A DNA stretch of 64,000 nt from Dictyoglomota bacterium (GTDB lineage Bacteria; Coprothermobacterota; Coprothermobacteria; Coprothermobacterales; JAADFF01): positions 1 to 64,000 of the forward strand of contig JAADFF010000086.1 in the NCBI GenBank assembly GCA_013153035.1. Reading direction: 5' to 3'. Positions within the stretch are counted from its first letter, which is position 1. The number at the start of each line of letters is the position of its first letter. Below, piece after piece: positions 1-64,000 of this stretch. Below the pieces are notes generated by a model. That model worked only from the letters and a program-made list of their open reading frames with translations. It made no database searches and had not been told where the DNA came from. The position numbers were made by a program, and so were the translations under genes.

Positions 1-534
1 AAAATAGCTAACAGACTGCAAGAAGAACTAAACACCAAAGACGAAGAAAGGCTCAATAAAATTATAAAAGACGTTGTACTAGCATATCCACTTATTCTTA
101 GTGCTGTCACATTAGCAATGAGTAACATAGAGCTTCTTGAAAAAAGCCATGATGAGTTTAAAGGTATCACAGAAGAAGTTAAAGAGGTGTATAAAGCAGA
201 GGAAGAATTTTTCTGGGGACTTATACTTAACAATCCGCAAGTTATAGGGCTTGAAGGTTTTCCAGAGGAAGAAATAGAATGGCTAAAAGAATATCAAAAT
301 AAGTCTATGGAAATCTCTAAAGCAATTATTACCTCGTTATCTAGTGGCAAAGAACTACCTGAAGGAGAATTAAGAGAATTTATTGAAACCTATGTTAAGG
401 ACATAAACAACCCTACACGACTGCTCCTTATAGCAGCTAGCATAGCCGATGCATCTTATTTACTTATACTGCTTAAAATGTATCCAGAAATCTTCTTGGA
501 AATCAGACAAAAGATAGAAGAGCTCAAAGACTAA
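1..534 (+). CDS. Unknown helical protein, 5'-truncated
   Basis: The frame is open from the first base of the window, so the gene begins upstream; 177 codons are visible before the stop at 532-534. An ATG at 118 exists in frame, but the codons before it read as ordinary protein, so I treat it as internal. The product is rich in Glu, Lys, Ile and Leu, looks mostly alpha-helical, and has no cysteines, signal peptide or recognised motif. A hydrophobic stretch (LLLIAASIADASYLLILL) near the end could be a buried helix or a membrane segment. It is the only plus-strand gene in the first 26 kb and ends in a terminator hairpin shared with the ferredoxin. I do not recognise the family. Confidence 0.7.
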   Translation, partial: KIANRLQEELNTKDEERLNKIIKDVVLAYPLILSAVTLAMSNIELLEKSHDEFKGITEEVKEVYKAEEEFFWGLILNNPQVIGLEGFPEEEIEWLKEYQNKSMEISKAIITSLSSGKELPEGELREFIETYVKDINNPTRLLLIAASIADASYLLILLKMYPEIFLEIRQKIEELKD

Positions 535-540
535 TAAAAC

Positions 541-569
541 AAGAAGGGGGACTAGCCGTCCCCCTTCTT
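541..569. terminator. Bidirectional terminator hairpin
   Basis: An 11-bp perfect stem (541-551 with 559-569, G5/C5 core) has a 7-nt loop and lies between two convergent genes. A short T run follows on the plus strand and an A/T-rich tract on the minus strand, so it can end both the unknown gene and the ferredoxin gene. Confidence 0.85.
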
Positions 570-594
570 TGCCATACATAAGAATAAATTTTAA

Positions 595-1075
<481 letters not shown>

Positions 1076-1095
1076 CTTTCACACCTCCTGTTTAT

Positions 1096-1101
1096 ATTAT
1101 A
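1096..1101 (-). promoter_or_regulatory. -10 box for rpsT
   Basis: A minus-strand TATAAT lies about 14 nt upstream of the ribosome site of rpsT. No convincing -35 hexamer is visible at 17-18 nt. The spacing predicts a leader of about 14 nt. Confidence 0.5.
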
Positions 1102-1138
1102 TTCAAACATCAGTTTGTAGGCTTAATAAATAACCCAC

Positions 1139-1226
1139 TGGTGCGGGCGGCGGGATTTGAACCCGCACGGGGTTTTACCCCAGCGGATTTTAAGTCCGCT
1201 GTGTCTGCCATTTCCACCACGCCCGC
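1139..1226 (-). tRNA. tRNA-Leu, anticodon TAA
   Basis: Read on the minus strand, the 88-nt gene has a 7-bp acceptor stem (GCGGGCG with CGCCCGC), discriminator A and an encoded CCA. The anticodon loop CTTAAAA sits on the stem GCGGA/TCCGC, giving anticodon TAA. A long variable arm (GGGG TAAAA CCCC) and a GGTTCAAATCC T-loop make it a class II tRNA, as expected for leucine. A promoter lies immediately upstream. Confidence 0.97.
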
Positions 1227-1240
1227 ACCACCTATTCTGT

Positions 1241-1270
1241 ATGATACCACATATTTCATGAACTTGACAA
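1241..1270 (-). promoter_or_regulatory. Sigma-70-type promoter for tRNA-Leu
   Basis: On the minus strand a TTGTCA -35 box (1265-1270) and a TATCAT -10 box (1241-1246) are separated by 18 nt. The predicted transcript start is a few bases before the tRNA 5' end. Confidence 0.75.
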
Positions 1271-1280
1271 GAACAGCCTA

Positions 1281-2030
1281 TCAGTAAGTTGCAGGACCAT
1301 TGACCGGATTTTGTTCATCTGTGAAATCATGTACAACATTGTGTGGAGTAAGCAAAAATAACACATCATATTGTCCTAAATAGTTATTATTAATACCTCC
1401 AAAACATTTCCCTCGTTTACCATTCCTAAACCATGTACCATACCTATTGGTATCAGAATAGATCTTCAATGTACTTCCGGGGGTAAGCTCAATGTTTCCA
1501 AAAATAAATTTATATGAATACCTTCCGTATCCATCGGTAATACTCCAGCCATTTAATCTTATTGTCTTATTAGAAATATTCTTAACCACTACATATTCCT
1601 TATGACAACCACCCCACCTCTGAACAGCTGTAAAGACCAATTGCTTTCCCCCAGTGTAGTGATAAGCGGTTATAAGATGATAAAAATTTCTCGTTAAAAA
1701 ACCAATGGTGCATTTATTTCCTTCGTCATAGGCCCAAACAGCTCCATTAAAAACTTGATACGGCTTACCAGACCATGGACAAAGCATATCAGGATACTTC
1801 TTATAAAACCAAATAGCAAACTCACTAGCATTCCACAAGGTCGGTCTATCAACAGTAAGGGTTTTTACAATCATATCTATATTGGTAAGATGGGCCTTAT
1901 CCTTAGCTTCCTCAACAGCATCTAAATAATATGGCACAGCAGCAGCAAGAAGAATTCCAAGGATTACTATCACAACTACAGATTCGATTAGGGAATAACC
2001 TACCTCTCGATACTTAGATGTCCCATACAA
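1281..2030 (-). CDS. Type IV pilin-like prepilin with lamin-tail domain
   Basis: The N-terminus has a class III prepilin signal. A short leader ends in Gly, followed by YSLIE with the invariant Glu at mature position +5, then a hydrophobic helix (VVVIVILGILLAAAVPYY) and a charged amphipathic stretch. This would be cleaved by a prepilin peptidase and assembled into a pilus or pseudopilus. The second half (about residues 145-249) reads as a lamin-tail (LTD) beta-sandwich: YVVVKNISNKTIRLNGWSI, then an APG-like turn (ELTPGSTLKIYS), then a VVHDF end. Four cysteines in the mature part could pair. The start is uncertain. TTG at 2030, overlapping the end of dtd, has a GGGGG ribosome site and gives a 10-11 residue leader. 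ATG at 2057 is an alternative. No other pilus gene is near. Confidence 0.75.
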   Translation of the reverse strand: MYGTSKYREVGYSLIESVVVIVILGILLAAAVPYYLDAVEEAKDKAHLTNIDMIVKTLTVDRPTLWNASEFAIWFYKKYPDMLCPWSGKPYQVFNGAVWAYDEGNKCTIGFLTRNFYHLITAYHYTGGKQLVFTAVQRWGGCHKEYVVVKNISNKTIRLNGWSITDGYGRYSYKFIFGNIELTPGSTLKIYSDTNRYGTWFRNGKRGKCFGGINNNYLGQYDVLFLLTPHNVVHDFTDEQNPVNGPATY

Positions 2031-2478
2031 TATTAACAGGCCCCCATGAAACAGCATCAATATCCATGTCTGCACCAAAAGTACCATGAAGAAAAGATAG
2101 CCCCTCAGCTTCCATAGCCTGCATAAACATTTGCTCAAGCTTTTTATACAACGATTCGGCAATGTCTGGCTTTAAGGCTTTGGTAAAAGAAGGCCTTTTT
2201 CCTCGAGATATATCGGCATAAAGGGTAAAATTACTAACGAGAACAATACCTCCTCTAATATCTTGAATAGACAAATTCATCTTCCCTTCACTATCAGGAA
2301 ACACCCTCAACCCTATAAGCTTATTGATAACTTTAGTAAACACTTTCTCCCAGTCATTTCTTTCTGCATCACTATCCGCAAACCCCACATAAACGACAAG
2401 TCCTTTACCTATAGCTCCTTTATCAGCACCATCAACAGTCAAAGATGCTTTAGAAACCCTCTGGATAACTAGTCTCAT
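2014..2478 (-). CDS. dtd: D-aminoacyl-tRNA deacylase
   Basis: This 154-residue proofreading enzyme hydrolyses D-amino acids (and glycine on tRNA-Ala) from mischarged tRNAs in the cytoplasm. MRLVIQRVSKASLTVDG at the N-terminus and SNFTLYAD around residue 85 identify the family. The usual first motif is SQFTLYAD, so Gln is replaced by Asn here. The C-terminal Gly-cisPro motif reads GPVN instead of GPVT and is followed by a short extra tail. Catalysis relies on backbone atoms and the cis-Pro, so the enzyme may still work. Its start overlaps the rel stop by 4 nt (ATGA), the common rel-dtd pairing. The pilin start overlaps its end. Confidence 0.9.
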   Translation of the reverse strand: MRLVIQRVSKASLTVDGADKGAIGKGLVVYVGFADSDAERNDWEKVFTKVINKLIGLRVFPDSEGKMNLSIQDIRGGIVLVSNFTLYADISRGKRPSFTKALKPDIAESLYKKLEQMFMQAMEAEGLSFLHGTFGADMDIDAVSWGPVNIVWDI

Positions 2479-4907
2479 CGTCTCATCTTCCCCCTTTTTA
2501 CTTTTTCGACACCTCTTATTCTCAGCAGCTTTCTTCTAACAGAATGATAATCATTGATATCTTTAAGAGATACAACAAGCTCGATTATTGTCATTCCATC
2601 GCGTTTACGAAAATATGTTTTTATACGAGAAATATTCTTGTCAAGTGATGCAAGCTCTTTGGCAATATCAAGAAGTAGTCCTTTCCTATCCCATGTCTCA
2701 AGAACCAACTTCGTGGGATAAGCTCCTTCAACGTCTTTAAGATAATCTAGCTCATCCCAAGAAACTTTAACAAGCCTGTCTGGATGAGCACTTTTCATAA
2801 AACTTTTCAGCACAGGACAATTTCTTCTATGAACAACAATGCCTTTACCTGTCGTTACCCAACCTACAATTTCTTCCCCGGGCAATGGTTGACAACAAGA
2901 TGCCCTTGAGAGATAAAATGAAGTCTTAGTCTTTTTCCTCTGCACATCAACAATCTTAATCTCAGCATCTTTATTCTGCACGAACTCACATAACCCTAAA
3001 TCTTTCAGAACATCTTTGACAAAGTTTGTGATAGACGAGGAAACCATAGCATCAACAGATTGTCCTTTACGGTCAGGAGACTTCACACCAGAAATAATTC
3101 CTTTTTTAAGACGAGCCAATTTTATATAAAGATCCTGTAGATTCCATTTTCTGCTCTTATCTATAGCATCTTTAAACTTAGATATATCTACCCCTAATCT
3201 ATGTAAAACTTTTTCCAGAAGTTGTTTACCCTCTTTCAGCTCTTCTTCTCTACGGAGTCTTTTAAAGTAACTGCGTATCTTATCCCTAGCCCTGCTACTT
3301 TTGACAAAATAAAGCCAATCTCTCTTCGGTCCCTTAGATGTTTTGGAGGTAATAATCTCTACTTGATCACCTGACTGAAGTTGATAATCCAGAGGTACAA
3401 GTTTGCCATTAACCTTAGCAGCAGTACAACGATGACCTACTTCAGTATGAATAGCATAGGCAAAATCAACAGGGGTAGCCCCTTCAGGTAAGAAAATAGC
3501 CTGACCTTTGGGGGTAAAAACCATGATTTCATCGGCAAATAATTGCTGTTCTATCTCTTTATGCAGTGGATCCTCGCCCCATGTTTGAAAAATGGAAGAT
3601 AATTTCTCTCGCATAGCTTCGACAATCTTTAGTTCCTCTACACTAACCTCTCCCTCTTTATAAGCCCAATGAGCAGCCACACCAAATTCTGCCTCTCTAT
3701 GCATATCTATTGTTCGTATCTGCACCTCTAATGGTTCTCCTGCCCCATCAAATATCGTAGTATGAAGCGAACGATAACCATTAGGCTTGGGACGACTAAT
3801 AAAATCTTTAAACCTATCGGGTATAGATGTGTACAGAGAGTGAACAATACCCAGTACCTGATAACATAGTTCAGGTGGAACCTCTTCATCTCTGGGAGTT
3901 TTCCAATCAAGAATAACTCTTACACCTACAAGGTCATATATCTCATCAAAAGACTTACCAAGGCTCTCCATTTTCCTATAAATACTAGGAACACTTTTGA
4001 CGCGATATTTGACAATAGGAATAATACCATGAGGAGACATAGCCTCTGCTGTATGAGTGTAAATGTTGTTTATTACTTCTCGAATCTGCTCTCTTCTACC
4101 TCTAATTTTATCAATGACCCTTTTCTTAATAAACTCATATTCATGGGGATACAATGTTTTAAAAGATAATTCCTCAAGTTCTGTCTTAATCATGTATATA
4201 CCCAATCTCTGAGCCAGAGGCACATATACTTCCATTGTTTCACGAGCAATAATTTTCCTTTTTTCCTCAGACATGAAAATAATCGTTCGCATATTGTGAA
4301 GCCTATCGGCAAGCTTTAAGAAGGCCACACGAGGTTCTTGAGCTATATTGATAAGCAGCTTTCTTATAGCCTTCTTTTTTACCTGAGCCTTTGATGCAAC
4401 AATGTTTTGATCATTTCTTTCACTAGCTGTTAACTTTGTCACACCATCCACCATTTTAGCTACAAATGTGCCAAACTTTTCTCTAATATCATCTAAACTG
4501 ACGCTGGGATTATCCTCGACACTATCATGGAGCAGCGCTGCCTGTATAGTGGACACATCAGCTTGGAATGCCGACAGAATAATGGCAACAGCTACTGTAT
4601 GAACAATATAAGGCTCTCCACTTTTACGTCTCTGATAGCGATGAACTTCTTCCATGTACTCATATGCCTTCCGCACCTCATTAATATCGCGTCTAGACAT
4701 GTACGATAAAGCATCTCTTAATCTATTCCACAAAACCGTGCTATATAAACGATATACAGCTCCCTCAACAACATCAACGGGAAGTCTGTTTACTAAAGGT
4801 ACATCAACATTACTAACTTCTAAACGAGAAGGGATGCCCTCATAGTCAGGCATCCCTTCTTTAAGAACCTCTTTAATCTTATTAGAAACGGACCATGCTG
4901 ATAACAT
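2475..4907 (-). CDS. rel: Bifunctional (p)ppGpp synthetase/hydrolase
   Basis: This Rel/SpoT-family protein controls the stringent response by making and degrading (p)ppGpp. In order it has an HD hydrolase domain (H103, H127-D128, D201), a nucleotidyltransferase synthetase domain (about 260-420) with RFKD at 365-368, a TGS domain (about 465-530) and a C-terminal ACT domain. The RxKD loop is typical of bifunctional Rel enzymes, whereas synthetase-only RelA has ExDD. The longest frame adds about 55 residues before the point where homologues normally begin, and that extra DNA contains a 12-bp hairpin. The true start may therefore lie downstream, at one of several GTG or TTG codons. It follows apt with a 26-nt overlap if the upstream start is used. 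Confidence 0.93.
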   Translation of the reverse strand: MLSAWSVSNKIKEVLKEGMPDYEGIPSRLEVSNVDVPLVNRLPVDVVEGAVYRLYSTVLWNRLRDALSYMSRRDINEVRKAYEYMEEVHRYQRRKSGEPYIVHTVAVAIILSAFQADVSTIQAALLHDSVEDNPSVSLDDIREKFGTFVAKMVDGVTKLTASERNDQNIVASKAQVKKKAIRKLLINIAQEPRVAFLKLADRLHNMRTIIFMSEEKRKIIARETMEVYVPLAQRLGIYMIKTELEELSFKTLYPHEYEFIKKRVIDKIRGRREQIREVINNIYTHTAEAMSPHGIIPIVKYRVKSVPSIYRKMESLGKSFDEIYDLVGVRVILDWKTPRDEEVPPELCYQVLGIVHSLYTSIPDRFKDFISRPKPNGYRSLHTTIFDGAGEPLEVQIRTIDMHREAEFGVAAHWAYKEGEVSVEELKIVEAMREKLSSIFQTWGEDPLHKEIEQQLFADEIMVFTPKGQAIFLPEGATPVDFAYAIHTEVGHRCTAAKVNGKLVPLDYQLQSGDQVEIITSKTSKGPKRDWLYFVKSSRARDKIRSYFKRLRREEELKEGKQLLEKVLHRLGVDISKFKDAIDKSRKWNLQDLYIKLARLKKGIISGVKSPDRKGQSVDAMVSSSITNFVKDVLKDLGLCEFVQNKDAEIKIVDVQRKKTKTSFYLSRASCCQPLPGEEIVGWVTTGKGIVVHRRNCPVLKSFMKSAHPDRLVKVSWDELDYLKDVEGAYPTKLVLETWDRKGLLLDIAKELASLDKNISRIKTYFRKRDGMTIIELVVSLKDINDYHSVRRKLLRIRGVEKVKRGKMRR
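4827..4860 (-). other. 12-bp hairpin at the 5' end of rel
   Basis: A perfect 12-bp inverted repeat (4827-4838 with 4849-4860) has a 10-nt loop. It lies inside the N-terminal extension of the rel frame, about 20 nt past the apt stop. In RNA it would be a very stable G+C-rich stem-loop. It could be an attenuator or processing site between apt and rel, or simply coding sequence. Confidence 0.6.
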
Positions 4908-5403
4908 TGTAATCTTTCAATTTTTCACGGCCATTTAGAAACTCCAGCTCTACAAAGAACAAGAATCCGGCAACTTTGCCACCGATTTTTTCAATAAGTT
5001 TGGCAGCATGTAAGGCTGTTCCTCCCGTTGCAAGGACATCATCAACAATAATGACACTCTCGCCGGGTTCCACAGAATCCACATGCACTTCAATGCAATC
5101 AACCCCATATTCAAGGTCATAACATTCGCTCTCTTTGATATATGGCAGCTTCCCCTTTTTCCTAAGCATAATAAACCCCTTACCCAGCTTATATGCGATA
5201 GGTGCACCAAACACAAAACCACGAGACTCTATGCCAGCTATCTTGTTAAACTCAATACTATCAAGGGCAGAAGACATTTCATCGATAAGAAATCTATATG
5301 CCTCAGCATTCTGAAGCACAGGAGTAATATCCTTGAACAAGATACCCGGCTTAGGAAAATCGGGTACATCTCTTATAAGTGCCTTTATTTCACCTATGGT
5401 CAC
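4882..5403 (-). CDS. apt: Adenine phosphoribosyltransferase
   Basis: This 173-residue purine salvage enzyme converts adenine and PRPP to AMP and pyrophosphate. The PRPP-binding motif VIIVDDVLATGGTA lies near residues 116-130. The N-terminus has the family pattern IRDVPDFPKPGILFKDITP, and the flexible-loop region has LPYIKESECYDLEYG. The length is normal. It lies between secF and rel, a frequent order in anaerobic bacteria (secD-secF-apt-rel-dtd). Confidence 0.96.
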   Translation of the reverse strand: MTIGEIKALIRDVPDFPKPGILFKDITPVLQNAEAYRFLIDEMSSALDSIEFNKIAGIESRGFVFGAPIAYKLGKGFIMLRKKGKLPYIKESECYDLEYGVDCIEVHVDSVEPGESVIIVDDVLATGGTALHAAKLIEKIGGKVAGFLFFVELEFLNGREKLKDYNVISMVRF

Positions 5404-5421
5404 TTTTATCTCCTCCTACTA

Positions 5422-6363
5422 TTACTTCTTTCTTTTAGGTTTCCTCTGTCCCTTCTTGTTTCCTTGTCTTTTAGCCTGCCAGTTTCTAATATCTACAAGA
5501 AGAGGAGATGCTATGAAAATGGAGGAATATGTACCTGCAAGAATACCCACACTTAGTCCTAAACCATAAGAAAGAAGCAGTCGGCCACCTACAATAAGCA
5601 ATGATAAAGCAGCAAGTAATGTCGTTACAGAGGTATTAAAAGATCTACGGAATGTAGACAGAATGGATTTATTAACAAGCTGTTCAAAGGGCATACCTCT
5701 ATATATATGCTTGTTTTCACGAATTCTGTCGAGAACAACGATGGTATCCATAACAGAATAACCAACAAGTATCAATACCACCGCAACAAATGAACTATCA
5801 ATGGCAACCCTTGTCATGGCAAATACACCAAGAAGCACAAGCACGTCGTGAAGCAATGCTGCAATGGTAACAAGACCATAGATAAACTCGAATCTTACAC
5901 TGATGTATATAAGAATCAAGGCAAGGGCAATAATTGTAGCGGTAAAAGCATTCCAAATAAGAGTCCGTGCCACCGATGGACCAACAAACTCCTGTCTAAC
6001 AATTTGCTTGAAATCCGGAAGAGTTTTAACAAGATTGACAATCTTGTCTCTCTCTTCACCACTTGTGGCCTTTACCCTTAGCATGACTGTGTTTTCTGGA
6101 GAATCTACAGCCTTTACCTCTATATTGCCATAGCCGGCTTTTTGAAAGGTATCCCTGATAACCTGAAAATCAGGAGCTTTATTAAACTGGACTTCGAGAA
6201 CAACACCACCAGTAAAGTCAACACCCAGATTAAATGGAGCCCCGATTGTTGCCACATTAATAATCATGGCAATAATACCGGCAATAATAACAGTTAAAGA
6301 TATAGCATAAAACTTATTTCTATTTCCTACTATATTCCAATTTCCGACCTTAATAATTTCCAC
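5422..6363 (-). CDS. secF: Protein translocase subunit SecF
   Basis: This inner-membrane protein of 313 residues, with SecD, uses the ion gradient to complete export through SecYEG. It has an N-terminal membrane helix (about 20-40), the periplasmic GVDFTGG motif, and five more helices in the second half, including GYSVMDTIVVLDRIREN, the conserved RND-type signature. The C-terminus is a very basic tail. The start is GTG with AGGTGA upstream, 16 nt after secD. Confidence 0.96.
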   Translation of the reverse strand: MEIIKVGNWNIVGNRNKFYAISLTVIIAGIIAMIINVATIGAPFNLGVDFTGGVVLEVQFNKAPDFQVIRDTFQKAGYGNIEVKAVDSPENTVMLRVKATSGEERDKIVNLVKTLPDFKQIVRQEFVGPSVARTLIWNAFTATIIALALILIYISVRFEFIYGLVTIAALLHDVLVLLGVFAMTRVAIDSSFVAVVLILVGYSVMDTIVVLDRIRENKHIYRGMPFEQLVNKSILSTFRRSFNTSVTTLLAALSLLIVGGRLLLSYGLGLSVGILAGTYSSIFIASPLLVDIRNWQAKRQGNKKGQRKPKRKK

Positions 6364-6379
6364 CTTGCATCACCTCTCC

Positions 6380-7744
6380 TTACGCTGCAGTAGTGCTCTG
6401 CTGGACTCTCTTCCTTGGGGGAAGCATTTCCATCAAGCTCCTCAGCACCATCAGTGATGTAAAGACACCTAAGATCGTACCAATAGCCAAGGTAATGGCG
6501 AAACCTCTGATGGTAGGAGCACCAAACCAATACAGAACAAGTGCAGAAATCAATGTAGAAGCATTAGAGTCAAGAATTGTCGGTGTAGATCTGGCAAATG
6601 CCCTTCTCAGGGCCATTCGCCAACTCTTGCCTGCAGCGAGTTCTTCCCTGAGACGCTCGAAGATAATAACGGAACCGTCAACAGCCATACCAACTGAAAG
6701 AATAATACCACCAATACCAGGCAGTGTCAAAACAGCTTGGAAGAGTACTAGGGTTGCCAGGTCCATAATTAAGAAAACCACAAGACCAATAGAAGATATT
6801 AATCCCCAAATCTCATAGTTCAGCGTCATCCATATAACAACAAGTATAAAAGCCAAAATACCGGCTTTAATACCTGCCTTAAGAGCATCTTCACCAATAG
6901 AAGGACCAACATATCTAACCTCTGCAATTTCAACACGGGCTGGTAAAGCACCACCCTGCAAGAGTGCAGCAAGTTTCTTAGCCTCTTCAAGTGTAAATTT
7001 ACCGGTAATAACAGCTTTACCACCAGTAATAACACTCTGTACCACAGGAGCACTAATGACCTTTCCGTCTAGTACTATTGGTATAGGTTTACCCAAATAT
7101 TTACTCGTTATCTCTGCAAACTTCTTTGCTCCCTCATCATTAAATTCAAGATATACAGCATAATATGCACTGTTATTTTGGTCCACTCCAGCATATGCCT
7201 TTACAAGGTCTTTACCCGTAAGAAGCACCTGTTTTCCCGTTGGATCTCTAAATTCGAGTACCGCAGGTTTACCAAGTAAATCTACAATATCATCTGGCGT
7301 AAGGTTTCCACCTTTAATATCCAATGGGATTTCCATAATAATTCTGTTAGGCACTGCCTTATCACGATAAATAACAACCTCGCTAAGACCAAGTGCATTA
7401 ACACGATTTTCAAGCACCTTTATCAGCTCATCTACTTCTTGTGGTGTCAACTGCTTCTGAGTTGCAGTTGAGGCCGTTTCCAGTGGAAATGCCTCTAAAA
7501 CAACATGGACACCACCTTTAATATCAAGACCGAATCTCAACTTCAAAGATGAGGACTTTTTCGTCTCTCCACCTGTAGCGGTAGAGGTTGAAGATGTTTG
7601 TGCAGATGTACCTGTAAGATTTACAGTTGCCTGTTCAACAGCTGGCTTGCTGCCAAAATCAATAACACCTAAGGCAACAAGGTCTACGAACAATGCAATC
7701 AAAACCAGAATAGTGACGATTGCAAGTCTCAGCCCCTTACTCAT
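6380..7744 (-). CDS. secD: Protein translocase subunit SecD
   Basis: This partner of SecF has 454 residues. It has one N-terminal membrane helix (about 7-28), a Ser/Thr-rich stretch, the RFGLDIKGG motif near residue 70, a periplasmic P1 domain and five C-terminal helices with VGMAVDGSVIIFERLREEL, the RND signature with its key Asp. ATG follows AAGGAGGAGG. An extended -10 promoter at the end of tgt suggests secDF can be transcribed on its own. Confidence 0.97.
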   Translation of the reverse strand: MSKGLRLAIVTILVLIALFVDLVALGVIDFGSKPAVEQATVNLTGTSAQTSSTSTATGGETKKSSSLKLRFGLDIKGGVHVVLEAFPLETASTATQKQLTPQEVDELIKVLENRVNALGLSEVVIYRDKAVPNRIIMEIPLDIKGGNLTPDDIVDLLGKPAVLEFRDPTGKQVLLTGKDLVKAYAGVDQNNSAYYAVYLEFNDEGAKKFAEITSKYLGKPIPIVLDGKVISAPVVQSVITGGKAVITGKFTLEEAKKLAALLQGGALPARVEIAEVRYVGPSIGEDALKAGIKAGILAFILVVIWMTLNYEIWGLISSIGLVVFLIMDLATLVLFQAVLTLPGIGGIILSVGMAVDGSVIIFERLREELAAGKSWRMALRRAFARSTPTILDSNASTLISALVLYWFGAPTIRGFAITLAIGTILGVFTSLMVLRSLMEMLPPRKRVQQSTTAA

Positions 7745-7795
7745 AGCATCCTCCTCCTTTGCACATAACTAAATAAATTGACACAGACTTTAGGT

Positions 7796-7804
7796 ATTAT
7801 ATCA
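7796..7804 (-). promoter_or_regulatory. Extended -10 promoter for secDF-apt-rel
   Basis: The minus strand carries TG-A-TATAAT overlapping the last codons of tgt. The predicted start is near 7789, giving a leader of about 45 nt before secD. No clear -35 box is visible, which is allowed for extended -10 promoters. Confidence 0.55.
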
Positions 7805-8917
7805 CTTTGCAGACCATCTTTCCACAAAGTCTTGCTTGAATTCTGCAAATGTTCCTTCTTTTATATGCTTTCTGACATCTTCCATAAGAAGTGTCATAAA
7901 TGCCAAATTAATAAGAGTTGCCACCCTATAACCGAGCATCTCTTTTGTTTTAAATAGATGGTGAAGATATGCCAGTGTATACCCTTCTAAGAATGTAAAT
8001 GTCCTTTGTATACGATCATCTATAGGACGGAAATCATCGGCGTACTTAGCATGTCGAATCTTGATAGGTCCATTAAAGGTATAAATAAGGCCATTACGGG
8101 CAACCCTCATGGGAAGCACACAGTCAAACATATCCACTCCACGCTCAATAGACTCAAGCATATCTACAGGATGTCCAACGCCCATAAGATATACGGGCTT
8201 ATCAAATTCTGACAACTCATCGGTCACAACATCGGTAAGATGATACATCATTTCTTTGGGTTCTCCTACGGCCAATCCACCAATAGAATATCCATCTACA
8301 GGAAGCTTTTTCACCATCTGAGCTGCTTTTCTTCTTGTATGCTCCCTAAAAGCCCCCTGTATAATGCCAAATAAACTCTGATGCCCTGGTCTTTCAACAG
8401 CAAGACTCCTTTCCAACCATTTCATAGTCATATCAAGAGCCCACAATGTTTCTTTCTCATCGCTGGGATATCCAAGACATACATCAAGGGGCATCATAAT
8501 ATCGCTACCAATAATTTTCTGGGCTTCAATAACAAACTCAGGGGTAAACTTATGCTCTCTACCATCTGCATACGATTTAAAGACCACACCTTCCTCGGTA
8601 ATCTTTCTAAACTTAGACAGTGAAAACACCTGGAAACCTCCGCTATCTGTGAGAAGAGAACGGTCCCATCTCATAAATTTATGCACACCCTGAGCTTTCT
8701 TAATGATGTCAAGACCGGGTTTAAAAACTAAGTGGTATGTATTGGATAAGATAATTTGAAAACCCAGTTCCCTTAACTCTTCAGTAGAAAGAGATTTTAA
8801 AGCGGCCTTCGTGGCTACTGGCATAAAAACAGGGGTAATAATCTCGCTGCGTGAGGTCTTTATAACACCTACTTTGGCCTTTCCACTTTGATATAAGACA
8901 CTCCACTCAAGAGCCAT
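7802..8917 (-). CDS. tgt: tRNA-guanine transglycosylase lacking zinc cysteines
   Basis: In bacteria this enzyme exchanges guanine-34 of certain tRNAs for preQ1, the first tRNA-bound step of queuosine synthesis. The 371-residue TIM-barrel protein keeps DSGGFQVFSL (Asp91, general base), the substrate Asp145 and VDMFDCVLPMRVARNG with nucleophile Asp265. The zinc site normally reads CxCxxC followed by His. Here residues 299-312 (IDDRIQRTFTFLEG) contain no cysteine, although the later LHHL histidines remain. The fold could be held without metal, or the protein could have a changed role. Adjacent queA and queH support a queuosine pathway. Confidence 0.93.
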   Translation of the reverse strand: MALEWSVLYQSGKAKVGVIKTSRSEIITPVFMPVATKAALKSLSTEELRELGFQIILSNTYHLVFKPGLDIIKKAQGVHKFMRWDRSLLTDSGGFQVFSLSKFRKITEEGVVFKSYADGREHKFTPEFVIEAQKIIGSDIMMPLDVCLGYPSDEKETLWALDMTMKWLERSLAVERPGHQSLFGIIQGAFREHTRRKAAQMVKKLPVDGYSIGGLAVGEPKEMMYHLTDVVTDELSEFDKPVYLMGVGHPVDMLESIERGVDMFDCVLPMRVARNGLIYTFNGPIKIRHAKYADDFRPIDDRIQRTFTFLEGYTLAYLHHLFKTKEMLGYRVATLINLAFMTLLMEDVRKHIKEGTFAEFKQDFVERWSAK

Positions 8918-8928
8918 ATCCTCACCTC

Positions 8929-9966
8929 CTAAATAAGAAACATAGCATCGCCAAATGAGAAAAATCTATATCCACGATTTAAAGCTTCTTTGTAAAGCCT
9001 TAATACCTTTTCTCTGTCGTAAAAGGCACTAACAAGCATTAGAAGCGTACTTTTAGGCAAATGGAAGTTCGTGATAAGGCTATCTACAACCTTAAACTTA
9101 TATCCGGGATAGATAAACAGTTGAGACTCACCCATGTATGGTTTAATCTCATCATCTGAAGCGGCTGTTTCAAGTGCCCTAACAACAGTTGTACCAACGG
9201 CAATAACCCTCTTACCATTTGACTTTGTCTGTTTAATAATATTGACGGTAGCTTCTGGCACTTCAAGATATTCACTGTGTATTCTATGATGTCTAATATC
9301 CTCCTCTTTAACAGGCTCAAATGTACCAAGCCCAACATGCAGGGTAATATAGGCAATATTCACCCCCATATTTTGGATTTTGGCAAGCAATTCTGGTGTA
9401 AAGTGAAGACCGGCTGTTGGAGCTGCAACAGAACCCTCTTTTTCAGCAAATACTGTTTGATACATCTCGGGAGGCACTTTACCACCAGATTTAATATAAG
9501 GGGGCAATGGCATGATTCCTTTCTTGTCTAAAAATCTCATAACATCTTCAAAAGACATATTCTCAAAGGACACATTGAAAATTTTATCGTTTCTGCCATG
9601 AACATTGATCTTTACATTGTCCACTACAAGGTATGAGGGCACCTTGACCTTTTTAGCAGGTCTGAGAAGAGCCTCCCAAGTGCCATCTTCATTAGGTCTA
9701 AGCAGAAACAGTTCTATTTTTGCACCTGTAGGCTTATTCACAAACAGTCGTGCCTTCATAACTTTAGTATTATTAAGCACAAGGAGGTCACCGGGCTCTA
9801 AAAATTTAACAATGTCTCTAAAAATAACATGGTGCACCTCACCGGTCTTTCTATTAACAACCATAAGTTTACAACTATCTCGTGGATCTGCGGGCTCCTG
9901 TGCGATAGCCTCTTCTGGAAGTTCATAATCGTATGCCTCAAGTTTGTAAATATAATCATCTGTCAT
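8929..9966 (-). CDS. queA: S-adenosylmethionine:tRNA ribosyltransferase-isomerase
   Basis: This 345-residue enzyme transfers the ribosyl part of SAM to preQ1-tRNA, giving epoxyqueuosine. The N-terminus YDYELPEEAIAQEPADPRD and the motifs LLVLNNTKVMKARL, VAAPTAGLHFT and LITNFHLPKSTLLMLVSAF are diagnostic. It overlaps the upstream queH stop by 4 nt (ATGA) and ends 11 nt before tgt, so the three act as one pathway unit. Confidence 0.97.
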   Translation of the reverse strand: MTDDYIYKLEAYDYELPEEAIAQEPADPRDSCKLMVVNRKTGEVHHVIFRDIVKFLEPGDLLVLNNTKVMKARLFVNKPTGAKIELFLLRPNEDGTWEALLRPAKKVKVPSYLVVDNVKINVHGRNDKIFNVSFENMSFEDVMRFLDKKGIMPLPPYIKSGGKVPPEMYQTVFAEKEGSVAAPTAGLHFTPELLAKIQNMGVNIAYITLHVGLGTFEPVKEEDIRHHRIHSEYLEVPEATVNIIKQTKSNGKRVIAVGTTVVRALETAASDDEIKPYMGESQLFIYPGYKFKVVDSLITNFHLPKSTLLMLVSAFYDREKVLRLYKEALNRGYRFFSFGDAMFLI

Positions 9967-10523
9967 AGCTTAAACCACCCACCCTTCATTCTCATTTGCC
10001 ATGCCTCAGCTTCAGAAAAAACACAACCACAATATTTTTGCCTATATATCCCAAGCTCTTTAGCATGGTCTTCACTATATCTATAATAAGGGGAAAAGTC
10101 AACTTTTAGATATTCAAGGTCGTAATCTTTGGCCACCTTCTCTGCCTCACGGTATATTAGTTCTTTAATCTGATACGGAGATATTGTCAATGTTGTAGAA
10201 AAATAATGAAATCCATACTTCTTGGCAAACTGAGCTATCCACTGAAACCGTATCCTATAACAACATCCACACCTATCATCGGATACACCACACTCTTTAA
10301 ACCATTCTTTCGCATCCCATACCATAGGGGCAAATCCAGGAATACTTTCTACTCTTACTACATCTAAGAAACCATCTCTTCGCCTTATCCATTCTGAAAG
10401 AGGATGAATATTGGGATTATAGAAAACAGCAAACACATCCCAATCATGTAGGTGCTCTTTGATATAAGCAATAGATCCAAGAAGACATGGTCCACAGCAG
10501 GTGTGAAGAAGAACTTTCTTCAC
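9963..10523 (-). CDS. queH: Epoxyqueuosine reductase QueH
   Basis: QueH, the non-B12 alternative to QueG, reduces epoxyqueuosine to queuosine in tRNA. The 186-residue protein has the paired cysteines of HTCCGPC near the N-terminus, then DDRCGCCYRIR and KYCGCVFSE, the cluster- and metal-binding motifs of this family. I placed the start at GTG 10523: it overlaps the ruvB stop (GTGA) and has GGAGG 8 nt upstream. A longer frame would begin at a TTG inside that ribosome site. The pathway ends here with tgt and queA downstream; preQ1 synthesis genes are not in the window. Confidence 0.93.
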   Translation of the reverse strand: MKKVLLHTCCGPCLLGSIAYIKEHLHDWDVFAVFYNPNIHPLSEWIRRRDGFLDVVRVESIPGFAPMVWDAKEWFKECGVSDDRCGCCYRIRFQWIAQFAKKYGFHYFSTTLTISPYQIKELIYREAEKVAKDYDLEYLKVDFSPYYRYSEDHAKELGIYRQKYCGCVFSEAEAWQMRMKGGWFKL

Positions 10524-11416
10524 GATACAAACCTCCAACCTTTTGCCGTCAGTTTTCTGCCACGAGAAGTAAGGAGTATGAATCCATCAGCAAGCAGAGA
10601 GGGCTCTATAATTTCCTGAATAGTGCTCACGCTCTCCCCCATTGCTGCGGCAATAGCCTTCACACCGGCTGGTCCACCATTAAACATATGTGCAAGTACA
10701 GACAGATATCGCCTTTCTCTGCGATCAAGTCCAAACTCCGTATCATAGTCTATGATTTCCAAAAGCATTTCAACATGCTCTTTATCTATAAGATCTATGC
10801 TTCTAGTAGTGGCAAAGTCTTTCAGACGCTCAAGAATTAATATCAGCCTTCTGGGCGTATGACGAGAAATTTTTATAACATAATCTTTAGCATCGGGAGT
10901 AAATAAGAAACTATCTGCGTAGAGGTCAATCATCTTGTAAAAATCATCCTTTTCATAATCTCCCACATGAATAACAATAGAAAAACGGGAACGCAATGGG
11001 GGAGATATCTTATCCTCCATCGTAGTAGCCCCAATGAGGGTAAACGGACTTAGCGATATGTGTTTAACTTTACCCTTTCCGATGAGAACATCTATCTCAA
11101 ACCTATCGATAGCAGGATATAAAATTTCTTCAACAGCAGAAGGAAGTCTATGAATCTCATCTATAAATAATATACTTCCAGGAGATAGCTTCAGTAATAT
11201 AGAAACAATATCTTTGGGTTTGCTAACGGCACCGCCAATAATGCGCACAAGAGAGGTTCCCATGTTCTCAGCCATATAACTGGCAAGTGTTGTTTTTCCT
11301 ACACCAGGAGGACCAACAAGTAACATATGGGGAAGAATTTCTCCTCTATCAAGACTGCCCTTTAATACTTCATCTATAAGACGGCTAATTTTACGTGGTA
11401 TGACGATCTGTTTCAT
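10520..11416 (-). CDS. ruvB: Holliday junction branch migration ATPase RuvB, short form
   Basis: This AAA+ motor drives branch migration with RuvA. Walker A is GPPGVGKTT (about 35-43), Walker B is ILFIDEIHR, and an arginine-finger region (LRSRFS) and a C-terminal winged helix (GGPAGVKAIAAAMGES) are present. At 298 residues it is shorter than the usual 330 or so. The N-terminal RP-(x)n-GQ segment that wraps the nucleotide is missing, and the sensor motif reads GATTMED instead of GATTRAG. The start is supported by AGGTGAT and overlaps ruvA by 26 nt, so truncation by annotation error is unlikely. Confidence 0.92.
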   Translation of the reverse strand: MKQIVIPRKISRLIDEVLKGSLDRGEILPHMLLVGPPGVGKTTLASYMAENMGTSLVRIIGGAVSKPKDIVSILLKLSPGSILFIDEIHRLPSAVEEILYPAIDRFEIDVLIGKGKVKHISLSPFTLIGATTMEDKISPPLRSRFSIVIHVGDYEKDDFYKMIDLYADSFLFTPDAKDYVIKISRHTPRRLILILERLKDFATTRSIDLIDKEHVEMLLEIIDYDTEFGLDRRERRYLSVLAHMFNGGPAGVKAIAAAMGESVSTIQEIIEPSLLADGFILLTSRGRKLTAKGWRFVS

Positions 11417-11972
11417 CGTCTATCACCTGCATAACTTTCCTTAATATATCATCAAATTTCATGTTGTCTGTGATGGCTCCCTTGGCATATAGTTTGGCGA
11501 ACGCAGTATCTACATCCTTCTTATCGTATCCCCAAGATACAAGTACATGCTTTATTTCTGAGATTTCAGATACATTCAAGCTTATCTCTTCCATAAGCTC
11601 AGCAATGATGCGATGGGCTGTCTTTTTACCAATACCTTTAACAGAGGCAAGTGTATTTTCATCACCGTAAGCAATGATTTTTAGAAGATATTCTGAGGGA
11701 TAGGAGGACAATATACCGGCAGCTCTCTTTGCACCCACATTCTTCAAACCCCTTAATTTATCCCATAATCGGTAATCATCAAGAGATGAAAAGAGATATG
11801 CCACAGGAGAACCACCTTGCGGGATATCTATGTACACAAACCAGTTACCTCTTTTAGGATACTCTGATATATAACATGCAGGAACACACTCAAATAATAT
11901 ATGAGATTTATACGGCTTCAACCATACAAATCCGTTTTCCTTATATATAATTCCACCTGTTTTAACAATCAC
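11391..11972 (-). CDS. ruvA: Holliday junction DNA-binding protein RuvA
   Basis: This 193-residue protein binds the four-way junction and loads RuvB. It has an N-terminal OB-like domain, two helix-hairpin-helix motifs (LRGLKNVGAKRAAGIL and LASVKGIGKKTAHRIIAEL), and a C-terminal three-helix domain that contacts RuvB (about 140-190). The N-terminal domain is diverged. The GTG start overlaps the end of ruvC by 11 nt. ruvC-ruvA-ruvB form one overlapping unit. Confidence 0.93.
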   Translation of the reverse strand: MIVKTGGIIYKENGFVWLKPYKSHILFECVPACYISEYPKRGNWFVYIDIPQGGSPVAYLFSSLDDYRLWDKLRGLKNVGAKRAAGILSSYPSEYLLKIIAYGDENTLASVKGIGKKTAHRIIAELMEEISLNVSEISEIKHVLVSWGYDKKDVDTAFAKLYAKGAITDNMKFDDILRKVMQVIDDETDRHTT

Positions 11973-12456
11973 CTTCTATCACCGCCAACGCTATAGCAAC
12001 TGCATCTATTACATCATCAATAATAGCATACCAAGGTACACCAGTAGCCCTAATATTGTCACTAAATACCTGAACAACAGCCTCCCTAACAGCATCTTTA
12101 CCTTTACCAAACATATAAGCTCCTACAGCAGATTTCACCACTTTAGGTAAACACTCAACAATACTGGCATTATAGAGAGAAAATATATATTTCATTACAC
12201 CACGAGCCTCTGCCACAGATAATGCCGTAGTAACATTCCTACCCCAAACAAGTTTCTCCATTCCAACAATATCTGGAGGATATAAATCGGCAAAAAAAGA
12301 GGTCGTCTTGGCTATAGCACCAAGACGACCTTCCACATCTTCTTCAGTTAAGTCAATAAGCATAATATTCAACAGAGATTTTTCATCCTTATCAACATGA
12401 AAAACAGATATTCCTACCCGTGTTGTACCAGGGTCAACTCCCCATACTATGCTCAC
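11962..12456 (-). CDS. ruvC: Holliday junction resolvase RuvC
   Basis: This 164-residue endonuclease cleaves junctions after RuvAB migration. It has an RNase H-like fold with acidic residues in WGVDPGTTRVG (Asp7), VGMEKLVWG (Glu) and the C-terminal IIDDVIDAVAIALAV. It overlaps the yebC stop by 4 nt (ATGA). The yebC-ruvC-ruvA-ruvB order is widespread in bacteria. Confidence 0.96.
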   Translation of the reverse strand: MSIVWGVDPGTTRVGISVFHVDKDEKSLLNIMLIDLTEEDVEGRLGAIAKTTSFFADLYPPDIVGMEKLVWGRNVTTALSVAEARGVMKYIFSLYNASIVECLPKVVKSAVGAYMFGKGKDAVREAVVQVFSDNIRATGVPWYAIIDDVIDAVAIALAVIEGDC

Positions 12457-13205
12457 GCCATAAGTGCCTCCAGCTCTTCTGGAGATATATCGAAGTTGGC
12501 ATGAACATTTTGCACATCATCGTGATCTTCCAAAACCTGTATAAGTTTTATTAATTTCTCCGCTGTCTCACCAGATACTGCTACATAATTCTTAGGCAGA
12601 AAAGTCAGTTCGGAATGCTCTATAGCTATACCTTGATTCTTCAAAGCTTCCAAGACATTGGTGTAATCTTTGGGATCTGTAACAATTTCTATAACCTCAT
12701 CTTCTTCTTTAACATCCTCTGCACCAAGATCAATAATCTCTAGCATAAACTCATCAGTATTACTTATTTGGTCAGCTTTAATAGTTATGACACCTTTTCT
12801 CTCGAAAATCCATGCTACAGCCCCAGCCTCAGCCATAGAACCGCCGTACTTAGAAAATATATGCCTAATTTCACCTGCGGTTCTATTCCGGTTATCGGTC
12901 ATAGCTTCAACCAAAATAGCTACTCCGCCAGGACCATAACCCTCATATGTAACCTCTTCTATGTTTTCACCACCAAGCTCACCGGTACCCTTTTTAATAG
13001 CCCTTTCAATATTTTCTTTGGGCATATTGGCCGCAAGGGCCTTGTCAATAGCTATTCTTAGGCGAACATTTGTTTCAGGATTTGGGCCACCATTTTTGGC
13101 AGCCACCTGTATTTCCCTGGCAAGCTTGGTAAACAATTTACCCTTACGGGCATCCATTCTGGACTTCTTAGCCCTAATATTGTGCCACTTTGAATGACCT
13201 GCCAC
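12453..13205 (-). CDS. yebC: YebC/PmpR-family protein
   Basis: The 250-residue protein begins AGHSKWHNIRAKKSRMDARKGK, the hallmark of the family. Members act as transcription regulators or, as shown for some, assist ribosomes at difficult peptide motifs. GPGGVAILVEAMTDNRNRT and the acidic C-terminal domain are also typical. GTG start with GGGAGG upstream. It sits before ruvCAB and follows pdxT. Confidence 0.95.
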   Translation of the reverse strand: MAGHSKWHNIRAKKSRMDARKGKLFTKLAREIQVAAKNGGPNPETNVRLRIAIDKALAANMPKENIERAIKKGTGELGGENIEEVTYEGYGPGGVAILVEAMTDNRNRTAGEIRHIFSKYGGSMAEAGAVAWIFERKGVITIKADQISNTDEFMLEIIDLGAEDVKEEDEVIEIVTDPKDYTNVLEALKNQGIAIEHSELTFLPKNYVAVSGETAEKLIKLIQVLEDHDDVQNVHANFDISPEELEALMA

Positions 13206-13209
13206 TTCA

Positions 13210-13800
13210 TTAAACCTCCCCTTTAACCATCTTCACGAAATATTCATGTACCCTATAATCATCCGTCAATTCAGGATGGAATGTAGATGCGAGGAAATTA
13301 CCTTCTCTAACAAGCACTGGATCCCCATCATATGTAGCCAAGACCTTAACAGCAGGACCAACCTTCACTATACGAGGAGCCCTTATAAACACAGCATGGA
13401 GAGGCTCATCTTCGCCAAGTTCATGCTCTTCGAGAAATACTTCCCTACTGGCTATCTGTCTTCCATAGGCATTTCTTTCAATAACCATATCAATCATACC
13501 AAATGGCTTAACCCTATCTGAACCTGCACCAATATCTTTGGCAAGCAGAATAGAACCGGCGCATGTTCCATATGCAGGAAGCCCCTCTTCAAATGCCTTT
13601 TTCAGTGCATCCCACATACCACGACGGAGCATAATTGTTGTCATAGCCGTGCTCTCGCCACCAGGCAAGATAATACCATCAATACCATGCAGATCTCTTG
13701 GCAGTCTAACATCTTTAACCTCTACCCCAAGAGTCTCAAGCATAGCCATATGCTCCTCAAAATCTCCCTGAACAGCCAAAACTCCTATTGTCACCATCAT
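13210..13800 (-). CDS. pdxT: Pyridoxal 5'-phosphate synthase glutaminase subunit PdxT
   Basis: This class I amidotransferase releases ammonia from glutamine for PdxS. The triad is visible as Cys in GTCAGSI (about residue 80) and His/Glu in TFHPELTDD near the C-terminus. LPGGESTAM and the N-terminal IGVLAVQGDFEEH are family motifs. The start codon could be ATG 13800, which overlaps the pdxS stop, ATG 13797, or an upstream in-frame GTG. Confidence 0.96.
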   Translation of the reverse strand: MMVTIGVLAVQGDFEEHMAMLETLGVEVKDVRLPRDLHGIDGIILPGGESTAMTTIMLRRGMWDALKKAFEEGLPAYGTCAGSILLAKDIGAGSDRVKPFGMIDMVIERNAYGRQIASREVFLEEHELGEDEPLHAVFIRAPRIVKVGPAVKVLATYDGDPVLVREGNFLASTFHPELTDDYRVHEYFVKMVKGEV

Positions 13801-14687
13801 TACCACCCCCTGTTCTGAAGCAGCTCTTCTTCGCTTAGTTTGGAAACATCTATACCTTTCATAGCTTCACCAAGACCCTTGGAGACTTCAGCCAGTATCT
13901 CCGGCTCTCTCCAGTAGGTAACAGCCTCTACAATAGCCCTTGCTCTCTCCCTTGGGTTATTAGATTTAAATATGCCAGAACCAACAAATACACCATCAGA
14001 ACCTAACCACATCATGAGAGCAGCATCTGCAGGTGTAGCAATGCCACCAGCTGCAAAATTAACAACGGGGAGTCGACCTAGCTCTCTTACCTCTTCAAGT
14101 AAATACAGTGGGGCTCCCCATTCTTTTGCAAGAACAATAAGCTCTTCATCATCCGCAAGAACAACTCTCTTGATTTGCTCATTCATTGTACGCATATGCT
14201 TAACGGCCTCCACGACATTACCTGTACCTGCCTCACCTTTGGTACGAATCATTGCAGCACCTTCTGCAATTCTTCGCAGTGCCTCTCCAAGATTTCGGGC
14301 ACCACATACAAATGGCACGGCAAACTCTTTCTTGTCAATGTGATACTTTTCATCGGCAGGCGTAAGAACCTCACTCTCATCGATAAAATCAACCTCTAGT
14401 GACTGAAGTATTAAAGCCTCTGTAAAATGACCTATTCTCACCTTTGCCATAACAGGAATAGAAACAGCATCACGAATCTCCTCTACAATCTTAGGATCTG
14501 CCATACGGGCAACGCCGCCCTCTTTTCTGATGTCAGCAGGTACACGCTCAAGTGCCATAACGGCAACAGCACCGGCCTCTTCAGCAATAACAGCCTGCTC
14601 AGGTGTGGTAACATCCATAATTACGCCACCTTTCAACATCTGAGCAAGGCCTCTTTTCAATCTATCTGTTCCGTAATACTCTACCAA
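13800..14687 (-). CDS. pdxS: Pyridoxal 5'-phosphate synthase subunit PdxS
   Basis: This TIM-barrel subunit of the DXP-independent vitamin B6 pathway builds PLP from ribose 5-phosphate, glyceraldehyde 3-phosphate and ammonia. The 295-residue protein has [13 protein letters not shown], the catalytic Lys in [10 protein letters not shown] (about 81) and [18 protein letters not shown]. It starts at TTG 14687 with GAGGTGAT upstream. PLP made here would serve HisC and other aminotransferases. Confidence 0.97.
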
Positions 14688-14688
14688 C

Positions 14689-16191
14689 TTACATCACCTC
14701 TTCCCCTAAATATTTAAGAGCTAACCCCTCCAAAATAGGTGCGACATAACTGTCACCACCTAATATTTTATCTCCAATTAGAGGTTTATGGGTATCTACC
14801 CATTCTTTGCCATGCGAAGATAGCATATCATATATATCTTTAATGAAAATAGCCTTATATATCATAAGGCTCTCACCTGCCACAATATAAGCAAGATCTT
14901 GCAAAACAACATGAAGATTATCAACGCTAACAGCACCAAGAGAAATAACATCCTCCTGTAAAGCAGATGTATAATAGTTATCAACTGAGGCAGGATGAGA
15001 AAGAACTCTTATATGTGCCATACGCGACGCCGCCATATACTGAACAATCATAAAACCAGATTCCAAACCGGGTTCTTTGGTTAAAAACGGAGTTAGCCCC
15101 CTTTCTTTATTGTAGCGCGGATTTAGAAGCCATTCCATATGTGCTATAGACACATTACCCATGTCGGCAATGGCTGTCTTTAGAGATTCCGAAACCCATG
15201 CTATGGGAGCACCATGAAAATTACCACCAGAAAGGACTTCTTCTTCAAACACCAAAGGGTTATCGGTTACGGCATTAATTTCTTCATCTATAAGATTTTC
15301 TGTCAGCTCAATAGCCCGGGCAATAGGCGAAGCTATTTGAGGAAAACATCTAATAGAATAACTATCTTGAACCATCTCCGGATGTCTGTCTATGAGTTTA
15401 GAACCTTTCAGCTTTTCCCTTATAATCTGAGCAACTTCAAGAGCGTATTTATCACGACGCACCTTATGAATACGAGGATCAAACGGCGTAGAAACTGTTT
15501 CCATCACTTCTGCAAATACAGCAAAGGTAGAAAGGTAGCAACTCCAAATATTTTTTGTCTTGAGATATGCATCAATAAGCATAGAAAGCATAAAATGTGT
15601 ACCATTCAGAAGTGCAAGACCTTCCTTCGCATCAAGCTGAAAAGTTGGTGGCATTCCAGCTTTCTCAAAAGCCTCAGCTGCATTCATACGCTTTCCTTTA
15701 TAGAAAACATCACCTTCCCCTATAACAGCAAGCGCGAGATGAGATAGGGGAGCTAAATCACCACTAGCTCCTACAGAGCCCCAACGTGGTACGACAGGAT
15801 GAATATGGGCGTTGAGCATATCAACGAGTCGCTGAAGAAGTGCTGGTCTGACACCAGAGTATCCTTTAGAAAAAGAGTTAATTAGTAAAAACAACATCCC
15901 CCTAGAAACCACTTCTGGAACAGGATCTCCTACACCAACAGCGTGACTTCTAACAATGTTATGTTGTAGATCTTTCAGATGGTCTGGCAAGATAACAGTA
16001 TCTTTAAGAGCTCCGAATCCCGTATTAATACCATACATAACACGGCCTTCTGCGGTAAAGGCTTCTATTCTATCTCTAAGATGTTTAACCCTTTCAACTA
16101 AAGAAGGGGAAAGGCTGATAACCTTTCCCCTATACACAACATCAACATAATCATGTAATGTTGCTTCCCCCTTTAGAACAACAGTATGCAT
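14689..16191 (-). CDS. hutH: Histidine ammonia-lyase
   Basis: This enzyme removes ammonia from histidine to give urocanate, the first step of histidine fermentation to glutamate. The MIO cofactor forms from Ala142-Ser143-Gly144 in [16 protein letters not shown], at the same Ser position I recall for Pseudomonas HutH. YGINTGFG and RSHAVGVG (His83) support histidine specificity, though other aromatic lyases share the fold. The 500-residue length fits. The start was set to ATG 16191 after GGGAGGGGG; an in-frame upstream ATG overlaps mmdB. No other hut gene is in the window. Confidence 0.93.
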
Positions 16192-16214
16192 ATATACCCC
16201 CTCCCTCGATTTCA

Positions 16215-17582
16215 TCATCTACCTAAGAAATAAGCAATAAAGGTACCTGCCGCAACTGCTGTTCCAATAACACCGGCTACATTTGGGCCCATGGCATGCA
16301 TTAACAAGAAGTTATGGGGGTCGGCTTCTTGCCCCACAACTTGGGACACTCGTGCAGCCATAGGTACAGCAGAAACACCAGCAGAACCTATAAGCGGATT
16401 TACCTTTCCTCCACTAATCTTGTAAAGTAGCTTTCCAAGGAGTACTCCACCCATTGTAGATGCGCCAAATGCTACAATACCCAGAGCAATAATCTCCATA
16501 GTTTGAACGGTTAAGAATCTATCAGCCTTCATAGACATACCTACAGATGTTGCCAAGAATATAGTAACAATATTGATAAGTTCATTTGCAGCAGTATTGG
16601 CAAGACGGTCAGTAACTCCTGTTTCTCTAAGCAAATTACCAAACATGAGAAAACCAATTAGTGGTAGAGCAGATGGAAGAAGCAGACCTGTAAGAATTGT
16701 CATAAATATCGGAAAGACAATTTTTTCAACCTTAGAAACAGGTCTCAATTGCTCCATTCTCACCTTGCGTTCCTCTTCAGTTGTTAGCCATTTCATAATT
16801 GGCGGCTGAATAAGAGGAACAAGTGACATATAGGTATATGCTGCAACAGCAATAGGACCAAGAAGGTGAGGAGCTAATTTAACAGCAAGATATATAGATG
16901 TAGGACCATCTGCACCACCAATAATACCGATAGCCGCAGCCTCCTTTACTGAGAAGCCTAACAGAACAGCTACAAACAGTGCTATATATACACCTATCTG
17001 TGCTGCAGCTCCAAGTAGGAAAGAAATAGGATAGGCAATAAGGGGACCAAAGTCTGTCATAGCCCCGACTCCCATAAAGATTAACAACGGAAAAATCTCA
17101 TTAACAACACCAAAGTACATAACATCACCAATAAGAGGTTTAGTTGGTGCAACAATATGATGTGCCTGACCACCCAATTTCTCAAGAATACTTACAAACT
17201 CTGGAGAAATAATATACATGTCTCCAGCAGGTGGAAGATTAGTCAAAAGTGCACCGAACGCAATGGGAACAAGTAGCAGAGGTTCAAACTTTTTAAAGAT
17301 ACCTAGATATAGAAGAATGAGGGCAATAAAAATCATAATAGAGTGTTTCCAATCAGGCATAGCTACCACAATAGCTATAACACCTACAATAATATTCAGA
17401 GTAGCCCATTTGCTTTTACGGAGATTATTAAGTCCATACAAAACAGCTATAATACCTAGAATTTCAAGAAGTATAGCTAAACCAAATGGTAATAATCCTT
17501 TAGTATCTTTGGGAAACAAAAGTGCATAAACACCACTCGTTTCCCATAGATTAACAAACGTCTTTACTATGGCTTCCCACAT
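16215..17582 (-). CDS. mmdB: Sodium-pumping decarboxylase beta subunit
   Basis: This integral membrane subunit couples decarboxylation of the carboxybiotin group to Na+ export. The 455-residue protein has about ten hydrophobic segments and the family motif GGADGPTSIYLA with the essential Asp, followed by later conserved regions (GSAGVSAVPMAARV and HAMGPNVAGVIG). An extra N-terminal hydrophobic part makes it longer than some homologues. It follows the biotin-carrier gene; the cluster context points to methylmalonyl-CoA and not oxaloacetate as substrate. Confidence 0.94.
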   Translation of the reverse strand: MWEAIVKTFVNLWETSGVYALLFPKDTKGLLPFGLAILLEILGIIAVLYGLNNLRKSKWATLNIIVGVIAIVVAMPDWKHSIMIFIALILLYLGIFKKFEPLLLVPIAFGALLTNLPPAGDMYIISPEFVSILEKLGGQAHHIVAPTKPLIGDVMYFGVVNEIFPLLIFMGVGAMTDFGPLIAYPISFLLGAAAQIGVYIALFVAVLLGFSVKEAAAIGIIGGADGPTSIYLAVKLAPHLLGPIAVAAYTYMSLVPLIQPPIMKWLTTEEERKVRMEQLRPVSKVEKIVFPIFMTILTGLLLPSALPLIGFLMFGNLLRETGVTDRLANTAANELINIVTIFLATSVGMSMKADRFLTVQTMEIIALGIVAFGASTMGGVLLGKLLYKISGGKVNPLIGSAGVSAVPMAARVSQVVGQEADPHNFLLMHAMGPNVAGVIGTAVAAGTFIAYFLGR

Positions 17583-17595
17583 AGTAAGCCCTCCT

Positions 17596-18021
17596 CTACT
17601 CTATCTCTATAAGAGGATCGCCTGTATTGAAGTTTGCCCCCTCTGAAACATATATCTTTTTCACAACACCAGCCTTAGGTGCTTTAACCTCATTTTCCAT
17701 TTTCATGGCCTCAAAAATAAGGAGGGTCTGACCATATTCAACATGGTCTCCTTCTTTTACTTTAATAGAAAGAACTTTACCAGGAATAGGTGCTTTAACT
17801 ATAGAATCACCACCTGCAGAAGGTTGAGTCGGAGCAGAAGTAGAAGTCTGAGTCTGAGCCGGCGTAGGTGCTGGAGCTGGAGCAGGAGTAGAAGCAGATG
17901 TCGAAGTAGAAGTTTGCACACGTTGTGTCGAAGTCACCACAGGAGTACCACCCACCTCTTCTATCTCTACCTCATATACCTTTCCGTTAACCTTAACCTT
18001 GTACACATATTTCTTTGCCAT
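17596..18021 (-). CDS. mmdC: Biotin carboxyl carrier subunit of the decarboxylase
   Basis: This 141-residue gamma subunit carries CO2 on biotin from the carboxyltransferase to the membrane pump. The biotinyl domain has EAMKMEN, whose second Lys is the attachment site. An N-terminal beta segment is followed by a flexible Ala/Pro/Thr/Ser-rich linker (about 35-70), as in OadA tails. The start was set to ATG 18021 after GGAGGTG. The biotin ligase at 32352 is the likely modifying enzyme. Confidence 0.95.
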   Translation of the reverse strand: MAKKYVYKVKVNGKVYEVEIEEVGGTPVVTSTQRVQTSTSTSASTPAPAPAPTPAQTQTSTSAPTQPSAGGDSIVKAPIPGKVLSIKVKEGDHVEYGQTLLIFEAMKMENEVKAPKAGVVKKIYVSEGANFNTGDPLIEIE

Positions 18022-18033
18022 TGATAACACCTC

Positions 18034-18381
18034 CTATATATCTTTCCTTTTAATAATAGGTATAGAAACAGCCGTCTTTCTCCTTATATGGTGAATAACA
18101 GCCATGGCTGCTGCTATATCAGCCTCAGTATCTTCCTCTCTAATAATAGCCTCTTCGCTCGTATGAGAAAGCGATACAACAGACTCTTGCTTTTCCACAG
18201 CAGGCTTTTGCTTAGGAGAAGCCACTTTGCCAATAAGCATCATGCCAAACATAGAAATCGTAAGCATGAGAAATACTGCACTCATGCCAATAATCATAAT
18301 TACCAAAGCCTCAAATAAGCGAGCTCCCAATGAAGCTGCAGCATTTGAAGCTGATGCAGTTGCCGCATATGCTATATACAT
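18034..18381 (-). CDS. mmdD: OadG-type small membrane subunit
   Basis: This 115-residue protein has one membrane helix (about 25-50, VIMIIGMSAVFLMLTISMFGMM) and a charged cytoplasmic tail that includes AAAMAVIHHIRR, the short motif conserved in delta/gamma (OadG) subunits. It holds the decarboxylase complex together. It sits between mmdA and mmdC in the canonical order. Confidence 0.9.
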   Translation of the reverse strand: MYIAYAATASASNAAASLGARLFEALVIMIIGMSAVFLMLTISMFGMMLIGKVASPKQKPAVEKQESVVSLSHTSEEAIIREEDTEADIAAAMAVIHHIRRKTAVSIPIIKRKDI

Positions 18382-18394
18382 CTATATCACCACC

Positions 18395-19942
18395 CTACAG
18401 TGGCATATTGCCATGTTTCTTAGGAAGTTTTTCATGTATATCTTTGGACTTAGCTATCTGCAAGGCATTGTAAATCATTGGTCTAGTAGCCCTTGGATCA
18501 ATAATATCATCTATGTAATAACGGGCTGCAGCAACATATGGATTGAGCAATTTCTCTCTATATTCTCTAATTTTCTCTTCTCTAGCCTTCTCTGGATCTG
18601 GTGCATTCTGTATCTCCTTACGGAAGATAATATTTGCTGCACCTGTAGCTTCCATAACAGCTATCTGAGCTGTTGGATAAGCCATAACAACATCAGATGC
18701 AAGATGCTTAGATGCCATAGCAAGATATGCTCCACCAAAGGATTTTCTCAAAATCAATGTAACCTTTGGCACAGTGGCCTCAGAATATGCATACAGAAGC
18801 TTGGCACCATGTCTGATGATACCACCATACTCCTGGTTGGTACCTGGCATGTATCCAGGTGTATCAACAAGTGTCACAATAGGAATGTTAAATGCATCAA
18901 GGGTGCGAATAAAGCGTGCTGCCTTGTCGGATGCATTGATATCCAGGACACCGGCAAAATAAGAGGGTTGATTGGCAATAATACCTATAACCTGACCTCC
19001 TAACCTAGCAAAACCTATAACTATATTGGGAGCAAATCCGGGCATAATCTCAAAGAAATGACCATCATCAACAAAGCGTGTAATAAGCTGTCTCACATCA
19101 AACGGCATTTTAGCTTCAGCAGGAACAATATCAAACACATCATCTATTGTTCTATTGATAGGATCAGCTGTTTCGTATATTGGAGGTCTTTCTTTCGCAT
19201 TCTGAGGTAGATAAGACAATAACTCCTTAACAAGGTCTAAGGTATGCTCTTCACTATCACCAACAAGGTGGGCATTACCAGATATTGTTGCATGTACCTG
19301 CGGACCGCCAAGTGACTCTTTGGTAACATCTTCACCTGTAACGGCCTTAATAACATTAGGACCAGTAATGAACATATAAGAAGATGGACTCATAACAACA
19401 AAATCCATAAGAGCCGGAGAATACACAGCACCACCAGCACAAGGCCCCATAATAACGGCAATCTGTGGAATATAACCTGATGCTTTAACATTTCTGTAGA
19501 AAATATCACCATATCCACGAAGGGAATCCACACCCTCTTGAATACGGGCACCACCAGAATCGTTAATCATAATAACAGGAACACCATAAAGCATAGCCTT
19601 ATCAAGAAGTTCGGCTATCTTAATACCATGCATTTCACCAACAGAACCACCAAGCACAGTGAAATCTTGAGAAGCTATACCCACAAGTCTACCATTTATC
19701 GTAGCAAATCCTGTTACAACACCATCAGCAGGTGCCTCTACTTTATCGAGGCCAAACTCTGTGCTTCTATGCTTAACAAAAGCACCAAATTCAACAAAAC
19801 TACCAGGATCAACAAGATAGTCTATTCTTTCTCTAGCAGTCATTTTTCCAGCAGCATGTTGTTTTTCGATACGCTTAGGGCCACCACCCTGTCTTATCTT
19901 TTCCAGTTTTTCCTGAAATTCTTCCATGAACTTATCCCACAC
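18395..19942 (-). CDS. mmdA: Methylmalonyl-CoA decarboxylase carboxyltransferase subunit
   Basis: This acyl-CoA carboxyltransferase moves the carboxyl group of (S)-methylmalonyl-CoA to biotin, releasing propionyl-CoA. The 515-residue two-domain crotonase-like protein has GGGPKRIEKQHAAGKMTARERI at the N-terminus, GGARIQEGVDSL and GPCAGGAVYSPAL in the first half, and GYMPGTNQEYGGIIRHGAKL in the second. GTG 19942 is favoured by AAGGAG spacing over a TTG six bases earlier. Substrate is inferred from the adjacent epimerase and mutase. Confidence 0.94.
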   Translation of the reverse strand: MWDKFMEEFQEKLEKIRQGGGPKRIEKQHAAGKMTARERIDYLVDPGSFVEFGAFVKHRSTEFGLDKVEAPADGVVTGFATINGRLVGIASQDFTVLGGSVGEMHGIKIAELLDKAMLYGVPVIMINDSGGARIQEGVDSLRGYGDIFYRNVKASGYIPQIAVIMGPCAGGAVYSPALMDFVVMSPSSYMFITGPNVIKAVTGEDVTKESLGGPQVHATISGNAHLVGDSEEHTLDLVKELLSYLPQNAKERPPIYETADPINRTIDDVFDIVPAEAKMPFDVRQLITRFVDDGHFFEIMPGFAPNIVIGFARLGGQVIGIIANQPSYFAGVLDINASDKAARFIRTLDAFNIPIVTLVDTPGYMPGTNQEYGGIIRHGAKLLYAYSEATVPKVTLILRKSFGGAYLAMASKHLASDVVMAYPTAQIAVMEATGAANIIFRKEIQNAPDPEKAREEKIREYREKLLNPYVAAARYYIDDIIDPRATRPMIYNALQIAKSKDIHEKLPKKHGNMPL

Positions 19943-19948
19943 AATCAA

Positions 19949-20350
19949 TCACTCCTTTGCATCCTGAGTAAGTTCAGTAAGCACACCAACAACAGATTTA
20001 GGATGCACAAATGCAATGAGTTTACCCTCTGCACCTACTCTGGGTTTCTCGTCAATAAGTCTGAACCCCTTTTCTTTTAGCTCAGCAAGTTTAGCCTCAA
20101 GATCATCCACTTTATATGCAACATGATGAAGACCTTCGCCTCTTTTTTCTATGAATTTGGCTATAGGACTGTCATCAGATGTTGGCTCAAGAAGTTCTAT
20201 ACGCACATCACCAAGATAATAGATAGCTGTTTTAACCTTCTGCTCCTCTACCTCTTCAAAGTGATCGGGACCTTTACCAAACAGGTCAGAATAGACTTTA
20301 GTTGCCTCGTCTAAACTCTTAACGGCAATAGCTATATGGTCTACTTTCAT
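19949..20350 (-). CDS. mce: Methylmalonyl-CoA epimerase
   Basis: This 133-residue vicinal-oxygen-chelate enzyme interconverts (R)- and (S)-methylmalonyl-CoA, linking the mutase to the decarboxylase. Metal ligands are visible in KVDHIAIAV (His), [10 protein letters not shown] (His) and the C-terminal GVLTELTQ (Glu). Its start overlaps the meaB stop by 4 nt. Confidence 0.96.
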
Positions 20351-21294
20351 ACCTCACACCCCCACTCTTTTAGAGTTGATATTGCTATTTCATAAGGAGA
20401 AGCCTTGGGATTAACCTCTCCTTTCTCGACAAACTTATGTATCCTTTTACCTATAATATATCTCATCCAATTACCTACTTGAAACTTCCAACGCTCCATT
20501 CTCCTCTTCTCAAGCGAACCATTGTCCAACAGTTCCTGCCACTTGTTATCGATATATTCTATAAGTTCCATAATACCTTGCTTTTTGTATGCAGACAGCT
20601 TAATAATATCAGGATGATTCTCTACCATCCGAGTATATGAGTTAAGAATACCTACTGTTCTTGAAGCAGTAGGCAGATCAGATTTATTCATAACAATAAG
20701 GTCCACCAACTCGATAACTCCACTTTTGAGGAACTGTACATCGTCTCCAAGTCCTGGAGCAATAACGAGTGCCGTAAGGTCACACATATGAACAATATCT
20801 ATCTCGTCTTGACCTATCCCTAGAGTTTCAATGATGATGTAATCAAACGATGCTGCTTCAAGAACAGCAACCGCATCAAAGATAAATGGATTAATACCTC
20901 CCACCATACCTCTACTAGAAAAACTTCTAAAAAAGAGGTTAGGATTGGGAAATAGATGTTGAAGGCGAATACGGTCTCCAAGTAGTGCACCACCTGTTTT
21001 AGGACTTGATGGGTCAACGGCAATAATACCTATCCGCAGGCCTTTCTTTAGCAATGCTTCAGCAAGCACAGAAATCAGTGTACTTTTACCAACCCCACCA
21101 GCCCCGGTAATACCAATAACTTTAGATTTATGCTTCTTATCGGCATTATAAGCATATATACGAGAAAGCAGGGAGGAGGTAGCCTCCTCCCTGTATATCA
21201 TCGATAAAGCTCTTGCAAGTCCAACTTCATCGCCCTGTATCAGACGACGAAAAACCTCTTCTTCCGTGAGAACAAGTCTTTTTTTCTTACTCAC
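20347..21294 (-). CDS. meaB: MeaB/ArgK-type G3E GTPase
   Basis: This GTPase loads and protects the adenosylcobalamin of methylmalonyl-CoA mutase. Walker A is [28 protein letters not shown], the [12 protein letters not shown] switch and the base-recognition NKSD are all present. GTG 21294 is chosen because AGGTGA lies 8 nt before it; an in-frame GTG four codons earlier overlaps more of mcmA2. The gene lies directly after the mutase subunits. Confidence 0.94.
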
Positions 21295-21700
21295 CTTGTT
21301 TCTCACCTAATACATGCTCTTTAATCCAATTAATAACATGTATAGGACCTGTACCCGGGCCAAAAACCTCATCAATACCCTTCTCTTTTAATGGTTCTAC
21401 ATCCTCAAAGGGGATAACTCCTGTCGCCAAAACATAGATATCATCTCTGCCTCTCTTCTTTAGTTCTTCTACTACAAGTGGGAAAACCTCAAGGTGTGCA
21501 CCTGTAAGGTTATTAAGAACAATAACATCAACATCCTCCTGAACAGCCGTCTGAGCCACCTGAGCTGGTGTCTGACGGATACCTGTATATATTACTTCAA
21601 AACCTGCATCTCTAAGAGCACGGGCCATAACCTTTGCTGCTCTATCATGCCCATCAAGTCCAGGTTTACCAACAAGTACTCTTACCACTTTATCTGCCAT
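21287..21700 (-). CDS. mcmA2: Methylmalonyl-CoA mutase small (B12-binding) subunit, altered motifs
   Basis: This 137-residue cobalamin-binding subunit pairs with the large subunit. The DxHxxG signature is GLDGHDRAAK: the histidine that would ligate cobalt is kept, but the Gly is Ala. The SxL motif reads NNL and the GG motif reads TG. Each position normally contacts the B12 tail, so binding may be changed. The rest (FEVIYTGIRQTPAQV and FGPGTGPIHVINWI) is ordinary. The start is ATG 21700 with AAGGGGGTGG upstream. Confidence 0.94.
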   Translation of the reverse strand: MADKVVRVLVGKPGLDGHDRAAKVMARALRDAGFEVIYTGIRQTPAQVAQTAVQEDVDVIVLNNLTGAHLEVFPLVVEELKKRGRDDIYVLATGVIPFEDVEPLKEKGIDEVFGPGTGPIHVINWIKEHVLGEKQGE

Positions 21701-21713
21701 CCCTGCCACCCCC

Positions 21714-23396
21714 TTAGAAGATTACCGGAGGTCTATATTCACCAAAGACCTCTCTGAGTACATCTGTAATTTCACCAAGTGTTGCACGTGCCCTAACAGC
21801 TTCGATAATATATGGCATAAGATTAGTATTCTCATCTTCGGCGGCTTTCTTCAACTCATCTAGAAGTTTTCTCACTTTCTGATTATCTCTTTTTGCACGA
21901 AGTTCTTTCAGTTTTCTTATCTGCTTCTCTCTCACTGTTGGATCAGCCCTATGCAGGTGGAATTTAGTAAGGTCCTCATTAGGGTCAACAAACTTATTGA
22001 CACCGACAACAACCTTTTCCCCCTCTGCAACAGCCTTGTAATACTGATATGCGGCATCGGTAATCTCCTGCTGAATATATCCCTCTTCAATAGCAGGGAC
22101 CATACCGCCCATCTTCTCAATCTTGTCAAGATATTCCCATACTCTCTTCTCTATCTCATCGGTAAGTTTCTCAACATAATAACTACCACCAATACCATCA
22201 ATAACATCGGCAACACCAGATTCATAAGCAATAATCTGCTGGGTACGAAGAGCAACGGTAACTGACTCCTCCGTTGGCAAAGACAAAGCTTCATCATAAG
22301 AATTTGTATGAAGAGACTGTGTACCACCAATAACGGCAGCTAGTGCTTGAATGGCAACACGCACAATGTTGTTTAGAGGCTGCTGAGCTGTCAATGTACT
22401 TCCAGCGGTCTGAGTATGAAATCTGAGCATCATACTCTTTGGATTCTGGGCACCAAATTTCTCCTTCATAATCTTAGCCCAAACCCTTCTTGCTGCACGG
22501 AACTTAGCTATTTCTTCAAAGAAATTATTGTGAGATGCAAAGAAGAAGGATAACCTTGCGGCAAATTTATCCACATCCATACCTTTTTCAATAACAGTCT
22601 TAACATATTCAATAGCATCACCAAGTGTAAACGCTATTTCCTGAACAGCAGTAGAACCAGACTCTCTGATATGATAACCGGAAATGGAAATAGGATTCCA
22701 CTTTGGCACCTCTTCGGCACAGAACATAATGGTATCGGCAATGAGTCTCATAGAAGGACGGGGAGGAAAGATATATGTTCCCCTTGCGACATATTCTTTA
22801 AGAATATCGTTCTGAATAGTACCTCTTAGCACTTTACGGTCTATACCTTTTTCTTCTGCTACAACAATATACATAGCAAGGAGTATCGCAGCAGGAGCAT
22901 TGATCGTCATTGATGTAGACACTTTATCAAGGGGTATACCATCAAACAAAACATGCATATCTTCTACAGAATCTATGGCAACACCAACCTTACCCACCTC
23001 ACCAATGGCTAGGTCATGGTCAGAATCATATCCTAGCTGAGTAGGAAGGTCGAATGCAACAGAAAGACCCGTCTGCCCTTGTTCAAGAAGATACTTAAAA
23101 CGCTGATTAGACTCTTCAGCTGTACCAAAGCCGGCATACTGTCTCATGGTCCAGAAACGACCTCTATACATTGTAGGATACACACCACGGGTAAAAGGAT
23201 ACCTACCTGGAAAACCTAACCTCTCGAGATAACTCCAATCTTCATCAAGATCGGCTGGGGTGTACAGAGGATCGATTTCAATACCAGAGTCAAGCATAAA
23301 TGGCTGCTTTCTCTCAGGTACTTTAGCCACAAACTTGGCATAATCTGTAGACAGCCAGTCTTCTTTCACTTCCGCAATCTTCTTTCTGTCTTCCAT
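21714..23396 (-). CDS. mcmA1: Methylmalonyl-CoA mutase large (catalytic) subunit
   Basis: This TIM-barrel half of the split adenosylcobalamin enzyme rearranges succinyl-CoA to (R)-methylmalonyl-CoA or the reverse. The 560-residue protein has [20 protein letters not shown], with the active-site Tyr region ([13 protein letters not shown]), [11 protein letters not shown] (His) and [17 protein letters not shown]. Split large/small subunits are typical of archaea and many anaerobes. It begins the methylmalonyl block, 18 nt after ftsH. Confidence 0.97.
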
Positions 23397-23413
23397 GCCC
23401 GCTCACCTCTTCT

Positions 23414-25276
23414 TTATTGTTGTGGCTCATCAGAGCCATTTTCTCCCATATGTTTCTTTATGATATTATCAAGCTCTTCCTCCGTCATGACCTCTTTTTC
23501 TATAAGGGTTTGAGCAATCTCATCTAAGAGATGTCTATTCATCTCAAGCATGTTCTTTACCCTTCTATACTGTTCCATAATAATGCGTTTCACTTCCGCA
23601 TCTATTAGTTTGGCTGTAGACTCGGAATAGTTTTTATACCTTGCAATTTCCCTGCCAAGGAAAACCTCGTTTTTCTTCTCTTCAAGAAACATAGGACCTA
23701 TAATGTCACTCATACCCCACTCAACAATCATCTTTCTAGCAAGATCTGTAGCTCTCTGAAGATCATTCTCTGCACCAGTCGTAATGTTATCGTGACCAAA
23801 TACAACTTCTTCAGCTACACGACCACCAAGAAGACCGGCAATCTTATCAAGAATCTCTACTTTAGAGTAGTTCACTCTATCGCTGGAAGGTTTATCCATA
23901 ACATATCCCAATGCCATACCCCTAGGAACAATAGATATCTTGTGAATAGGGTCGGAATGCTTAACAAGTTTTTTCACTAGTGCATGACCGGCCTCATGAT
24001 ATGCTGTAATCTTCTTATCCTCCTCACGAAGCTTTCTAGACTTTTTAGGACCAAGAATAACCTTTTCAAATGCCTCTTCAAAGTCTTCCATAAGAATAGT
24101 GTCTCTATTTTTGCGCGCTGCCAATAGTGCAGCCTCATTGACAAGATTTTCAAGGTCTGCACCGCTGAAACCTACTGTCATATCGGCTAATACATCAACA
24201 TCTACTGTAGAATCTACCGGTTTACCGCGCATGTGTATTTGAAGTATCTTTTTTCTACCCTCTTTGTCAGGATAATCAACAACAACACGCCTATCAAAAC
24301 GACCTGGCCTGAGCAGAGCTGGGTCAAGAATGTCCGGTCTATTGGTAGCGGCAAGCACGATAATACCAGAATACGAATCAAAGCCATCCATTTCCACAAG
24401 GAGCTGATTAAGAGTTTGCTCTCTTTCATCATGTCCTCCTCCAAGGCCAGCACCTCTGTGTCTACCTACTGCATCTATTTCGTCTATAAAGACGATACAA
24501 GGAGCATGTTTACGAGCCTGTTGGAACAAATCCCTTACACGGGCAGCACCAACGCCGACAAACAACTCAACAAACTCAGAACCACTAACACTAAAGAAAG
24601 GTACTCCAGCCTCACCAGCTGTTGCCCGAGCAAGCAGTGTCTTACCGCAACCAGGAGGACCGACAAGCAATACTCCCTTAGGTATACGAGCTCCAAGTTT
24701 TTTATACTTGGCAGGATTCTTCAGAAAATCTACAACCTCCATAAGTTCTTGTTTTGCTTCATCGGCACCGGCAACATCATCAAATGTTACTGGCGGTCTC
24801 TTGTCAAGAAATAGCTTGGCCTTACTTTTAGCAAAAGTAAATGCCTGACCTCCTCCTCCACCGGCACCGCTCATTTGCTTAAACATAAAGATAATAAGCA
24901 CAATAAATAGCAGTGTAGGAATGAAATTTAGGAATATGTTCCAATACAGGTAGGATGTATCCTTAGCTGTTATAACATTGACATCCTTTAACTCCAAAGC
25001 CTTCTTTAAAATAATATCTTTAACAGCTTCAGTATCTGTGTCAATAACATATTCTCTACCATCAGTGCCAATACCAGTAATAGTATCACCACTAATTTTT
25101 ACAACGGTAATTTTACCGTCTTCCATATACTGCAAAAATTCATTAAGATAAATTGTTTTGGGAGGAATTCCTTGTCCCCACATGGCCCATATGAGGAAAA
25201 ACATCATAGCGGCCAGCAGCATCCATAATATTGGTGTGGGTTTCAAACCTCCGTTTTTATAACTCTTCCTACTCAC
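23414..25276 (-). CDS. ftsH: ATP-dependent zinc metalloprotease FtsH
   Basis: This membrane-bound quality-control protease has 620 residues. Two N-terminal membrane helices (about 15-33 and 115-135) flank a small external domain. Then come the AAA domain with [13 protein letters not shown], Walker B IVFIDEID and the second region of homology ([21 protein letters not shown]), and the M41 peptidase domain with the HEAGH zinc motif. The start is GTG. It follows hpt and tilS, a standard tilS-hpt-ftsH order. Confidence 0.97.
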
Positions 25277-25283
25277 AGATCAA

Positions 25284-25799
25284 TCACTCTCCTTCATACA
25301 CTCCTACATATGGAAGATTTCTAAAACGCTCATTATAATCAAGACCATATCCTATAACAAACTCATCAGGGATAACGAAGCCTGTGTAGTGAATAGGTAC
25401 ATCTACCTGTCTTCTCTCTTTCTTATCAAGAAGAACCATTACTTCTAGTGTTTTGGGATGGCGGGCAAGAAAAATCTCATAAAGTCTTTGCAGAGTAAGA
25501 CCAGTATCAACAATATCCTCCACAAGAATAACGTCTCTTCCCTCTATGGGCTGATCTATATCCTTAAGAAATTTCACAAGCCCTGTACTTTCTGTACCGG
25601 AATAACTAGACACCTGAACAAAATCAACAGATACATTGTAATCGGCTGGAAACTCTCTAAGAAGGTCCGCCAAAAAAACAAATGCCCCCTTCAAAACCCC
25701 AACAAGAAGTACGCCATCAGGATGATTTTCCATAACCTCAGCGGCAAGTCTCTTAACAGCATCTTTTATTTGAATATCTGACAAAAGAACTTTCAACAT
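25284..25799 (-). CDS. hpt: Hypoxanthine-guanine phosphoribosyltransferase
   Basis: This 171-residue purine salvage enzyme uses hypoxanthine or guanine with PRPP. The PRPP motif VILVEDIVDTGLTL, the active-site SYSGTEST and the C-terminal IGYGLDYNERFRNLPYVG are clear. It overlaps the tilS stop (TAATG) and has GGGGGG upstream. Confidence 0.96.
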   Translation of the reverse strand: MLKVLLSDIQIKDAVKRLAAEVMENHPDGVLLVGVLKGAFVFLADLLREFPADYNVSVDFVQVSSYSGTESTGLVKFLKDIDQPIEGRDVILVEDIVDTGLTLQRLYEIFLARHPKTLEVMVLLDKKERRQVDVPIHYTGFVIPDEFVIGYGLDYNERFRNLPYVGVYEGE

Positions 25800-26734
25800 T
25801 AATCCCCCCTTATTATTTTTACACCTTTATCTGTTTTAATAATGCTAATATCCTTCCATACAACTTTACTACCCGCATGCTTCATCCAAAGCTCATTTAA
25901 CCGTTCAACAAGCCTCCCAGATGGGGTTATACCCCACCCTTTTAAAATAAAAATGCTGGCCTCCACTACTACGGGCCAACTTCCGTTTATCACTACAGTA
26001 TTTTCTGATATTTTAGCATGATTTCTTACAAAGTTTTCTATCTGTATATCCAATGCCTCTCTCTGCAACGTTAAAGCATTATAAGAACGCCATATATTAT
26101 AAATGTCAAACTTTTGCCTTAGTTGAGGAACGATTTTATGCCTAATGAAATTCCGTGGAATAGATATGTCGTTATTTGTTATGTCTTCAAAATACTTGAT
26201 CTTGTGTCTGGAAGCAAACGATTTTATATCATCTTTAGAAAAAGACAGGAGAGGTCTTGCAATATAACCGGCACACCGTTTCAAAGATGTCAATCCCCTT
26301 ATCTCTTCACCTCTAAGTAGCTGCAATAAAACATGCTCTATAACATCATCTTTGTGGTGTGCAAGCCATATCTTGTCAATACCATAATTATGAATAACGT
26401 CGTTCCATATCTCCTTCCGTTTTACATGTAAATAGTGTTCCGAAAAGCTTTCTGGAGACAATTTATATACCAAAGGAATCATATTTCTTCTCCGTGCAAG
26501 TTTTTCCACAAACTTTACTTCTTCAGCAGAATCATCTCTAATGCCATGATCTATGGTAACAACAAAAAATTTTTTATCCTTAAGAAGAGGAGCTTCACGA
26601 AGCATGAAGAGACTTTCAAGTAAGACCATAGAATCCACACCACCGGATACGGCAATAGCAATAACATCACCTAACAAACATGGATACCTCTTTATTTCCA
26701 TATACAATCTCTTCAAAAAGCTATCCCTAACCAT
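25799..26734 (-). CDS. tilS: tRNA(Ile)-lysidine synthase
   Basis: This enzyme attaches lysine to C34 of tRNA-Ile(CAU) so that it reads AUA. The PP-loop is SGGVDSMVL (about 31-39), and LAHHKDDVIEHVLLQLLRG and YFEDITNNDISIPRNFIRHKI complete the catalytic N-terminal domain. The C-terminal domain is short (311 residues in all). It opens the long minus-strand gene run, divergent from ftsK, with GGGGAGGAA before its ATG. Confidence 0.94.
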   Translation of the reverse strand: MVRDSFLKRLYMEIKRYPCLLGDVIAIAVSGGVDSMVLLESLFMLREAPLLKDKKFFVVTIDHGIRDDSAEEVKFVEKLARRRNMIPLVYKLSPESFSEHYLHVKRKEIWNDVIHNYGIDKIWLAHHKDDVIEHVLLQLLRGEEIRGLTSLKRCAGYIARPLLSFSKDDIKSFASRHKIKYFEDITNNDISIPRNFIRHKIVPQLRQKFDIYNIWRSYNALTLQREALDIQIENFVRNHAKISENTVVINGSWPVVVEASIFILKGWGITPSGRLVERLNELWMKHAGSKVVWKDISIIKTDKGVKIIRGD

Positions 26735-26751
26735 ATCTTCCTCCCCATTTA

Positions 26752-26760
26752 TGTTATACT
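26752..26760 (+). promoter_or_regulatory. Extended -10 promoter for ftsK
   Basis: TG-T-TATACT ends 9 nt before the ftsK ATG. The predicted start point (about 26767) leaves a leader of roughly 0-3 nt, and no ribosome site precedes the ATG. Confidence 0.5.
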
Positions 26761-26769
26761 ATCACCGCT

Positions 26770-29106
26770 ATGAAAAGAAAAAGAAAGCAACGCATATACA
26801 AAACCTCAAGTGGTACCAAACGACAAACTTTAAAAACAGCGCGCTCGCAAGAAAAAAAGCAAGGTAAACAGACAAGTTATAAAACAAAACAGATACCTAC
26901 AAAAAAAAGAGCAAAGAAAAAGAAGAATCTATTGAAAAAGTTTATATTTGGTTTCAAGATAGTTATTCTCGGTATAACTTCACTAATCCTTTTAGCACTG
27001 TTTGCCATCGCCGTAGTTTGGGGAAGCAAATATGTGAAAATGTTATATATATACACAACAGAATCCATTAGGGCATGGCGTAACTTCTTTTCTTATCTCC
27101 AAATTCCAGCAGATGTTAAAAACCAATATATGGCATATATCAAATACGGTTTATGGATGATAGGTATTATCATCGTAGCTATGGTGTTATTCAAACTATT
27201 ACTTATAGTCATGAAAAAAACACGAAAACATACACTTTCCAAGAGAAATACCGTTCATACAACTCCTACTAAACAAGTACAAGAACCTACACAATTACCT
27301 ATTAGTAATCACCGTGGGAATGAAGAAAAAATCATCGTTTTATCTTCCGAAGATATTCCAGAAATCACATCATCCGAAAAAAAACATAAGACAAAAGAAA
27401 GCAATGAAAGCAACAATATAGAACAAGGAGACCAGGTAATACTGCTTGGACCAGAAGGCAAAAATGTTATTAAGCGATCATGGGAAGAAACTGAAGTTAT
27501 ACCATCATCTAAACAGCAAAAGACCGAAAAAATTACCAAGCCACAAGAAGAAAAGGTTATACCACTAAAACCCCAACAACCAAACGAAAAAAAGAAAGCT
27601 CAGCCATCCGAGAGAAAAACAGTATCCGCGAAAAAACCTTTACCAAACACCATACAATCTGCAAGCACACCAACATATTCTCATAGCGAAATTAACGATG
27701 TTCCCATCCATCTTATTAGTCATACTCCACCAGATTATCTCGATAAAGTTAGACCAGAGGCCGAAAGAAATGCCGGTATAATACTTGATTTACTGTCAGA
27801 GTTTGGTATTGATGGAGAACTCAGTCAGCTTCAAATCGGACCAAGAGTATCAAGATATGAGATTAAAATACCTAAGGGAACACGCGTTGATAAGATTAAA
27901 CGTCTTAGTACAGACATTGCCACAGCACTGGGTGTTAGAAACATCAGGTTGGAACTATCGGTGCCTCGTAAACCACAAACAATTGCCATAGAAGTACCTA
28001 ACAGTATCTCTGGAACCGTACACATCAGCAGTATCATACGTACAAAGGCATTTACAGATCTCAACTCACCAACACCTCTTGTATTAGGTCTTGATGTTAC
28101 AGGCAAACCCGTTGTGGAAGATTTAAGAAAACAGCCTCACCTTCTTATTGCCGGAGCCACGGGTTCGGGTAAAAGTGTATGCATAAACACTATACTTGTC
28201 GGTATGCTTATGAAAGCATCACCTAATCAACTTCGTCTAATGCTTGTCGACCCCAAGAGAGTAGAACTCAGTCCTTATGCTCACCTACCCCATTTAATAT
28301 TTCCCATTCTAACAGAAGCAAGCGAGGCAGTGGCTGGGTTAGAGTGGATGATAAGGGAAATGGATCGAAGATACAGGTTACTAAAGGAACATGGTGTTAG
28401 GTCTATAGAATCATTTAACAGCAAAGTAGAACCATCTCAAAGACTTCCATATATTGTCATCATTATAGATGAGCTTGCCGACCTTATGATGGTATCTGCC
28501 GGTGAGACAGAGCAGAAAATAGCAAGACTCGCTCAACTCGCCCGCGCCGCCGGTATCCACCTTATCCTTGCCACCCAAAGACCATCAACGGATGTCATAA
28601 CCGGTTTAATCAAAGCAAATGTACCGGCTAGAATTGCATTTGCTGTCTCATCCCAAGTCGACTCCAGAGTTATATTAGACACAGCAGGAGCAGAAAAACT
28701 ACTTGGCATGGGAGACATGTTATTCATGTCCCCTCGATATAGACATCCTATTCGTATACAGGGAGCATATACAGCTGATGAAGATATCAATGCCATAGTC
28801 GACTACTGGAGTAGACGATACCCACAAGAATTTGAAGAACTCAATCTCATAGAGCTATCTGAAGATAGTGATAAATCCTCTGGTAGTTCACCAACCTCTT
28901 ATGATCCCTTACTAAGAGAAGCATGGAAACTTATTGTGCAACACAACAGACCATCTGTTTCGTTTTTACAGAGAAAACTGCGGGTGGGCTTTAATAGAGC
29001 TTCACGTATTATGGACCAACTAGAAGATCTCGGTGTTGTTAGCCCACCCGAAGGACCACAAGGCAAAAGACAGATATTACGCACAGATTATGAGAGCGAC
29101 CTATAG
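26770..29106 (+). CDS. ftsK: DNA translocase FtsK/SpoIIIE
   Basis: This septal DNA pump of 778 residues clears chromosome arms during division. Only two membrane helices are evident (about 57-85 and 118-140), fewer than the usual four. A Lys/Glu/Pro-rich linker runs from about 150 to 320. The motor then follows, with Walker A GATGSGKSV, Walker B YIVIIIDELADLMM and LILATQRPSTDVITG. The C-terminal gamma winged helix (VSFLQRKLRVGFNRASRIMDQLE) reads orienting DNA sequences. It is divergent from tilS, appears leaderless, and its last bases overlap the convergent purB by 6 nt. Confidence 0.96.
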   Translation: MKRKRKQRIYKTSSGTKRQTLKTARSQEKKQGKQTSYKTKQIPTKKRAKKKKNLLKKFIFGFKIVILGITSLILLALFAIAVVWGSKYVKMLYIYTTESIRAWRNFFSYLQIPADVKNQYMAYIKYGLWMIGIIIVAMVLFKLLLIVMKKTRKHTLSKRNTVHTTPTKQVQEPTQLPISNHRGNEEKIIVLSSEDIPEITSSEKKHKTKESNESNNIEQGDQVILLGPEGKNVIKRSWEETEVIPSSKQQKTEKITKPQEEKVIPLKPQQPNEKKKAQPSERKTVSAKKPLPNTIQSASTPTYSHSEINDVPIHLISHTPPDYLDKVRPEAERNAGIILDLLSEFGIDGELSQLQIGPRVSRYEIKIPKGTRVDKIKRLSTDIATALGVRNIRLELSVPRKPQTIAIEVPNSISGTVHISSIIRTKAFTDLNSPTPLVLGLDVTGKPVVEDLRKQPHLLIAGATGSGKSVCINTILVGMLMKASPNQLRLMLVDPKRVELSPYAHLPHLIFPILTEASEAVAGLEWMIREMDRRYRLLKEHGVRSIESFNSKVEPSQRLPYIVIIIDELADLMMVSAGETEQKIARLAQLARAAGIHLILATQRPSTDVITGLIKANVPARIAFAVSSQVDSRVILDTAGAEKLLGMGDMLFMSPRYRHPIRIQGAYTADEDINAIVDYWSRRYPQEFEELNLIELSEDSDKSSGSSPTSYDPLLREAWKLIVQHNRPSVSFLQRKLRVGFNRASRIMDQLEDLGVVSPPEGPQGKRQILRTDYESDL

Positions 29107-30402
29107 TTGATGCTCCACCTTATATGTGTCGAAGACGTAATCAATATACCTAAGATAGTCATCTACATCAAATATATGCTCTATTTCTTTATCACTAAAA
29201 ATATGAGATAAATGCTCTTTAACAAGATTCTTCAGGTGCAACGTTTCATTTTCCCATACTTGCATAGACAAGCTTTGCACTATTTTATACGCTTCCTCGC
29301 GTACATAACCCTTATCCATCAGGGCCACAAGTAGCCGTCCTGCAAATACCAATCCCCGTAGATACTCCAGATTTCTCTTCAGATACTTCTCATTCACCCT
29401 TATATCTTTTAAGAGTTTTGTCATGAGCTTTGTAGTATATGCGGCAACATGATACATATCAGGAAATATAATACGCTCAGTAGAAGAGTGAGATATATCT
29501 CTCTCGAACCACAGAGCATTATTTTCCAAAGCTACATTGACATACGACTGAACTACTCGGGCAAGGCCGGTAATTCTCTCCCATGATATTGGATTTTTTT
29601 TGTGTGGCATAGCAGAAGAACCAGTTTGTCCTTTATAAAAAGGCTCCTGCACTTCCAATATCTCTGTAAGGTCCATGAGCCTAAAATTAATAGACCAGCG
29701 TTTTAGTGCCGACATAAGTTTTGCCATGGCCCACACAATATCGGCAAAGACATCGCGAGATATAACCTGTGTTGCAGGCATAAATCTTTTTAGCCCAAGT
29801 TTAGACGCAACATAATCTTCAACCTCAGGAGGCAAGTTAGCGTATGTACCCACAGCACCCGAGAGTTTCACATATGCAATAGACTTCTTCACATTCTGAA
29901 GCGCTTCCAAAACACGCAGCCCTTCATAGTGATACCCTAGCAGTTTCAATCCTAGAGTCATAGGCTCAGCATGTATACCATGAGTGCGGCCAATCTGTGG
30001 TACATGCTTATACTTTTGGGCAAGTTTGTAAAGAACATCAAGCATATCCTTCCAGATGTTCTCCATGTAATCAAGACTTTCTAAATTGAGCAGTACAAAT
30101 GCCGTATCAAGAACATCAGACGATGTCAGTCCTTTATGAAAATACTTGGCATCATCTCCGATATAACGAGACACAACATTGACAAATGCTACCACATCAT
30201 GACGGGTTTTCTTCTCCTCCTCTAAAATTTCCTCAACGGTGAAACGGGCATTTTCCCTAACACGGGCCGGCACATCAGGTGGCACCTTACCTATAGAGGC
30301 CAATCCCTCTAAAGCCAATATTTCTATTTCCAGCATCTTAGAAAACTTATTGTGAAGATTCCAAATCTTCTCTATAGTCTTGTCTGAATATCTTGCAATC
30401 AC
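29101..30402 (-). CDS. purB: Adenylosuccinate lyase
   Basis: This enzyme acts twice in purine synthesis, releasing fumarate from SAICAR and adenylosuccinate. The 433-residue protein has TSSDVLDTAF, GRTHGIHAEPMTLG (general acid His) and the superfamily signature GSSAMPHKKNPISWERI. GTG start after GGAGGGG. The fumarate it releases can enter the fumarase encoded just upstream, with which it appears co-transcribed. Confidence 0.96.
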   Translation of the reverse strand: MIARYSDKTIEKIWNLHNKFSKMLEIEILALEGLASIGKVPPDVPARVRENARFTVEEILEEEKKTRHDVVAFVNVVSRYIGDDAKYFHKGLTSSDVLDTAFVLLNLESLDYMENIWKDMLDVLYKLAQKYKHVPQIGRTHGIHAEPMTLGLKLLGYHYEGLRVLEALQNVKKSIAYVKLSGAVGTYANLPPEVEDYVASKLGLKRFMPATQVISRDVFADIVWAMAKLMSALKRWSINFRLMDLTEILEVQEPFYKGQTGSSAMPHKKNPISWERITGLARVVQSYVNVALENNALWFERDISHSSTERIIFPDMYHVAAYTTKLMTKLLKDIRVNEKYLKRNLEYLRGLVFAGRLLVALMDKGYVREEAYKIVQSLSMQVWENETLHLKNLVKEHLSHIFSDKEIEHIFDVDDYLRYIDYVFDTYKVEHQL

Positions 30403-30415
30403 CCTTAATCCCCTC

Positions 30416-30874
30416 CTATATAACTTTATTACCCCACTTGTCTACACCTACAAACAGAGGCATATCTTCTACATACACTTTTAAAAGTGCCTCAGGACCA
30501 AGCTCTTCATATGCTACAGTCTCATAGTACTTAACTCTTTCACCATAAAAAGCCCCAACCCCACCAACGGCAAGCCAATAAACCATTTTTCCACGAATAG
30601 CGTCTATGGCATTCCGAGATAAAGATCCTTTACCTATAATTACACGAAAACCATTTTCTATTAGCCATGGGAAAAATTTCTCCATACGAGCCGTTGTTGT
30701 AGGTCCACATGCACCTAAAGGAAGAGTACCTTTAAAAGATGGGCCACAGAAATACACAGGGAAGATATCCGTAAATTGAAAACTATCATTTATGAGTCTT
30801 TTCAAGGTGCCATCTCTCATGGTATATAAATATCCTGTATATAGCATTCGGCTACCAGCCTGAGCATCAAACAT
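30416..30874 (-). CDS. fumB: Fumarate hydratase class I, beta subunit
   Basis: This 152-residue C-terminal half of the iron-sulfur fumarase has TMRDGTLKRL, VYFCGPSFKG, LGACGPTTTARM and GKGSLS, all expected in the beta domain. It overlaps the alpha subunit gene by 8 nt, so translation is probably coupled. L-tartrate dehydratase has the same build; the purB neighbour and the methylmalonyl pathway favour fumarase. Confidence 0.92.
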   Translation of the reverse strand: MFDAQAGSRMLYTGYLYTMRDGTLKRLINDSFQFTDIFPVYFCGPSFKGTLPLGACGPTTTARMEKFFPWLIENGFRVIIGKGSLSRNAIDAIRGKMVYWLAVGGVGAFYGERVKYYETVAYEELGPEALLKVYVEDMPLFVGVDKWGNKVI

Positions 30875-31673
30875 GACTCCACCAGCTCCTCGTCAAATAA
30901 CATTGAAACGACACAGCAACATGAAAGCCGGCTATGTGAGAAGGAACATATTCAGCCGCAACATGTGCCACTCCACACTGCCCCCCCACAATTCCTTGTG
31001 CTCCACGGTCAGATTGTTCCCTTATGGCAGACAGCAAATCTCTTTCAAATTGACTGACAACTTCATCACTATGAAATTGTCCTATCTTCCTAAAAAGGGC
31101 CAGCTTAGACAGCAATGCGGCATCGGCCAGTGTGCCCCCCATACCGACACCAATCATAACAGGAGGACACGACTTAGGAAAACGACGAATAACTTCAGGC
31201 ACAATAGCATGGATAATATCCTTGGTAGTTGAAGAACCTGTAAAGGTCAAGACAAATCCCTGAAGTTCACTACCAGCACCACTAACCTGAACTCCTACCA
31301 TATCTTGCCATGATGAGATAATCTTTATAAAGGGTATCTGGTTATCTCCCATATTTTCATGAACAAGAGGAGATGTTACTTGGCTATTTCGCATATTAAG
31401 TGTCTTCATGTATGAAGCAATCTCTTTTTCGAGCTCATTAACAGTAATATTTTTTGCAATATCGTGAGATAGATAAACAGTTACAAGCCCCGTATCCTGG
31501 CATAGAGGCACATTATAAGATTGTGACACATTCTCATTGCGAATGTAGATTTCAAGAATCTCTCGTTCTATATCAGAAATCTCTCCTTCAAGACATGATC
31601 GTATATAATCTTTCATGTCAGGTCTTATGGCATACAAACTTTTATATAGAAGGCCTTTGATAACATCAAGCAT
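30867..31673 (-). CDS. fumA: Fumarate hydratase class I, alpha subunit
   Basis: This subunit holds the [4Fe-4S] cluster that activates water for fumarate-malate interconversion. The 268-residue protein has PLCQDTG (first Cys ligand), CPPVMIGVGMGGT (second) and a C-terminal SFQC segment (third), the usual pattern. The ATG is preceded by two G-runs. The enzyme would link malate and fumarate to the succinyl-CoA/propionyl-CoA route in this window (inference). Confidence 0.94.
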   Translation of the reverse strand: MLDVIKGLLYKSLYAIRPDMKDYIRSCLEGEISDIEREILEIYIRNENVSQSYNVPLCQDTGLVTVYLSHDIAKNITVNELEKEIASYMKTLNMRNSQVTSPLVHENMGDNQIPFIKIISSWQDMVGVQVSGAGSELQGFVLTFTGSSTTKDIIHAIVPEVIRRFPKSCPPVMIGVGMGGTLADAALLSKLALFRKIGQFHSDEVVSQFERDLLSAIREQSDRGAQGIVGGQCGVAHVAAEYVPSHIAGFHVAVSFQCYLTRSWWSHV

Positions 31674-31701
31674 CCCCCTAAATCCCCCCTATTAACTTAT
31701 A

Positions 31702-31724
31702 AAGGGGCGGTTATCCCGCCCCTT
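31702..31724 (-). terminator. Terminator-like hairpin after rpsU
   Basis: A 9-bp G+C-rich stem (31702-31710 with 31716-31724) has a 5-nt loop. It lies between rpsU and fumA. The trailing minus-strand sequence is only moderately T-rich, so it may reduce read-through without stopping it. A T6 run flanks it on the plus-strand side. Confidence 0.65.
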
Positions 31725-31743
31725 CGTTTTTTCAAAGTCGTCT

Positions 31744-31893
31744 TTATTTCTTGCCACCTTTTTTGTTCTTCTTTCCAGTATGGTATTCATGACGCTTATA
31801 ATCGCTCATAATACCTTCCTTGGAAACCTTTTTGTTGAATCGCTTGATGAGATCCTCTATAGTCTCATTTTTTCTTCTATGTACTTCTGCCAT
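31744..31893 (-). CDS. rpsU: Small ribosomal subunit protein bS21
   Basis: I translated this 49-residue protein directly: it runs MAEVHRRKNETIEDLIKRF, then FNKKVSKEGIMSDYKRHEYH, and ends in a Lys-rich tail. The pattern matches S21: a short basic helical protein near the anti-Shine-Dalgarno end of 16S rRNA. Two adjacent ATG codons are possible (31893 or 31896); the second is better spaced from GGGGGGAG. It follows the HIT gene on the same strand. Confidence 0.93.
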   Translation of the reverse strand: MAEVHRRKNETIEDLIKRFNKKVSKEGIMSDYKRHEYHTGKKNKKGGKK

Positions 31894-31935
31894 CATTTCT
31901 CCCCCCTTTCCTTGAAATAGTTCTTAAGCGAAGCC

Positions 31936-32289
31936 TTATCCCGGAGGCCAACCCATCTCACGCCCACCTAAAACATGGACATGAAGATGGTCTACCGCCT
32001 GGCCGGCATCTTTACCATTGTTGATAACGATTCTAAAACCACTGTCTGTAATACCTTCAAGATCCGCCACTCTACGGGCAACAAGAAGCAAATGTCCAAG
32101 CAATGCCTCATGCTTAACTGGGTCAGCATCCACAAGTGAAGGAATATGCTCCTTGGGAATAACCAAGATGTGCGTTGGTGCTTGCGGATTAATGTCTCTG
32201 AAGGCGAGGGAAATCTCATCTTCATACACAATGTCTGCGGGGATTTCTCTCCTAACAATCTTGCAAAAGATGCATTCAGACACTACCAT
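31936..32289 (-). CDS. HIT-family nucleotide hydrolase (HinT-like)
   Basis: This 117-residue histidine-triad protein hydrolyses nucleoside phosphoramidates and related AMP conjugates. CIFCKIVRREIPADIVYEDE at the N-terminus and the active-site triad in HLHVHVLGG near the C-terminus are diagnostic. ATG with GAGGTGAT directly upstream. Divergent from the biotin ligase gene. Confidence 0.95.
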   Translation of the reverse strand: MVVSECIFCKIVRREIPADIVYEDEISLAFRDINPQAPTHILVIPKEHIPSLVDADPVKHEALLGHLLLVARRVADLEGITDSGFRIVINNGKDAGQAVDHLHVHVLGGREMGWPPG

Positions 32290-32290
32290 A

Positions 32291-32345
32291 TCACCTCAGA
32301 CAATTTTTATTTCACATGTGTATTATACTACACTACTGAGGTGAT
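32291..32345. promoter_or_regulatory. Divergent promoter region with mirrored ribosome sites
   Basis: The gap between the HIT and biotin ligase genes holds TATAAT-like boxes on both strands near 32320-32330. The ribosome sites of the two genes form a perfect 10-bp inverted repeat (32291-32300 and 32336-32345). The repeat is explained by the two Shine-Dalgarno sequences. Confidence 0.45.
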
Positions 32346-32351
32346 GTATAC

Positions 32352-33047
32352 ATGATTTTTCACTATAGGGGAAAAGTAGACTCAACAAATACATGGGCCA
32401 AAGATATACACATTGATAATAACCTTCATGTTTTATATGCGGGATATCAAACATCAGGAAGGGGAAGGCAAACCCGAAAATGGCTCTCTTCACCATATAA
32501 AAATATCCTTATGTCCGTTACTCATAAGCATATTAATAACGATTTCGAACCGTGGTTTTATGGCATTTCTGCTGCTTACAGTATCATCAAAGTCATGGAA
32601 GAATATAGAATAGAAGCATATTATAAATGGCCTAATGATGTATGGACCACTAGGGGTAAAATCTGCGGTATCTTGCCTGAAGCCATATGGAGCAATGGCA
32701 ATATTGAAAAAATCATTGTAGGAATAGGGCTTAATGTCAATGAAGAATTATTTCCTGCTAATATAATAGCTACCTCCATGTACATAGAAACAGGAAGGCA
32801 ATTTGATATACATACACTTCTTAGAAAAGTAAGTAACTACTATAAAGAATCTCTGGAAACAAACAAAGAACACATATTGGAGTTTTTGTGGCAACACTTC
32901 TTGTGGAAAGATAAAATAATCATCTTATTACCAGACAACATCACAGGTAAAGCCATAGGGCTCAATCACGATGGTAGTTTAATAGTTTGCACTAAAAAGC
33001 AATGTATTACAGCCAAATGGGGAGAAGTATCTATAAGAAAGATATAG
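32352..33047 (+). CDS. birA: Biotin--[acetyl-CoA-carboxylase] ligase, HTH-less
   Basis: This enzyme makes biotinyl-AMP and attaches biotin to a carrier lysine. The 231-residue protein lacks the N-terminal DNA-binding domain of regulatory BirA. It has DSTNTWAK, the biotinyl-AMP loop GRGRQTRKW, YYKWPNDVW with the catalytic Lys, KICGIL, GIGLNVN and a C-terminal SH3-like domain. The likely target in this window is the EAMKM lysine of the decarboxylase carrier at 17596-18021. GAGGTGATG precedes the ATG. Confidence 0.95.
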   Translation: MIFHYRGKVDSTNTWAKDIHIDNNLHVLYAGYQTSGRGRQTRKWLSSPYKNILMSVTHKHINNDFEPWFYGISAAYSIIKVMEEYRIEAYYKWPNDVWTTRGKICGILPEAIWSNGNIEKIIVGIGLNVNEELFPANIIATSMYIETGRQFDIHTLLRKVSNYYKESLETNKEHILEFLWQHFLWKDKIIILLPDNITGKAIGLNHDGSLIVCTKKQCITAKWGEVSIRKI

Positions 33048-33050
33048 AAT

Positions 33051-33072
33051 GGGAGGGGACATTTCCCCTCCC
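33051..33072. terminator. Terminator between birA and csp
   Basis: A 9-bp stem of G/A against C/T (33051-33059 with 33064-33072) and a 4-nt loop lie between two convergent genes, four bases past the birA stop. No long T tract follows. Confidence 0.7.
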
Positions 33073-33092
33073 GAATAGTTTAGTCTGTACTC

Positions 33093-33296
33093 TTATTTCT
33101 TTACGACATTAACAGCCTGAGGACCTTTTTCTGTTTCTTTGATCTCGAACTCTACAGCATCCCCCTCAGCAAGAGTACGATAGCCTTCGCCCTGAATAGC
33201 TGTGTAATGGACGAACACATCACCCTGACCATCGTCGCGGGTAATAAACCCATAACCCTTTTTGTCGTTAAACCACTTAACATGACCTGTAAGCAT
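33093..33296 (-). CDS. csp: Cold-shock-family RNA chaperone
   Basis: This 67-residue OB-fold protein melts RNA structure. It has the RNP1-like KGYGFIT and RNP2-like VFVHYTAI motifs with [13 protein letters not shown] at the N-terminus. The leader of about 60 nt contains a GGGATCCC palindrome (33335-33342). An extended -10 promoter lies at 33363-33371. Confidence 0.96.
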
Positions 33297-33362
33297 ACTA
33301 CAAAAACCTCCTGGTACTTATACTCACACCCCTCGGGATCCCCCTAAAGATGTGGCATAAGT

Positions 33363-33371
33363 ATTATACCA
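33363..33371 (-). promoter_or_regulatory. Extended -10 promoter for csp
   Basis: The minus strand reads TG-G-TATAAT. The predicted transcript start is about 60 nt before the csp ATG. No -35 consensus is evident. Confidence 0.55.
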
Positions 33372-33381
33372 CCAACTGCGT

Positions 33382-33387
33382 TATAAT
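33382..33387 (+). promoter_or_regulatory. -10 box for the stalk-domain protein gene
   Basis: TATAAT lies 7 nt before the GAGGTGA ribosome site, so the transcript would begin at or next to that site. It is back to back with the csp promoter. The -35 region is weak. Confidence 0.5.
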
Positions 33388-33405
33388 GGTGTTGAGGTGA
33401 TGTCA

Positions 33406-34977
33406 ATGAACAAACAAAGGTTTACAGCCGTGGCTATACTAGTAATAATACTGCTAATACCAATAGCATCACCAGTAACATTAGGAGAACAAATATCTTC
33501 CTCTTTTCCCATGCACAATATCTTTCCTACACTAGTTCCTAAACAAATTGTATATTTTCAAGGTAAACCACTATTCCTTCTATCAGATAAAGACCTACTG
33601 ACAGCATCGGGGAAAATCATTTCTCTCCCTGTAGATACAGAAAAAATAATTCCTAATAGGGAAGCACTCTTATTACTGAGTAAAAGCAAACTTGTTTCTT
33701 TCAATCCTACATCCGCCACACTGGCAACAACGGTCATAAACAATGTTATTTATATTGCCCCCGATTTGTCAGGATATGCAGTACTTAAAAATGGATACTT
33801 GTACATATATAGCATTGAACACCGTTTTTTATATCAAATAGCACCTCCAATAGGCACATTCTCCATACATCAAGCAAGCCTATATATTTTGAAAGATGGA
33901 ATCATCATGAAAATAACTAACAAAAAACTGTCTGATGTATGCAGTCCTAATATACATCCTTACGCCCTACTGGGAACCGCTTCAAACATATATATAGTAG
34001 GCTCAAAAGGACTAACAACTTTTAATCATTGTTCATCTATTATTCCATTTACAGAACAACCAACCTACATATCTGTAATAGCAAACTATGTCTATATGCT
34101 CTCCAATAAAGGTATGTTATATAAACTCATCGACAACAAATGGAACAGAGAAAAGCAATTTAGCCCACATTCTCGTCTGCTATCCAAATTCATCTTAACT
34201 CCAACATCTACCTATGTCGTATCCGATAACAACATCGTGTACTATTCCTCCTGGATAAAAGCATATAGAGTAAAAGACAGTGGTATTACTGGCGGAGAAC
34301 CATTTGTAACCTTGGAAAACGGCTTAAGCCTATACCTATCAGATAAAACTCCAGTATTACCTACAAATATAGAAAAACACGATGATAAATGTTCGATATG
34401 GCAACAATCCTATTCTGGGATCGTAGGATGTTCGCCATTATTTGTAGCCACCTCTTCTAATAACACAATAGCAATATATGATAGAAATAATACCTTAACC
34501 GCCACTATCCCCCTAAAAGGGAAAAAACCAATAGCTTATTATGCAGGAAAAATATATCTTATAGATCCATATGGACTTTATACAATAAACCTTTACCAAA
34601 AGGAAATTATTTTAACTATCGACAGTAAAGTTGTAAGGGTAAATGGACAAACTAGTACCATAGATGTTTCACCACGTATACTTCCCCCGGGAAGAACATT
34701 TGTTCCCCTAAGATTTATCAGTGAAACATTAGGGGCAAAAGTAGAGTGGAATGAAGATGATAGAAGTATATTAATAACTTTAGGAGATAACACTATACAA
34801 CTGTGGATAGGCAAAAAAACTATCGTCGTTAACGGTGAACACAAAAAAATGGATGTGGCACCATTTATAGATGCAAGTGCAGGGCGCACCTTAGTACCTG
34901 TGAGATTTATAGCTGAATACCTAGGTTCCTTTGTTTACTGGGTGCCACGTACGAGGAGGGTTATCATTATCCAATGA
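33406..34977 (+). CDS. Secreted protein with copper-amine-oxidase-N stalk domain
   Basis: The 523-residue protein has a signal peptide (basic N-terminus, then AVAILVIILLIPIASPVTLG). The central 350 residues hold repeated short beta strands with alternating Tyr, Ile and Gly, suggesting a beta-propeller-like extracellular domain. The C-terminal 110 residues are a CuAO_N1-type stalk domain: two copies of the RTFVPLRFISETLG / RTLVPVRFIAEYLG motif, each followed by a short strand. This domain occurs in surface proteins of Firmicutes and thermophiles. ATG 33406 was chosen over an upstream GTG because the latter lies within the ribosome site. No function can be assigned. Confidence 0.85.
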   Translation: MNKQRFTAVAILVIILLIPIASPVTLGEQISSSFPMHNIFPTLVPKQIVYFQGKPLFLLSDKDLLTASGKIISLPVDTEKIIPNREALLLLSKSKLVSFNPTSATLATTVINNVIYIAPDLSGYAVLKNGYLYIYSIEHRFLYQIAPPIGTFSIHQASLYILKDGIIMKITNKKLSDVCSPNIHPYALLGTASNIYIVGSKGLTTFNHCSSIIPFTEQPTYISVIANYVYMLSNKGMLYKLIDNKWNREKQFSPHSRLLSKFILTPTSTYVVSDNNIVYYSSWIKAYRVKDSGITGGEPFVTLENGLSLYLSDKTPVLPTNIEKHDDKCSIWQQSYSGIVGCSPLFVATSSNNTIAIYDRNNTLTATIPLKGKKPIAYYAGKIYLIDPYGLYTINLYQKEIILTIDSKVVRVNGQTSTIDVSPRILPPGRTFVPLRFISETLGAKVEWNEDDRSILITLGDNTIQLWIGKKTIVVNGEHKKMDVAPFIDASAGRTLVPVRFIAEYLGSFVYWVPRTRRVIIIQ

Positions 34978-35861
34978 ATATATGGATCACAGGACTAAAC
35001 CTATCTATTGATACCGTGATAAAAATAGAAAGTAAAGATCAATATGAAAGATTACATGCCAAACAATGGAAATCGGTAGGCTCTAAAGGCGCCAATGTAA
35101 TGCGCAGCCTAATAACATTAGGACAATGTCCTCACCTTATAGGTTTAACATGGGGCTCTACAGGGCAGTGTATCCAATACATGCTGAAAAATATATGCTC
35201 AAACCCTATGCATCTACATATTCTCCATCACCGTACCGAAGAATCACGAATCAATATTATAAAATTAGAAGAAAACAACGAAATATTGATTTCCGCAGAA
35301 AGTCCCAAGGCGGATAGAAATCTATTCACCAAATACATAAATCACATAGCAGATCTTATAAATAGCGAAGATATTCTCATATTGACAGGATCTTTCCCTA
35401 AAGGATTAGAAGTAAAAGACCTAATGCCACTATTCACCAAATTACCAGATCATCATATTTGGATAGATCTTAAGGGGCAACACCTTATAGAAGCATACAA
35501 GTATATACCCGGAGGAATCTTTAAAGTCAATCACATAGAAAGCCATGATTTGACAAGTCGAGGCATACTTCCCAATATACTTATTGTTACATCCGCTACT
35601 AGAACAATTGCTCACATCAATGGAACTCATATTGTTGTCAATATACCTCGAATAGACCCTGTCAATACTGTCGGAGCAGGAGATGTATTTATGGCATCAC
35701 TTGTATATGAAAAAGTTGTTCAAGGTGAAGATTGGGAAACGGCCATTAAAAAAGCTGCAGCAAGGGCAACAGCAAGTACCAAAACATTAGGAGTTTCTCA
35801 GTGGAACGAAGACTTTGCTATAAAAACTTTACAGGCTATAACAACTTTCCATTCTTCATAA
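34974..35861 (+). CDS. PfkB-family sugar kinase, 1-phosphofructokinase-like
   Basis: This 295-residue ribokinase-fold protein begins with NLSIDTVIKI and GSKGANVMRSL, the pattern of the FruK/LacC subgroup that phosphorylates sugar phosphates. The anion-hole motif NTVGAGD with catalytic Asp is near residue 230. It overlaps the previous stop by 4 nt (ATGA), so it is translated with the secreted protein, an odd pairing. The 3' end overlaps convergent recF by 26 nt. Substrate is unknown; fructose 1-phosphate or tagatose 6-phosphate are candidates. Confidence 0.85.
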   Translation: MNIWITGLNLSIDTVIKIESKDQYERLHAKQWKSVGSKGANVMRSLITLGQCPHLIGLTWGSTGQCIQYMLKNICSNPMHLHILHHRTEESRINIIKLEENNEILISAESPKADRNLFTKYINHIADLINSEDILILTGSFPKGLEVKDLMPLFTKLPDHHIWIDLKGQHLIEAYKYIPGGIFKVNHIESHDLTSRGILPNILIVTSATRTIAHINGTHIVVNIPRIDPVNTVGAGDVFMASLVYEKVVQGEDWETAIKKAAARATASTKTLGVSQWNEDFAIKTLQAITTFHSS

Positions 35862-36888
35862 CAACTTTGTCTACATGAATGTCTTTACCCAAGAACTGTT
35901 CTATCTCTTCATGCCACCAAGGACTGGCAAAGAATACTTGTCCAATAGAAGACATATGTCTTAGAATACGTGAGAAATTGTACTTATCAAGTTCCCATCC
36001 TATATCATCTAAGAAGAAATAATATCTCGAAGTAGCAGGTTTCTGTACCAAGAGGCCCATTTTAAGTAGAAACAAAAGATAAACTTGAACCCCTTGTGTA
36101 GGTACTCTTCTATTGTCTGGTGACAATATGAGAGATAATTTATCCCTATGTATTCCCCATAGTGTAACACCTCTATCTCTCTCAATCTCTAAAGGTACAC
36201 CATATGCCCGCTCTTTTTTTTCAACAGAAACATGTAAACCTTCCATATCCATATCAAGTTTCTGATTAACCCAATCAACAAGAAAATCTATATATTCGTT
36301 TCGCATTTGTCTTAGCTGGCTACATAAAGGAAGAAGTTTTTTCCTATCTACAACTTGTAAAACCCGTCTGTCAAATGATGGGGATTTCAGAATTTCGTTC
36401 CTTTTTCTTATCCATGCCATATATTCAGCATATGTGGATCGAAAATCATCAAATATGCGAAGCATCATACGCATAACAATCTTAGTAAACTCAGAAGGAA
36501 CCATGATTTTATCCGCCTCAATGCGCAAAAAATGAACCGCTCTATAGCGATATGGATTATCTTTTTTGGCAACTTTTTTATCGTTTAAATACCACTCCCC
36601 TTTAACTCTTCCATCATCAGAACGAGAAACAACAAAGCGGAGTGTAGTTCCTGACGACAAAACCACAGAGGACATTGCCTGATTTTTTCCATGGGTAATA
36701 ATATCACTTAAAGAACCGGTACGAAAAGATTCCCCAGTCAAAGCAGTATAAATAGCTTCCAAAAGATTGGTTTTGCCCTGCTGATTTTCACCAGTAATAA
36801 CAAGCAAATCGGTATCGTTTAAAATCCAAGAGGACAGATTTCTGAGATTCCGAAAGAACATATAGGATATCTCAGAAATCCTGTCCAT
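35836..36888 (-). CDS. recF: DNA replication and repair protein RecF
   Basis: This SMC-like ATPase loads RecA at gaps with RecO and RecR. Walker A is GENQQGKTN after FRNLRNLSSW, and the Walker B region is FFLDDIGWELDKYN near residue 300. The ABC signature, usually LSxGQ, is weak here (PTQGVQVYLLFLLKMG). The length (350) is normal. It shares a 17-nt overlap with the HD gene upstream and a 26-nt overlap with the convergent kinase gene. Confidence 0.9.
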   Translation of the reverse strand: MDRISEISYMFFRNLRNLSSWILNDTDLLVITGENQQGKTNLLEAIYTALTGESFRTGSLSDIITHGKNQAMSSVVLSSGTTLRFVVSRSDDGRVKGEWYLNDKKVAKKDNPYRYRAVHFLRIEADKIMVPSEFTKIVMRMMLRIFDDFRSTYAEYMAWIRKRNEILKSPSFDRRVLQVVDRKKLLPLCSQLRQMRNEYIDFLVDWVNQKLDMDMEGLHVSVEKKERAYGVPLEIERDRGVTLWGIHRDKLSLILSPDNRRVPTQGVQVYLLFLLKMGLLVQKPATSRYYFFLDDIGWELDKYNFSRILRHMSSIGQVFFASPWWHEEIEQFLGKDIHVDKVVMKNGKLL

Positions 36889-37474
36889 AAGAAATAATCA
36901 CCTCATATATATCCTGTCCCAGCATCTTACTAAGCTCTTTATACAATTCAAGTACCCTAATGACGGCATCTTGGGTAATAAGTCCTTTCTTAAGCTTTTC
37001 TCTCCAATCCTCCATCATACCAATCTGATCAACAATAACAGGGCCACGTGCCATGTTATCTACGCATGCGACAATTTTTTCTTCTAATGTGGTAGGTATA
37101 TAATCTTTTGGAGGAAGTCCCAGTGAAGCAGCTATATCTTTGGGAATACCTGCTCCCAGATGATTACGAATAATACTTTGCACATCTTCGGAAAATCCTA
37201 AGTCCTTGGCAATAGCCGCACCAACAAGCCCATGATATATTCCATGGGTATACGCTCTACCAATATCATGTAGAAGCACACCCTCAAGAAGTGGCCTAAC
37301 CTTAATCGAATACCCCTTTTTCATAAAAGTCTTGGCAACCCTTGCTACACCCTCAGAAACAGCAAGTATATGATGTCTCACACCAAGGGGTAATTTCTCT
37401 CTATCATAGATATCAAGTATGTCGCCTATATCATAAGGCACATAGTTTTGCCAAAGTTTCAATAAGATATTCAT
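36872..37474 (-). CDS. HD-domain phosphohydrolase (HDIG type)
   Basis: This 200-residue metal-dependent hydrolase has RHHILAVSEGVARVA (first His), LLHDIGRAYTHGIYHGLVGA (HD motif plus further His), IIRNHLGAG and EEKIVACVDNMARG (last Asp). The arrangement resembles the HDIG proteins common in archaea. Substrate is unknown; nucleotides are likely. Overlaps on both sides (hisC by 44 nt, recF by 17 nt) indicate co-translation. An internal GTG at 37441 is an alternative start. Confidence 0.85.
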   Translation of the reverse strand: MNILLKLWQNYVPYDIGDILDIYDREKLPLGVRHHILAVSEGVARVAKTFMKKGYSIKVRPLLEGVLLHDIGRAYTHGIYHGLVGAAIAKDLGFSEDVQSIIRNHLGAGIPKDIAASLGLPPKDYIPTTLEEKIVACVDNMARGPVIVDQIGMMEDWREKLKKGLITQDAVIRVLELYKELSKMLGQDIYEVIISYGQDF

Positions 37475-38519
37475 TTTCCTTTTCAGCTCCCACTGTAATT
37501 CTCAACCAACCGGGTATCCCATACATCGAAGTTTCATTTACCAGTATCTTGTTTTCTCTTAATTCTTTTCTTAAAGTAGATGCATCCTTACCACAAGTGG
37601 GCTTTACCATAAGAAAATTAGCCTCGGGCTTCCCAGCAATTTCGAAACCCAATCTGGCCAAATGCTCAATCAGATATTCCCTACCTTTACGGGTAAGTTT
37701 ACGAACTTTATCCAAATGCTTTTTATCTCCATATACCTCATATGCCATTGCAAGTGCTACTCTATTAAGAATGTATATTGGCTGAAAATTACCAGCAATC
37801 TCCCAAATCTTCGGTACGGCAATACCATATCCTATACGGGCACCTGCCAATGAATATGCCTTGGAAAATGTTCTTAATATAACTAGGTTAGGATATGTTG
37901 CTATAAGCTTATGGCTATCATAGTGATAGTTTTCATTTTCCACATATTCATAATATGCTTCATCCAATACAACAATAACATCTGAAGGAATATTACTGAG
38001 CAATTTGATAAGTTCATTACGTGTCATAATGGCACCTGTAGGATTATTAGGACTACACAAAAGAATAACCTGAGTTTTTTCGTTAACAAGCTGTAAAATT
38101 GCTTCTACATCCATACCCCAAGTGCCTTCGTTGTCAAATACCATATATCTAGCACCTGATGCCATAACAGCGGGTGGATATGCTGCAAAACTAACCTTGG
38201 GACCAATAACCTCACCAGTACTATCTGCGAAGGCATAGAGCAATGTATAAATAAGCAAGATAGAGCCACCAGAAAGGAAAACCATATCTGATGTTAGCCC
38301 TAAATGTGAAGATATTTTCTTACGAAGTGAGTAACCATCAATTTCAGGGTAGCGATTGATGGAATTAACTGCCCTATAACCAGCTTTAATTACCCTATCT
38401 GGTGGAGAAATAAAGTTTTCATTAAGGGAGAGGCGTGTATACGCCTCTCCCCATTCTGACATATTTTTAAATCTATATGGAGGTATATCCCCCCTACCCA
38501 TCCCCCTCACGAACGTCAC
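37431..38519 (-). CDS. hisC: Histidinol-phosphate aminotransferase family
   Basis: This PLP-dependent class I/II aminotransferase has 362 residues. LSLNENFISPP, LLCSPNNPTGAIMT, VLDEAYYEYVE and the PLP lysine in RTFSKAYSLAGARIGYG give the HisC/Cobd-like pattern. No other histidine-synthesis gene is near, so it may act on phenylalanine/tyrosine precursors or another substrate. The GTG start overlaps the rpsA stop (GTGA); GTG 38510 and ATG 38501 are also possible. Confidence 0.88.
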   Translation of the reverse strand: MTFVRGMGRGDIPPYRFKNMSEWGEAYTRLSLNENFISPPDRVIKAGYRAVNSINRYPEIDGYSLRKKISSHLGLTSDMVFLSGGSILLIYTLLYAFADSTGEVIGPKVSFAAYPPAVMASGARYMVFDNEGTWGMDVEAILQLVNEKTQVILLCSPNNPTGAIMTRNELIKLLSNIPSDVIVVLDEAYYEYVENENYHYDSHKLIATYPNLVILRTFSKAYSLAGARIGYGIAVPKIWEIAGNFQPIYILNRVALAMAYEVYGDKKHLDKVRKLTRKGREYLIEHLARLGFEIAGKPEANFLMVKPTCGKDASTLRKELRENKILVNETSMYGIPGWLRITVGAEKENEYLIETLAKLCAL

Positions 38520-40234
38520 TCTCCTTTGTTATTAAGAAGATCCTCCAACATATCACCCAATTTAAAGGAACCATGAGGTTTGTCATCGTCTTGAGGGATA
38601 TACTGCCTAACCTCTTCCATTTCCTTTTCTTCTTCAATTACTCTTCTGGAGAGTCTTACAAGTCGTCCTCTATCATCGAACCCAATAATTTTAGCTTCGA
38701 TTTCAGTACCTACAGGGAAAGATTCCTCAAGATTTTCCACCTTATCCTTAGACACCTGAGACAACGGCATAAAACCATCCACATCAGGTGTCAGCTCTAT
38801 AACAAGCCCTCTATCCTGAACTTCTTTTACTTTGCCTTTTACCAAAGTACCCTTGTTATGTTGCTTCTTATACTCTTTGTATGGATCCGGCATGGCATCC
38901 TTAATGCTGAGAGATATCTTTCTCTCAGGAATAATAATGCCAATAATCTTCACCTTTACTTTATCGCCAACTTTAACAACATCCTCAATATTTTCAAAAG
39001 ACTTCCAAGAAATATGTCTTCTGGGCACAAGTCCCTCTATACCGTCCCCAATCTCTACAAAAGCACCAAAGTCCTTGATAGTCTTAACTTCTCCTTCAAC
39101 GATGCTACCAACAGGATAATGTTCTTCTATATTCTCCCACGGATCAGGCAAGGCTGCCTTGATACTAAATACAGCTCTCTGGTTATCAACATCTACTTCT
39201 TTAACAATAGCCTTGACATAATCACCACGCTTGAACATATCCTCAGGATTGAAAACCTTCTTCCATGTCATTTCACTTCTTGGCACAATACCTACCACAT
39301 TACCTACTTTGATAACAAGAACTTTAGGGGTGACCTTAAGGACCCTACCAGAAACTTGAGAACCGACAGGATACTTCTCTGCAAACTTCTCCCATGGGTT
39401 CGGTTTAGCCAGCTTCATACTCAGCTTTATCTCTTCTGTTTCTGGATCTATATCCATGACATATGCTCTAACAACATCGCCGCGTTTGACAAAGGACTGA
39501 GGATTCTTTATAGGCCTCCAATCAAGCTCTTCAAATGGAACCTTACCAATAACCCCTTTTTCAAGTTCAACAATAACATCCTCATCGGTTACACGGACAA
39601 CACGACCCCTAACAATATCTCCTGGTTTAGTTTTCTCAAAGAACTCTTTCTTTCTACGTTCCATTTCATCTTTAAGGACAGCTCTCGCAGATAACACAGC
39701 ATCTCCTCTACGAGGATTAACACGGAGGACTTTCACTCTCATGTTCCTACCTACATATCTATCCAACTTCTCAGGCGGAACAAATCGTGTATCAAGCTGG
39801 GAAGCAGGAATAAAACCTCTAACATCATACCCAAAATCCACAATAACGCCTTTCCTATTCGGTTCAACCTTTGTAGGTTTAACGCGAATAATCTCTCCTT
39901 CTTCCTTCGCCCTCAAAAGTTTTTCAACAATTTCTCTGCGATACAAGTCTTTCTGGGAAACAGTAATAACTGTTGTTCCTTCATTAGGATCACGTTTGAT
40001 ACCACTAACGACAACCTTTACTGTGTCACCCTCCTTAATCTCACCATTTTTCAGTTTCTCAGCTAAATCGTCTGTCATCTCCTCTATAGGAAGATGGGCA
40101 TCATATTTAGTACTACCTACACTCAACCATAAACCACGGTCATCTACCACAACAACCTTGGCATCAATGAGTTCTCCTCGTCTGGGTAGTCTATCTTGAC
40201 CCCCAAACCCTTCCATTCCGTCAAATTCTTCCAC
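38516..40234 (-). CDS. rpsA: Small ribosomal subunit protein bS1 with six S1 domains
   Basis: This 572-residue mRNA-binding ribosomal protein helps unstructured or weakly marked messages bind. Six S1 repeats can be followed at about 20-95, 113-187, 205-275, 293-361, 378-447 and 465-532. The fifth (GSIVEGEVKTIKDFGAFVEI) is the best match to the consensus. The acidic N-terminus and C-terminus are Glu/Asp rich. Six domains matches the proteobacterial type; many Firmicutes have four. Confidence 0.94.
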   Translation of the reverse strand: MEEFDGMEGFGGQDRLPRRGELIDAKVVVVDDRGLWLSVGSTKYDAHLPIEEMTDDLAEKLKNGEIKEGDTVKVVVSGIKRDPNEGTTVITVSQKDLYRREIVEKLLRAKEEGEIIRVKPTKVEPNRKGVIVDFGYDVRGFIPASQLDTRFVPPEKLDRYVGRNMRVKVLRVNPRRGDAVLSARAVLKDEMERRKKEFFEKTKPGDIVRGRVVRVTDEDVIVELEKGVIGKVPFEELDWRPIKNPQSFVKRGDVVRAYVMDIDPETEEIKLSMKLAKPNPWEKFAEKYPVGSQVSGRVLKVTPKVLVIKVGNVVGIVPRSEMTWKKVFNPEDMFKRGDYVKAIVKEVDVDNQRAVFSIKAALPDPWENIEEHYPVGSIVEGEVKTIKDFGAFVEIGDGIEGLVPRRHISWKSFENIEDVVKVGDKVKVKIIGIIIPERKISLSIKDAMPDPYKEYKKQHNKGTLVKGKVKEVQDRGLVIELTPDVDGFMPLSQVSKDKVENLEESFPVGTEIEAKIIGFDDRGRLVRLSRRVIEEEKEMEEVRQYIPQDDDKPHGSFKLGDMLEDLLNNKGE

Positions 40235-40263
40235 GGGACATACCTCCTTTTATCTCAAACTAC

Positions 40264-41181
40264 CTATTCTTCAAAATATATACTTTTAATATACCATACC
40301 CCATCTTCATTACACAGGGTAAGATGCTCCTTTACATCTACATACTTCCACTTAAGCACAGGATTTGTTGGATCTTGACTAGAAACTTTATAAAGGCCAT
40401 ATTCAAGTAAAGCTTTATTTCCGGAGACCTTCAACTTAGCAATATGAGATATTACCCACGCATAATTACTATCGCCTGCGGGATCATGAACCATTATATC
40501 GTAAGCGTCTATATAATTCTTCAAACTCTCATCGGCATTTTTACATGACATCTCTTCTAAATGTGGAGTATCTGCAGCCATTCGAGCCTCAACAAATTCA
40601 TAAACAGTCCAATCGGCATATTTGCGATACCTATTAAACTGGCAAACACGCCATTTACCAGAATCCTTACACAAGGTTACTTTCAATGAAACATGTACAT
40701 CAACCTTGGCATTAGGCAAACTAGGAGACTCGGGAAAGGTCAAAGTTGCTTCACCATCATACGCAAATATTCTATTCGTGCTCGTTTCACTGTACTTCCA
40801 CTGGTCAATGGGAGGCAGCTCTATTTTCAATTGAGGTTTGAGCATTGCCTTTGAAACGCCTTTAGATGCAGCTATTTTGTCGGCCAACACCCCCAATGCC
40901 CTAGATATAGATGCATAGTAATTTCCTTCCTTCTTCCAAAAGGATTCTGTAGAGTTTATCTCCATCTCTCCGGCATTGTAAACACTAAAAGCATTTATGA
41001 AACGTTGTGCTACCCTCTCAGGAGAATTATTCCACATCTCCCATGATTTATACCCAATAAAACCTAATACAATAACAATCACAATAACAAGAGAAACAAT
41101 TACACCTACACGTTTTCTCTGTACTTGAATGTTTTTAGAACTTTTCATCTGCTTCTTCTGATGTTTCGTCACTCTCTTCAC
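40264..41181 (-). CDS. Membrane-anchored protein of unknown function
   Basis: A basic N-terminus is followed by one membrane helix (about 26-45, VIVSLVIVIVIVLGFIGY) and about 255 extracytoplasmic residues. The outside part appears to contain two similar units, each starting with a helix (SPERVAQRFINAF and DESLKNYIDAYDIM) and ending in a KWRVCQF or VWYIKSIYF strand. This resembles tandem NTF2-like domains (inference). Four cysteines are spread so that pairs are possible. The start is uncertain: GTG 41181, GTG 41172 or ATG 41148. It overlaps the NYN gene upstream. I do not recognise the family. Confidence 0.75.
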   Translation of the reverse strand: MKRVTKHQKKQMKSSKNIQVQRKRVGVIVSLVIVIVIVLGFIGYKSWEMWNNSPERVAQRFINAFSVYNAGEMEINSTESFWKKEGNYYASISRALGVLADKIAASKGVSKAMLKPQLKIELPPIDQWKYSETSTNRIFAYDGEATLTFPESPSLPNAKVDVHVSLKVTLCKDSGKWRVCQFNRYRKYADWTVYEFVEARMAADTPHLEEMSCKNADESLKNYIDAYDIMVHDPAGDSNYAWVISHIAKLKVSGNKALLEYGLYKVSSQDPTNPVLKWKYVDVKEHLTLCNEDGVWYIKSIYFEE

Positions 41182-42121
41182 CCTCCTCTACATCACAACC
41201 TGCCATTTTTACAATGTAAGCCCAATAAGCCTTTCCACCTTTGATTCCCTGCTTACCAGAAAGTTTTCTAAGCTTGGCAATAAGCTTTCCACCTTTTAAA
41301 TGGTCTTTTTCACATAACTGCTTAGCCAGCTGATAATCTTCTTCAGGAATATATGGAGCACCTGCGGTTTCTTTACCTAATGGAGTCAACCTAAGAAGCA
41401 TTTTCGCTCTATCTGTAAATTCAACATATCCATGTCTTTCTAACATGTCTACAAAGGCTTTGAAATTAGGAAATCCCCATTCCCTTTCTTGGAAAGATCC
41501 AAAGTGAAGAGCAAGCAGTTCCTTTAAAATGGATGGACTAAGCTGGTATCCCATCTCTTCTGCCATATAAGCTAATTTTAGCGTTACCTCTATTAGAGAT
41601 GTCATATCTACCTGCTCTTGAATTTGTAAGATTGATTTGATATCAGGGTCCACATCTTTATACGTGAATACAAGATCTGATGCAGAAGCCAAAGGCCCCG
41701 CAAGAGCCATCTCATCGGAAATGATAACCACCTTTTTACCATACTTTTTCAATAGAAAAACAAGGGGTAAGAAGTCCAAATCCCCTGTTACCAATACGTA
41801 TGTATCAACTTCAGGATGTTCCATCAAAGAATCAAAAACATCTACAGCTATCTTCATATCTGCCAAATTTTTAACAGCCTTATTTTCACCACGTTTGGCA
41901 GCGTAGGCATATACAACATCAACACCTTTCATATGAAGATAATTAACAATAGTAGAATGAAGTCCCCAAGACGCATATGCCCTCATATAAATAGACTCTC
42001 TCATAGGAAACATATTCCGTATGAATACATCTAATTTATCAAAGAACTCCGAAGGGGCAACTATATAGCGCTCCAAACTTTTCACAAGATTTTCTAAGTC
42101 AATAAATATATGTACCGCCAC
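41135..42121 (-). CDS. NYN-domain (PIN-like) nuclease with C-terminal helical domain
   Basis: The N-terminal 150 residues form a NYN domain with the acidic pattern of metal-dependent RNases: IFIDLENL, then KNLADMKIAVDVFDSL and YVLVTGDLDFLPLVFLLKKYG. The middle and C-terminal part (about 190-315) is helical with a winged-helix-like segment (FPNFKAFVDMLERHGYVEFTD) of the kind joined to NYN domains (OST-HTH/LOTUS), followed by an acidic tail. Such proteins are thought to cut RNA; the target is unknown. GTG 42121 was chosen because GGGAGGTGG precedes it. It diverges from the sigma factor gene. Confidence 0.85.
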   Translation of the reverse strand: MAVHIFIDLENLVKSLERYIVAPSEFFDKLDVFIRNMFPMRESIYMRAYASWGLHSTIVNYLHMKGVDVVYAYAAKRGENKAVKNLADMKIAVDVFDSLMEHPEVDTYVLVTGDLDFLPLVFLLKKYGKKVVIISDEMALAGPLASASDLVFTYKDVDPDIKSILQIQEQVDMTSLIEVTLKLAYMAEEMGYQLSPSILKELLALHFGSFQEREWGFPNFKAFVDMLERHGYVEFTDRAKMLLRLTPLGKETAGAPYIPEEDYQLAKQLCEKDHLKGGKLIAKLRKLSGKQGIKGGKAYWAYIVKMAGCDVEEGEESDETSEEADEKF

Positions 42122-42154
42122 TGGTCCACCTCCCACCTTTCGCTATCAATTTAC

Positions 42155-42160
42155 TATAAT
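42155..42160 (+). promoter_or_regulatory. -10 box for the ECF sigma gene
   Basis: TATAAT ends 7 nt before the GTG start at 42168. The transcript would therefore begin on or next to the start codon. No Shine-Dalgarno and no clear -35 box are visible. Confidence 0.45.
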
Positions 42161-42167
42161 ATCATAT

Positions 42168-42722
42168 GTGGACGATAGAAAATTACAAATACTAATTCGG
42201 AAATCTGCAGAAGGCAACGAGGAAGCATTTGAAGAACTACTTGCTGTTGTTGTACCCATTCTGTATAAAGACTTAACTCGATATCTGGATAACAAACACG
42301 ATATAGATGATATCCTACAAGAAAGTATTTGGAAAATCTGGTCTTCTATAGACCGCGTAGATACAACCTCAGAACCACTGGCATTTTTCAGAAAAATCAC
42401 ATACAACACACTCATGTCCTTTTTTAGAAAAAAGAAAAACCAAGAAATTTATATCCCACCAGAGGATTTTCTATATATTGGTGATGAATCATATGAAAAT
42501 CAAGAAACCAGCAGTAGCGACCTTTCAGATGAGCTCAGAAATTTATTAAGAGAACTTCCTGCTAGATATCAACAGGCTCTTACTTTAAGATACATAGAAG
42601 AGAAAGAATACGGCGAAATAGCCCGCATTATGAATGTCAGTGAAGCAACGGCAAGACAATTAGTATCTCGTGGACTAAAGAAACTAAAAAAATTGGCAGG
42701 TGATAAACATGGAAAACAATGA
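42168..42722 (+). CDS. ECF-type RNA polymerase sigma factor
   Basis: The 184-residue protein has region 2 (EEAFEELLAVVVPILYKDLTRY, then DIDDILQESIWKIW with the core-binding acidic stretch) and region 4 (LRELPARYQQALTLRYIEEKEY and EIARIMNVSEATARQLVSRG, a helix-turn-helix). Regions 1 and 3 are absent, as in extracytoplasmic-function sigma factors. GTG is the only start that fits before region 2. The next gene, a membrane protein overlapping by 14 nt, could be its anti-sigma factor. It lies upstream of the redox operon but its regulon cannot be told from here. Confidence 0.92.
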   Translation: MDDRKLQILIRKSAEGNEEAFEELLAVVVPILYKDLTRYLDNKHDIDDILQESIWKIWSSIDRVDTTSEPLAFFRKITYNTLMSFFRKKKNQEIYIPPEDFLYIGDESYENQETSSSDLSDELRNLLRELPARYQQALTLRYIEEKEYGEIARIMNVSEATARQLVSRGLKKLKKLAGDKHGKQ

Positions 42723-43542
42723 TATTAGCAGCAAATACATACAATCATTTAAAAAGAAACAACAAACTAATCGAAGAAAAACTTGGGCAATTCTGCTACT
42801 TCTTATACTCATTAGTGCTACGCTATCATTCTGGTTAGTTGATTACATGTATCCTATAGCCATTGATAATTACGGCTTTCGCATCAACTACTATCTCCTA
42901 ATTTTAGGTATTCTATGGCAAATCGCTGTTCTCATAAAAAATAAAAACAAAAATACAGCCTTTATGCTAGCAGCCATTCCTCCATCCCGCAGAAAACCAC
43001 TATTTGGCAAAAACCTTACCCACATCAGACAACATCATCCTCGCCCCTTCTTGCCATTCATACATCCTATTGTTATGGGACATATCATTACATGGATATC
43101 CACTATCCCCGGAGCTCTCATAGCAGCAGCACTATTACCTGGGGATGTAAGACGGTGGAAAACTATTTTAAAAGAATATGGAGGTTTATCACTTGCACTA
43201 GGTTCTAGCATTTATTTGCTATTCACATATATGTCATTCAACTACAACTATACACTTCTTACCGTTAATATTATTAACTCTCTTCTTATTGGCTTAAGCA
43301 TACCTGGACTATCGGCCATTTTCTACTATATAGGCAGCATCACAGCACCCACTAAAGGAACTCCTGAAAGAACCGCCATAGGTGGATTAATACTATTTGC
43401 TTTTTGGATATTTATACTACTTGTTTTTAAATGGCCACTTATTGAACGATTCATATTTAGTATCATTTTCAAACTTGCGGAAGGATTCTGGATACTTCTT
43501 ATAATATTCGATATTTCCCAACAGTATTCATTGCATAAATAA
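42709..43542 (+). CDS. Polytopic membrane protein, possible anti-sigma factor
   Basis: The 277-residue protein starts with a short charged cytoplasmic segment and then has about seven hydrophobic segments (near 25-45, 60-78, 120-142, 158-175, 180-205, 222-243 and 250-270). No zinc-anti-sigma HxxxCxxC motif is present, and no enzyme motif was seen. A His/Pro-rich stretch lies between the second and third segments. ATG 42709 follows AGGTGAT and overlaps the sigma gene end by 14 nt. The coupling suggests it senses a membrane signal for the sigma factor (inference). I do not recognise the family. Confidence 0.75.
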   Translation: MENNDISSKYIQSFKKKQQTNRRKTWAILLLLILISATLSFWLVDYMYPIAIDNYGFRINYYLLILGILWQIAVLIKNKNKNTAFMLAAIPPSRRKPLFGKNLTHIRQHHPRPFLPFIHPIVMGHIITWISTIPGALIAAALLPGDVRRWKTILKEYGGLSLALGSSIYLLFTYMSFNYNYTLLTVNIINSLLIGLSIPGLSAIFYYIGSITAPTKGTPERTAIGGLILFAFWIFILLVFKWPLIERFIFSIIFKLAEGFWILLIIFDISQQYSLHK

Positions 43543-43584
43543 CATGCCTACCAAAAAGTTATGCATAAATGATAGAATAACTTT
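43532..43584 (+). promoter_or_regulatory. Promoter and possible operator of the redox operon
   Basis: TG-A-TAGAAT (43570-43578) is an extended -10 box about 33 nt before the first gene. An 8-bp inverted repeat, AAAGTTAT/ATAACTTT (43555-43562 and 43577-43584), brackets that box. The 9-mer TGCATAAAT occurs twice, exactly 30 bp apart (43532-43540 and 43562-43570). This layout suits a repressor that covers the -10 region. Confidence 0.5.
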
Positions 43585-43610
43585 GAAATAATTTCGGAGG
43601 GGGTGAAACC

Positions 43611-43928
43611 TTGAAACGCATAGAAAACCACCCCATTCTCACATTTAAGCGGGGGAAAAAGATTAAATTTTATTTTGAAGGCAAAGAAATGTGGGGGTAC
43701 GAAGGAGATACTATTGCCTCAGCACTTGTTGCCAATGGAGTAAAAGTCTTTAGAGAAAGCATTAAGTTACACAGACCTCGTGGTTTTTACTGCGCTATTG
43801 GTAACTGTTCCTCGTGTCTCATGACAGTAGACGGTGTACCCAATATCAGAACATGTATTACACCACTAAAAGAAGGCATGCACATTGAGCGTATCAAGGG
43901 AAAGGGGGCACTGCACTATGAAGACTGA
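43611..43928 (+). CDS. [2Fe-2S] subunit of an amine/proline dehydrogenase complex
   Basis: The 105-residue protein is a Fer2_4-type domain like the N-terminus of heterotetrameric sarcosine oxidase alpha. Cysteines in CAIGNCSSC and the later TC (C-x4-C-x2-C-x12-C) bind a plant-type [2Fe-2S] cluster. GDTIASALVANGVKVF and RPRGFYC are family patterns. TTG start with GGAGGGGGTG upstream. It is the first gene of five closely packed subunits and overlaps the next by 11 nt. Confidence 0.88.
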   Translation: MKRIENHPILTFKRGKKIKFYFEGKEMWGYEGDTIASALVANGVKVFRESIKLHRPRGFYCAIGNCSSCLMTVDGVPNIRTCITPLKEGMHIERIKGKGALHYED

Positions 43929-45012
43929 TGTTCTGGTTATAGGCGGTGGACCAGCTGGTATGAATGCCGCTATAGAAGCAGCCCGTGCAGGAGCCTCTGT
44001 GATACTCGTAGAAAGACAAGCTCACCTTGGAGGACAACTTGTTAAGCAAACTCATAAATTTTTTGGTTGGGCTGAAAAAGGCGCTGGCACAAGAGGTATA
44101 CAACTGGCAGAAGAATGGGCAAGAGCAGTTGAAGAACATAAAAACATTACAGTATTATTATCCAGTGAGGCCATAGGACTTTATGACGATGGTGCATGGA
44201 TGATAGAGCAAGAAGGAAAACTCATCCCTGTATATCCTAAAAAAATCATTATAGCTGTTGGAGCTCAAGAGAAAACACTCCCCATAGAAAATGCTGACAT
44301 TCCAGGTGTATATGGTGCAGGCGCTATCCAGACAATGATGCATGTATACGGTGTTCTACCCGGGGAAAAGTATCTTATTGTAGGTGCCGGTAATATTGGT
44401 GTAATCTTGGCATATCAGCTTGCGCAAGCTGGTGCAGAAGTAAAAGCTGTTGTCGATGTACTACCCAAACTGGGTGGTGCATACTGGGTACATGTTACCA
44501 AGATTAGAAGAATGGGTATACCGTTGTATATGAAACATACCGTGATAGAAATTAAGGGTGATCAGTGGGTTGAAAGTGCTACTATCGCAGAAATTGATGA
44601 GAAATTTCAACCTATACCTGGAACAGAAAAAGAACTAGATGTTGACACAATAGCCATATCTATAGGACTGTCACCACTAACCGATCTCATGTATCAGGCT
44701 GGAGTAGAACTTATATGGATACCAGAGCTTGGTGGTCTTGTCCCCGTTCACAGTGAAAACATGAGGACTACCAAGCCAAATATATATGTGGCAGGAGATG
44801 CATCGGGCATCGAGGAAGCCACAACTGCAGCACTTGAAGGCAAAATAGCCGGTGCTGTTGCAGCCAAAGATCTTGGTCTAACAGTTAATGACAGTGATAT
44901 CGAAGAATGGAAAAATGAACTAGGACAACTTAGAGATGCACCACTACTGGAAAAATTGCGTCATGGACTTCATAAGCTGCATGAAGCAGCTAAGGAAAGG
45001 GGGCTACAGTAA
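43918..45012 (+). CDS. FAD/NAD(P)-binding alpha-type subunit
   Basis: The 364-residue flavoprotein begins VLVIGGGPAGMNAAIEAARAG (Rossmann FAD site) and has a second nucleotide-binding site at YLIVGAGNIGVILAYQLAQAG and a late FAD motif IYVAGDASGIEEA. It matches the central flavin domain of sarcosine oxidase alpha and the dye-linked L-proline dehydrogenase alpha subunit. In those proteins it is fused to the [2Fe-2S] and BFD-like domains; here all are separate. ATG 43918 chosen over an upstream in-frame start inside the previous gene. Confidence 0.9.
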   Translation: MKTDVLVIGGGPAGMNAAIEAARAGASVILVERQAHLGGQLVKQTHKFFGWAEKGAGTRGIQLAEEWARAVEEHKNITVLLSSEAIGLYDDGAWMIEQEGKLIPVYPKKIIIAVGAQEKTLPIENADIPGVYGAGAIQTMMHVYGVLPGEKYLIVGAGNIGVILAYQLAQAGAEVKAVVDVLPKLGGAYWVHVTKIRRMGIPLYMKHTVIEIKGDQWVESATIAEIDEKFQPIPGTEKELDVDTIAISIGLSPLTDLMYQAGVELIWIPELGGLVPVHSENMRTTKPNIYVAGDASGIEEATTAALEGKIAGAVAAKDLGLTVNDSDIEEWKNELGQLRDAPLLEKLRHGLHKLHEAAKERGLQ

Positions 45013-45497
45013 TGCTTCCTATCGATGGAATACCAACCACAGAAGATATACTTGCCAAAGCACCGCCCGCAGAGCGTATGAAAAAAGGTGCAGTGGCAAT
45101 GATTGAATGTTGGCAAGAAATACCATGTAACCCATGTGTTGTATCCTGTCCTACTGGTGCCATTACTATGGAAAGTCTCACAGCTATTCCTCAGATAGAT
45201 TTCGACAAATGTATAGGCTGTGCCTTATGCGTCGCAGCATGTCCTGGTCTTGCGATATTGCTGGTAGATAGCAGCAAGGAAGATGGAGATCGAGTATCTA
45301 TACCTTATGAATTCCCACTACCCGAAGTTGGCGAAACTGTAGATTGCCTTAATCATGAAGGAAAAGTTATATGTGAGGGCGTGATAGAAAAAGTTGTACA
45401 TTTACCTGCCGTAAATAAAAAGGACAAGACACCTATTGTAACCATTAAGGTGCCCAAGGGCTATGCCCTTCAGGTGCGTTTCTTCAAGAGGAGGTGA
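45012..45497 (+). CDS. [4Fe-4S] ferredoxin-type subunit
   Basis: The 161-residue protein has two cysteine groups: ECWQEIPCNPCVVSCPTGAI and KCIGCALCVAACPG, enough for two [4Fe-4S] clusters. The C-terminal half is a beta-rich domain ending in a basic tail. It would pass electrons from the flavin subunits to ferredoxin or the membrane. It overlaps the previous gene (TAATG). Confidence 0.88.
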   Translation: MLPIDGIPTTEDILAKAPPAERMKKGAVAMIECWQEIPCNPCVVSCPTGAITMESLTAIPQIDFDKCIGCALCVAACPGLAILLVDSSKEDGDRVSIPYEFPLPEVGETVDCLNHEGKVICEGVIEKVVHLPAVNKKDKTPIVTIKVPKGYALQVRFFKRR

Positions 45498-45503
45498 AGC
45501 CCT

Positions 45504-45791
45504 ATGGATCCTGAAAAGATAATCGTATGTCGTTGTGAAGATGTAACACTGGCAGATATTAGAAGGGCTATATACGAGCTAGGATACACCACATACGATG
45601 AAGTAAAGAGATATACCAGAGCAGGGATGGGGCCATGCGGAGGAAAAACTTGCAGACCCATTATTCTCAAAGAACTAGCCCGATATTGGAAAACAACCCC
45701 GGACAAAGTTCCCATGAGAGCAACTATGATTAGACCTCCTATGAAAAACATTACATTCGCCACCGCTGTGGAGGTGGAAAGTGATGAGTAA
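45504..45791 (+). CDS. BFD-like [2Fe-2S] subunit
   Basis: The 95-residue protein has VCRCEDVT and, 30 residues on, GPCGGKTCRP, the C-x-C and C-x4-C cysteine pattern of bacterioferritin-associated-ferredoxin-like domains. The same domain forms the C-terminal part of sarcosine oxidase alpha and a small subunit in archaeal proline dehydrogenases. AAGAGGAGGTGAAG precedes the ATG. Its stop overlaps the next start. Confidence 0.88.
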   Translation: MDPEKIIVCRCEDVTLADIRRAIYELGYTTYDEVKRYTRAGMGPCGGKTCRPIILKELARYWKTTPDKVPMRATMIRPPMKNITFATAVEVESDE

Positions 45792-46953
45792 AACATATGA
45801 CTACATAGTTGTTGGAGCAGGTATTAGTGGAGCTGTAGTTGCCTATGAGCTCGCCAAAAGAAATGCTGGTTCTATACTCATTCTTGATAAAGACTTTCCC
45901 ACTGCAGGAGCTACAGGTTCTTGTGCCGCAGGCATCAGAGCACAGTTTGGCACAGAGTTTAATGTCAATCTTATGAAAATATCTTTAGAAAAATTTGAAC
46001 ATCTCCACGAAGAACTTGACTATCCCAAAGATCTCATAGGGCTTCACCAAGGTGGATACCTTGTGCTTGCCTACTCTGAAGAAGAAATGGAAAACTTGAA
46101 GAGAAACGTTGAAGTCCAGCACAAGATAGGCATAAACACCGAAATACTTACACCAGAAGAAGTCCATTACAGGTGGCCTATGCTCCGTCTTGACGGGGTT
46201 GTAGGAGCCACATATCACGCCAGAGACGGACATGCAGACCCATTTTATACAACATTTGCATACATTGAGGCAGCAAAACGATTGGGAGCTGAGTTGAGAA
46301 AACATACTCCTGTTCTGAAGCTTCTAACAGAGGGAGAAAAAGTTGTTGGTGTGGAAACCCCTGATGGTCCTATATACGGTGGCAATGTTATTGTAGCTGC
46401 AGGAACATGGTCTACCAAACTATTAAAAGATATAGGAATAGATATTCCACTATGGGCTGAAAAACACGAAATCCTTATTACCGAACCACTTGCAAGATTC
46501 TTAGACCCCATGGTTATATCATTCTCAAAAGACTTCTATGCTCAACAGAGACCACATGGTGGTTTTATCATGGGTATCTCTCCAGATAATCCCGAACAGT
46601 GGTTTGATCCCAATGACTATAATATTCAGTCTTCATGGCACTTCTTAAAGAAGATGGCATCTACTATCCTTGATGTCATGCCTTTTCTTAAAGATGTCCA
46701 TATTGTTAGACAGTGGGCAGGATTTTATGATATGACAACGGATAATCATCACATTGTAGGTCCCATTGATGCCTATGATGGCCTATGGATACTAGCCGGT
46801 GGTTCGGGACACGGATTTATGTTTGGTCCAGCTATAGGAATGATATTAGCAGAGTGGATTGTAGGTGAAGAACTTGCCTACGACATTACCAAGCTCAACT
46901 GGAAACGCTTTAAAGAAGGGAAATTGGTCATTGAGCCTGCTGTTGTAGGCTAA
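45784..46953 (+). CDS. FAD-dependent amine dehydrogenase (SoxB/DadA/LPDH-beta-like)
   Basis: This 389-residue flavoprotein is the likely substrate-oxidising subunit. It has an N-terminal dinucleotide-binding site (YIVVGAGISGAVVAYELAKR), SCAAGIRAQFG, VIVAAGTWS, RQWAGFYDMTTDNHHIVGP and LAGGSGHGFMFGPAIG, all typical of the glycine/sarcosine/D-amino-acid oxidase family and of the beta subunit of dye-linked L-proline dehydrogenase. Candidate substrates are L-proline, hydroxyproline, sarcosine or glycine betaine products; motif reading cannot decide. ATG 45784 selected over GTG 45781. A GGAGGTGAG site 23 nt on starts the aldehyde oxidoreductase. Confidence 0.9.
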   Translation: MSKTYDYIVVGAGISGAVVAYELAKRNAGSILILDKDFPTAGATGSCAAGIRAQFGTEFNVNLMKISLEKFEHLHEELDYPKDLIGLHQGGYLVLAYSEEEMENLKRNVEVQHKIGINTEILTPEEVHYRWPMLRLDGVVGATYHARDGHADPFYTTFAYIEAAKRLGAELRKHTPVLKLLTEGEKVVGVETPDGPIYGGNVIVAAGTWSTKLLKDIGIDIPLWAEKHEILITEPLARFLDPMVISFSKDFYAQQRPHGGFIMGISPDNPEQWFDPNDYNIQSSWHFLKKMASTILDVMPFLKDVHIVRQWAGFYDMTTDNHHIVGPIDAYDGLWILAGGSGHGFMFGPAIGMILAEWIVGEELAYDITKLNWKRFKEGKLVIEPAVVG

Positions 46954-46976
46954 AAATATACGGGAGGTGAGCCGTT

Positions 46977-48815
46977 ATGCTCTATGGTTATGCGGGGAAA
47001 ATAGCAAGAATTAATTTGAAGAGCAGAACAGTAAAAGTTGATGAGGTCACCGAAGAAATGGCAAGGAACTGGATTGGTGGCCGTGGTTTTATCGCTTACT
47101 ATGTATGGAAAGAACAGAAAGGTGTTAAGCCACTAACCCCAGAACACAATCTCTATCTTATGACAGGTCCTCTATCTGGCACAGAAACACCTGGTTCTGG
47201 TAAGTTTGACATTGGTCATCTATCTCCACTAACAGGTGGATACGGTGATTCTAATGTTGGTGGAAAAATTTCAAAGGCCATGAGAGACGCCGGCTGGGAT
47301 GGCCTTATTCTTGAAGATATTTCTCCAGAACCTGTTGTTATCTATATTGAAGATGACAAGATAGAGTTTGTAGATGCATCTGACTTATGGGGAAAAGGAA
47401 CATTTGAGGTAGAAGAAATTCTCAAAGAAAGATACGGTCAGAATGCAGAGATACTTGTCATAGGCCCTGCTGCCGAAAATCTTGCAAAATTTTCCATGAT
47501 TCATCATGACCTCGGCAGACAGGCAGGTCGTACTGGTGTCGGTACAACAATGGGCTTCAAAAAGGTCAAAGCCATTGTCGTTAAGGGTTCTGGTAACAAG
47601 ATCCAGTATGCAAGGGACGAAGAGTTCAAGAAAATTGCCAGAGAGGCAATTGTTGCATGCACCAAATCCGACAATTACCAGTTCTGGGTAAAATACGGCA
47701 CAACTTCTGTTGTACAGTGGTCTAACGAAAACGGTGCTTTTCCCACACGCAACTTCTATACATCATACCTTGAAAATTATGAGAAGATAGATGGTCGCTA
47801 TATGATAGAAACCTATGATGTCAAGCATAAAGGTTGTTATAACTGTCCATCTCCATGTGGAAAGGTTATGAGATTCACATACCATGGTAAGGAATATGTA
47901 GTTGAAGGCCCTGAGTACGAGACATTAGCACTGATGGGTGGTAACCTCGGTATTAACACCGATGTTGCCGATGTGGCATATCTCAACTGGGTTACAGACA
48001 ACCTCGGTCTTGATACAATTTCTGCCGGTGCCGTCATCGGTTGGGCAATTGAAGCATTCCAGAAAGGCATTATTCCTAAATCCATGGTAGACGGCAGAGA
48101 GCTCAAATGGAATGATGTTGAGACAGCTGAGTATCTTCTCGAGAAGATTGCATACAGAGAAGGCATTGGAAAAATACTTGCTGAAGGTGTTAAGTACGCT
48201 GCGGAGTTCTTCGGTGCCGGCCACGAATTTGCCATGCAGGTCAAAGGACAGGAAATCTCTGGTTATGAGTCCAGATGGGCACCAGGCATGATGCTTGCGT
48301 ATGCTACAGCCGACATAGGTGCACACCATAACAGGGCATGGGCTATAACATATGATATCTCTGTTGGTCACAAGATTACACCTGAGACAGCCGACAAGGT
48401 TATTGAACTTCAGCATATTAGACCAATGTTTGATATGTTGACAACATGCCGTCTGCAGTGGGTAGAGCTTGGGCTTGACCTTGAATACTATGCTAAACTC
48501 CTCTCTGCAGCAACAGGCATTGACTGGACACTTCAGGATATGCTGAAAGCTTCCGAGCGTGTATGGAATCTTACACGTATGATTTGGTTCAGACACAAAC
48601 CGGGCTTTGGCAGATCTTGGGACTATCCACCAAAGAGATGGATGGAAGAGCCTGTTCCTAGCGGCCCTGCTAAGGGAGCCGTTATTCCCAAAGAAGACTT
48701 TGACAAACTGTTAGATGACTACTATGCAAAGCGTGGCTGGGACAAGAACGGAAAACCAACAAAAGAGAAACTCCAGGAACTCGGAATATTGGAATTTATC
48801 GAAGAGAACATGTAA
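46977..48815 (+). CDS. aor: Aldehyde:ferredoxin oxidoreductase (tungsten type)
   Basis: This enzyme oxidises aldehydes to acids with ferredoxin as acceptor, using a bis-pterin tungsten cofactor. The 612-residue protein has [4Fe-4S] ligands Cys287, Cys290, Cys294 and Cys491, almost the same positions as in Pyrococcus furiosus AOR from memory (288, 291, 295, 494). GYAGKIARINL, WIGGRGFIAYY, TGPLSGTETPGSGKF and GPEYETLALMGGNLGI are family motifs. Close homologues include formaldehyde and glyceraldehyde-3-phosphate oxidoreductases. It lies 23 nt after the dehydrogenase operon and ends in a strong terminator. Confidence 0.95.
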   Translation: MLYGYAGKIARINLKSRTVKVDEVTEEMARNWIGGRGFIAYYVWKEQKGVKPLTPEHNLYLMTGPLSGTETPGSGKFDIGHLSPLTGGYGDSNVGGKISKAMRDAGWDGLILEDISPEPVVIYIEDDKIEFVDASDLWGKGTFEVEEILKERYGQNAEILVIGPAAENLAKFSMIHHDLGRQAGRTGVGTTMGFKKVKAIVVKGSGNKIQYARDEEFKKIAREAIVACTKSDNYQFWVKYGTTSVVQWSNENGAFPTRNFYTSYLENYEKIDGRYMIETYDVKHKGCYNCPSPCGKVMRFTYHGKEYVVEGPEYETLALMGGNLGINTDVADVAYLNWVTDNLGLDTISAGAVIGWAIEAFQKGIIPKSMVDGRELKWNDVETAEYLLEKIAYREGIGKILAEGVKYAAEFFGAGHEFAMQVKGQEISGYESRWAPGMMLAYATADIGAHHNRAWAITYDISVGHKITPETADKVIELQHIRPMFDMLTTCRLQWVELGLDLEYYAKLLSAATGIDWTLQDMLKASERVWNLTRMIWFRHKPGFGRSWDYPPKRWMEEPVPSGPAKGAVIPKEDFDKLLDDYYAKRGWDKNGKPTKEKLQELGILEFIEENM

Positions 48816-48834
48816 TAATATGATCTCATCTGAA

Positions 48835-48866
48835 AACAAAAGCCCCGCACGTGCGGGGCTTTTGTT
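48835..48866 (+). terminator. Strong terminator after aor
   Basis: A 16-bp perfect inverted repeat with no spacer has a GCCCCGCACGTGCGGGGC core, flanked by A-rich and T-rich arms. It follows the aor stop by 19 nt and fits a rho-independent terminator. Confidence 0.88.
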
Positions 48867-48868
48867 AA

Positions 48869-48877
48869 TGCTACAAT
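48869..48877 (+). promoter_or_regulatory. Extended -10 promoter for moaD-lipM pair
   Basis: TG-C-TACAAT lies three bases past the aor terminator. The predicted start is near 48884, right on the GGAGGTGG ribosome site of the next gene. A 6-bp inverted repeat (48878-48883 with 48887-48892) could mask this site if transcription began further upstream. Confidence 0.5.
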
Positions 48878-48895
48878 ACCACCGGAGGTGGTGTT

Positions 48896-49138
48896 ATGAA
48901 AATCACAATAAAGGTAGCAGGACATGCCAAAGAATACATATCAGATGGCAAATCTGAAATTACCCTAGATATAGATGTTCCATTTACCCCTAATGAACTC
49001 ATAGAAAAATTGGGTATTAATAAAGGACTTGTTAGTGCCATTACAGTTGGCGATACTATTAAACGATGGAATGAGCCAATAACAGAAGAAGACATTAAAA
49101 AAGGTATTACCATCATATCCCCAGTAGGTGGTGGCTAA
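48896..49138 (+). CDS. MoaD/ThiS-like sulfur carrier
   Basis: This 80-residue beta-grasp protein ends in SPVGGG, with the terminal Gly-Gly needed for adenylation and thiocarboxylate formation. VPFTPNELIEKLGINKGLVSAIT is typical of the fold. Its place directly after aor suggests it supplies sulfur for the dithiolene of the tungsten pterin, as MoaD-like genes beside archaeal AOR do. It could instead serve ThiS or a tRNA thiolation pathway. Confidence 0.88.
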   Translation: MKITIKVAGHAKEYISDGKSEITLDIDVPFTPNELIEKLGINKGLVSAITVGDTIKRWNEPITEEDIKKGITIISPVGGG

Positions 49139-49860
49139 TGGTACTAAGACATGTCCTGACGGAAAGCGAAAACGGGCATCTGCTTATGGCTATAGACTGG
49201 CATATTATTAGCGAAAATATACCAAGCCTTCACACATTCACATGGCACCCCCATGCTATAAGTCTCGGATATCTCCAAGACACATCGGGGCTCAACAAAG
49301 AGTTTATACTTCAGCAAGGTTATGTGGTAGTAAGGAGACCAACAGGAGGCAAAGCTGTTATCCACGATGGCGATATATCTATTGCCCTTTATCTACCCGC
49401 AGAGCTTTTACCTAGAAGGGCAAAAGAGGCATATGCAGAAATGTCAGATATCCTTCGAGAAGCACTTTTTCAACTAACAGAACTTCCTTTATCACGCACA
49501 ACAGAAGATAATTATCAGAATCACGAAGGATGTTTTTCCTCATCAACAGGCTATGAAATAGGCATAAATGGTAGGAAAATTGCAGGTATCGCTGTTAGAA
49601 AAACACGGAAAGGCATGCTTATGCATGCCTCTATAAGAATGTTTCCATTTACCGAAAACGCCGGTATGGTATTCTCACCTCCAGAAATTATGAAGGGAAC
49701 ATCATTCAAGGAACATGGGAAAGTCTTTACACCAACACAACTTCATCAAATCATTTTAGAAATTATCAGCGACATATATAAACTTACTCCCCAGAAATGG
49801 GAAACAGATAAAGATGAGATACTGAGTATATATAGAGACAAGGTAAAAGTAGATATATAA
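49138..49860 (+). CDS. Lipoate/octanoate transferase (LipM/LplA family)
   Basis: The 240-residue protein of the BPL/LplA/LipB family has VVRRPTGGKAVIHDGDISIAL (RRxxGGxxVxH ligand loop) and NGRKIAGIAVRKTRKGMLMHASI. A Cys in EGCFSSSTGYE lies where LipM octanoyltransferases carry their acyl-thioester Cys, so transfer of octanoate to GcvH is more likely than ATP-dependent ligation. Start overlaps the sulfur-carrier stop (TAATG). The stop is within the terminator stem. No lipoyl-protein gene is in the window. Confidence 0.85.
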   Translation: MVLRHVLTESENGHLLMAIDWHIISENIPSLHTFTWHPHAISLGYLQDTSGLNKEFILQQGYVVVRRPTGGKAVIHDGDISIALYLPAELLPRRAKEAYAEMSDILREALFQLTELPLSRTTEDNYQNHEGCFSSSTGYEIGINGRKIAGIAVRKTRKGMLMHASIRMFPFTENAGMVFSPPEIMKGTSFKEHGKVFTPTQLHQIILEIISDIYKLTPQKWETDKDEILSIYRDKVKVDI

Positions 49861-49881
49861 AGGGAGGCAAAGCCTCCCTTT
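49859..49881. terminator. Bidirectional terminator
   Basis: A 10-bp stem (49859-49868 with 49872-49881) has an AAA loop and is followed by TTT on the plus strand. It lies between the convergent LipM-like and folC genes and includes the stop of the former. Confidence 0.88.
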
Positions 49882-49884
49882 TTC

Positions 49885-51180
49885 TTATTTTTTAAAAGCT
49901 TTTACTACATGGGGACGCCAATCTCCTACCATATAAAGCGAACCGGCAAATAAAATCTTATCTTCATCGGCAATCTCTCTGATAACTGACTCTTTATCTT
50001 CATTAATTACAACGTTATTTATACCTAACTCTTCAAGACGTTTTTTCAGCTGTTGTGCAGGAAGTGCCCTCTTGCTAGGTGGTGTAACAAGTATCCACCG
50101 CTTTGCATAAGGAGACAATAGTGAAACAATCTCATCAACATTCTTATCCCCAAGAACGCCAAATACAACGGTGAAATCCGTTAAACCTAATTTCTTCAGC
50201 GTAGATGTTAGTGCTTTCATACCGTGTGGATTGTGTGCTCCATCCATAATAACTAGTGGACTGCGAGATATAACTTCAAAACGACCTTTGTGAAAAGCCT
50301 TACTAAGTCCCCGTCTTATAGAATCTTCTGTAATTTCCTTATATCTATCTGAAAGCATATAAGCTCCGGCAAACGCTACGGCACCATTTACAGTCTGATG
50401 GAGTCCAATAAGAGATGTCTTGACATCCTTGTATACCCTGCCATCAAGATACAAGTCAAACACTGTTCCATCAAGAGAAACATCTTTAACATTCTTCACA
50501 TAGAAATCTTTTCCATACCATAGTGTCGGTATTCGCAGGTTGGATAGCCTATACCTCACAAATTTATGGGCACCTTTACGCAGTGGACCAACAACACCAT
50601 ATGGTACACCACGACGAAAGACATAACGCGCCTCACGAGCTATATTTTGTATGCTTCCACCAAGAGTTTTTAGGTGGTCAAGGTCAAGAGAGACAAGTAT
50701 CGACAGTTCGGGATTAATAATATTGGTGGCATCGTACTTTCCTTCTATTCCCACCTCTATAACACCGAAGTCTACCCCTCTCCTTTTTAGGTATTCTAAA
50801 GCCGCAGATGTCATAATTTCAAACAGTGTGGGTTCTTCTCCAAGAAGCTTTCCCACCTTTTCTACATACTGGGCCACATAAGAAATAACATCTGCAAGGT
50901 CTTCCTCTGGTATTTCCTCACTATTCACAACAATTCTCTCTCTCCAGTGTTCGATATGAGGAGATATATTGTATCCCCACGAATACCCAGATTCTCCTAA
51001 TATAGATGACATATACATAACAACTGATCCTTTACCATTAGTACCACTAACATGAACTGTTTTATACTCCCTATAAGGATGGTCCATGAGATCCATAAGT
51101 TTTTCCATACGGTAAAATCGTAAGGTTTTGGGCATCCATGCCTTGTGAAGTAGATAATCTATTGCCTCTTCATATGTCAA
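49885..51180 (-). CDS. folC: Folylpolyglutamate/dihydrofolate synthase
   Basis: This 431-residue Mur-ligase-fold enzyme adds glutamate to folates. It has the P-loop VSGTNGKGSVVMYMSS, ISPHIEHWRERI, GIEGKYDATNII and MDGAHNPHGMKAL. The TTG start overlaps the upstream amidohydrolase stop by 4 nt (TTGA). It could be bifunctional; the sequence does not separate the two activities. Confidence 0.94.
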   Translation of the reverse strand: MTYEEAIDYLLHKAWMPKTLRFYRMEKLMDLMDHPYREYKTVHVSGTNGKGSVVMYMSSILGESGYSWGYNISPHIEHWRERIVVNSEEIPEEDLADVISYVAQYVEKVGKLLGEEPTLFEIMTSAALEYLKRRGVDFGVIEVGIEGKYDATNIINPELSILVSLDLDHLKTLGGSIQNIAREARYVFRRGVPYGVVGPLRKGAHKFVRYRLSNLRIPTLWYGKDFYVKNVKDVSLDGTVFDLYLDGRVYKDVKTSLIGLHQTVNGAVAFAGAYMLSDRYKEITEDSIRRGLSKAFHKGRFEVISRSPLVIMDGAHNPHGMKALTSTLKKLGLTDFTVVFGVLGDKNVDEIVSLLSPYAKRWILVTPPSKRALPAQQLKKRLEELGINNVVINEDKESVIREIADEDKILFAGSLYMVGDWRPHVVKAFKK

Positions 51181-52421
51181 GTTTCATACACCACCTTTCC
51201 ACTAGATATAACTTTTTTCACTTTTATTGGGAATATGTCCCACTCTACCCTATATATATCTAGGTCAGTAAAAAGGCCAAGATAGCGCATATTCCCTGCT
51301 GTATACAAGTCTACAGCCTTACCTAAAGACACACTAGCAGGCTCAAGATTTACATCTTTCCAATATTTATCATTGATTAAGCCATCTATAACATCGATAG
51401 GACTTACACCGTACACCGGAGCATCTGTGCCAATAAGAGTAAATGTAGAGTCGATTAGCTCTTTCCACCTATATCCATAAGCCATACGATGTCTTCCCAC
51501 CCGCTCAATAGCCCAGGGTATTTCTGGTGAAAAAGTGGGCTGAATAGAGGCATAGAGCCCCATATCGGTAATATCCTTGATAGCGCCAGGATACATAATT
51601 TGTAAATGTTCTATCCTATGCCTATGTGGACGGGGACTCTCTGCCAGTACATGTCTGTACATCCTCATTACCTGCTCAAGCGCTCTATCACCTATAACAT
51701 GGATGGAAATATCATATCCAGCATCGTGCCACTGCTTCATTTTCATATATAAATGCTCATCATCCCAGTTAAGAATACCTTTTTCACCCGGGCTATCAGA
51801 ATACTCGTCAATCATAGCAGCAGTACGAGCTCCGAGACTACCATCGGCAAAGAGTTTCAGTCCCAAACATCGCTGTTTACCAAAACAATCCAGAGGATCG
51901 TACTGACTTTTAACAAAATAAAAATAGTGAAACCCTATATCTTCTGCAACATGGGACATAAATTCTCCATCATCAGGTGATATACCCATCTCTACACCGC
52001 CAACGATACCCATGGAAAGCAGATACGTAAACATATCTCTGACGATATTCTTCTTAACATCTTTATAGCTATCAAACACCTTATCTATAACTGTCCAGAC
52101 CCCCTCTTCTACAACACTACCATCATCCGCAATCTGAACCCCCTCACCAAAACGTTTAACGGCTTCTGCATTCATCCACAGTTTATGGAGACAAGTACGA
52201 ATAACGATTACAGGAACATCAGGAAAATACCTCGTTAGCACATCTCCACCGCTGAATCCTTCATACTCCACAAAGTGGTAACCTAAAATAGGTTCATTAG
52301 CTTTTTCAAGAGCATCTACTAAAGATTTTTCATCTTGAACATTCTTCAAGTCCACGGCACTGCGAAAATATGCCAATTGAAGCGGATGGAAATGAGCATC
52401 AATAAATGGCAAAGTAACCAT
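51177..52421 (-). CDS. YtcJ-like amidohydrolase
   Basis: This 414-residue metal-dependent hydrolase of the amidohydrolase-3 group has FIDAHFHPLQLAY (HxH), LKLFADGSLGART (bridging Lys and conserved ADGS), HVIGDRALEQV, RIEHLQ and LIGTDAPV (catalytic Asp). The family hydrolyses exocyclic or cyclic amides; the substrate is unknown. The ATG at 52421 follows GGGAGGTG; an upstream in-frame start would sit before that site. The folC gene overlaps its stop. Confidence 0.9.
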   Translation of the reverse strand: MVTLPFIDAHFHPLQLAYFRSAVDLKNVQDEKSLVDALEKANEPILGYHFVEYEGFSGGDVLTRYFPDVPVIVIRTCLHKLWMNAEAVKRFGEGVQIADDGSVVEEGVWTVIDKVFDSYKDVKKNIVRDMFTYLLSMGIVGGVEMGISPDDGEFMSHVAEDIGFHYFYFVKSQYDPLDCFGKQRCLGLKLFADGSLGARTAAMIDEYSDSPGEKGILNWDDEHLYMKMKQWHDAGYDISIHVIGDRALEQVMRMYRHVLAESPRPHRHRIEHLQIMYPGAIKDITDMGLYASIQPTFSPEIPWAIERVGRHRMAYGYRWKELIDSTFTLIGTDAPVYGVSPIDVIDGLINDKYWKDVNLEPASVSLGKAVDLYTAGNMRYLGLFTDLDIYRVEWDIFPIKVKKVISSGKVVYET

Positions 52422-52497
52422 CTTATAAACACCTCCCTCCCTATACAACTATGATAATATACATATTAAACAAGGGATATCATAGGGGGGCTGTGAT

Positions 52498-54348
52498 ATG
52501 GAAACAGAAAATGGAAAACTAATCTTTTCACATATCTCTATTCAAGGAAAAGACAAAAGTGCCAACACCGATAAAGTATCAGGTTTTTTTGAAGAAAACA
52601 AGCTAGCTATAGTTCTTGTAGACCCTTCAACAGGCAGTAGTTGGGGAGAGAACTTTGCTTCTCTTCTTGCCGGGAGCATATCGGACGGCCTTCAAGAACT
52701 AATGACAGATGAGTTTCTACAAAAAGATATCACGGAAATTGAAGAAGAGATCAAAAGGCTTATCAAAGATAAAGTCAAAGAAGCTGGAAACTCTATTCCA
52801 CATTTTACACTCACCACAGCAGGTGAAGTAAATGTACATCTTGCTGTCCTAGTATGGTTCAACAATACAATTATCTCCCTAGCAGCGGGTAAAGTATCTA
52901 TTTATAAAGTTGAGGATCACCAACTTAAAGCCATATATCTCCTTATGGATAAGCCCCCCATAAAGATGAATATCACCGGTAATATAACAAAGTTTGCACT
53001 CGCCATCAATTCATTTGATGCAACAGATAAACTCTCTTCTACAATTGTCGCATCTGACGGTTTTTATACTTTTTTGAAAAATCCTAAGATACATAATTTG
53101 CTTGCTCGAGTTGATTCTCCCAGAAGCATACTGACCAAACTTGAAGAATATCTAAATACACACAAACCTGATGATAACGCTACCATCATTATTGCATGGC
53201 GTGAAAAGGAAATAGAAGAAATTCCCGCAGAAGAACTACCTACATTATCGACAAAGACCATGGCAGCAGAAATATTAGCAGGACAAACTGCAAGCAAAGT
53301 TCCCTCAGACTATCGTAAAACCTATGACAAGACTACAGTTGAAAAATTAACACAAACACTTCGCAATATACAAGAAACAGAAATAGGACAAGAAATAGTA
53401 AAACAAAAAGAAGATAAAAGAAAAAGGAAGAAAAAGAAATCATCACGACTTCTAGCCCAACCGAGAGAAAGACGAGAGATTTCACCTATCATAGCAATAA
53501 TAATAGTCATTTTATTTATCCTATTATTTGGAGGCTTCTTATATATTCGATATGGAGATACTATTAAGCAATATTTCTCAAGTACTACGCATACAGAACA
53601 ATCCTACAACAATAATGGAAAGCAATCAACTTCAACCACAAACAATGGAAACAATTCGGGAACAGGTAGCACCACGGCAACCAACACTAATACTTCGTCT
53701 ACAACAGTTATAACACCAACAACAGGAAACACCTCTACCACATCAGAAACAGAAACATCTACAACATCAGAGACTACTGGTGGAACAGTCACATCTTCTA
53801 CTGCAAGTACTACAACATCTACAGAACAGATAACAAGCGAGCTAAAAACATTCTCTGCTATCACCAAACCTTCTGGTCTCCGGATAACCTTAATACAAAC
53901 AGACAACAAAGGCAATCAGATAAAGGTTATTAAAAGTTGCAAAGCACCATGTACTATAAAAGCCCCTATAGACATGAAAAACCCTATGTTCGTAGCGATG
54001 TATATGGGCTCTGTATGTGCTTCCTACCCTAAACCAAACGGTACAGGATGGACAATAGCCGACCTGAAAGATAAAATCATACTAGACTGCAGATACATCG
54101 CCGAAGAAGACCCTGAAAAACCCATTCTGTTAACGACAAATCCCTCCAATATTAGGATAAAGATATTTGATGCTTCCGGAAAAGAGATATTTAGTGCACT
54201 ATCGCCGGTACGAATACCTGTAATGGGGGACAAAGATGAATACATCACAATAAAAGCCTTTATTAAAGGCAAACAATGCGCCGCATATAAGGGCACATGG
54301 TCAGACGCCGTAAAACTTAAACATATACATCTTGTGTGTAAACAATGA
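52498..54348 (+). CDS. Transmembrane PP2C-like protein with extracellular repeat domains
   Basis: Residues 1-235 resemble a PP2C phosphatase. Asp42 (VDPSTGSSWGENFASLLA) sits where VADGMGG is usual, TLTTAGEVNVHLAVLVW follows, then ASDGFYTFL (Asp187) and PDDNATIIIAW (Asp225/226). The DGxxG motif is lost, so the metal site may be altered. A basic stretch and one membrane helix (330-350) follow. Outside lie a Thr/Ser-rich linker (361-445) and two similar PEGA-like units (455-535 and 545-616), each starting PSGLRITLI / PSNIRIKIF and each with paired cysteines. This is the mirror image of PASTA-type receptor kinases (inference). The start has GGGGGG upstream. Confidence 0.85.
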   Translation: METENGKLIFSHISIQGKDKSANTDKVSGFFEENKLAIVLVDPSTGSSWGENFASLLAGSISDGLQELMTDEFLQKDITEIEEEIKRLIKDKVKEAGNSIPHFTLTTAGEVNVHLAVLVWFNNTIISLAAGKVSIYKVEDHQLKAIYLLMDKPPIKMNITGNITKFALAINSFDATDKLSSTIVASDGFYTFLKNPKIHNLLARVDSPRSILTKLEEYLNTHKPDDNATIIIAWREKEIEEIPAEELPTLSTKTMAAEILAGQTASKVPSDYRKTYDKTTVEKLTQTLRNIQETEIGQEIVKQKEDKRKRKKKKSSRLLAQPRERREISPIIAIIIVILFILLFGGFLYIRYGDTIKQYFSSTTHTEQSYNNNGKQSTSTTNNGNNSGTGSTTATNTNTSSTTVITPTTGNTSTTSETETSTTSETTGGTVTSSTASTTTSTEQITSELKTFSAITKPSGLRITLIQTDNKGNQIKVIKSCKAPCTIKAPIDMKNPMFVAMYMGSVCASYPKPNGTGWTIADLKDKIILDCRYIAEEDPEKPILLTTNPSNIRIKIFDASGKEIFSALSPVRIPVMGDKDEYITIKAFIKGKQCAAYKGTWSDAVKLKHIHLVCKQ

Positions 54349-55211
54349 AGGCAAAGCTAACATTTAAGGACATAAAGGATTATGTTGTTATCGTTATAGG
54401 AGCCCTTGTAGCTGCTTTTGGTGTTGCTGTATTTTTAAAACCATATGGACTAATACCAGGTGGTATTAGTGGTATAAGCTTAATCATCAATGAACTAACG
54501 GGCTTACCGGTATCACTCACACTTATACCCGCTAACATTGTTATCTTTTTACTGGGTTTTAAGTACCTTGGCACGAGTACAGGTACTCGATCAATACTTG
54601 GAATGCTTGTGTATTCCTTCGGGTTAGACTTTTTTATAAAAGCATTTCCACATCAACTAACAAGTGATGTCATACTAGCTATTCTGTATGCAGGTGCTAT
54701 ACAGGGATTCGCCTATGCAATGATATATTCTTCAGGTGGTTCTACTGGCGGAACAGATATTCTAGCTTTAATAGCAAATAAATACTTCGACATACCTATA
54801 GGTAAATTCCAACTGGCATTTAACACAGCACTAGCCACCGTGAACGGTATTATATTCCGTTCTGCAGATAAAGTACTTCTAACAATATTCGCCTTCTTTG
54901 TATCCTCTTATAGCTTAGACGTAGCTCTAACAGGTATTCACAGCACAAAAACCCTCCTCATCATTAGTGACCACGTTGAGGAAATATCAACATTCATCAT
55001 GAAGGAAATGCGCAGAGGAGTAACCTTTATCCCAATAATAGGAGGATATACAGGAAAGAAAAGGATAATGATAATGACAACAGTACGAAAAACCCAGGTG
55101 CCTCGGGTCAAACGTATGATTCATAACCTTGATCCCGAGGCATTTATGATGATTTTTGAGCCCTCAGAAGTATGGGGACACGGCTTTAGAGTCCCAGAGA
55201 CGAAGAAATAA
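54345..55211 (+). CDS. YitT-family membrane protein
   Basis: The 288-residue protein has about five or six hydrophobic segments, the YitT/DUF161 motif GLIPGGISGISLII, GSTGGTDILALIANKY, and a C-terminal soluble DUF2179 domain (about 215-285) with FIPIIGGYTGKKRIMIMT. The function of the family is not settled; a transport role is suspected. It overlaps the PP2C-like gene by 4 nt (ATGA), so the two are co-translated. Its last 26 nt overlap the convergent unknown membrane gene. Confidence 0.92.
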   Translation: MKAKLTFKDIKDYVVIVIGALVAAFGVAVFLKPYGLIPGGISGISLIINELTGLPVSLTLIPANIVIFLLGFKYLGTSTGTRSILGMLVYSFGLDFFIKAFPHQLTSDVILAILYAGAIQGFAYAMIYSSGGSTGGTDILALIANKYFDIPIGKFQLAFNTALATVNGIIFRSADKVLLTIFAFFVSSYSLDVALTGIHSTKTLLIISDHVEEISTFIMKEMRRGVTFIPIIGGYTGKKRIMIMTTVRKTQVPRVKRMIHNLDPEAFMMIFEPSEVWGHGFRVPETKK

Positions 55212-55701
55212 ACATACCAAGAACCATAATAAGGGTATACATTACTAGCATCTCGGGATACATAAGAGCATAGATAATACCAATAAAAACCGCAAAGTAT
55301 ATCATTAGCAAAACACCTAATCCCATACACGCCTCATCAATATACCCACTTCTAAAGTAATCTATAACTTTATCCAATTTGGCAGAAAATGCAACTATAG
55401 GCCTAGAACATCTTAAATACCTTTCCCAGTCTATCCATAAATTGTGAGCCATACGAGATGTTGACACCTTGATAAAGGCAAATATCAAAGAGGAAAAAAC
55501 TAAAGATCCTATCAGAACCGCAAGTGTTGGAATACCAATAAGAATATATGTTAAAAGAGCTACCTCCACCAGTGGTATAAGTGGAGCATACCATATTTTC
55601 CCTAGCTGTCCTTTAAAAAACAAGACAAAGGTATCAAACCAATACCGCAATGCCATAACACTTTTTCTATATATTGCTCTCCACGAAGGGCAGCCATACA
55701 T
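55186..55701 (-). CDS. Unknown membrane protein
   Basis: The 171-residue protein has hydrophobic segments near 40-55, 55-75, 125-145 and 150-168, with a charged amphipathic middle. No enzyme or transport motif was recognised. ATG 55701 is preferred because GGAGGG lies at normal spacing; ATG 55707 overlaps the dnaE stop but is too close to the ribosome site. It is the last gene of the gatC-gatA-gatB-dnaE run. Confidence 0.65.
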   Translation of the reverse strand: MYGCPSWRAIYRKSVMALRYWFDTFVLFFKGQLGKIWYAPLIPLVEVALLTYILIGIPTLAVLIGSLVFSSLIFAFIKVSTSRMAHNLWIDWERYLRCSRPIVAFSAKLDKVIDYFRSGYIDEACMGLGVLLMIYFAVFIGIIYALMYPEMLVMYTLIMVLGMFISSSLGL

Positions 55702-55703
55702 AA

Positions 55704-58700
55704 TCATCCCTCCTCTATATGAAACTCTTCAATGCCCATAGTCATAAGAATTTTCTTCAGTGTACCTATAGAATCTATACCAAAACGAGAATCGAGGAGT
55801 CTACTAACATTACCTCCATCTTTTAGTGGAAGATGCAATTCAACAAGGTAGCGCTTGTTCTTTATTTTTTTCAGTTCTACAGACAATCTCACAAGCAAAT
55901 CCCTGTGCCACGCATAGGCAGGTAGTTTTACAAGCAATGTAGGCAATGCCACTATTTCTCCTCGTAATTCCTCTAGTGGATAGAATTTCTTGACCTTATC
56001 CAGAAAGTACATGATTTCACCATCTCTGCGCTTCAGGGCAGTAATTGACATATGCAAAACACCGGGCTTCTCTTTATATTCTTGTATATCAATAAGGTTC
56101 TTACCTCGCACATAAACCTTAATCTTACCCGTAAGGTCTTCTACGTCGGCTATTCCCAGCAAGCTACCACCAGATTTCTTTTCCTTCAGTGCCGTAATCA
56201 TACCAAGCACTTCGAATTTAGCAGCATCCTCAAAATCCTCTTCTTCTTGCACACGAGTCAGAGGTAATGCACCAAGCTCTTTTCTCAGCACCTTAATCCT
56301 ACTTGCCACATCTTGTAGAGGATGATACTTCAAATAAAAGCCCAGTGCGGTAAACTCCATCTCACCATGGGTAGGCACCTCTATATCATCTATGCCCGGC
56401 ATATCTTCACCAAAAAGAGACTGAGACATACCACCAGAAACACCAGATTTAAACTTCTTCAATAAAGTAGTTCTATCTCCAAACCTATCAGCTGCCCCAG
56501 CTTTGATAAGCATCTCTATAGAACCAGATTTAACACCTGCAGATAAAGCCCTGGATACAAAATCGTCAAAGTCTTTAAATGGTCCATTCTTTTCTCTTTC
56601 GCCAACAAGTTTCTCCAATTCTTTTTCTCCTACTCCTTTGACAATAACCAGTGATGCCCTTACTGCTCCTTTTCCTTCACCATCATATACAGGAACAAAA
56701 TGTCTGACATCACTTTCGTTCACATCAGGTGGAAGAACGGTAATCCCCATATCTTGGGTGGCAACAATATACTTCACTAACTTATCAGTGTTACCAGCAA
56801 CACTGGTAAGCACTGCAGACATATATTCCAAAGGATAATGATATTTGAGCCAACCTGTCCAATATGTCACAAGAGCATAGGCAGCAGAGTGAGATTTATT
56901 GAAACCATATTCGGCAAATTTCACAATAACTTCCCATATCTCTTCCATAAGCTCCCTACTGTAGCCTTTGTTTACACCACCTTCTATAAACTCCTCTTTC
57001 ATCTGCATCATGACCTTCAACTTCTTCTTACCTATAGCACGACGTAAGATATCTGCTTTACCAAGGGTAAAGCCAGCCATTTTAGAGGCTATCTGCATAA
57101 TCTGCTCCTGATAGACAATGACACCATATGTCTCATCAAGAATATCCTTGAGATCAGGATGATAGTAATCTACCTCTTCAAGCCCATGCTTACGGCGAAT
57201 ATACATATCGGCACCGCCCGAGGCTAAGGTGCCAGGCCTAAACAGTGCAAGTGCTGCAATAAGATCTTCAAATCTTGAAGGCTTTAGTCGCATAACAAAT
57301 GCTCTAAAACCCTCACTTTCCATCTGAAATACACCAAGCACATTGCCCTCTGCGATCATCTTATATACATTCTCATCTGTAGGATCTTTAGCAAGCTCAA
57401 GAAGATCCACTTTCACACCATGAAACCTCTCAATAAGGTCCAAAGCGTCTTGAATAATTGTCAAGTTTCTTAGTCCTAAAAAGTCCATCTTCAAAAGTCC
57501 TACAGATTCAACTTCGTCTTTGGCATATTGTGTAATAAACCCTGTAACTGATGAAGCATCATACTGAAGTGGAACATACTCCGTAAGTGGTGCATCACCA
57601 ATAACCACACCTGCAGCATGGGTAGATGAGTGTCTAGGGAAACCCTCTATTTTCATAGCAGTATTAATAATATCTCTAACCCTTTCATCGGATTCATACA
57701 ATTCTTTTAACGCCTGAGATTCTTCAAGAGCTTTCTTTATAGATGCACCCTGTGGTATGGCTTTAGACACCTTATCAACAAGAGATAGAGGATAACCCTT
57801 TACCCTTCCAACGTCTCTAACCGCAGCCTTTGATGCCATGGTTCCGAATGTGATAATCTGGGCTACCTTATCTTCTCCATACAAGTCTGAAACATGCCTA
57901 ATAACCTCGTCACGGCGAGCAGCATCAAAGTCAACATCAATATCTGGCATAGTTACACGCTCAGGATTAAGGAAACGCTCAAACAGAAGTCCCCACCTGA
58001 GAGGATCGATATCTGTAATACCAATAAGGTACGAAACCAAAGAGCCCGCCGCAGAACCTCTACCAGGGCCTACCATAACGCCATTCTCCTTAGCCCAGAT
58101 AATGTATTCCCTAACAATGAGGAAATAACCGGCAAATCCCATACGGGATATCATATCAAGCTCATAGTTCATCCGCTCTACAATATCATCGGTTACTTTA
58201 TCGTATCGTTTATGAAGACCCTGCTCGGCAAGATATCTAAGATACTCTTCTTCAGATGAAAAACCATCTGGTAACGGATATCTTGGAACATGGTATACTC
58301 CGGTTTCTATATCAAACTCTATCATATCGGCAACCTTTAATGTATTTTCTATAGCTTCAGGGATACCGAATCTTTCTGCAAATATTTCCCACATCTGCTG
58401 AGGAGACTTCACATAAAACTCATGATGCTGAGAAAATACACCAAAGTCGTCTGCCTTGCCATTTCTACTGGCTATAGCCATCAAAACTTGCTGAACTTCC
58501 CAATCTTCAGGTTTTGTATAATGGCTATCGTTAGTAGCCAGAAGAGGAATACCTGTACGACGAGATATTTCCTTCATACCCTCTATAACTGTTTCCTCTT
58601 CATCCATATTGTGGTACATAACTTCAAGGTAGAAATGATCTTTGCCGAATACCTCTTGATACCATAAAGCAACCTTTTCTGCGGCATCAATACCCTCTGT

Positions 58701-59138
58701 AAGTATCTTCTGTGCTACCTCACCCATAACACAGGCACTTGACGCAATAATGCCCTCACTGTGCTCTATCAGCCAAGATTTTTCAATACGCGGCCTGTAG
58801 TAAAAACCATCCTTGAATGCCCGAGAAAGAAGATAGTTGATATTTTTATATCCCTGCTTATTTTTTGCAAGAAGTATAAGATGATAGTATTTAGAATTCT
58901 TATCCTTTACAGATACATCATCTGTTACATATGCCTCCACACCAATAATAGGTTTTACCCCATAATTTTTCGCCTTCTGGGAAAACTCAACAGCTCCATA
59001 CATTACACCATGATCAGTCACAGCAATGGATTTCATGCCCAACTCTGCTGTACGGGCAAGCAAATCATCTATACGAGAGGCACCATCAAGCAAACTATAG
59101 GCCGTATGCACATGAAGATGCACAAAGTCTTTAGACAC
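55704..59138 (-). CDS. dnaE: DNA polymerase III alpha subunit
   Basis: The main replicative polymerase has 1144 residues. The N-terminal PHP domain starts FVHLHVHTAYSLLDG. The catalytic palm has GPGRGSAAGSLVSY and PDIDVDFD with Asp399 and Asp401. A fingers region, tandem HhH motif, the beta-binding region and a C-terminal OB domain follow. The GTG at 59138 was chosen with GGGGAGG 9 nt upstream; the open frame runs 18 codons further into gatB. It overlaps the gatB stop by 8 nt. Confidence 0.96.
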   Translation of the reverse strand: MSKDFVHLHVHTAYSLLDGASRIDDLLARTAELGMKSIAVTDHGVMYGAVEFSQKAKNYGVKPIIGVEAYVTDDVSVKDKNSKYYHLILLAKNKQGYKNINYLLSRAFKDGFYYRPRIEKSWLIEHSEGIIASSACVMGEVAQKILTEGIDAAEKVALWYQEVFGKDHFYLEVMYHNMDEEETVIEGMKEISRRTGIPLLATNDSHYTKPEDWEVQQVLMAIASRNGKADDFGVFSQHHEFYVKSPQQMWEIFAERFGIPEAIENTLKVADMIEFDIETGVYHVPRYPLPDGFSSEEEYLRYLAEQGLHKRYDKVTDDIVERMNYELDMISRMGFAGYFLIVREYIIWAKENGVMVGPGRGSAAGSLVSYLIGITDIDPLRWGLLFERFLNPERVTMPDIDVDFDAARRDEVIRHVSDLYGEDKVAQIITFGTMASKAAVRDVGRVKGYPLSLVDKVSKAIPQGASIKKALEESQALKELYESDERVRDIINTAMKIEGFPRHSSTHAAGVVIGDAPLTEYVPLQYDASSVTGFITQYAKDEVESVGLLKMDFLGLRNLTIIQDALDLIERFHGVKVDLLELAKDPTDENVYKMIAEGNVLGVFQMESEGFRAFVMRLKPSRFEDLIAALALFRPGTLASGGADMYIRRKHGLEEVDYYHPDLKDILDETYGVIVYQEQIMQIASKMAGFTLGKADILRRAIGKKKLKVMMQMKEEFIEGGVNKGYSRELMEEIWEVIVKFAEYGFNKSHSAAYALVTYWTGWLKYHYPLEYMSAVLTSVAGNTDKLVKYIVATQDMGITVLPPDVNESDVRHFVPVYDGEGKGAVRASLVIVKGVGEKELEKLVGEREKNGPFKDFDDFVSRALSAGVKSGSIEMLIKAGAADRFGDRTTLLKKFKSGVSGGMSQSLFGEDMPGIDDIEVPTHGEMEFTALGFYLKYHPLQDVASRIKVLRKELGALPLTRVQEEEDFEDAAKFEVLGMITALKEKKSGGSLLGIADVEDLTGKIKVYVRGKNLIDIQEYKEKPGVLHMSITALKRRDGEIMYFLDKVKKFYPLEELRGEIVALPTLLVKLPAYAWHRDLLVRLSVELKKIKNKRYLVELHLPLKDGGNVSRLLDSRFGIDSIGTLKKILMTMGIEEFHIEEG

Positions 59139-60555
59139 GCTCAAGCTCCTCCCCAAGCAATTTCTTGACAGTAGCGGCAGGCACTTTTCCACCGAATGCC
59201 TTCATGCACTGTCCCATCAAGAAACCAAATACGGATTTCTTACCATCCTTGTACTTTTGAACAATGTCTGGATTTTTAGCCAGTATATCTCTAATGGTCT
59301 TTCGAATATCTTCTTCAGAAATACTGGGACCACTGAACTCAGCCTCATAAATCTCCTTAGGTTCCTTATTTTGCGATATAGCTTTTCTAATAATTTTCTT
59401 GGCAATGGAGTTATCGATCTTTCCATCACTAATGAGCTTATGTAGGTACACAACCCAATCTTTGTGCCTATCCTCCAGCGATAAACCAGATTTCTCCAAT
59501 TGCCCTTTTATTTCATCAAGGTACATAGACACGGCAAATTTAGGAGGCACACCCTTTTCTATGAGATATTTTAGTGCCTTGTAAATCTCAGGAGAATATA
59601 CAATAAAGCCGACCTTTTTCTCATCAATATTCCAAGAATTTACCTCTTTATACAGTTTGTGAAGATCATCAAATTCAGGTTCAATATCTATAACTTCCTG
59701 TTCGAGCTCAAACGGTGGAATATCTGGTTCTGGGAAATATCTATAGTCATCACTCGTCTCTTTCCTACGCATAACAAGGGTTTTTCCCGATGCCTCATCC
59801 CACATACGAGTCTCTTGATATATAGTCTCTCCTGTCTCAAGAGCATGAATTTGTCTTTGTATCTCGTATTCAAGGGCATCATGAATAGCTTTAAAAGAAT
59901 TCATATTCTTAATTTCAACCTTTGTACCCAGTTTATCAGGTGCTGTGGACACCGATATATTAACATCTGCCCTCATCTCACCCTTTTCCATATTAGCCTC
60001 AGAAACCCCAAGGTAACGGGCAAGAGCCTGAAGGGTTTTAAGGTACTCTACCCCCTCATCGGGATCATGTATATCAGGATAACTAACAATCTCAGCTAAT
60101 GGCACTCCACTTCTATTGTAATCAACCATGAGGAATGCATTTTCTCCCTGTCTACCAGTCTCGCTATCATAAAGAGTCTTCGCAGCATCTTCTTCTACAT
60201 GTAGTCTAATAATACGGATTTTCTTGCCACTTTCAGCAAGTACAAGATAGCCATCCTCCATTAGAGGAGGTTCATGCTGTGTAATCTGATAACCCTTTGG
60301 GAGGTCTGGATAGAAATAATTTTTACGGGCAAATATCACGGTCTTGTTAATTTTTCCATTCAATGCTTTGGCCATTTTGATGGCATATTTGAATGCCTCC
60401 TTGTTAGGTACTGGTAACGCTCCTGGGTATCCCAAACACACAGGACATATATGTGTATTGGGTTCCCCTTCCTCTGTACTACAAGAGCAGAACATTTTTG
60501 TCTTTGTGGCAAGTCTTATATGAACTTCAAACCCTATATGAACATAGTATTCCAC
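59131..60555 (-). CDS. gatB: Aspartyl/glutamyl-tRNA amidotransferase subunit B
   Basis: GatB uses ATP and ammonia from GatA to amidate mischarged Glu-tRNA-Gln or Asp-tRNA-Asn. The 474-residue protein has HIGFEVHIRLATKTKMFC, a zinc site (CSC with CPVC), LPVPNKEAFKYA and the C-terminal YqeY-like tRNA-binding domain ending KAFGGKVPAATVKKLL. GTG 60555 follows GGAGGTGAAG; a longer frame would start inside that site. Confidence 0.95.
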   Translation of the reverse strand: MEYYVHIGFEVHIRLATKTKMFCSCSTEEGEPNTHICPVCLGYPGALPVPNKEAFKYAIKMAKALNGKINKTVIFARKNYFYPDLPKGYQITQHEPPLMEDGYLVLAESGKKIRIIRLHVEEDAAKTLYDSETGRQGENAFLMVDYNRSGVPLAEIVSYPDIHDPDEGVEYLKTLQALARYLGVSEANMEKGEMRADVNISVSTAPDKLGTKVEIKNMNSFKAIHDALEYEIQRQIHALETGETIYQETRMWDEASGKTLVMRRKETSDDYRYFPEPDIPPFELEQEVIDIEPEFDDLHKLYKEVNSWNIDEKKVGFIVYSPEIYKALKYLIEKGVPPKFAVSMYLDEIKGQLEKSGLSLEDRHKDWVVYLHKLISDGKIDNSIAKKIIRKAISQNKEPKEIYEAEFSGPSISEEDIRKTIRDILAKNPDIVQKYKDGKKSVFGFLMGQCMKAFGGKVPAATVKKLLGEELERV

Positions 60556-60560
60556 TGCCT

Positions 60561-61973
60561 TCACCTCCACAACCCCATAAGCTTATCTGCAACGGCCCAG
60601 ACCTTTTCATCTTCGCCATACTTACCAATCACCTGTATACCAACAGGCAAATTGTCAACATATCCGGCAGGAATAGAAACAGCAGGCAAACCTGCCAGAT
60701 TAACAGGTATTGTGTAAAGGTCTGCCTTATATACCTCAGACGGAGACATTTTCTGTCCTATCTTCCAAGGCAATTTCGGTGATGTTGGAACAAGAATAAC
60801 ATCAACCTGCTTGAAAGCCTCTTCAAAGTTTTGCATAATTCTATATCTCATAGCAACAGCCTTCTTATAAAAAGCATCCTGGTATCCCGCTGATAGCGCA
60901 AACGTACCTATCATAATCCTCCTTTTGACCTCTTTACCAAATCCTATGGTTCGTGTTCTCTTTACCATTTCTTTATACGTAGAAGCATCAAGAACTCGCC
61001 ATGCATATCTCACACCATCATATCGTGCCAAATTGGCAGAAGCCTCAGCAGGAGCTATTAGGTAATAAGAGGCAATACCAGAAGCAATATCAGGCAGAGA
61101 CACAGGTATCATCTGAAATTCCTTTGATGCCTTCATAATAGCATCATCCCATACTTTCATAACCCCGTCCTCTGCAGGATGATTGTCAAGTTCCTTCCAG
61201 ACACCGATTTTTACTCCATCTATAGTTTCAAAAGCATCAAAAATATTTTTTACAGACAATTCTCTAGATGTAGCATCATATTTATCTTTACCGGCAATAA
61301 CTCGGATAATAAGAGAAGCATCTTCCACATTTTTGGCAAGTACCCCTATCTGATCAAGGGAAGAAGCAAAAGCAACAAGTCCATAACGAGACACCATACC
61401 ATACGATGGTTTTATACCAACAGTATCAGTAAATGACGCCGGCTGTCTTACAGATCCACCTGTATCACTACCTAGGGCTACAGGAACCATACCAGCAGCA
61501 ACAGAGGCTGCTGAACCGCCACTAGAACCACCAGGCACCCTTTCAAGATCCACCGGATTATGAGTTGGACCAAAGATAGAAAACTCTGTAGTAGATCCCA
61601 TGGCAAACTCATCAAGATTAGTTTTACCTATGATAATAGCCCCGGCTTCCTTCAATTTCCTTACAGCCGTTGCATCATATGGTGATGTAAACTCTTGAAG
61701 TATTTTGCTGGCACATGTAAGAGGCATATCTTTTACGGCAATATTGTCTTTAATGGCCACTGGAATACCGGCAAGTGGTGGTAGTTCCTCACCAGATTTA
61801 TATTTTTCTGTCCACAATTCTGCTTCTTTAAGCAAAGTATCTGTCTTTTCCAAATGAGTAAAAGCATTAATCTTTCTTTCTTTTTGACGAATTGTCTCTA
61901 GTAATTCCTCCATGTATTCCAGTGGTGTTAACTCACCAGATATAAATCTTTTCCTCAGCTCTTTTATCGTCAT
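60561..61973 (-). CDS. gatA: Aspartyl/glutamyl-tRNA amidotransferase subunit A
   Basis: This amidase-signature subunit hydrolyses glutamine for GatB. The Ser-cisSer-Lys site is visible as Lys in AIKDNIAVKD and the serines in RVPGGSSGGSAASVAAGM, with GSDTGGSVRQPASF following. Length (470) is normal. It overlaps the gatC stop by 4 nt. Confidence 0.97.
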   Translation of the reverse strand: MTIKELRKRFISGELTPLEYMEELLETIRQKERKINAFTHLEKTDTLLKEAELWTEKYKSGEELPPLAGIPVAIKDNIAVKDMPLTCASKILQEFTSPYDATAVRKLKEAGAIIIGKTNLDEFAMGSTTEFSIFGPTHNPVDLERVPGGSSGGSAASVAAGMVPVALGSDTGGSVRQPASFTDTVGIKPSYGMVSRYGLVAFASSLDQIGVLAKNVEDASLIIRVIAGKDKYDATSRELSVKNIFDAFETIDGVKIGVWKELDNHPAEDGVMKVWDDAIMKASKEFQMIPVSLPDIASGIASYYLIAPAEASANLARYDGVRYAWRVLDASTYKEMVKRTRTIGFGKEVKRRIMIGTFALSAGYQDAFYKKAVAMRYRIMQNFEEAFKQVDVILVPTSPKLPWKIGQKMSPSEVYKADLYTIPVNLAGLPAVSIPAGYVDNLPVGIQVIGKYGEDEKVWAVADKLMGLWR

Positions 61974-62260
61974 TCCTCATCTCCTCCCCTAAGTGGTGGT
62001 ACAAGTAAATATCCATTTTTCATAAGAGAAAATCTCATCCACAAATCATGGTAGTCCACCCTTCTTTCCGGTTCATCTTCGTGAAGTGTTGCCGGTAATG
62101 GAGGAATCTCATAATCAGGTGAAATATCACCCAGCATGTCAAAAACATCAAACATTTCTTCAAAATATGAAACAAATTCCTCTATTTCCTCTTCACTAAA
62201 CTCTAGCATAGCCATGTCGGCTATCTTCCGCACAAGTTCTTTATCAACCTTTATATCCAC
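61970..62260 (-). CDS. gatC: Aspartyl/glutamyl-tRNA amidotransferase subunit C
   Basis: This 96-residue small subunit wraps around GatA. It has MAMLEFSEEEIEEFVSYF and a C-terminal tail with PSEDEP-like HEDEPERRVD. The GTG at 62260 sits downstream of GGAGGTGA; the open frame starts 15 nt earlier at an ATG inside this site. The gatC-gatA-gatB-dnaE order is one unit. Confidence 0.9.
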   Translation of the reverse strand: MDIKVDKELVRKIADMAMLEFSEEEIEEFVSYFEEMFDVFDMLGDISPDYEIPPLPATLHEDEPERRVDYHDLWMRFSLMKNGYLLVPPLRGGDEE

Positions 62261-62265
62261 TTTTT

Positions 62266-64000
62266 TCACCTCCATAGTCCATTGGAATAGATAAGTTTAT
62301 ACAAAAACCTGAATACATCTATTCGTAAATATTTTCCATGCTTAGACGGAATATTGACATATGGAAAATACCTATTTAATATATCAGACGTTAGATTGGC
62401 CTTCCACTCAACCCCACGCGGAACTTTCCCATGAAAATAACCACAAATATAAGGGACAGCCCACGAATGGGCATTATTTACCATGCAAGATTTGGTGGGA
62501 ATATGAGATGCACGGGACAGTAAAATAACCAGTTCTTCCACAGTAATGGGTTTATACGGCATATAAGCCCCTTTTCCGTTCCCTTTGATAATACCCAATG
62601 ATGTCAAACGGTGCATCCACACAATATAATTTAAGTAGTTAACATCTCTAAATGGGATAACTCCATCTGACAAATCCACTATCGAAAGCCCACTACGTGT
62701 GCCGACAACAAGATAGTGATTCCATACAGATATATCCGTGATAAAGTTAGATGTCACCATACCCTCAAAGGCAGAAAACACCCCCCAAATCTTTCCTCCT
62801 TTGTATAAAAATACTCCTTCATCTGTTCCGACAACAAGATAGTGTTGCCAACTATCAACATCCACAACTCCCATGTTATTGAAGAGGGAAATAGGTACCA
62901 ATTTTTTCAGTTTTCTGTCCAGAAAAATCAAGTTTCCATTGTTTATAGCCCAAATACCACCCAGAGTTCCTACTATCCGAGTAGCACCATAATTAAGAGC
63001 GTGATATGCAACAATGACATCATCCTCATATTTCAAGACAGATTTAGTAGTTGATATATATATACCCCCATCGTAGTAATACTCATCATAGGCATATTCC
63101 CCTTTAGGGAGCAATAATCTCTTGAAGTATCCTGTGTAGGCATTGTATACATAGAGATATTTTCGAGTTAATATGAAATATTTGCCCCTACCATCTGTAT
63201 CCACATCGACAATACTTTCTGATATAAATGAAGATATGTCTATTTGTTTCATAACACGACTAACCTTATTTCCCACATAAAAGCCAAGCACAGTACCAAG
63301 AGCTAACTTATCCCCTGTAATCCATGGTGCAATAGACAAAATAATTGAAGCATCTATAGATTTCCCATCAGCGGACATAAACTGAAATCTATACATAGAG
63401 TTTGGATTATTAAACCAATAAAGAGATTCTCCGTACTTAAACCATACAACAGATGTATTCTCAGGTTTAATATACGAAACCATATTATTGCGGACAGGCA
63501 CATGAATCTCGAGAATTTGTTTAACATAAAACATATTCTCTACCATATACAAGCCTGCATTGCGAGAACCTGCTAAAGACACAACGATATTATCGTATCC
63601 ATAAGGATACACAGCTGTTATTACATTACCAGAAGCGCCTATGGTAATCTTATATGCCTTTCCTCCAGAAGGTTTTATATATATATCATTTCCAGCAGTA
63701 GCAACAACATCTCCCCTAGGAGAAACAACTATATGTTCAATTTCACCGTAGAAATCAATATTGGAAATACGATTTACACTGGTATTAGGTAAATATACCT
63801 TGAAAGCTCCATGCTTAGTTGCAATATACAATGAAGTACCATACCTATATATATCATTAACTTTATCATTGAGAAGTATCCCTTTATAATGACAATCAAC
63901 ACCATAAACCCCAAGCCCATTATAGGTTGCAACATATATATTGTCACCGACAATCTGAATATCATTAATATAGGCACCGACACTAGCCTTACATGTCTTC
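62266..64000 (-). CDS. S-layer-anchored beta-propeller protein, 5'-truncated
   Basis: The minus-strand frame is open from the window end, so the N-terminus is missing. About 578 codons are visible. Reading upstream of the first ATG/TTG adds residues with the same repeat, INDIQIVGDNIYVATYNGLG and VNDIYRYGTSLYIATKHG. These repeats resemble two-component-regulator propeller blades; similar GSRNAGLYMV and VVGTDEGVFLYKGG units recur. The C-terminal 130 residues have SLH-type repeats (IPFRDVNYLNYIVWMHRLTS, then ITVEELVILLSRA and a second degenerate copy), suggesting cell-wall attachment. Function unknown. Confidence 0.82.
   Translation of the reverse strand, partial: KTCKASVGAYINDIQIVGDNIYVATYNGLGVYGVDCHYKGILLNDKVNDIYRYGTSLYIATKHGAFKVYLPNTSVNRISNIDFYGEIEHIVVSPRGDVVATAGNDIYIKPSGGKAYKITIGASGNVITAVYPYGYDNIVVSLAGSRNAGLYMVENMFYVKQILEIHVPVRNNMVSYIKPENTSVVWFKYGESLYWFNNPNSMYRFQFMSADGKSIDASIILSIAPWITGDKLALGTVLGFYVGNKVSRVMKQIDISSFISESIVDVDTDGRGKYFILTRKYLYVYNAYTGYFKRLLLPKGEYAYDEYYYDGGIYISTTKSVLKYEDDVIVAYHALNYGATRIVGTLGGIWAINNGNLIFLDRKLKKLVPISLFNNMGVVDVDSWQHYLVVGTDEGVFLYKGGKIWGVFSAFEGMVTSNFITDISVWNHYLVVGTRSGLSIVDLSDGVIPFRDVNYLNYIVWMHRLTSLGIIKGNGKGAYMPYKPITVEELVILLSRASHIPTKSCMVNNAHSWAVPYICGYFHGKVPRGVEWKANLTSDILNRYFPYVNIPSKHGKYLRIDVFRFLYKLIYSNGLWR

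Follow-up and report, generated by a model that had tools for sequence, protein, structure and literature searches.

The window, that is, the whole 64,000-nucleotide stretch of DNA analyzed here, belongs to a Coprothermobacterota MAG and carries on its minus strand a gene for tRNA-guanine(34) transglycosylase (Tgt), with which queuosine synthesis on tRNA begins. Its open reading frame spans exactly 7802-8917, is preceded by a Shine-Dalgarno-like sequence (AGGAGGTGAG) and yields a product of 371 amino acids. The gene, its residues of interest and its neighbors are the following:

5422..7744, minus strand: secD and secF, downstream of tgt, in conserved synteny
7802..8917, minus strand: tgt, tRNA-guanine(34) transglycosylase lacking, by alignment, all four zinc ligands (371 aa)
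7910..7912, minus strand: Ile336, aligned with the fourth zinc ligand position (His in TxHN)
7958..7981, minus strand: Y313...Y317..H320, aligned with Z. mobilis W326/Y330/H333, aromatic/His character kept
7982..8023, minus strand: former zinc loop, residues 299-312, IDDRIQRTFTFLEG aligned in place of CxCxxC
8123..8125, minus strand: Asp265, nucleophile (Z. mobilis Asp280), invariant in 100 sequences
8483..8485, minus strand: Asp145, substrate-recognition Asp (Z. mobilis Asp156), invariant in 100 sequences
8645..8647, minus strand: Asp91, catalytic (Z. mobilis Asp102), invariant in 100 sequences
8929..9966, minus strand: queA, next step of queuosine synthesis (NF001140, 469 bits; cutoff, 324)
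9963..10538, minus strand: queH, epoxyqueuosine reductase with intact Cys motifs CCGPC, CGCC and CGC (PF02677, 157 bits)

The protein scored 421.8 bits against TIGR00430, the bacterial Tgt equivalog model (curated cutoff, 306.75 bits), and 453 bits against PF01702; with 124.7 bits it missed the cutoff of 350 bits set for the archaeosine enzyme TgtA (TIGR00432). It is the sole PF01702 protein of the genome, and a second, zinc-bearing Tgt was considered and rejected, as none is present. The first-pass annotation had entertained a dedicated variant; however, the protein is not a dedicated paralogue but the only Tgt of the genome, encoded within a queH-queA-tgt operon. The order ruvC-ruvA-ruvB-queH-queA-tgt-secD-secF-apt is kept in Coprothermobacter as well. 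Because the neighboring RuvB (10520-11416, minus strand) scored under both NCBIfam RuvB cutoffs (279.2 versus 282 and 269.5 versus 299), it represents a form that has diverged or is shortened at its N terminus.

Alignment with the Z. mobilis Tgt (1ozm; E value of 9e-102) placed SECHCAVC opposite DDRIQRTFTF, the loop of the window Tgt being two residues longer, and confirmed the earlier claim that a Cys-free sequence, IDDRIQRTFTFLEG, replaces CxCxxC at residues 299-312. The only cysteines of the protein, C147 and C266, both align with conserved barrel cysteines of the Z. mobilis enzyme. The check for displaced zinc cysteines proposed in the first-pass annotation therefore returned none, and their relocation within the protein was rejected. 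What that annotation had overlooked is the His of the TxHN motif, the fourth zinc ligand in Tgt of Z. mobilis and E. coli. Ile336 aligns with this position, which strengthens the metal-free reading. As judged from the alignment, the zinc site is wholly absent, with all four ligands lost, and this loss suggests that the protein carries no zinc.

A sequencing error or frameshift was rejected as the source of this change, since the change is shared by the sister genome and the gene shows purifying selection. The zinc-free state recurs in a separate assembly of the same genus (G001, contigs L002 and L051) at 94% identity, and the comparison of the two tgt genes gave a dN/dS of 0.05 at a dS of 0.77. 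Residues 299-312 form the most variable stretch between them, as 5 of the 22 amino acid changes lie in these 14 of 358 residues (p 0.0008). In addition, two contigs of the sister assembly (L002:2831-3904 and L051:2-331) overlap in tgt and differ at 10 of 291 bases, and both amino acid changes between these strain variants (A306T and C307Y) lie within the former zinc loop. With the changes concentrated there in both comparisons, the loop is the part of the enzyme least held by constraint, to which the remainder is clearly subject.

The base-exchange aspartates 91, 145 and 265, previously noted as intact, are indeed so and were invariant across an alignment of 100 diverse Tgt sequences. The preQ1 pocket is also kept, with C147 and V217 aligned to Z. 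mobilis C158 and V233. Y313, Y317 and H320 are the equivalents of Z. mobilis W326, Y330 and H333, which are presumably interface residues. Bacterial TGT has been reported to work solely in homodimeric form (PMC5395182), and the window Tgt, which keeps the interface character at these three positions, may dimerize. The structure prediction called for by the first-pass annotation gave a confident AlphaFold2 model (mean pLDDT of 96.4), with predicted values of 97 to 98 through the former zinc loop. The best structural matches of the model were Z. mobilis TGTs (TM of 0.92 to 0.96), in support of the TGT fold, and no zinc-free Tgt structure was recognized among the PDB matches. Since the input alignment was rich in zinc Tgts, from which AlphaFold2 would reproduce this fold in any case, the model supports the fold rather than the details of what substitutes for zinc.

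Conservation of the active site suggests that the window Tgt performs preQ1 exchange. In the barrel, Asp265 would act as the nucleophile and Asp91 as the general acid/base, replacing G34 of GUN-anticodon tRNAs with preQ1, and QueA and then QueH would complete queuosine. None of the nine genomes searched yielded a QueF, and a search for QueC yielded weak and mostly short matches, as expected of related ATP pyrophosphatases. The window genome encodes a QPTR (PF02592) queuosine-precursor transporter (G000:C10:26712-27191; L238:1291-2037). Because no QueF was found, salvage of preQ1 through QPTR is probable, and the most likely route leads from salvaged preQ1 through Tgt and QueA to QueH. At the tgt and QPTR loci, no Rfam match to a preQ1 riboswitch was obtained. 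The search of other Coprothermobacterota gave no QPTR; most of them, Coprothermobacteraceae and a further family of the phylum (f3) included, encode QueT in its place. QPTR and QueT thus represent a transporter swap in a phylum in which no QueF was found.

The Tgt of Coprothermobacteraceae has the loop deleted (RPLEYQPQYTYGYLHHL) and Glu in place of the fourth-ligand His. The Coprothermobacter proteolyticus enzyme (G002, L089) shares with the window Tgt the syntenic operon, membership of one clade and the absence of all four ligands; however, it is 48% identical, its loop is deleted rather than replaced, and it carries Glu where the window Tgt has Ile. Its loop-deleted model reached a pLDDT of 96. 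In contrast, family f3 retains both CxCxxC and the His. The f3 locus matches in having ruvB-queH-tgt followed by secD-secF, with a yajC-like open reading frame and another one in between and with queA elsewhere. Separately, we observed that the f3 Tgts (L094 and L095), which keep the zinc site, have FDS where an almost invariant FDC otherwise follows the nucleophile Asp. Even after removal of the zinc columns, the five rows of Coprothermobacterales Tgts grouped as one clade (SH-aLRT of at least 95). Because they form one clade and f3 has zinc ligands at a matching locus, the simplest reading is that zinc was lost on the stem of Coprothermobacterales and that remodeling diverged afterwards. A transfer from Peribacteria, hinted at by a common FDCVLPMR motif, was unsupported, as the tree joined the window Tgt with Coprothermobacter whether the zinc columns were in or out.

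The first-pass annotation had expected a zinc-free bacterial Tgt to be unusual. This did not hold, since CxCxxC was also absent from 38 of 51 Bacteroidota Tgts (20 with Gln and 18 with His at the fourth-ligand position), in which the zinc-free state was the commoner one in the sample, from all 42 Peribacteria-type Tgts (Gln at that position) and from several Patescibacteria lineages (17 of 70 Tgts). Among other lineages of the domain, 1 of 41 Tgts lacked it. The samples were chosen partly by score, and these counts are therefore not population frequencies; likewise, the overall proportion of 113 out of 231 collected sequences is biased by the sampling of Peribacteria and Bacteroidota. One Peribacteria-type zinc-free Tgt (L031) lies on a contig labeled as a Kiritimatiellales MAG, probably by mis-binning or transfer.

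Across the 231 sequences, the His was present in all 118 Tgts with CxCxxC and in 27 of the 113 without it; in a non-redundant set at 72% identity, the corresponding counts were 101 of 101 and 16 of 58, the Fisher test of this coupling being uncorrected for phylogeny. Such coupling is what the loss of a shared metal predicts. Zinc-state changes numbered 12 on the best tree and 15 with the zinc columns left out, and well-supported branches held only five independent pairs. On such branches, a paired comparison of losing the His with losing the cysteines had too few pairs to reach significance. Since CxCxxC-free Tgts occur in several lineages and the Cys and His ligands are often lost together, zinc loss appears to have recurred in bacteria, with about 12 to 15 changes on the best trees and 5 on well-supported branches. 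By these alignments, CxCxxC plus His fails as a defining feature of the Tgt family.

Collectively, we propose, with a probability of roughly 0.86, that the genome's only Tgt is a functional bacterial Tgt, a derived form with a dismantled structural zinc site. If the protein instead had no preQ1 exchange activity and served another role or were decaying, the disappearance of a site that has traditionally counted as structural in Tgt would be easily accommodated. Yet such a protein would hardly show a dN/dS of 0.05, retain every catalytic and pocket residue and be the genome's only Tgt, adjoining queA and queH in a genome with QPTR, and we consider this very improbable. Nor do we give much credence to an alternative metal site in the loop, with Asp300, Asp301, Glu311 and His319/320 as its ligands. 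Acidic residues and an HH pair do lie near the former zinc site in sequence, but D301 changes to E and residues 305 to 308 vary freely among sister genomes and strains, the loop is deleted in Coprothermobacter, and an HH at this position also occurs in zinc Tgts, whose ligand is presumably the TxHN His.

The first-pass annotation had further suggested a thermophile solution, and an adaptation to heat or sulfide would suit Coprothermobacter, a zinc-free member of the phylum that originates from a thermophilic digester. However, temperature is a poor explanation because Bacteroidota and Patescibacteria, where zinc-free Tgts are widespread, provide most of those collected and, to our knowledge, are not groups known as thermophiles. 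In the same genome, QueH keeps its Cys motifs and the C-terminal Cys cluster of an NrdD-like open reading frame, a probable zinc site, is intact. For this reason, general avoidance of zinc or cysteine is a poor explanation as well, and adaptation to heat or sulfide seems a distant prospect.

Under the favored reading of a functional enzyme with a dismantled site, zinc most likely serves the C-terminal subdomain as a structural staple and becomes dispensable once the loop is repacked. Mutation of the zinc cysteines impairs E. coli Tgt, as far as is known, so that zinc loss needs compensation. With three cysteines and a helix-borne histidine gone, packing of side chains presumably keeps the loop in place. 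In the window genus, Ile336 may pack against the new loop on its F307/F309/L310 side, and in Coprothermobacter a shortened YQPQYTY loop with Glu may serve as the substitute.

The window Tgt exemplifies a state that is widespread and has recurred, and the interest lies in this recurrence rather than in the single gene. On balance, we lean toward the view that zinc-free bacterial Tgts, among them those of many Bacteroidota, Peribacteria and Coprothermobacterales, make up a large class that has gone undescribed, with repeated origins, often with all four ligands lost together, with different substitutes and with normal queuosine synthesis. The first-pass annotation had allowed that many homologues with the same change might already be described. 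The change is indeed widespread; however, our literature search, with most subscription papers outside its reach, found no paper describing zinc-free Tgts. If many bacterial Tgts lack the zinc site, then the metal is unneeded for the chemistry, the blanket zinc-cofactor annotation is wrong for zinc-free proteins, and the repeated losses constitute a natural experiment on replacing a structural zinc staple.

Compared with Tgt of Z. mobilis and E. coli (TIGR00430, PF01702), the window Tgt, about 44% identical to the former, shares the fold, the catalytic Asp triad, the preQ1 pocket and the interface aromatic positions; however, those enzymes bind zinc through CxCxxC and the TxHN His, whereas the window Tgt has none of the ligands and a loop two residues longer. 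Human QTRT1/QTRT2 and archaeal TGT share the TIM barrel with its C-terminal metal subdomain but are zinc bearing, and archaeal 1iq8 and QTRT2 matched the window Tgt weakly. QTRT1 and QTRT2 carry zinc, and the zinc-binding domain has been named as one of two TGT hallmarks (PMC6165067). The Tgts of Bacteroidota, Peribacteria and some Patescibacteria resemble the window Tgt in lacking CxCxxC and having the catalytic Asp, but they fall on separate branches and carry His, Gln, Asn, Ala, Val or Thr at the position of the fourth ligand.
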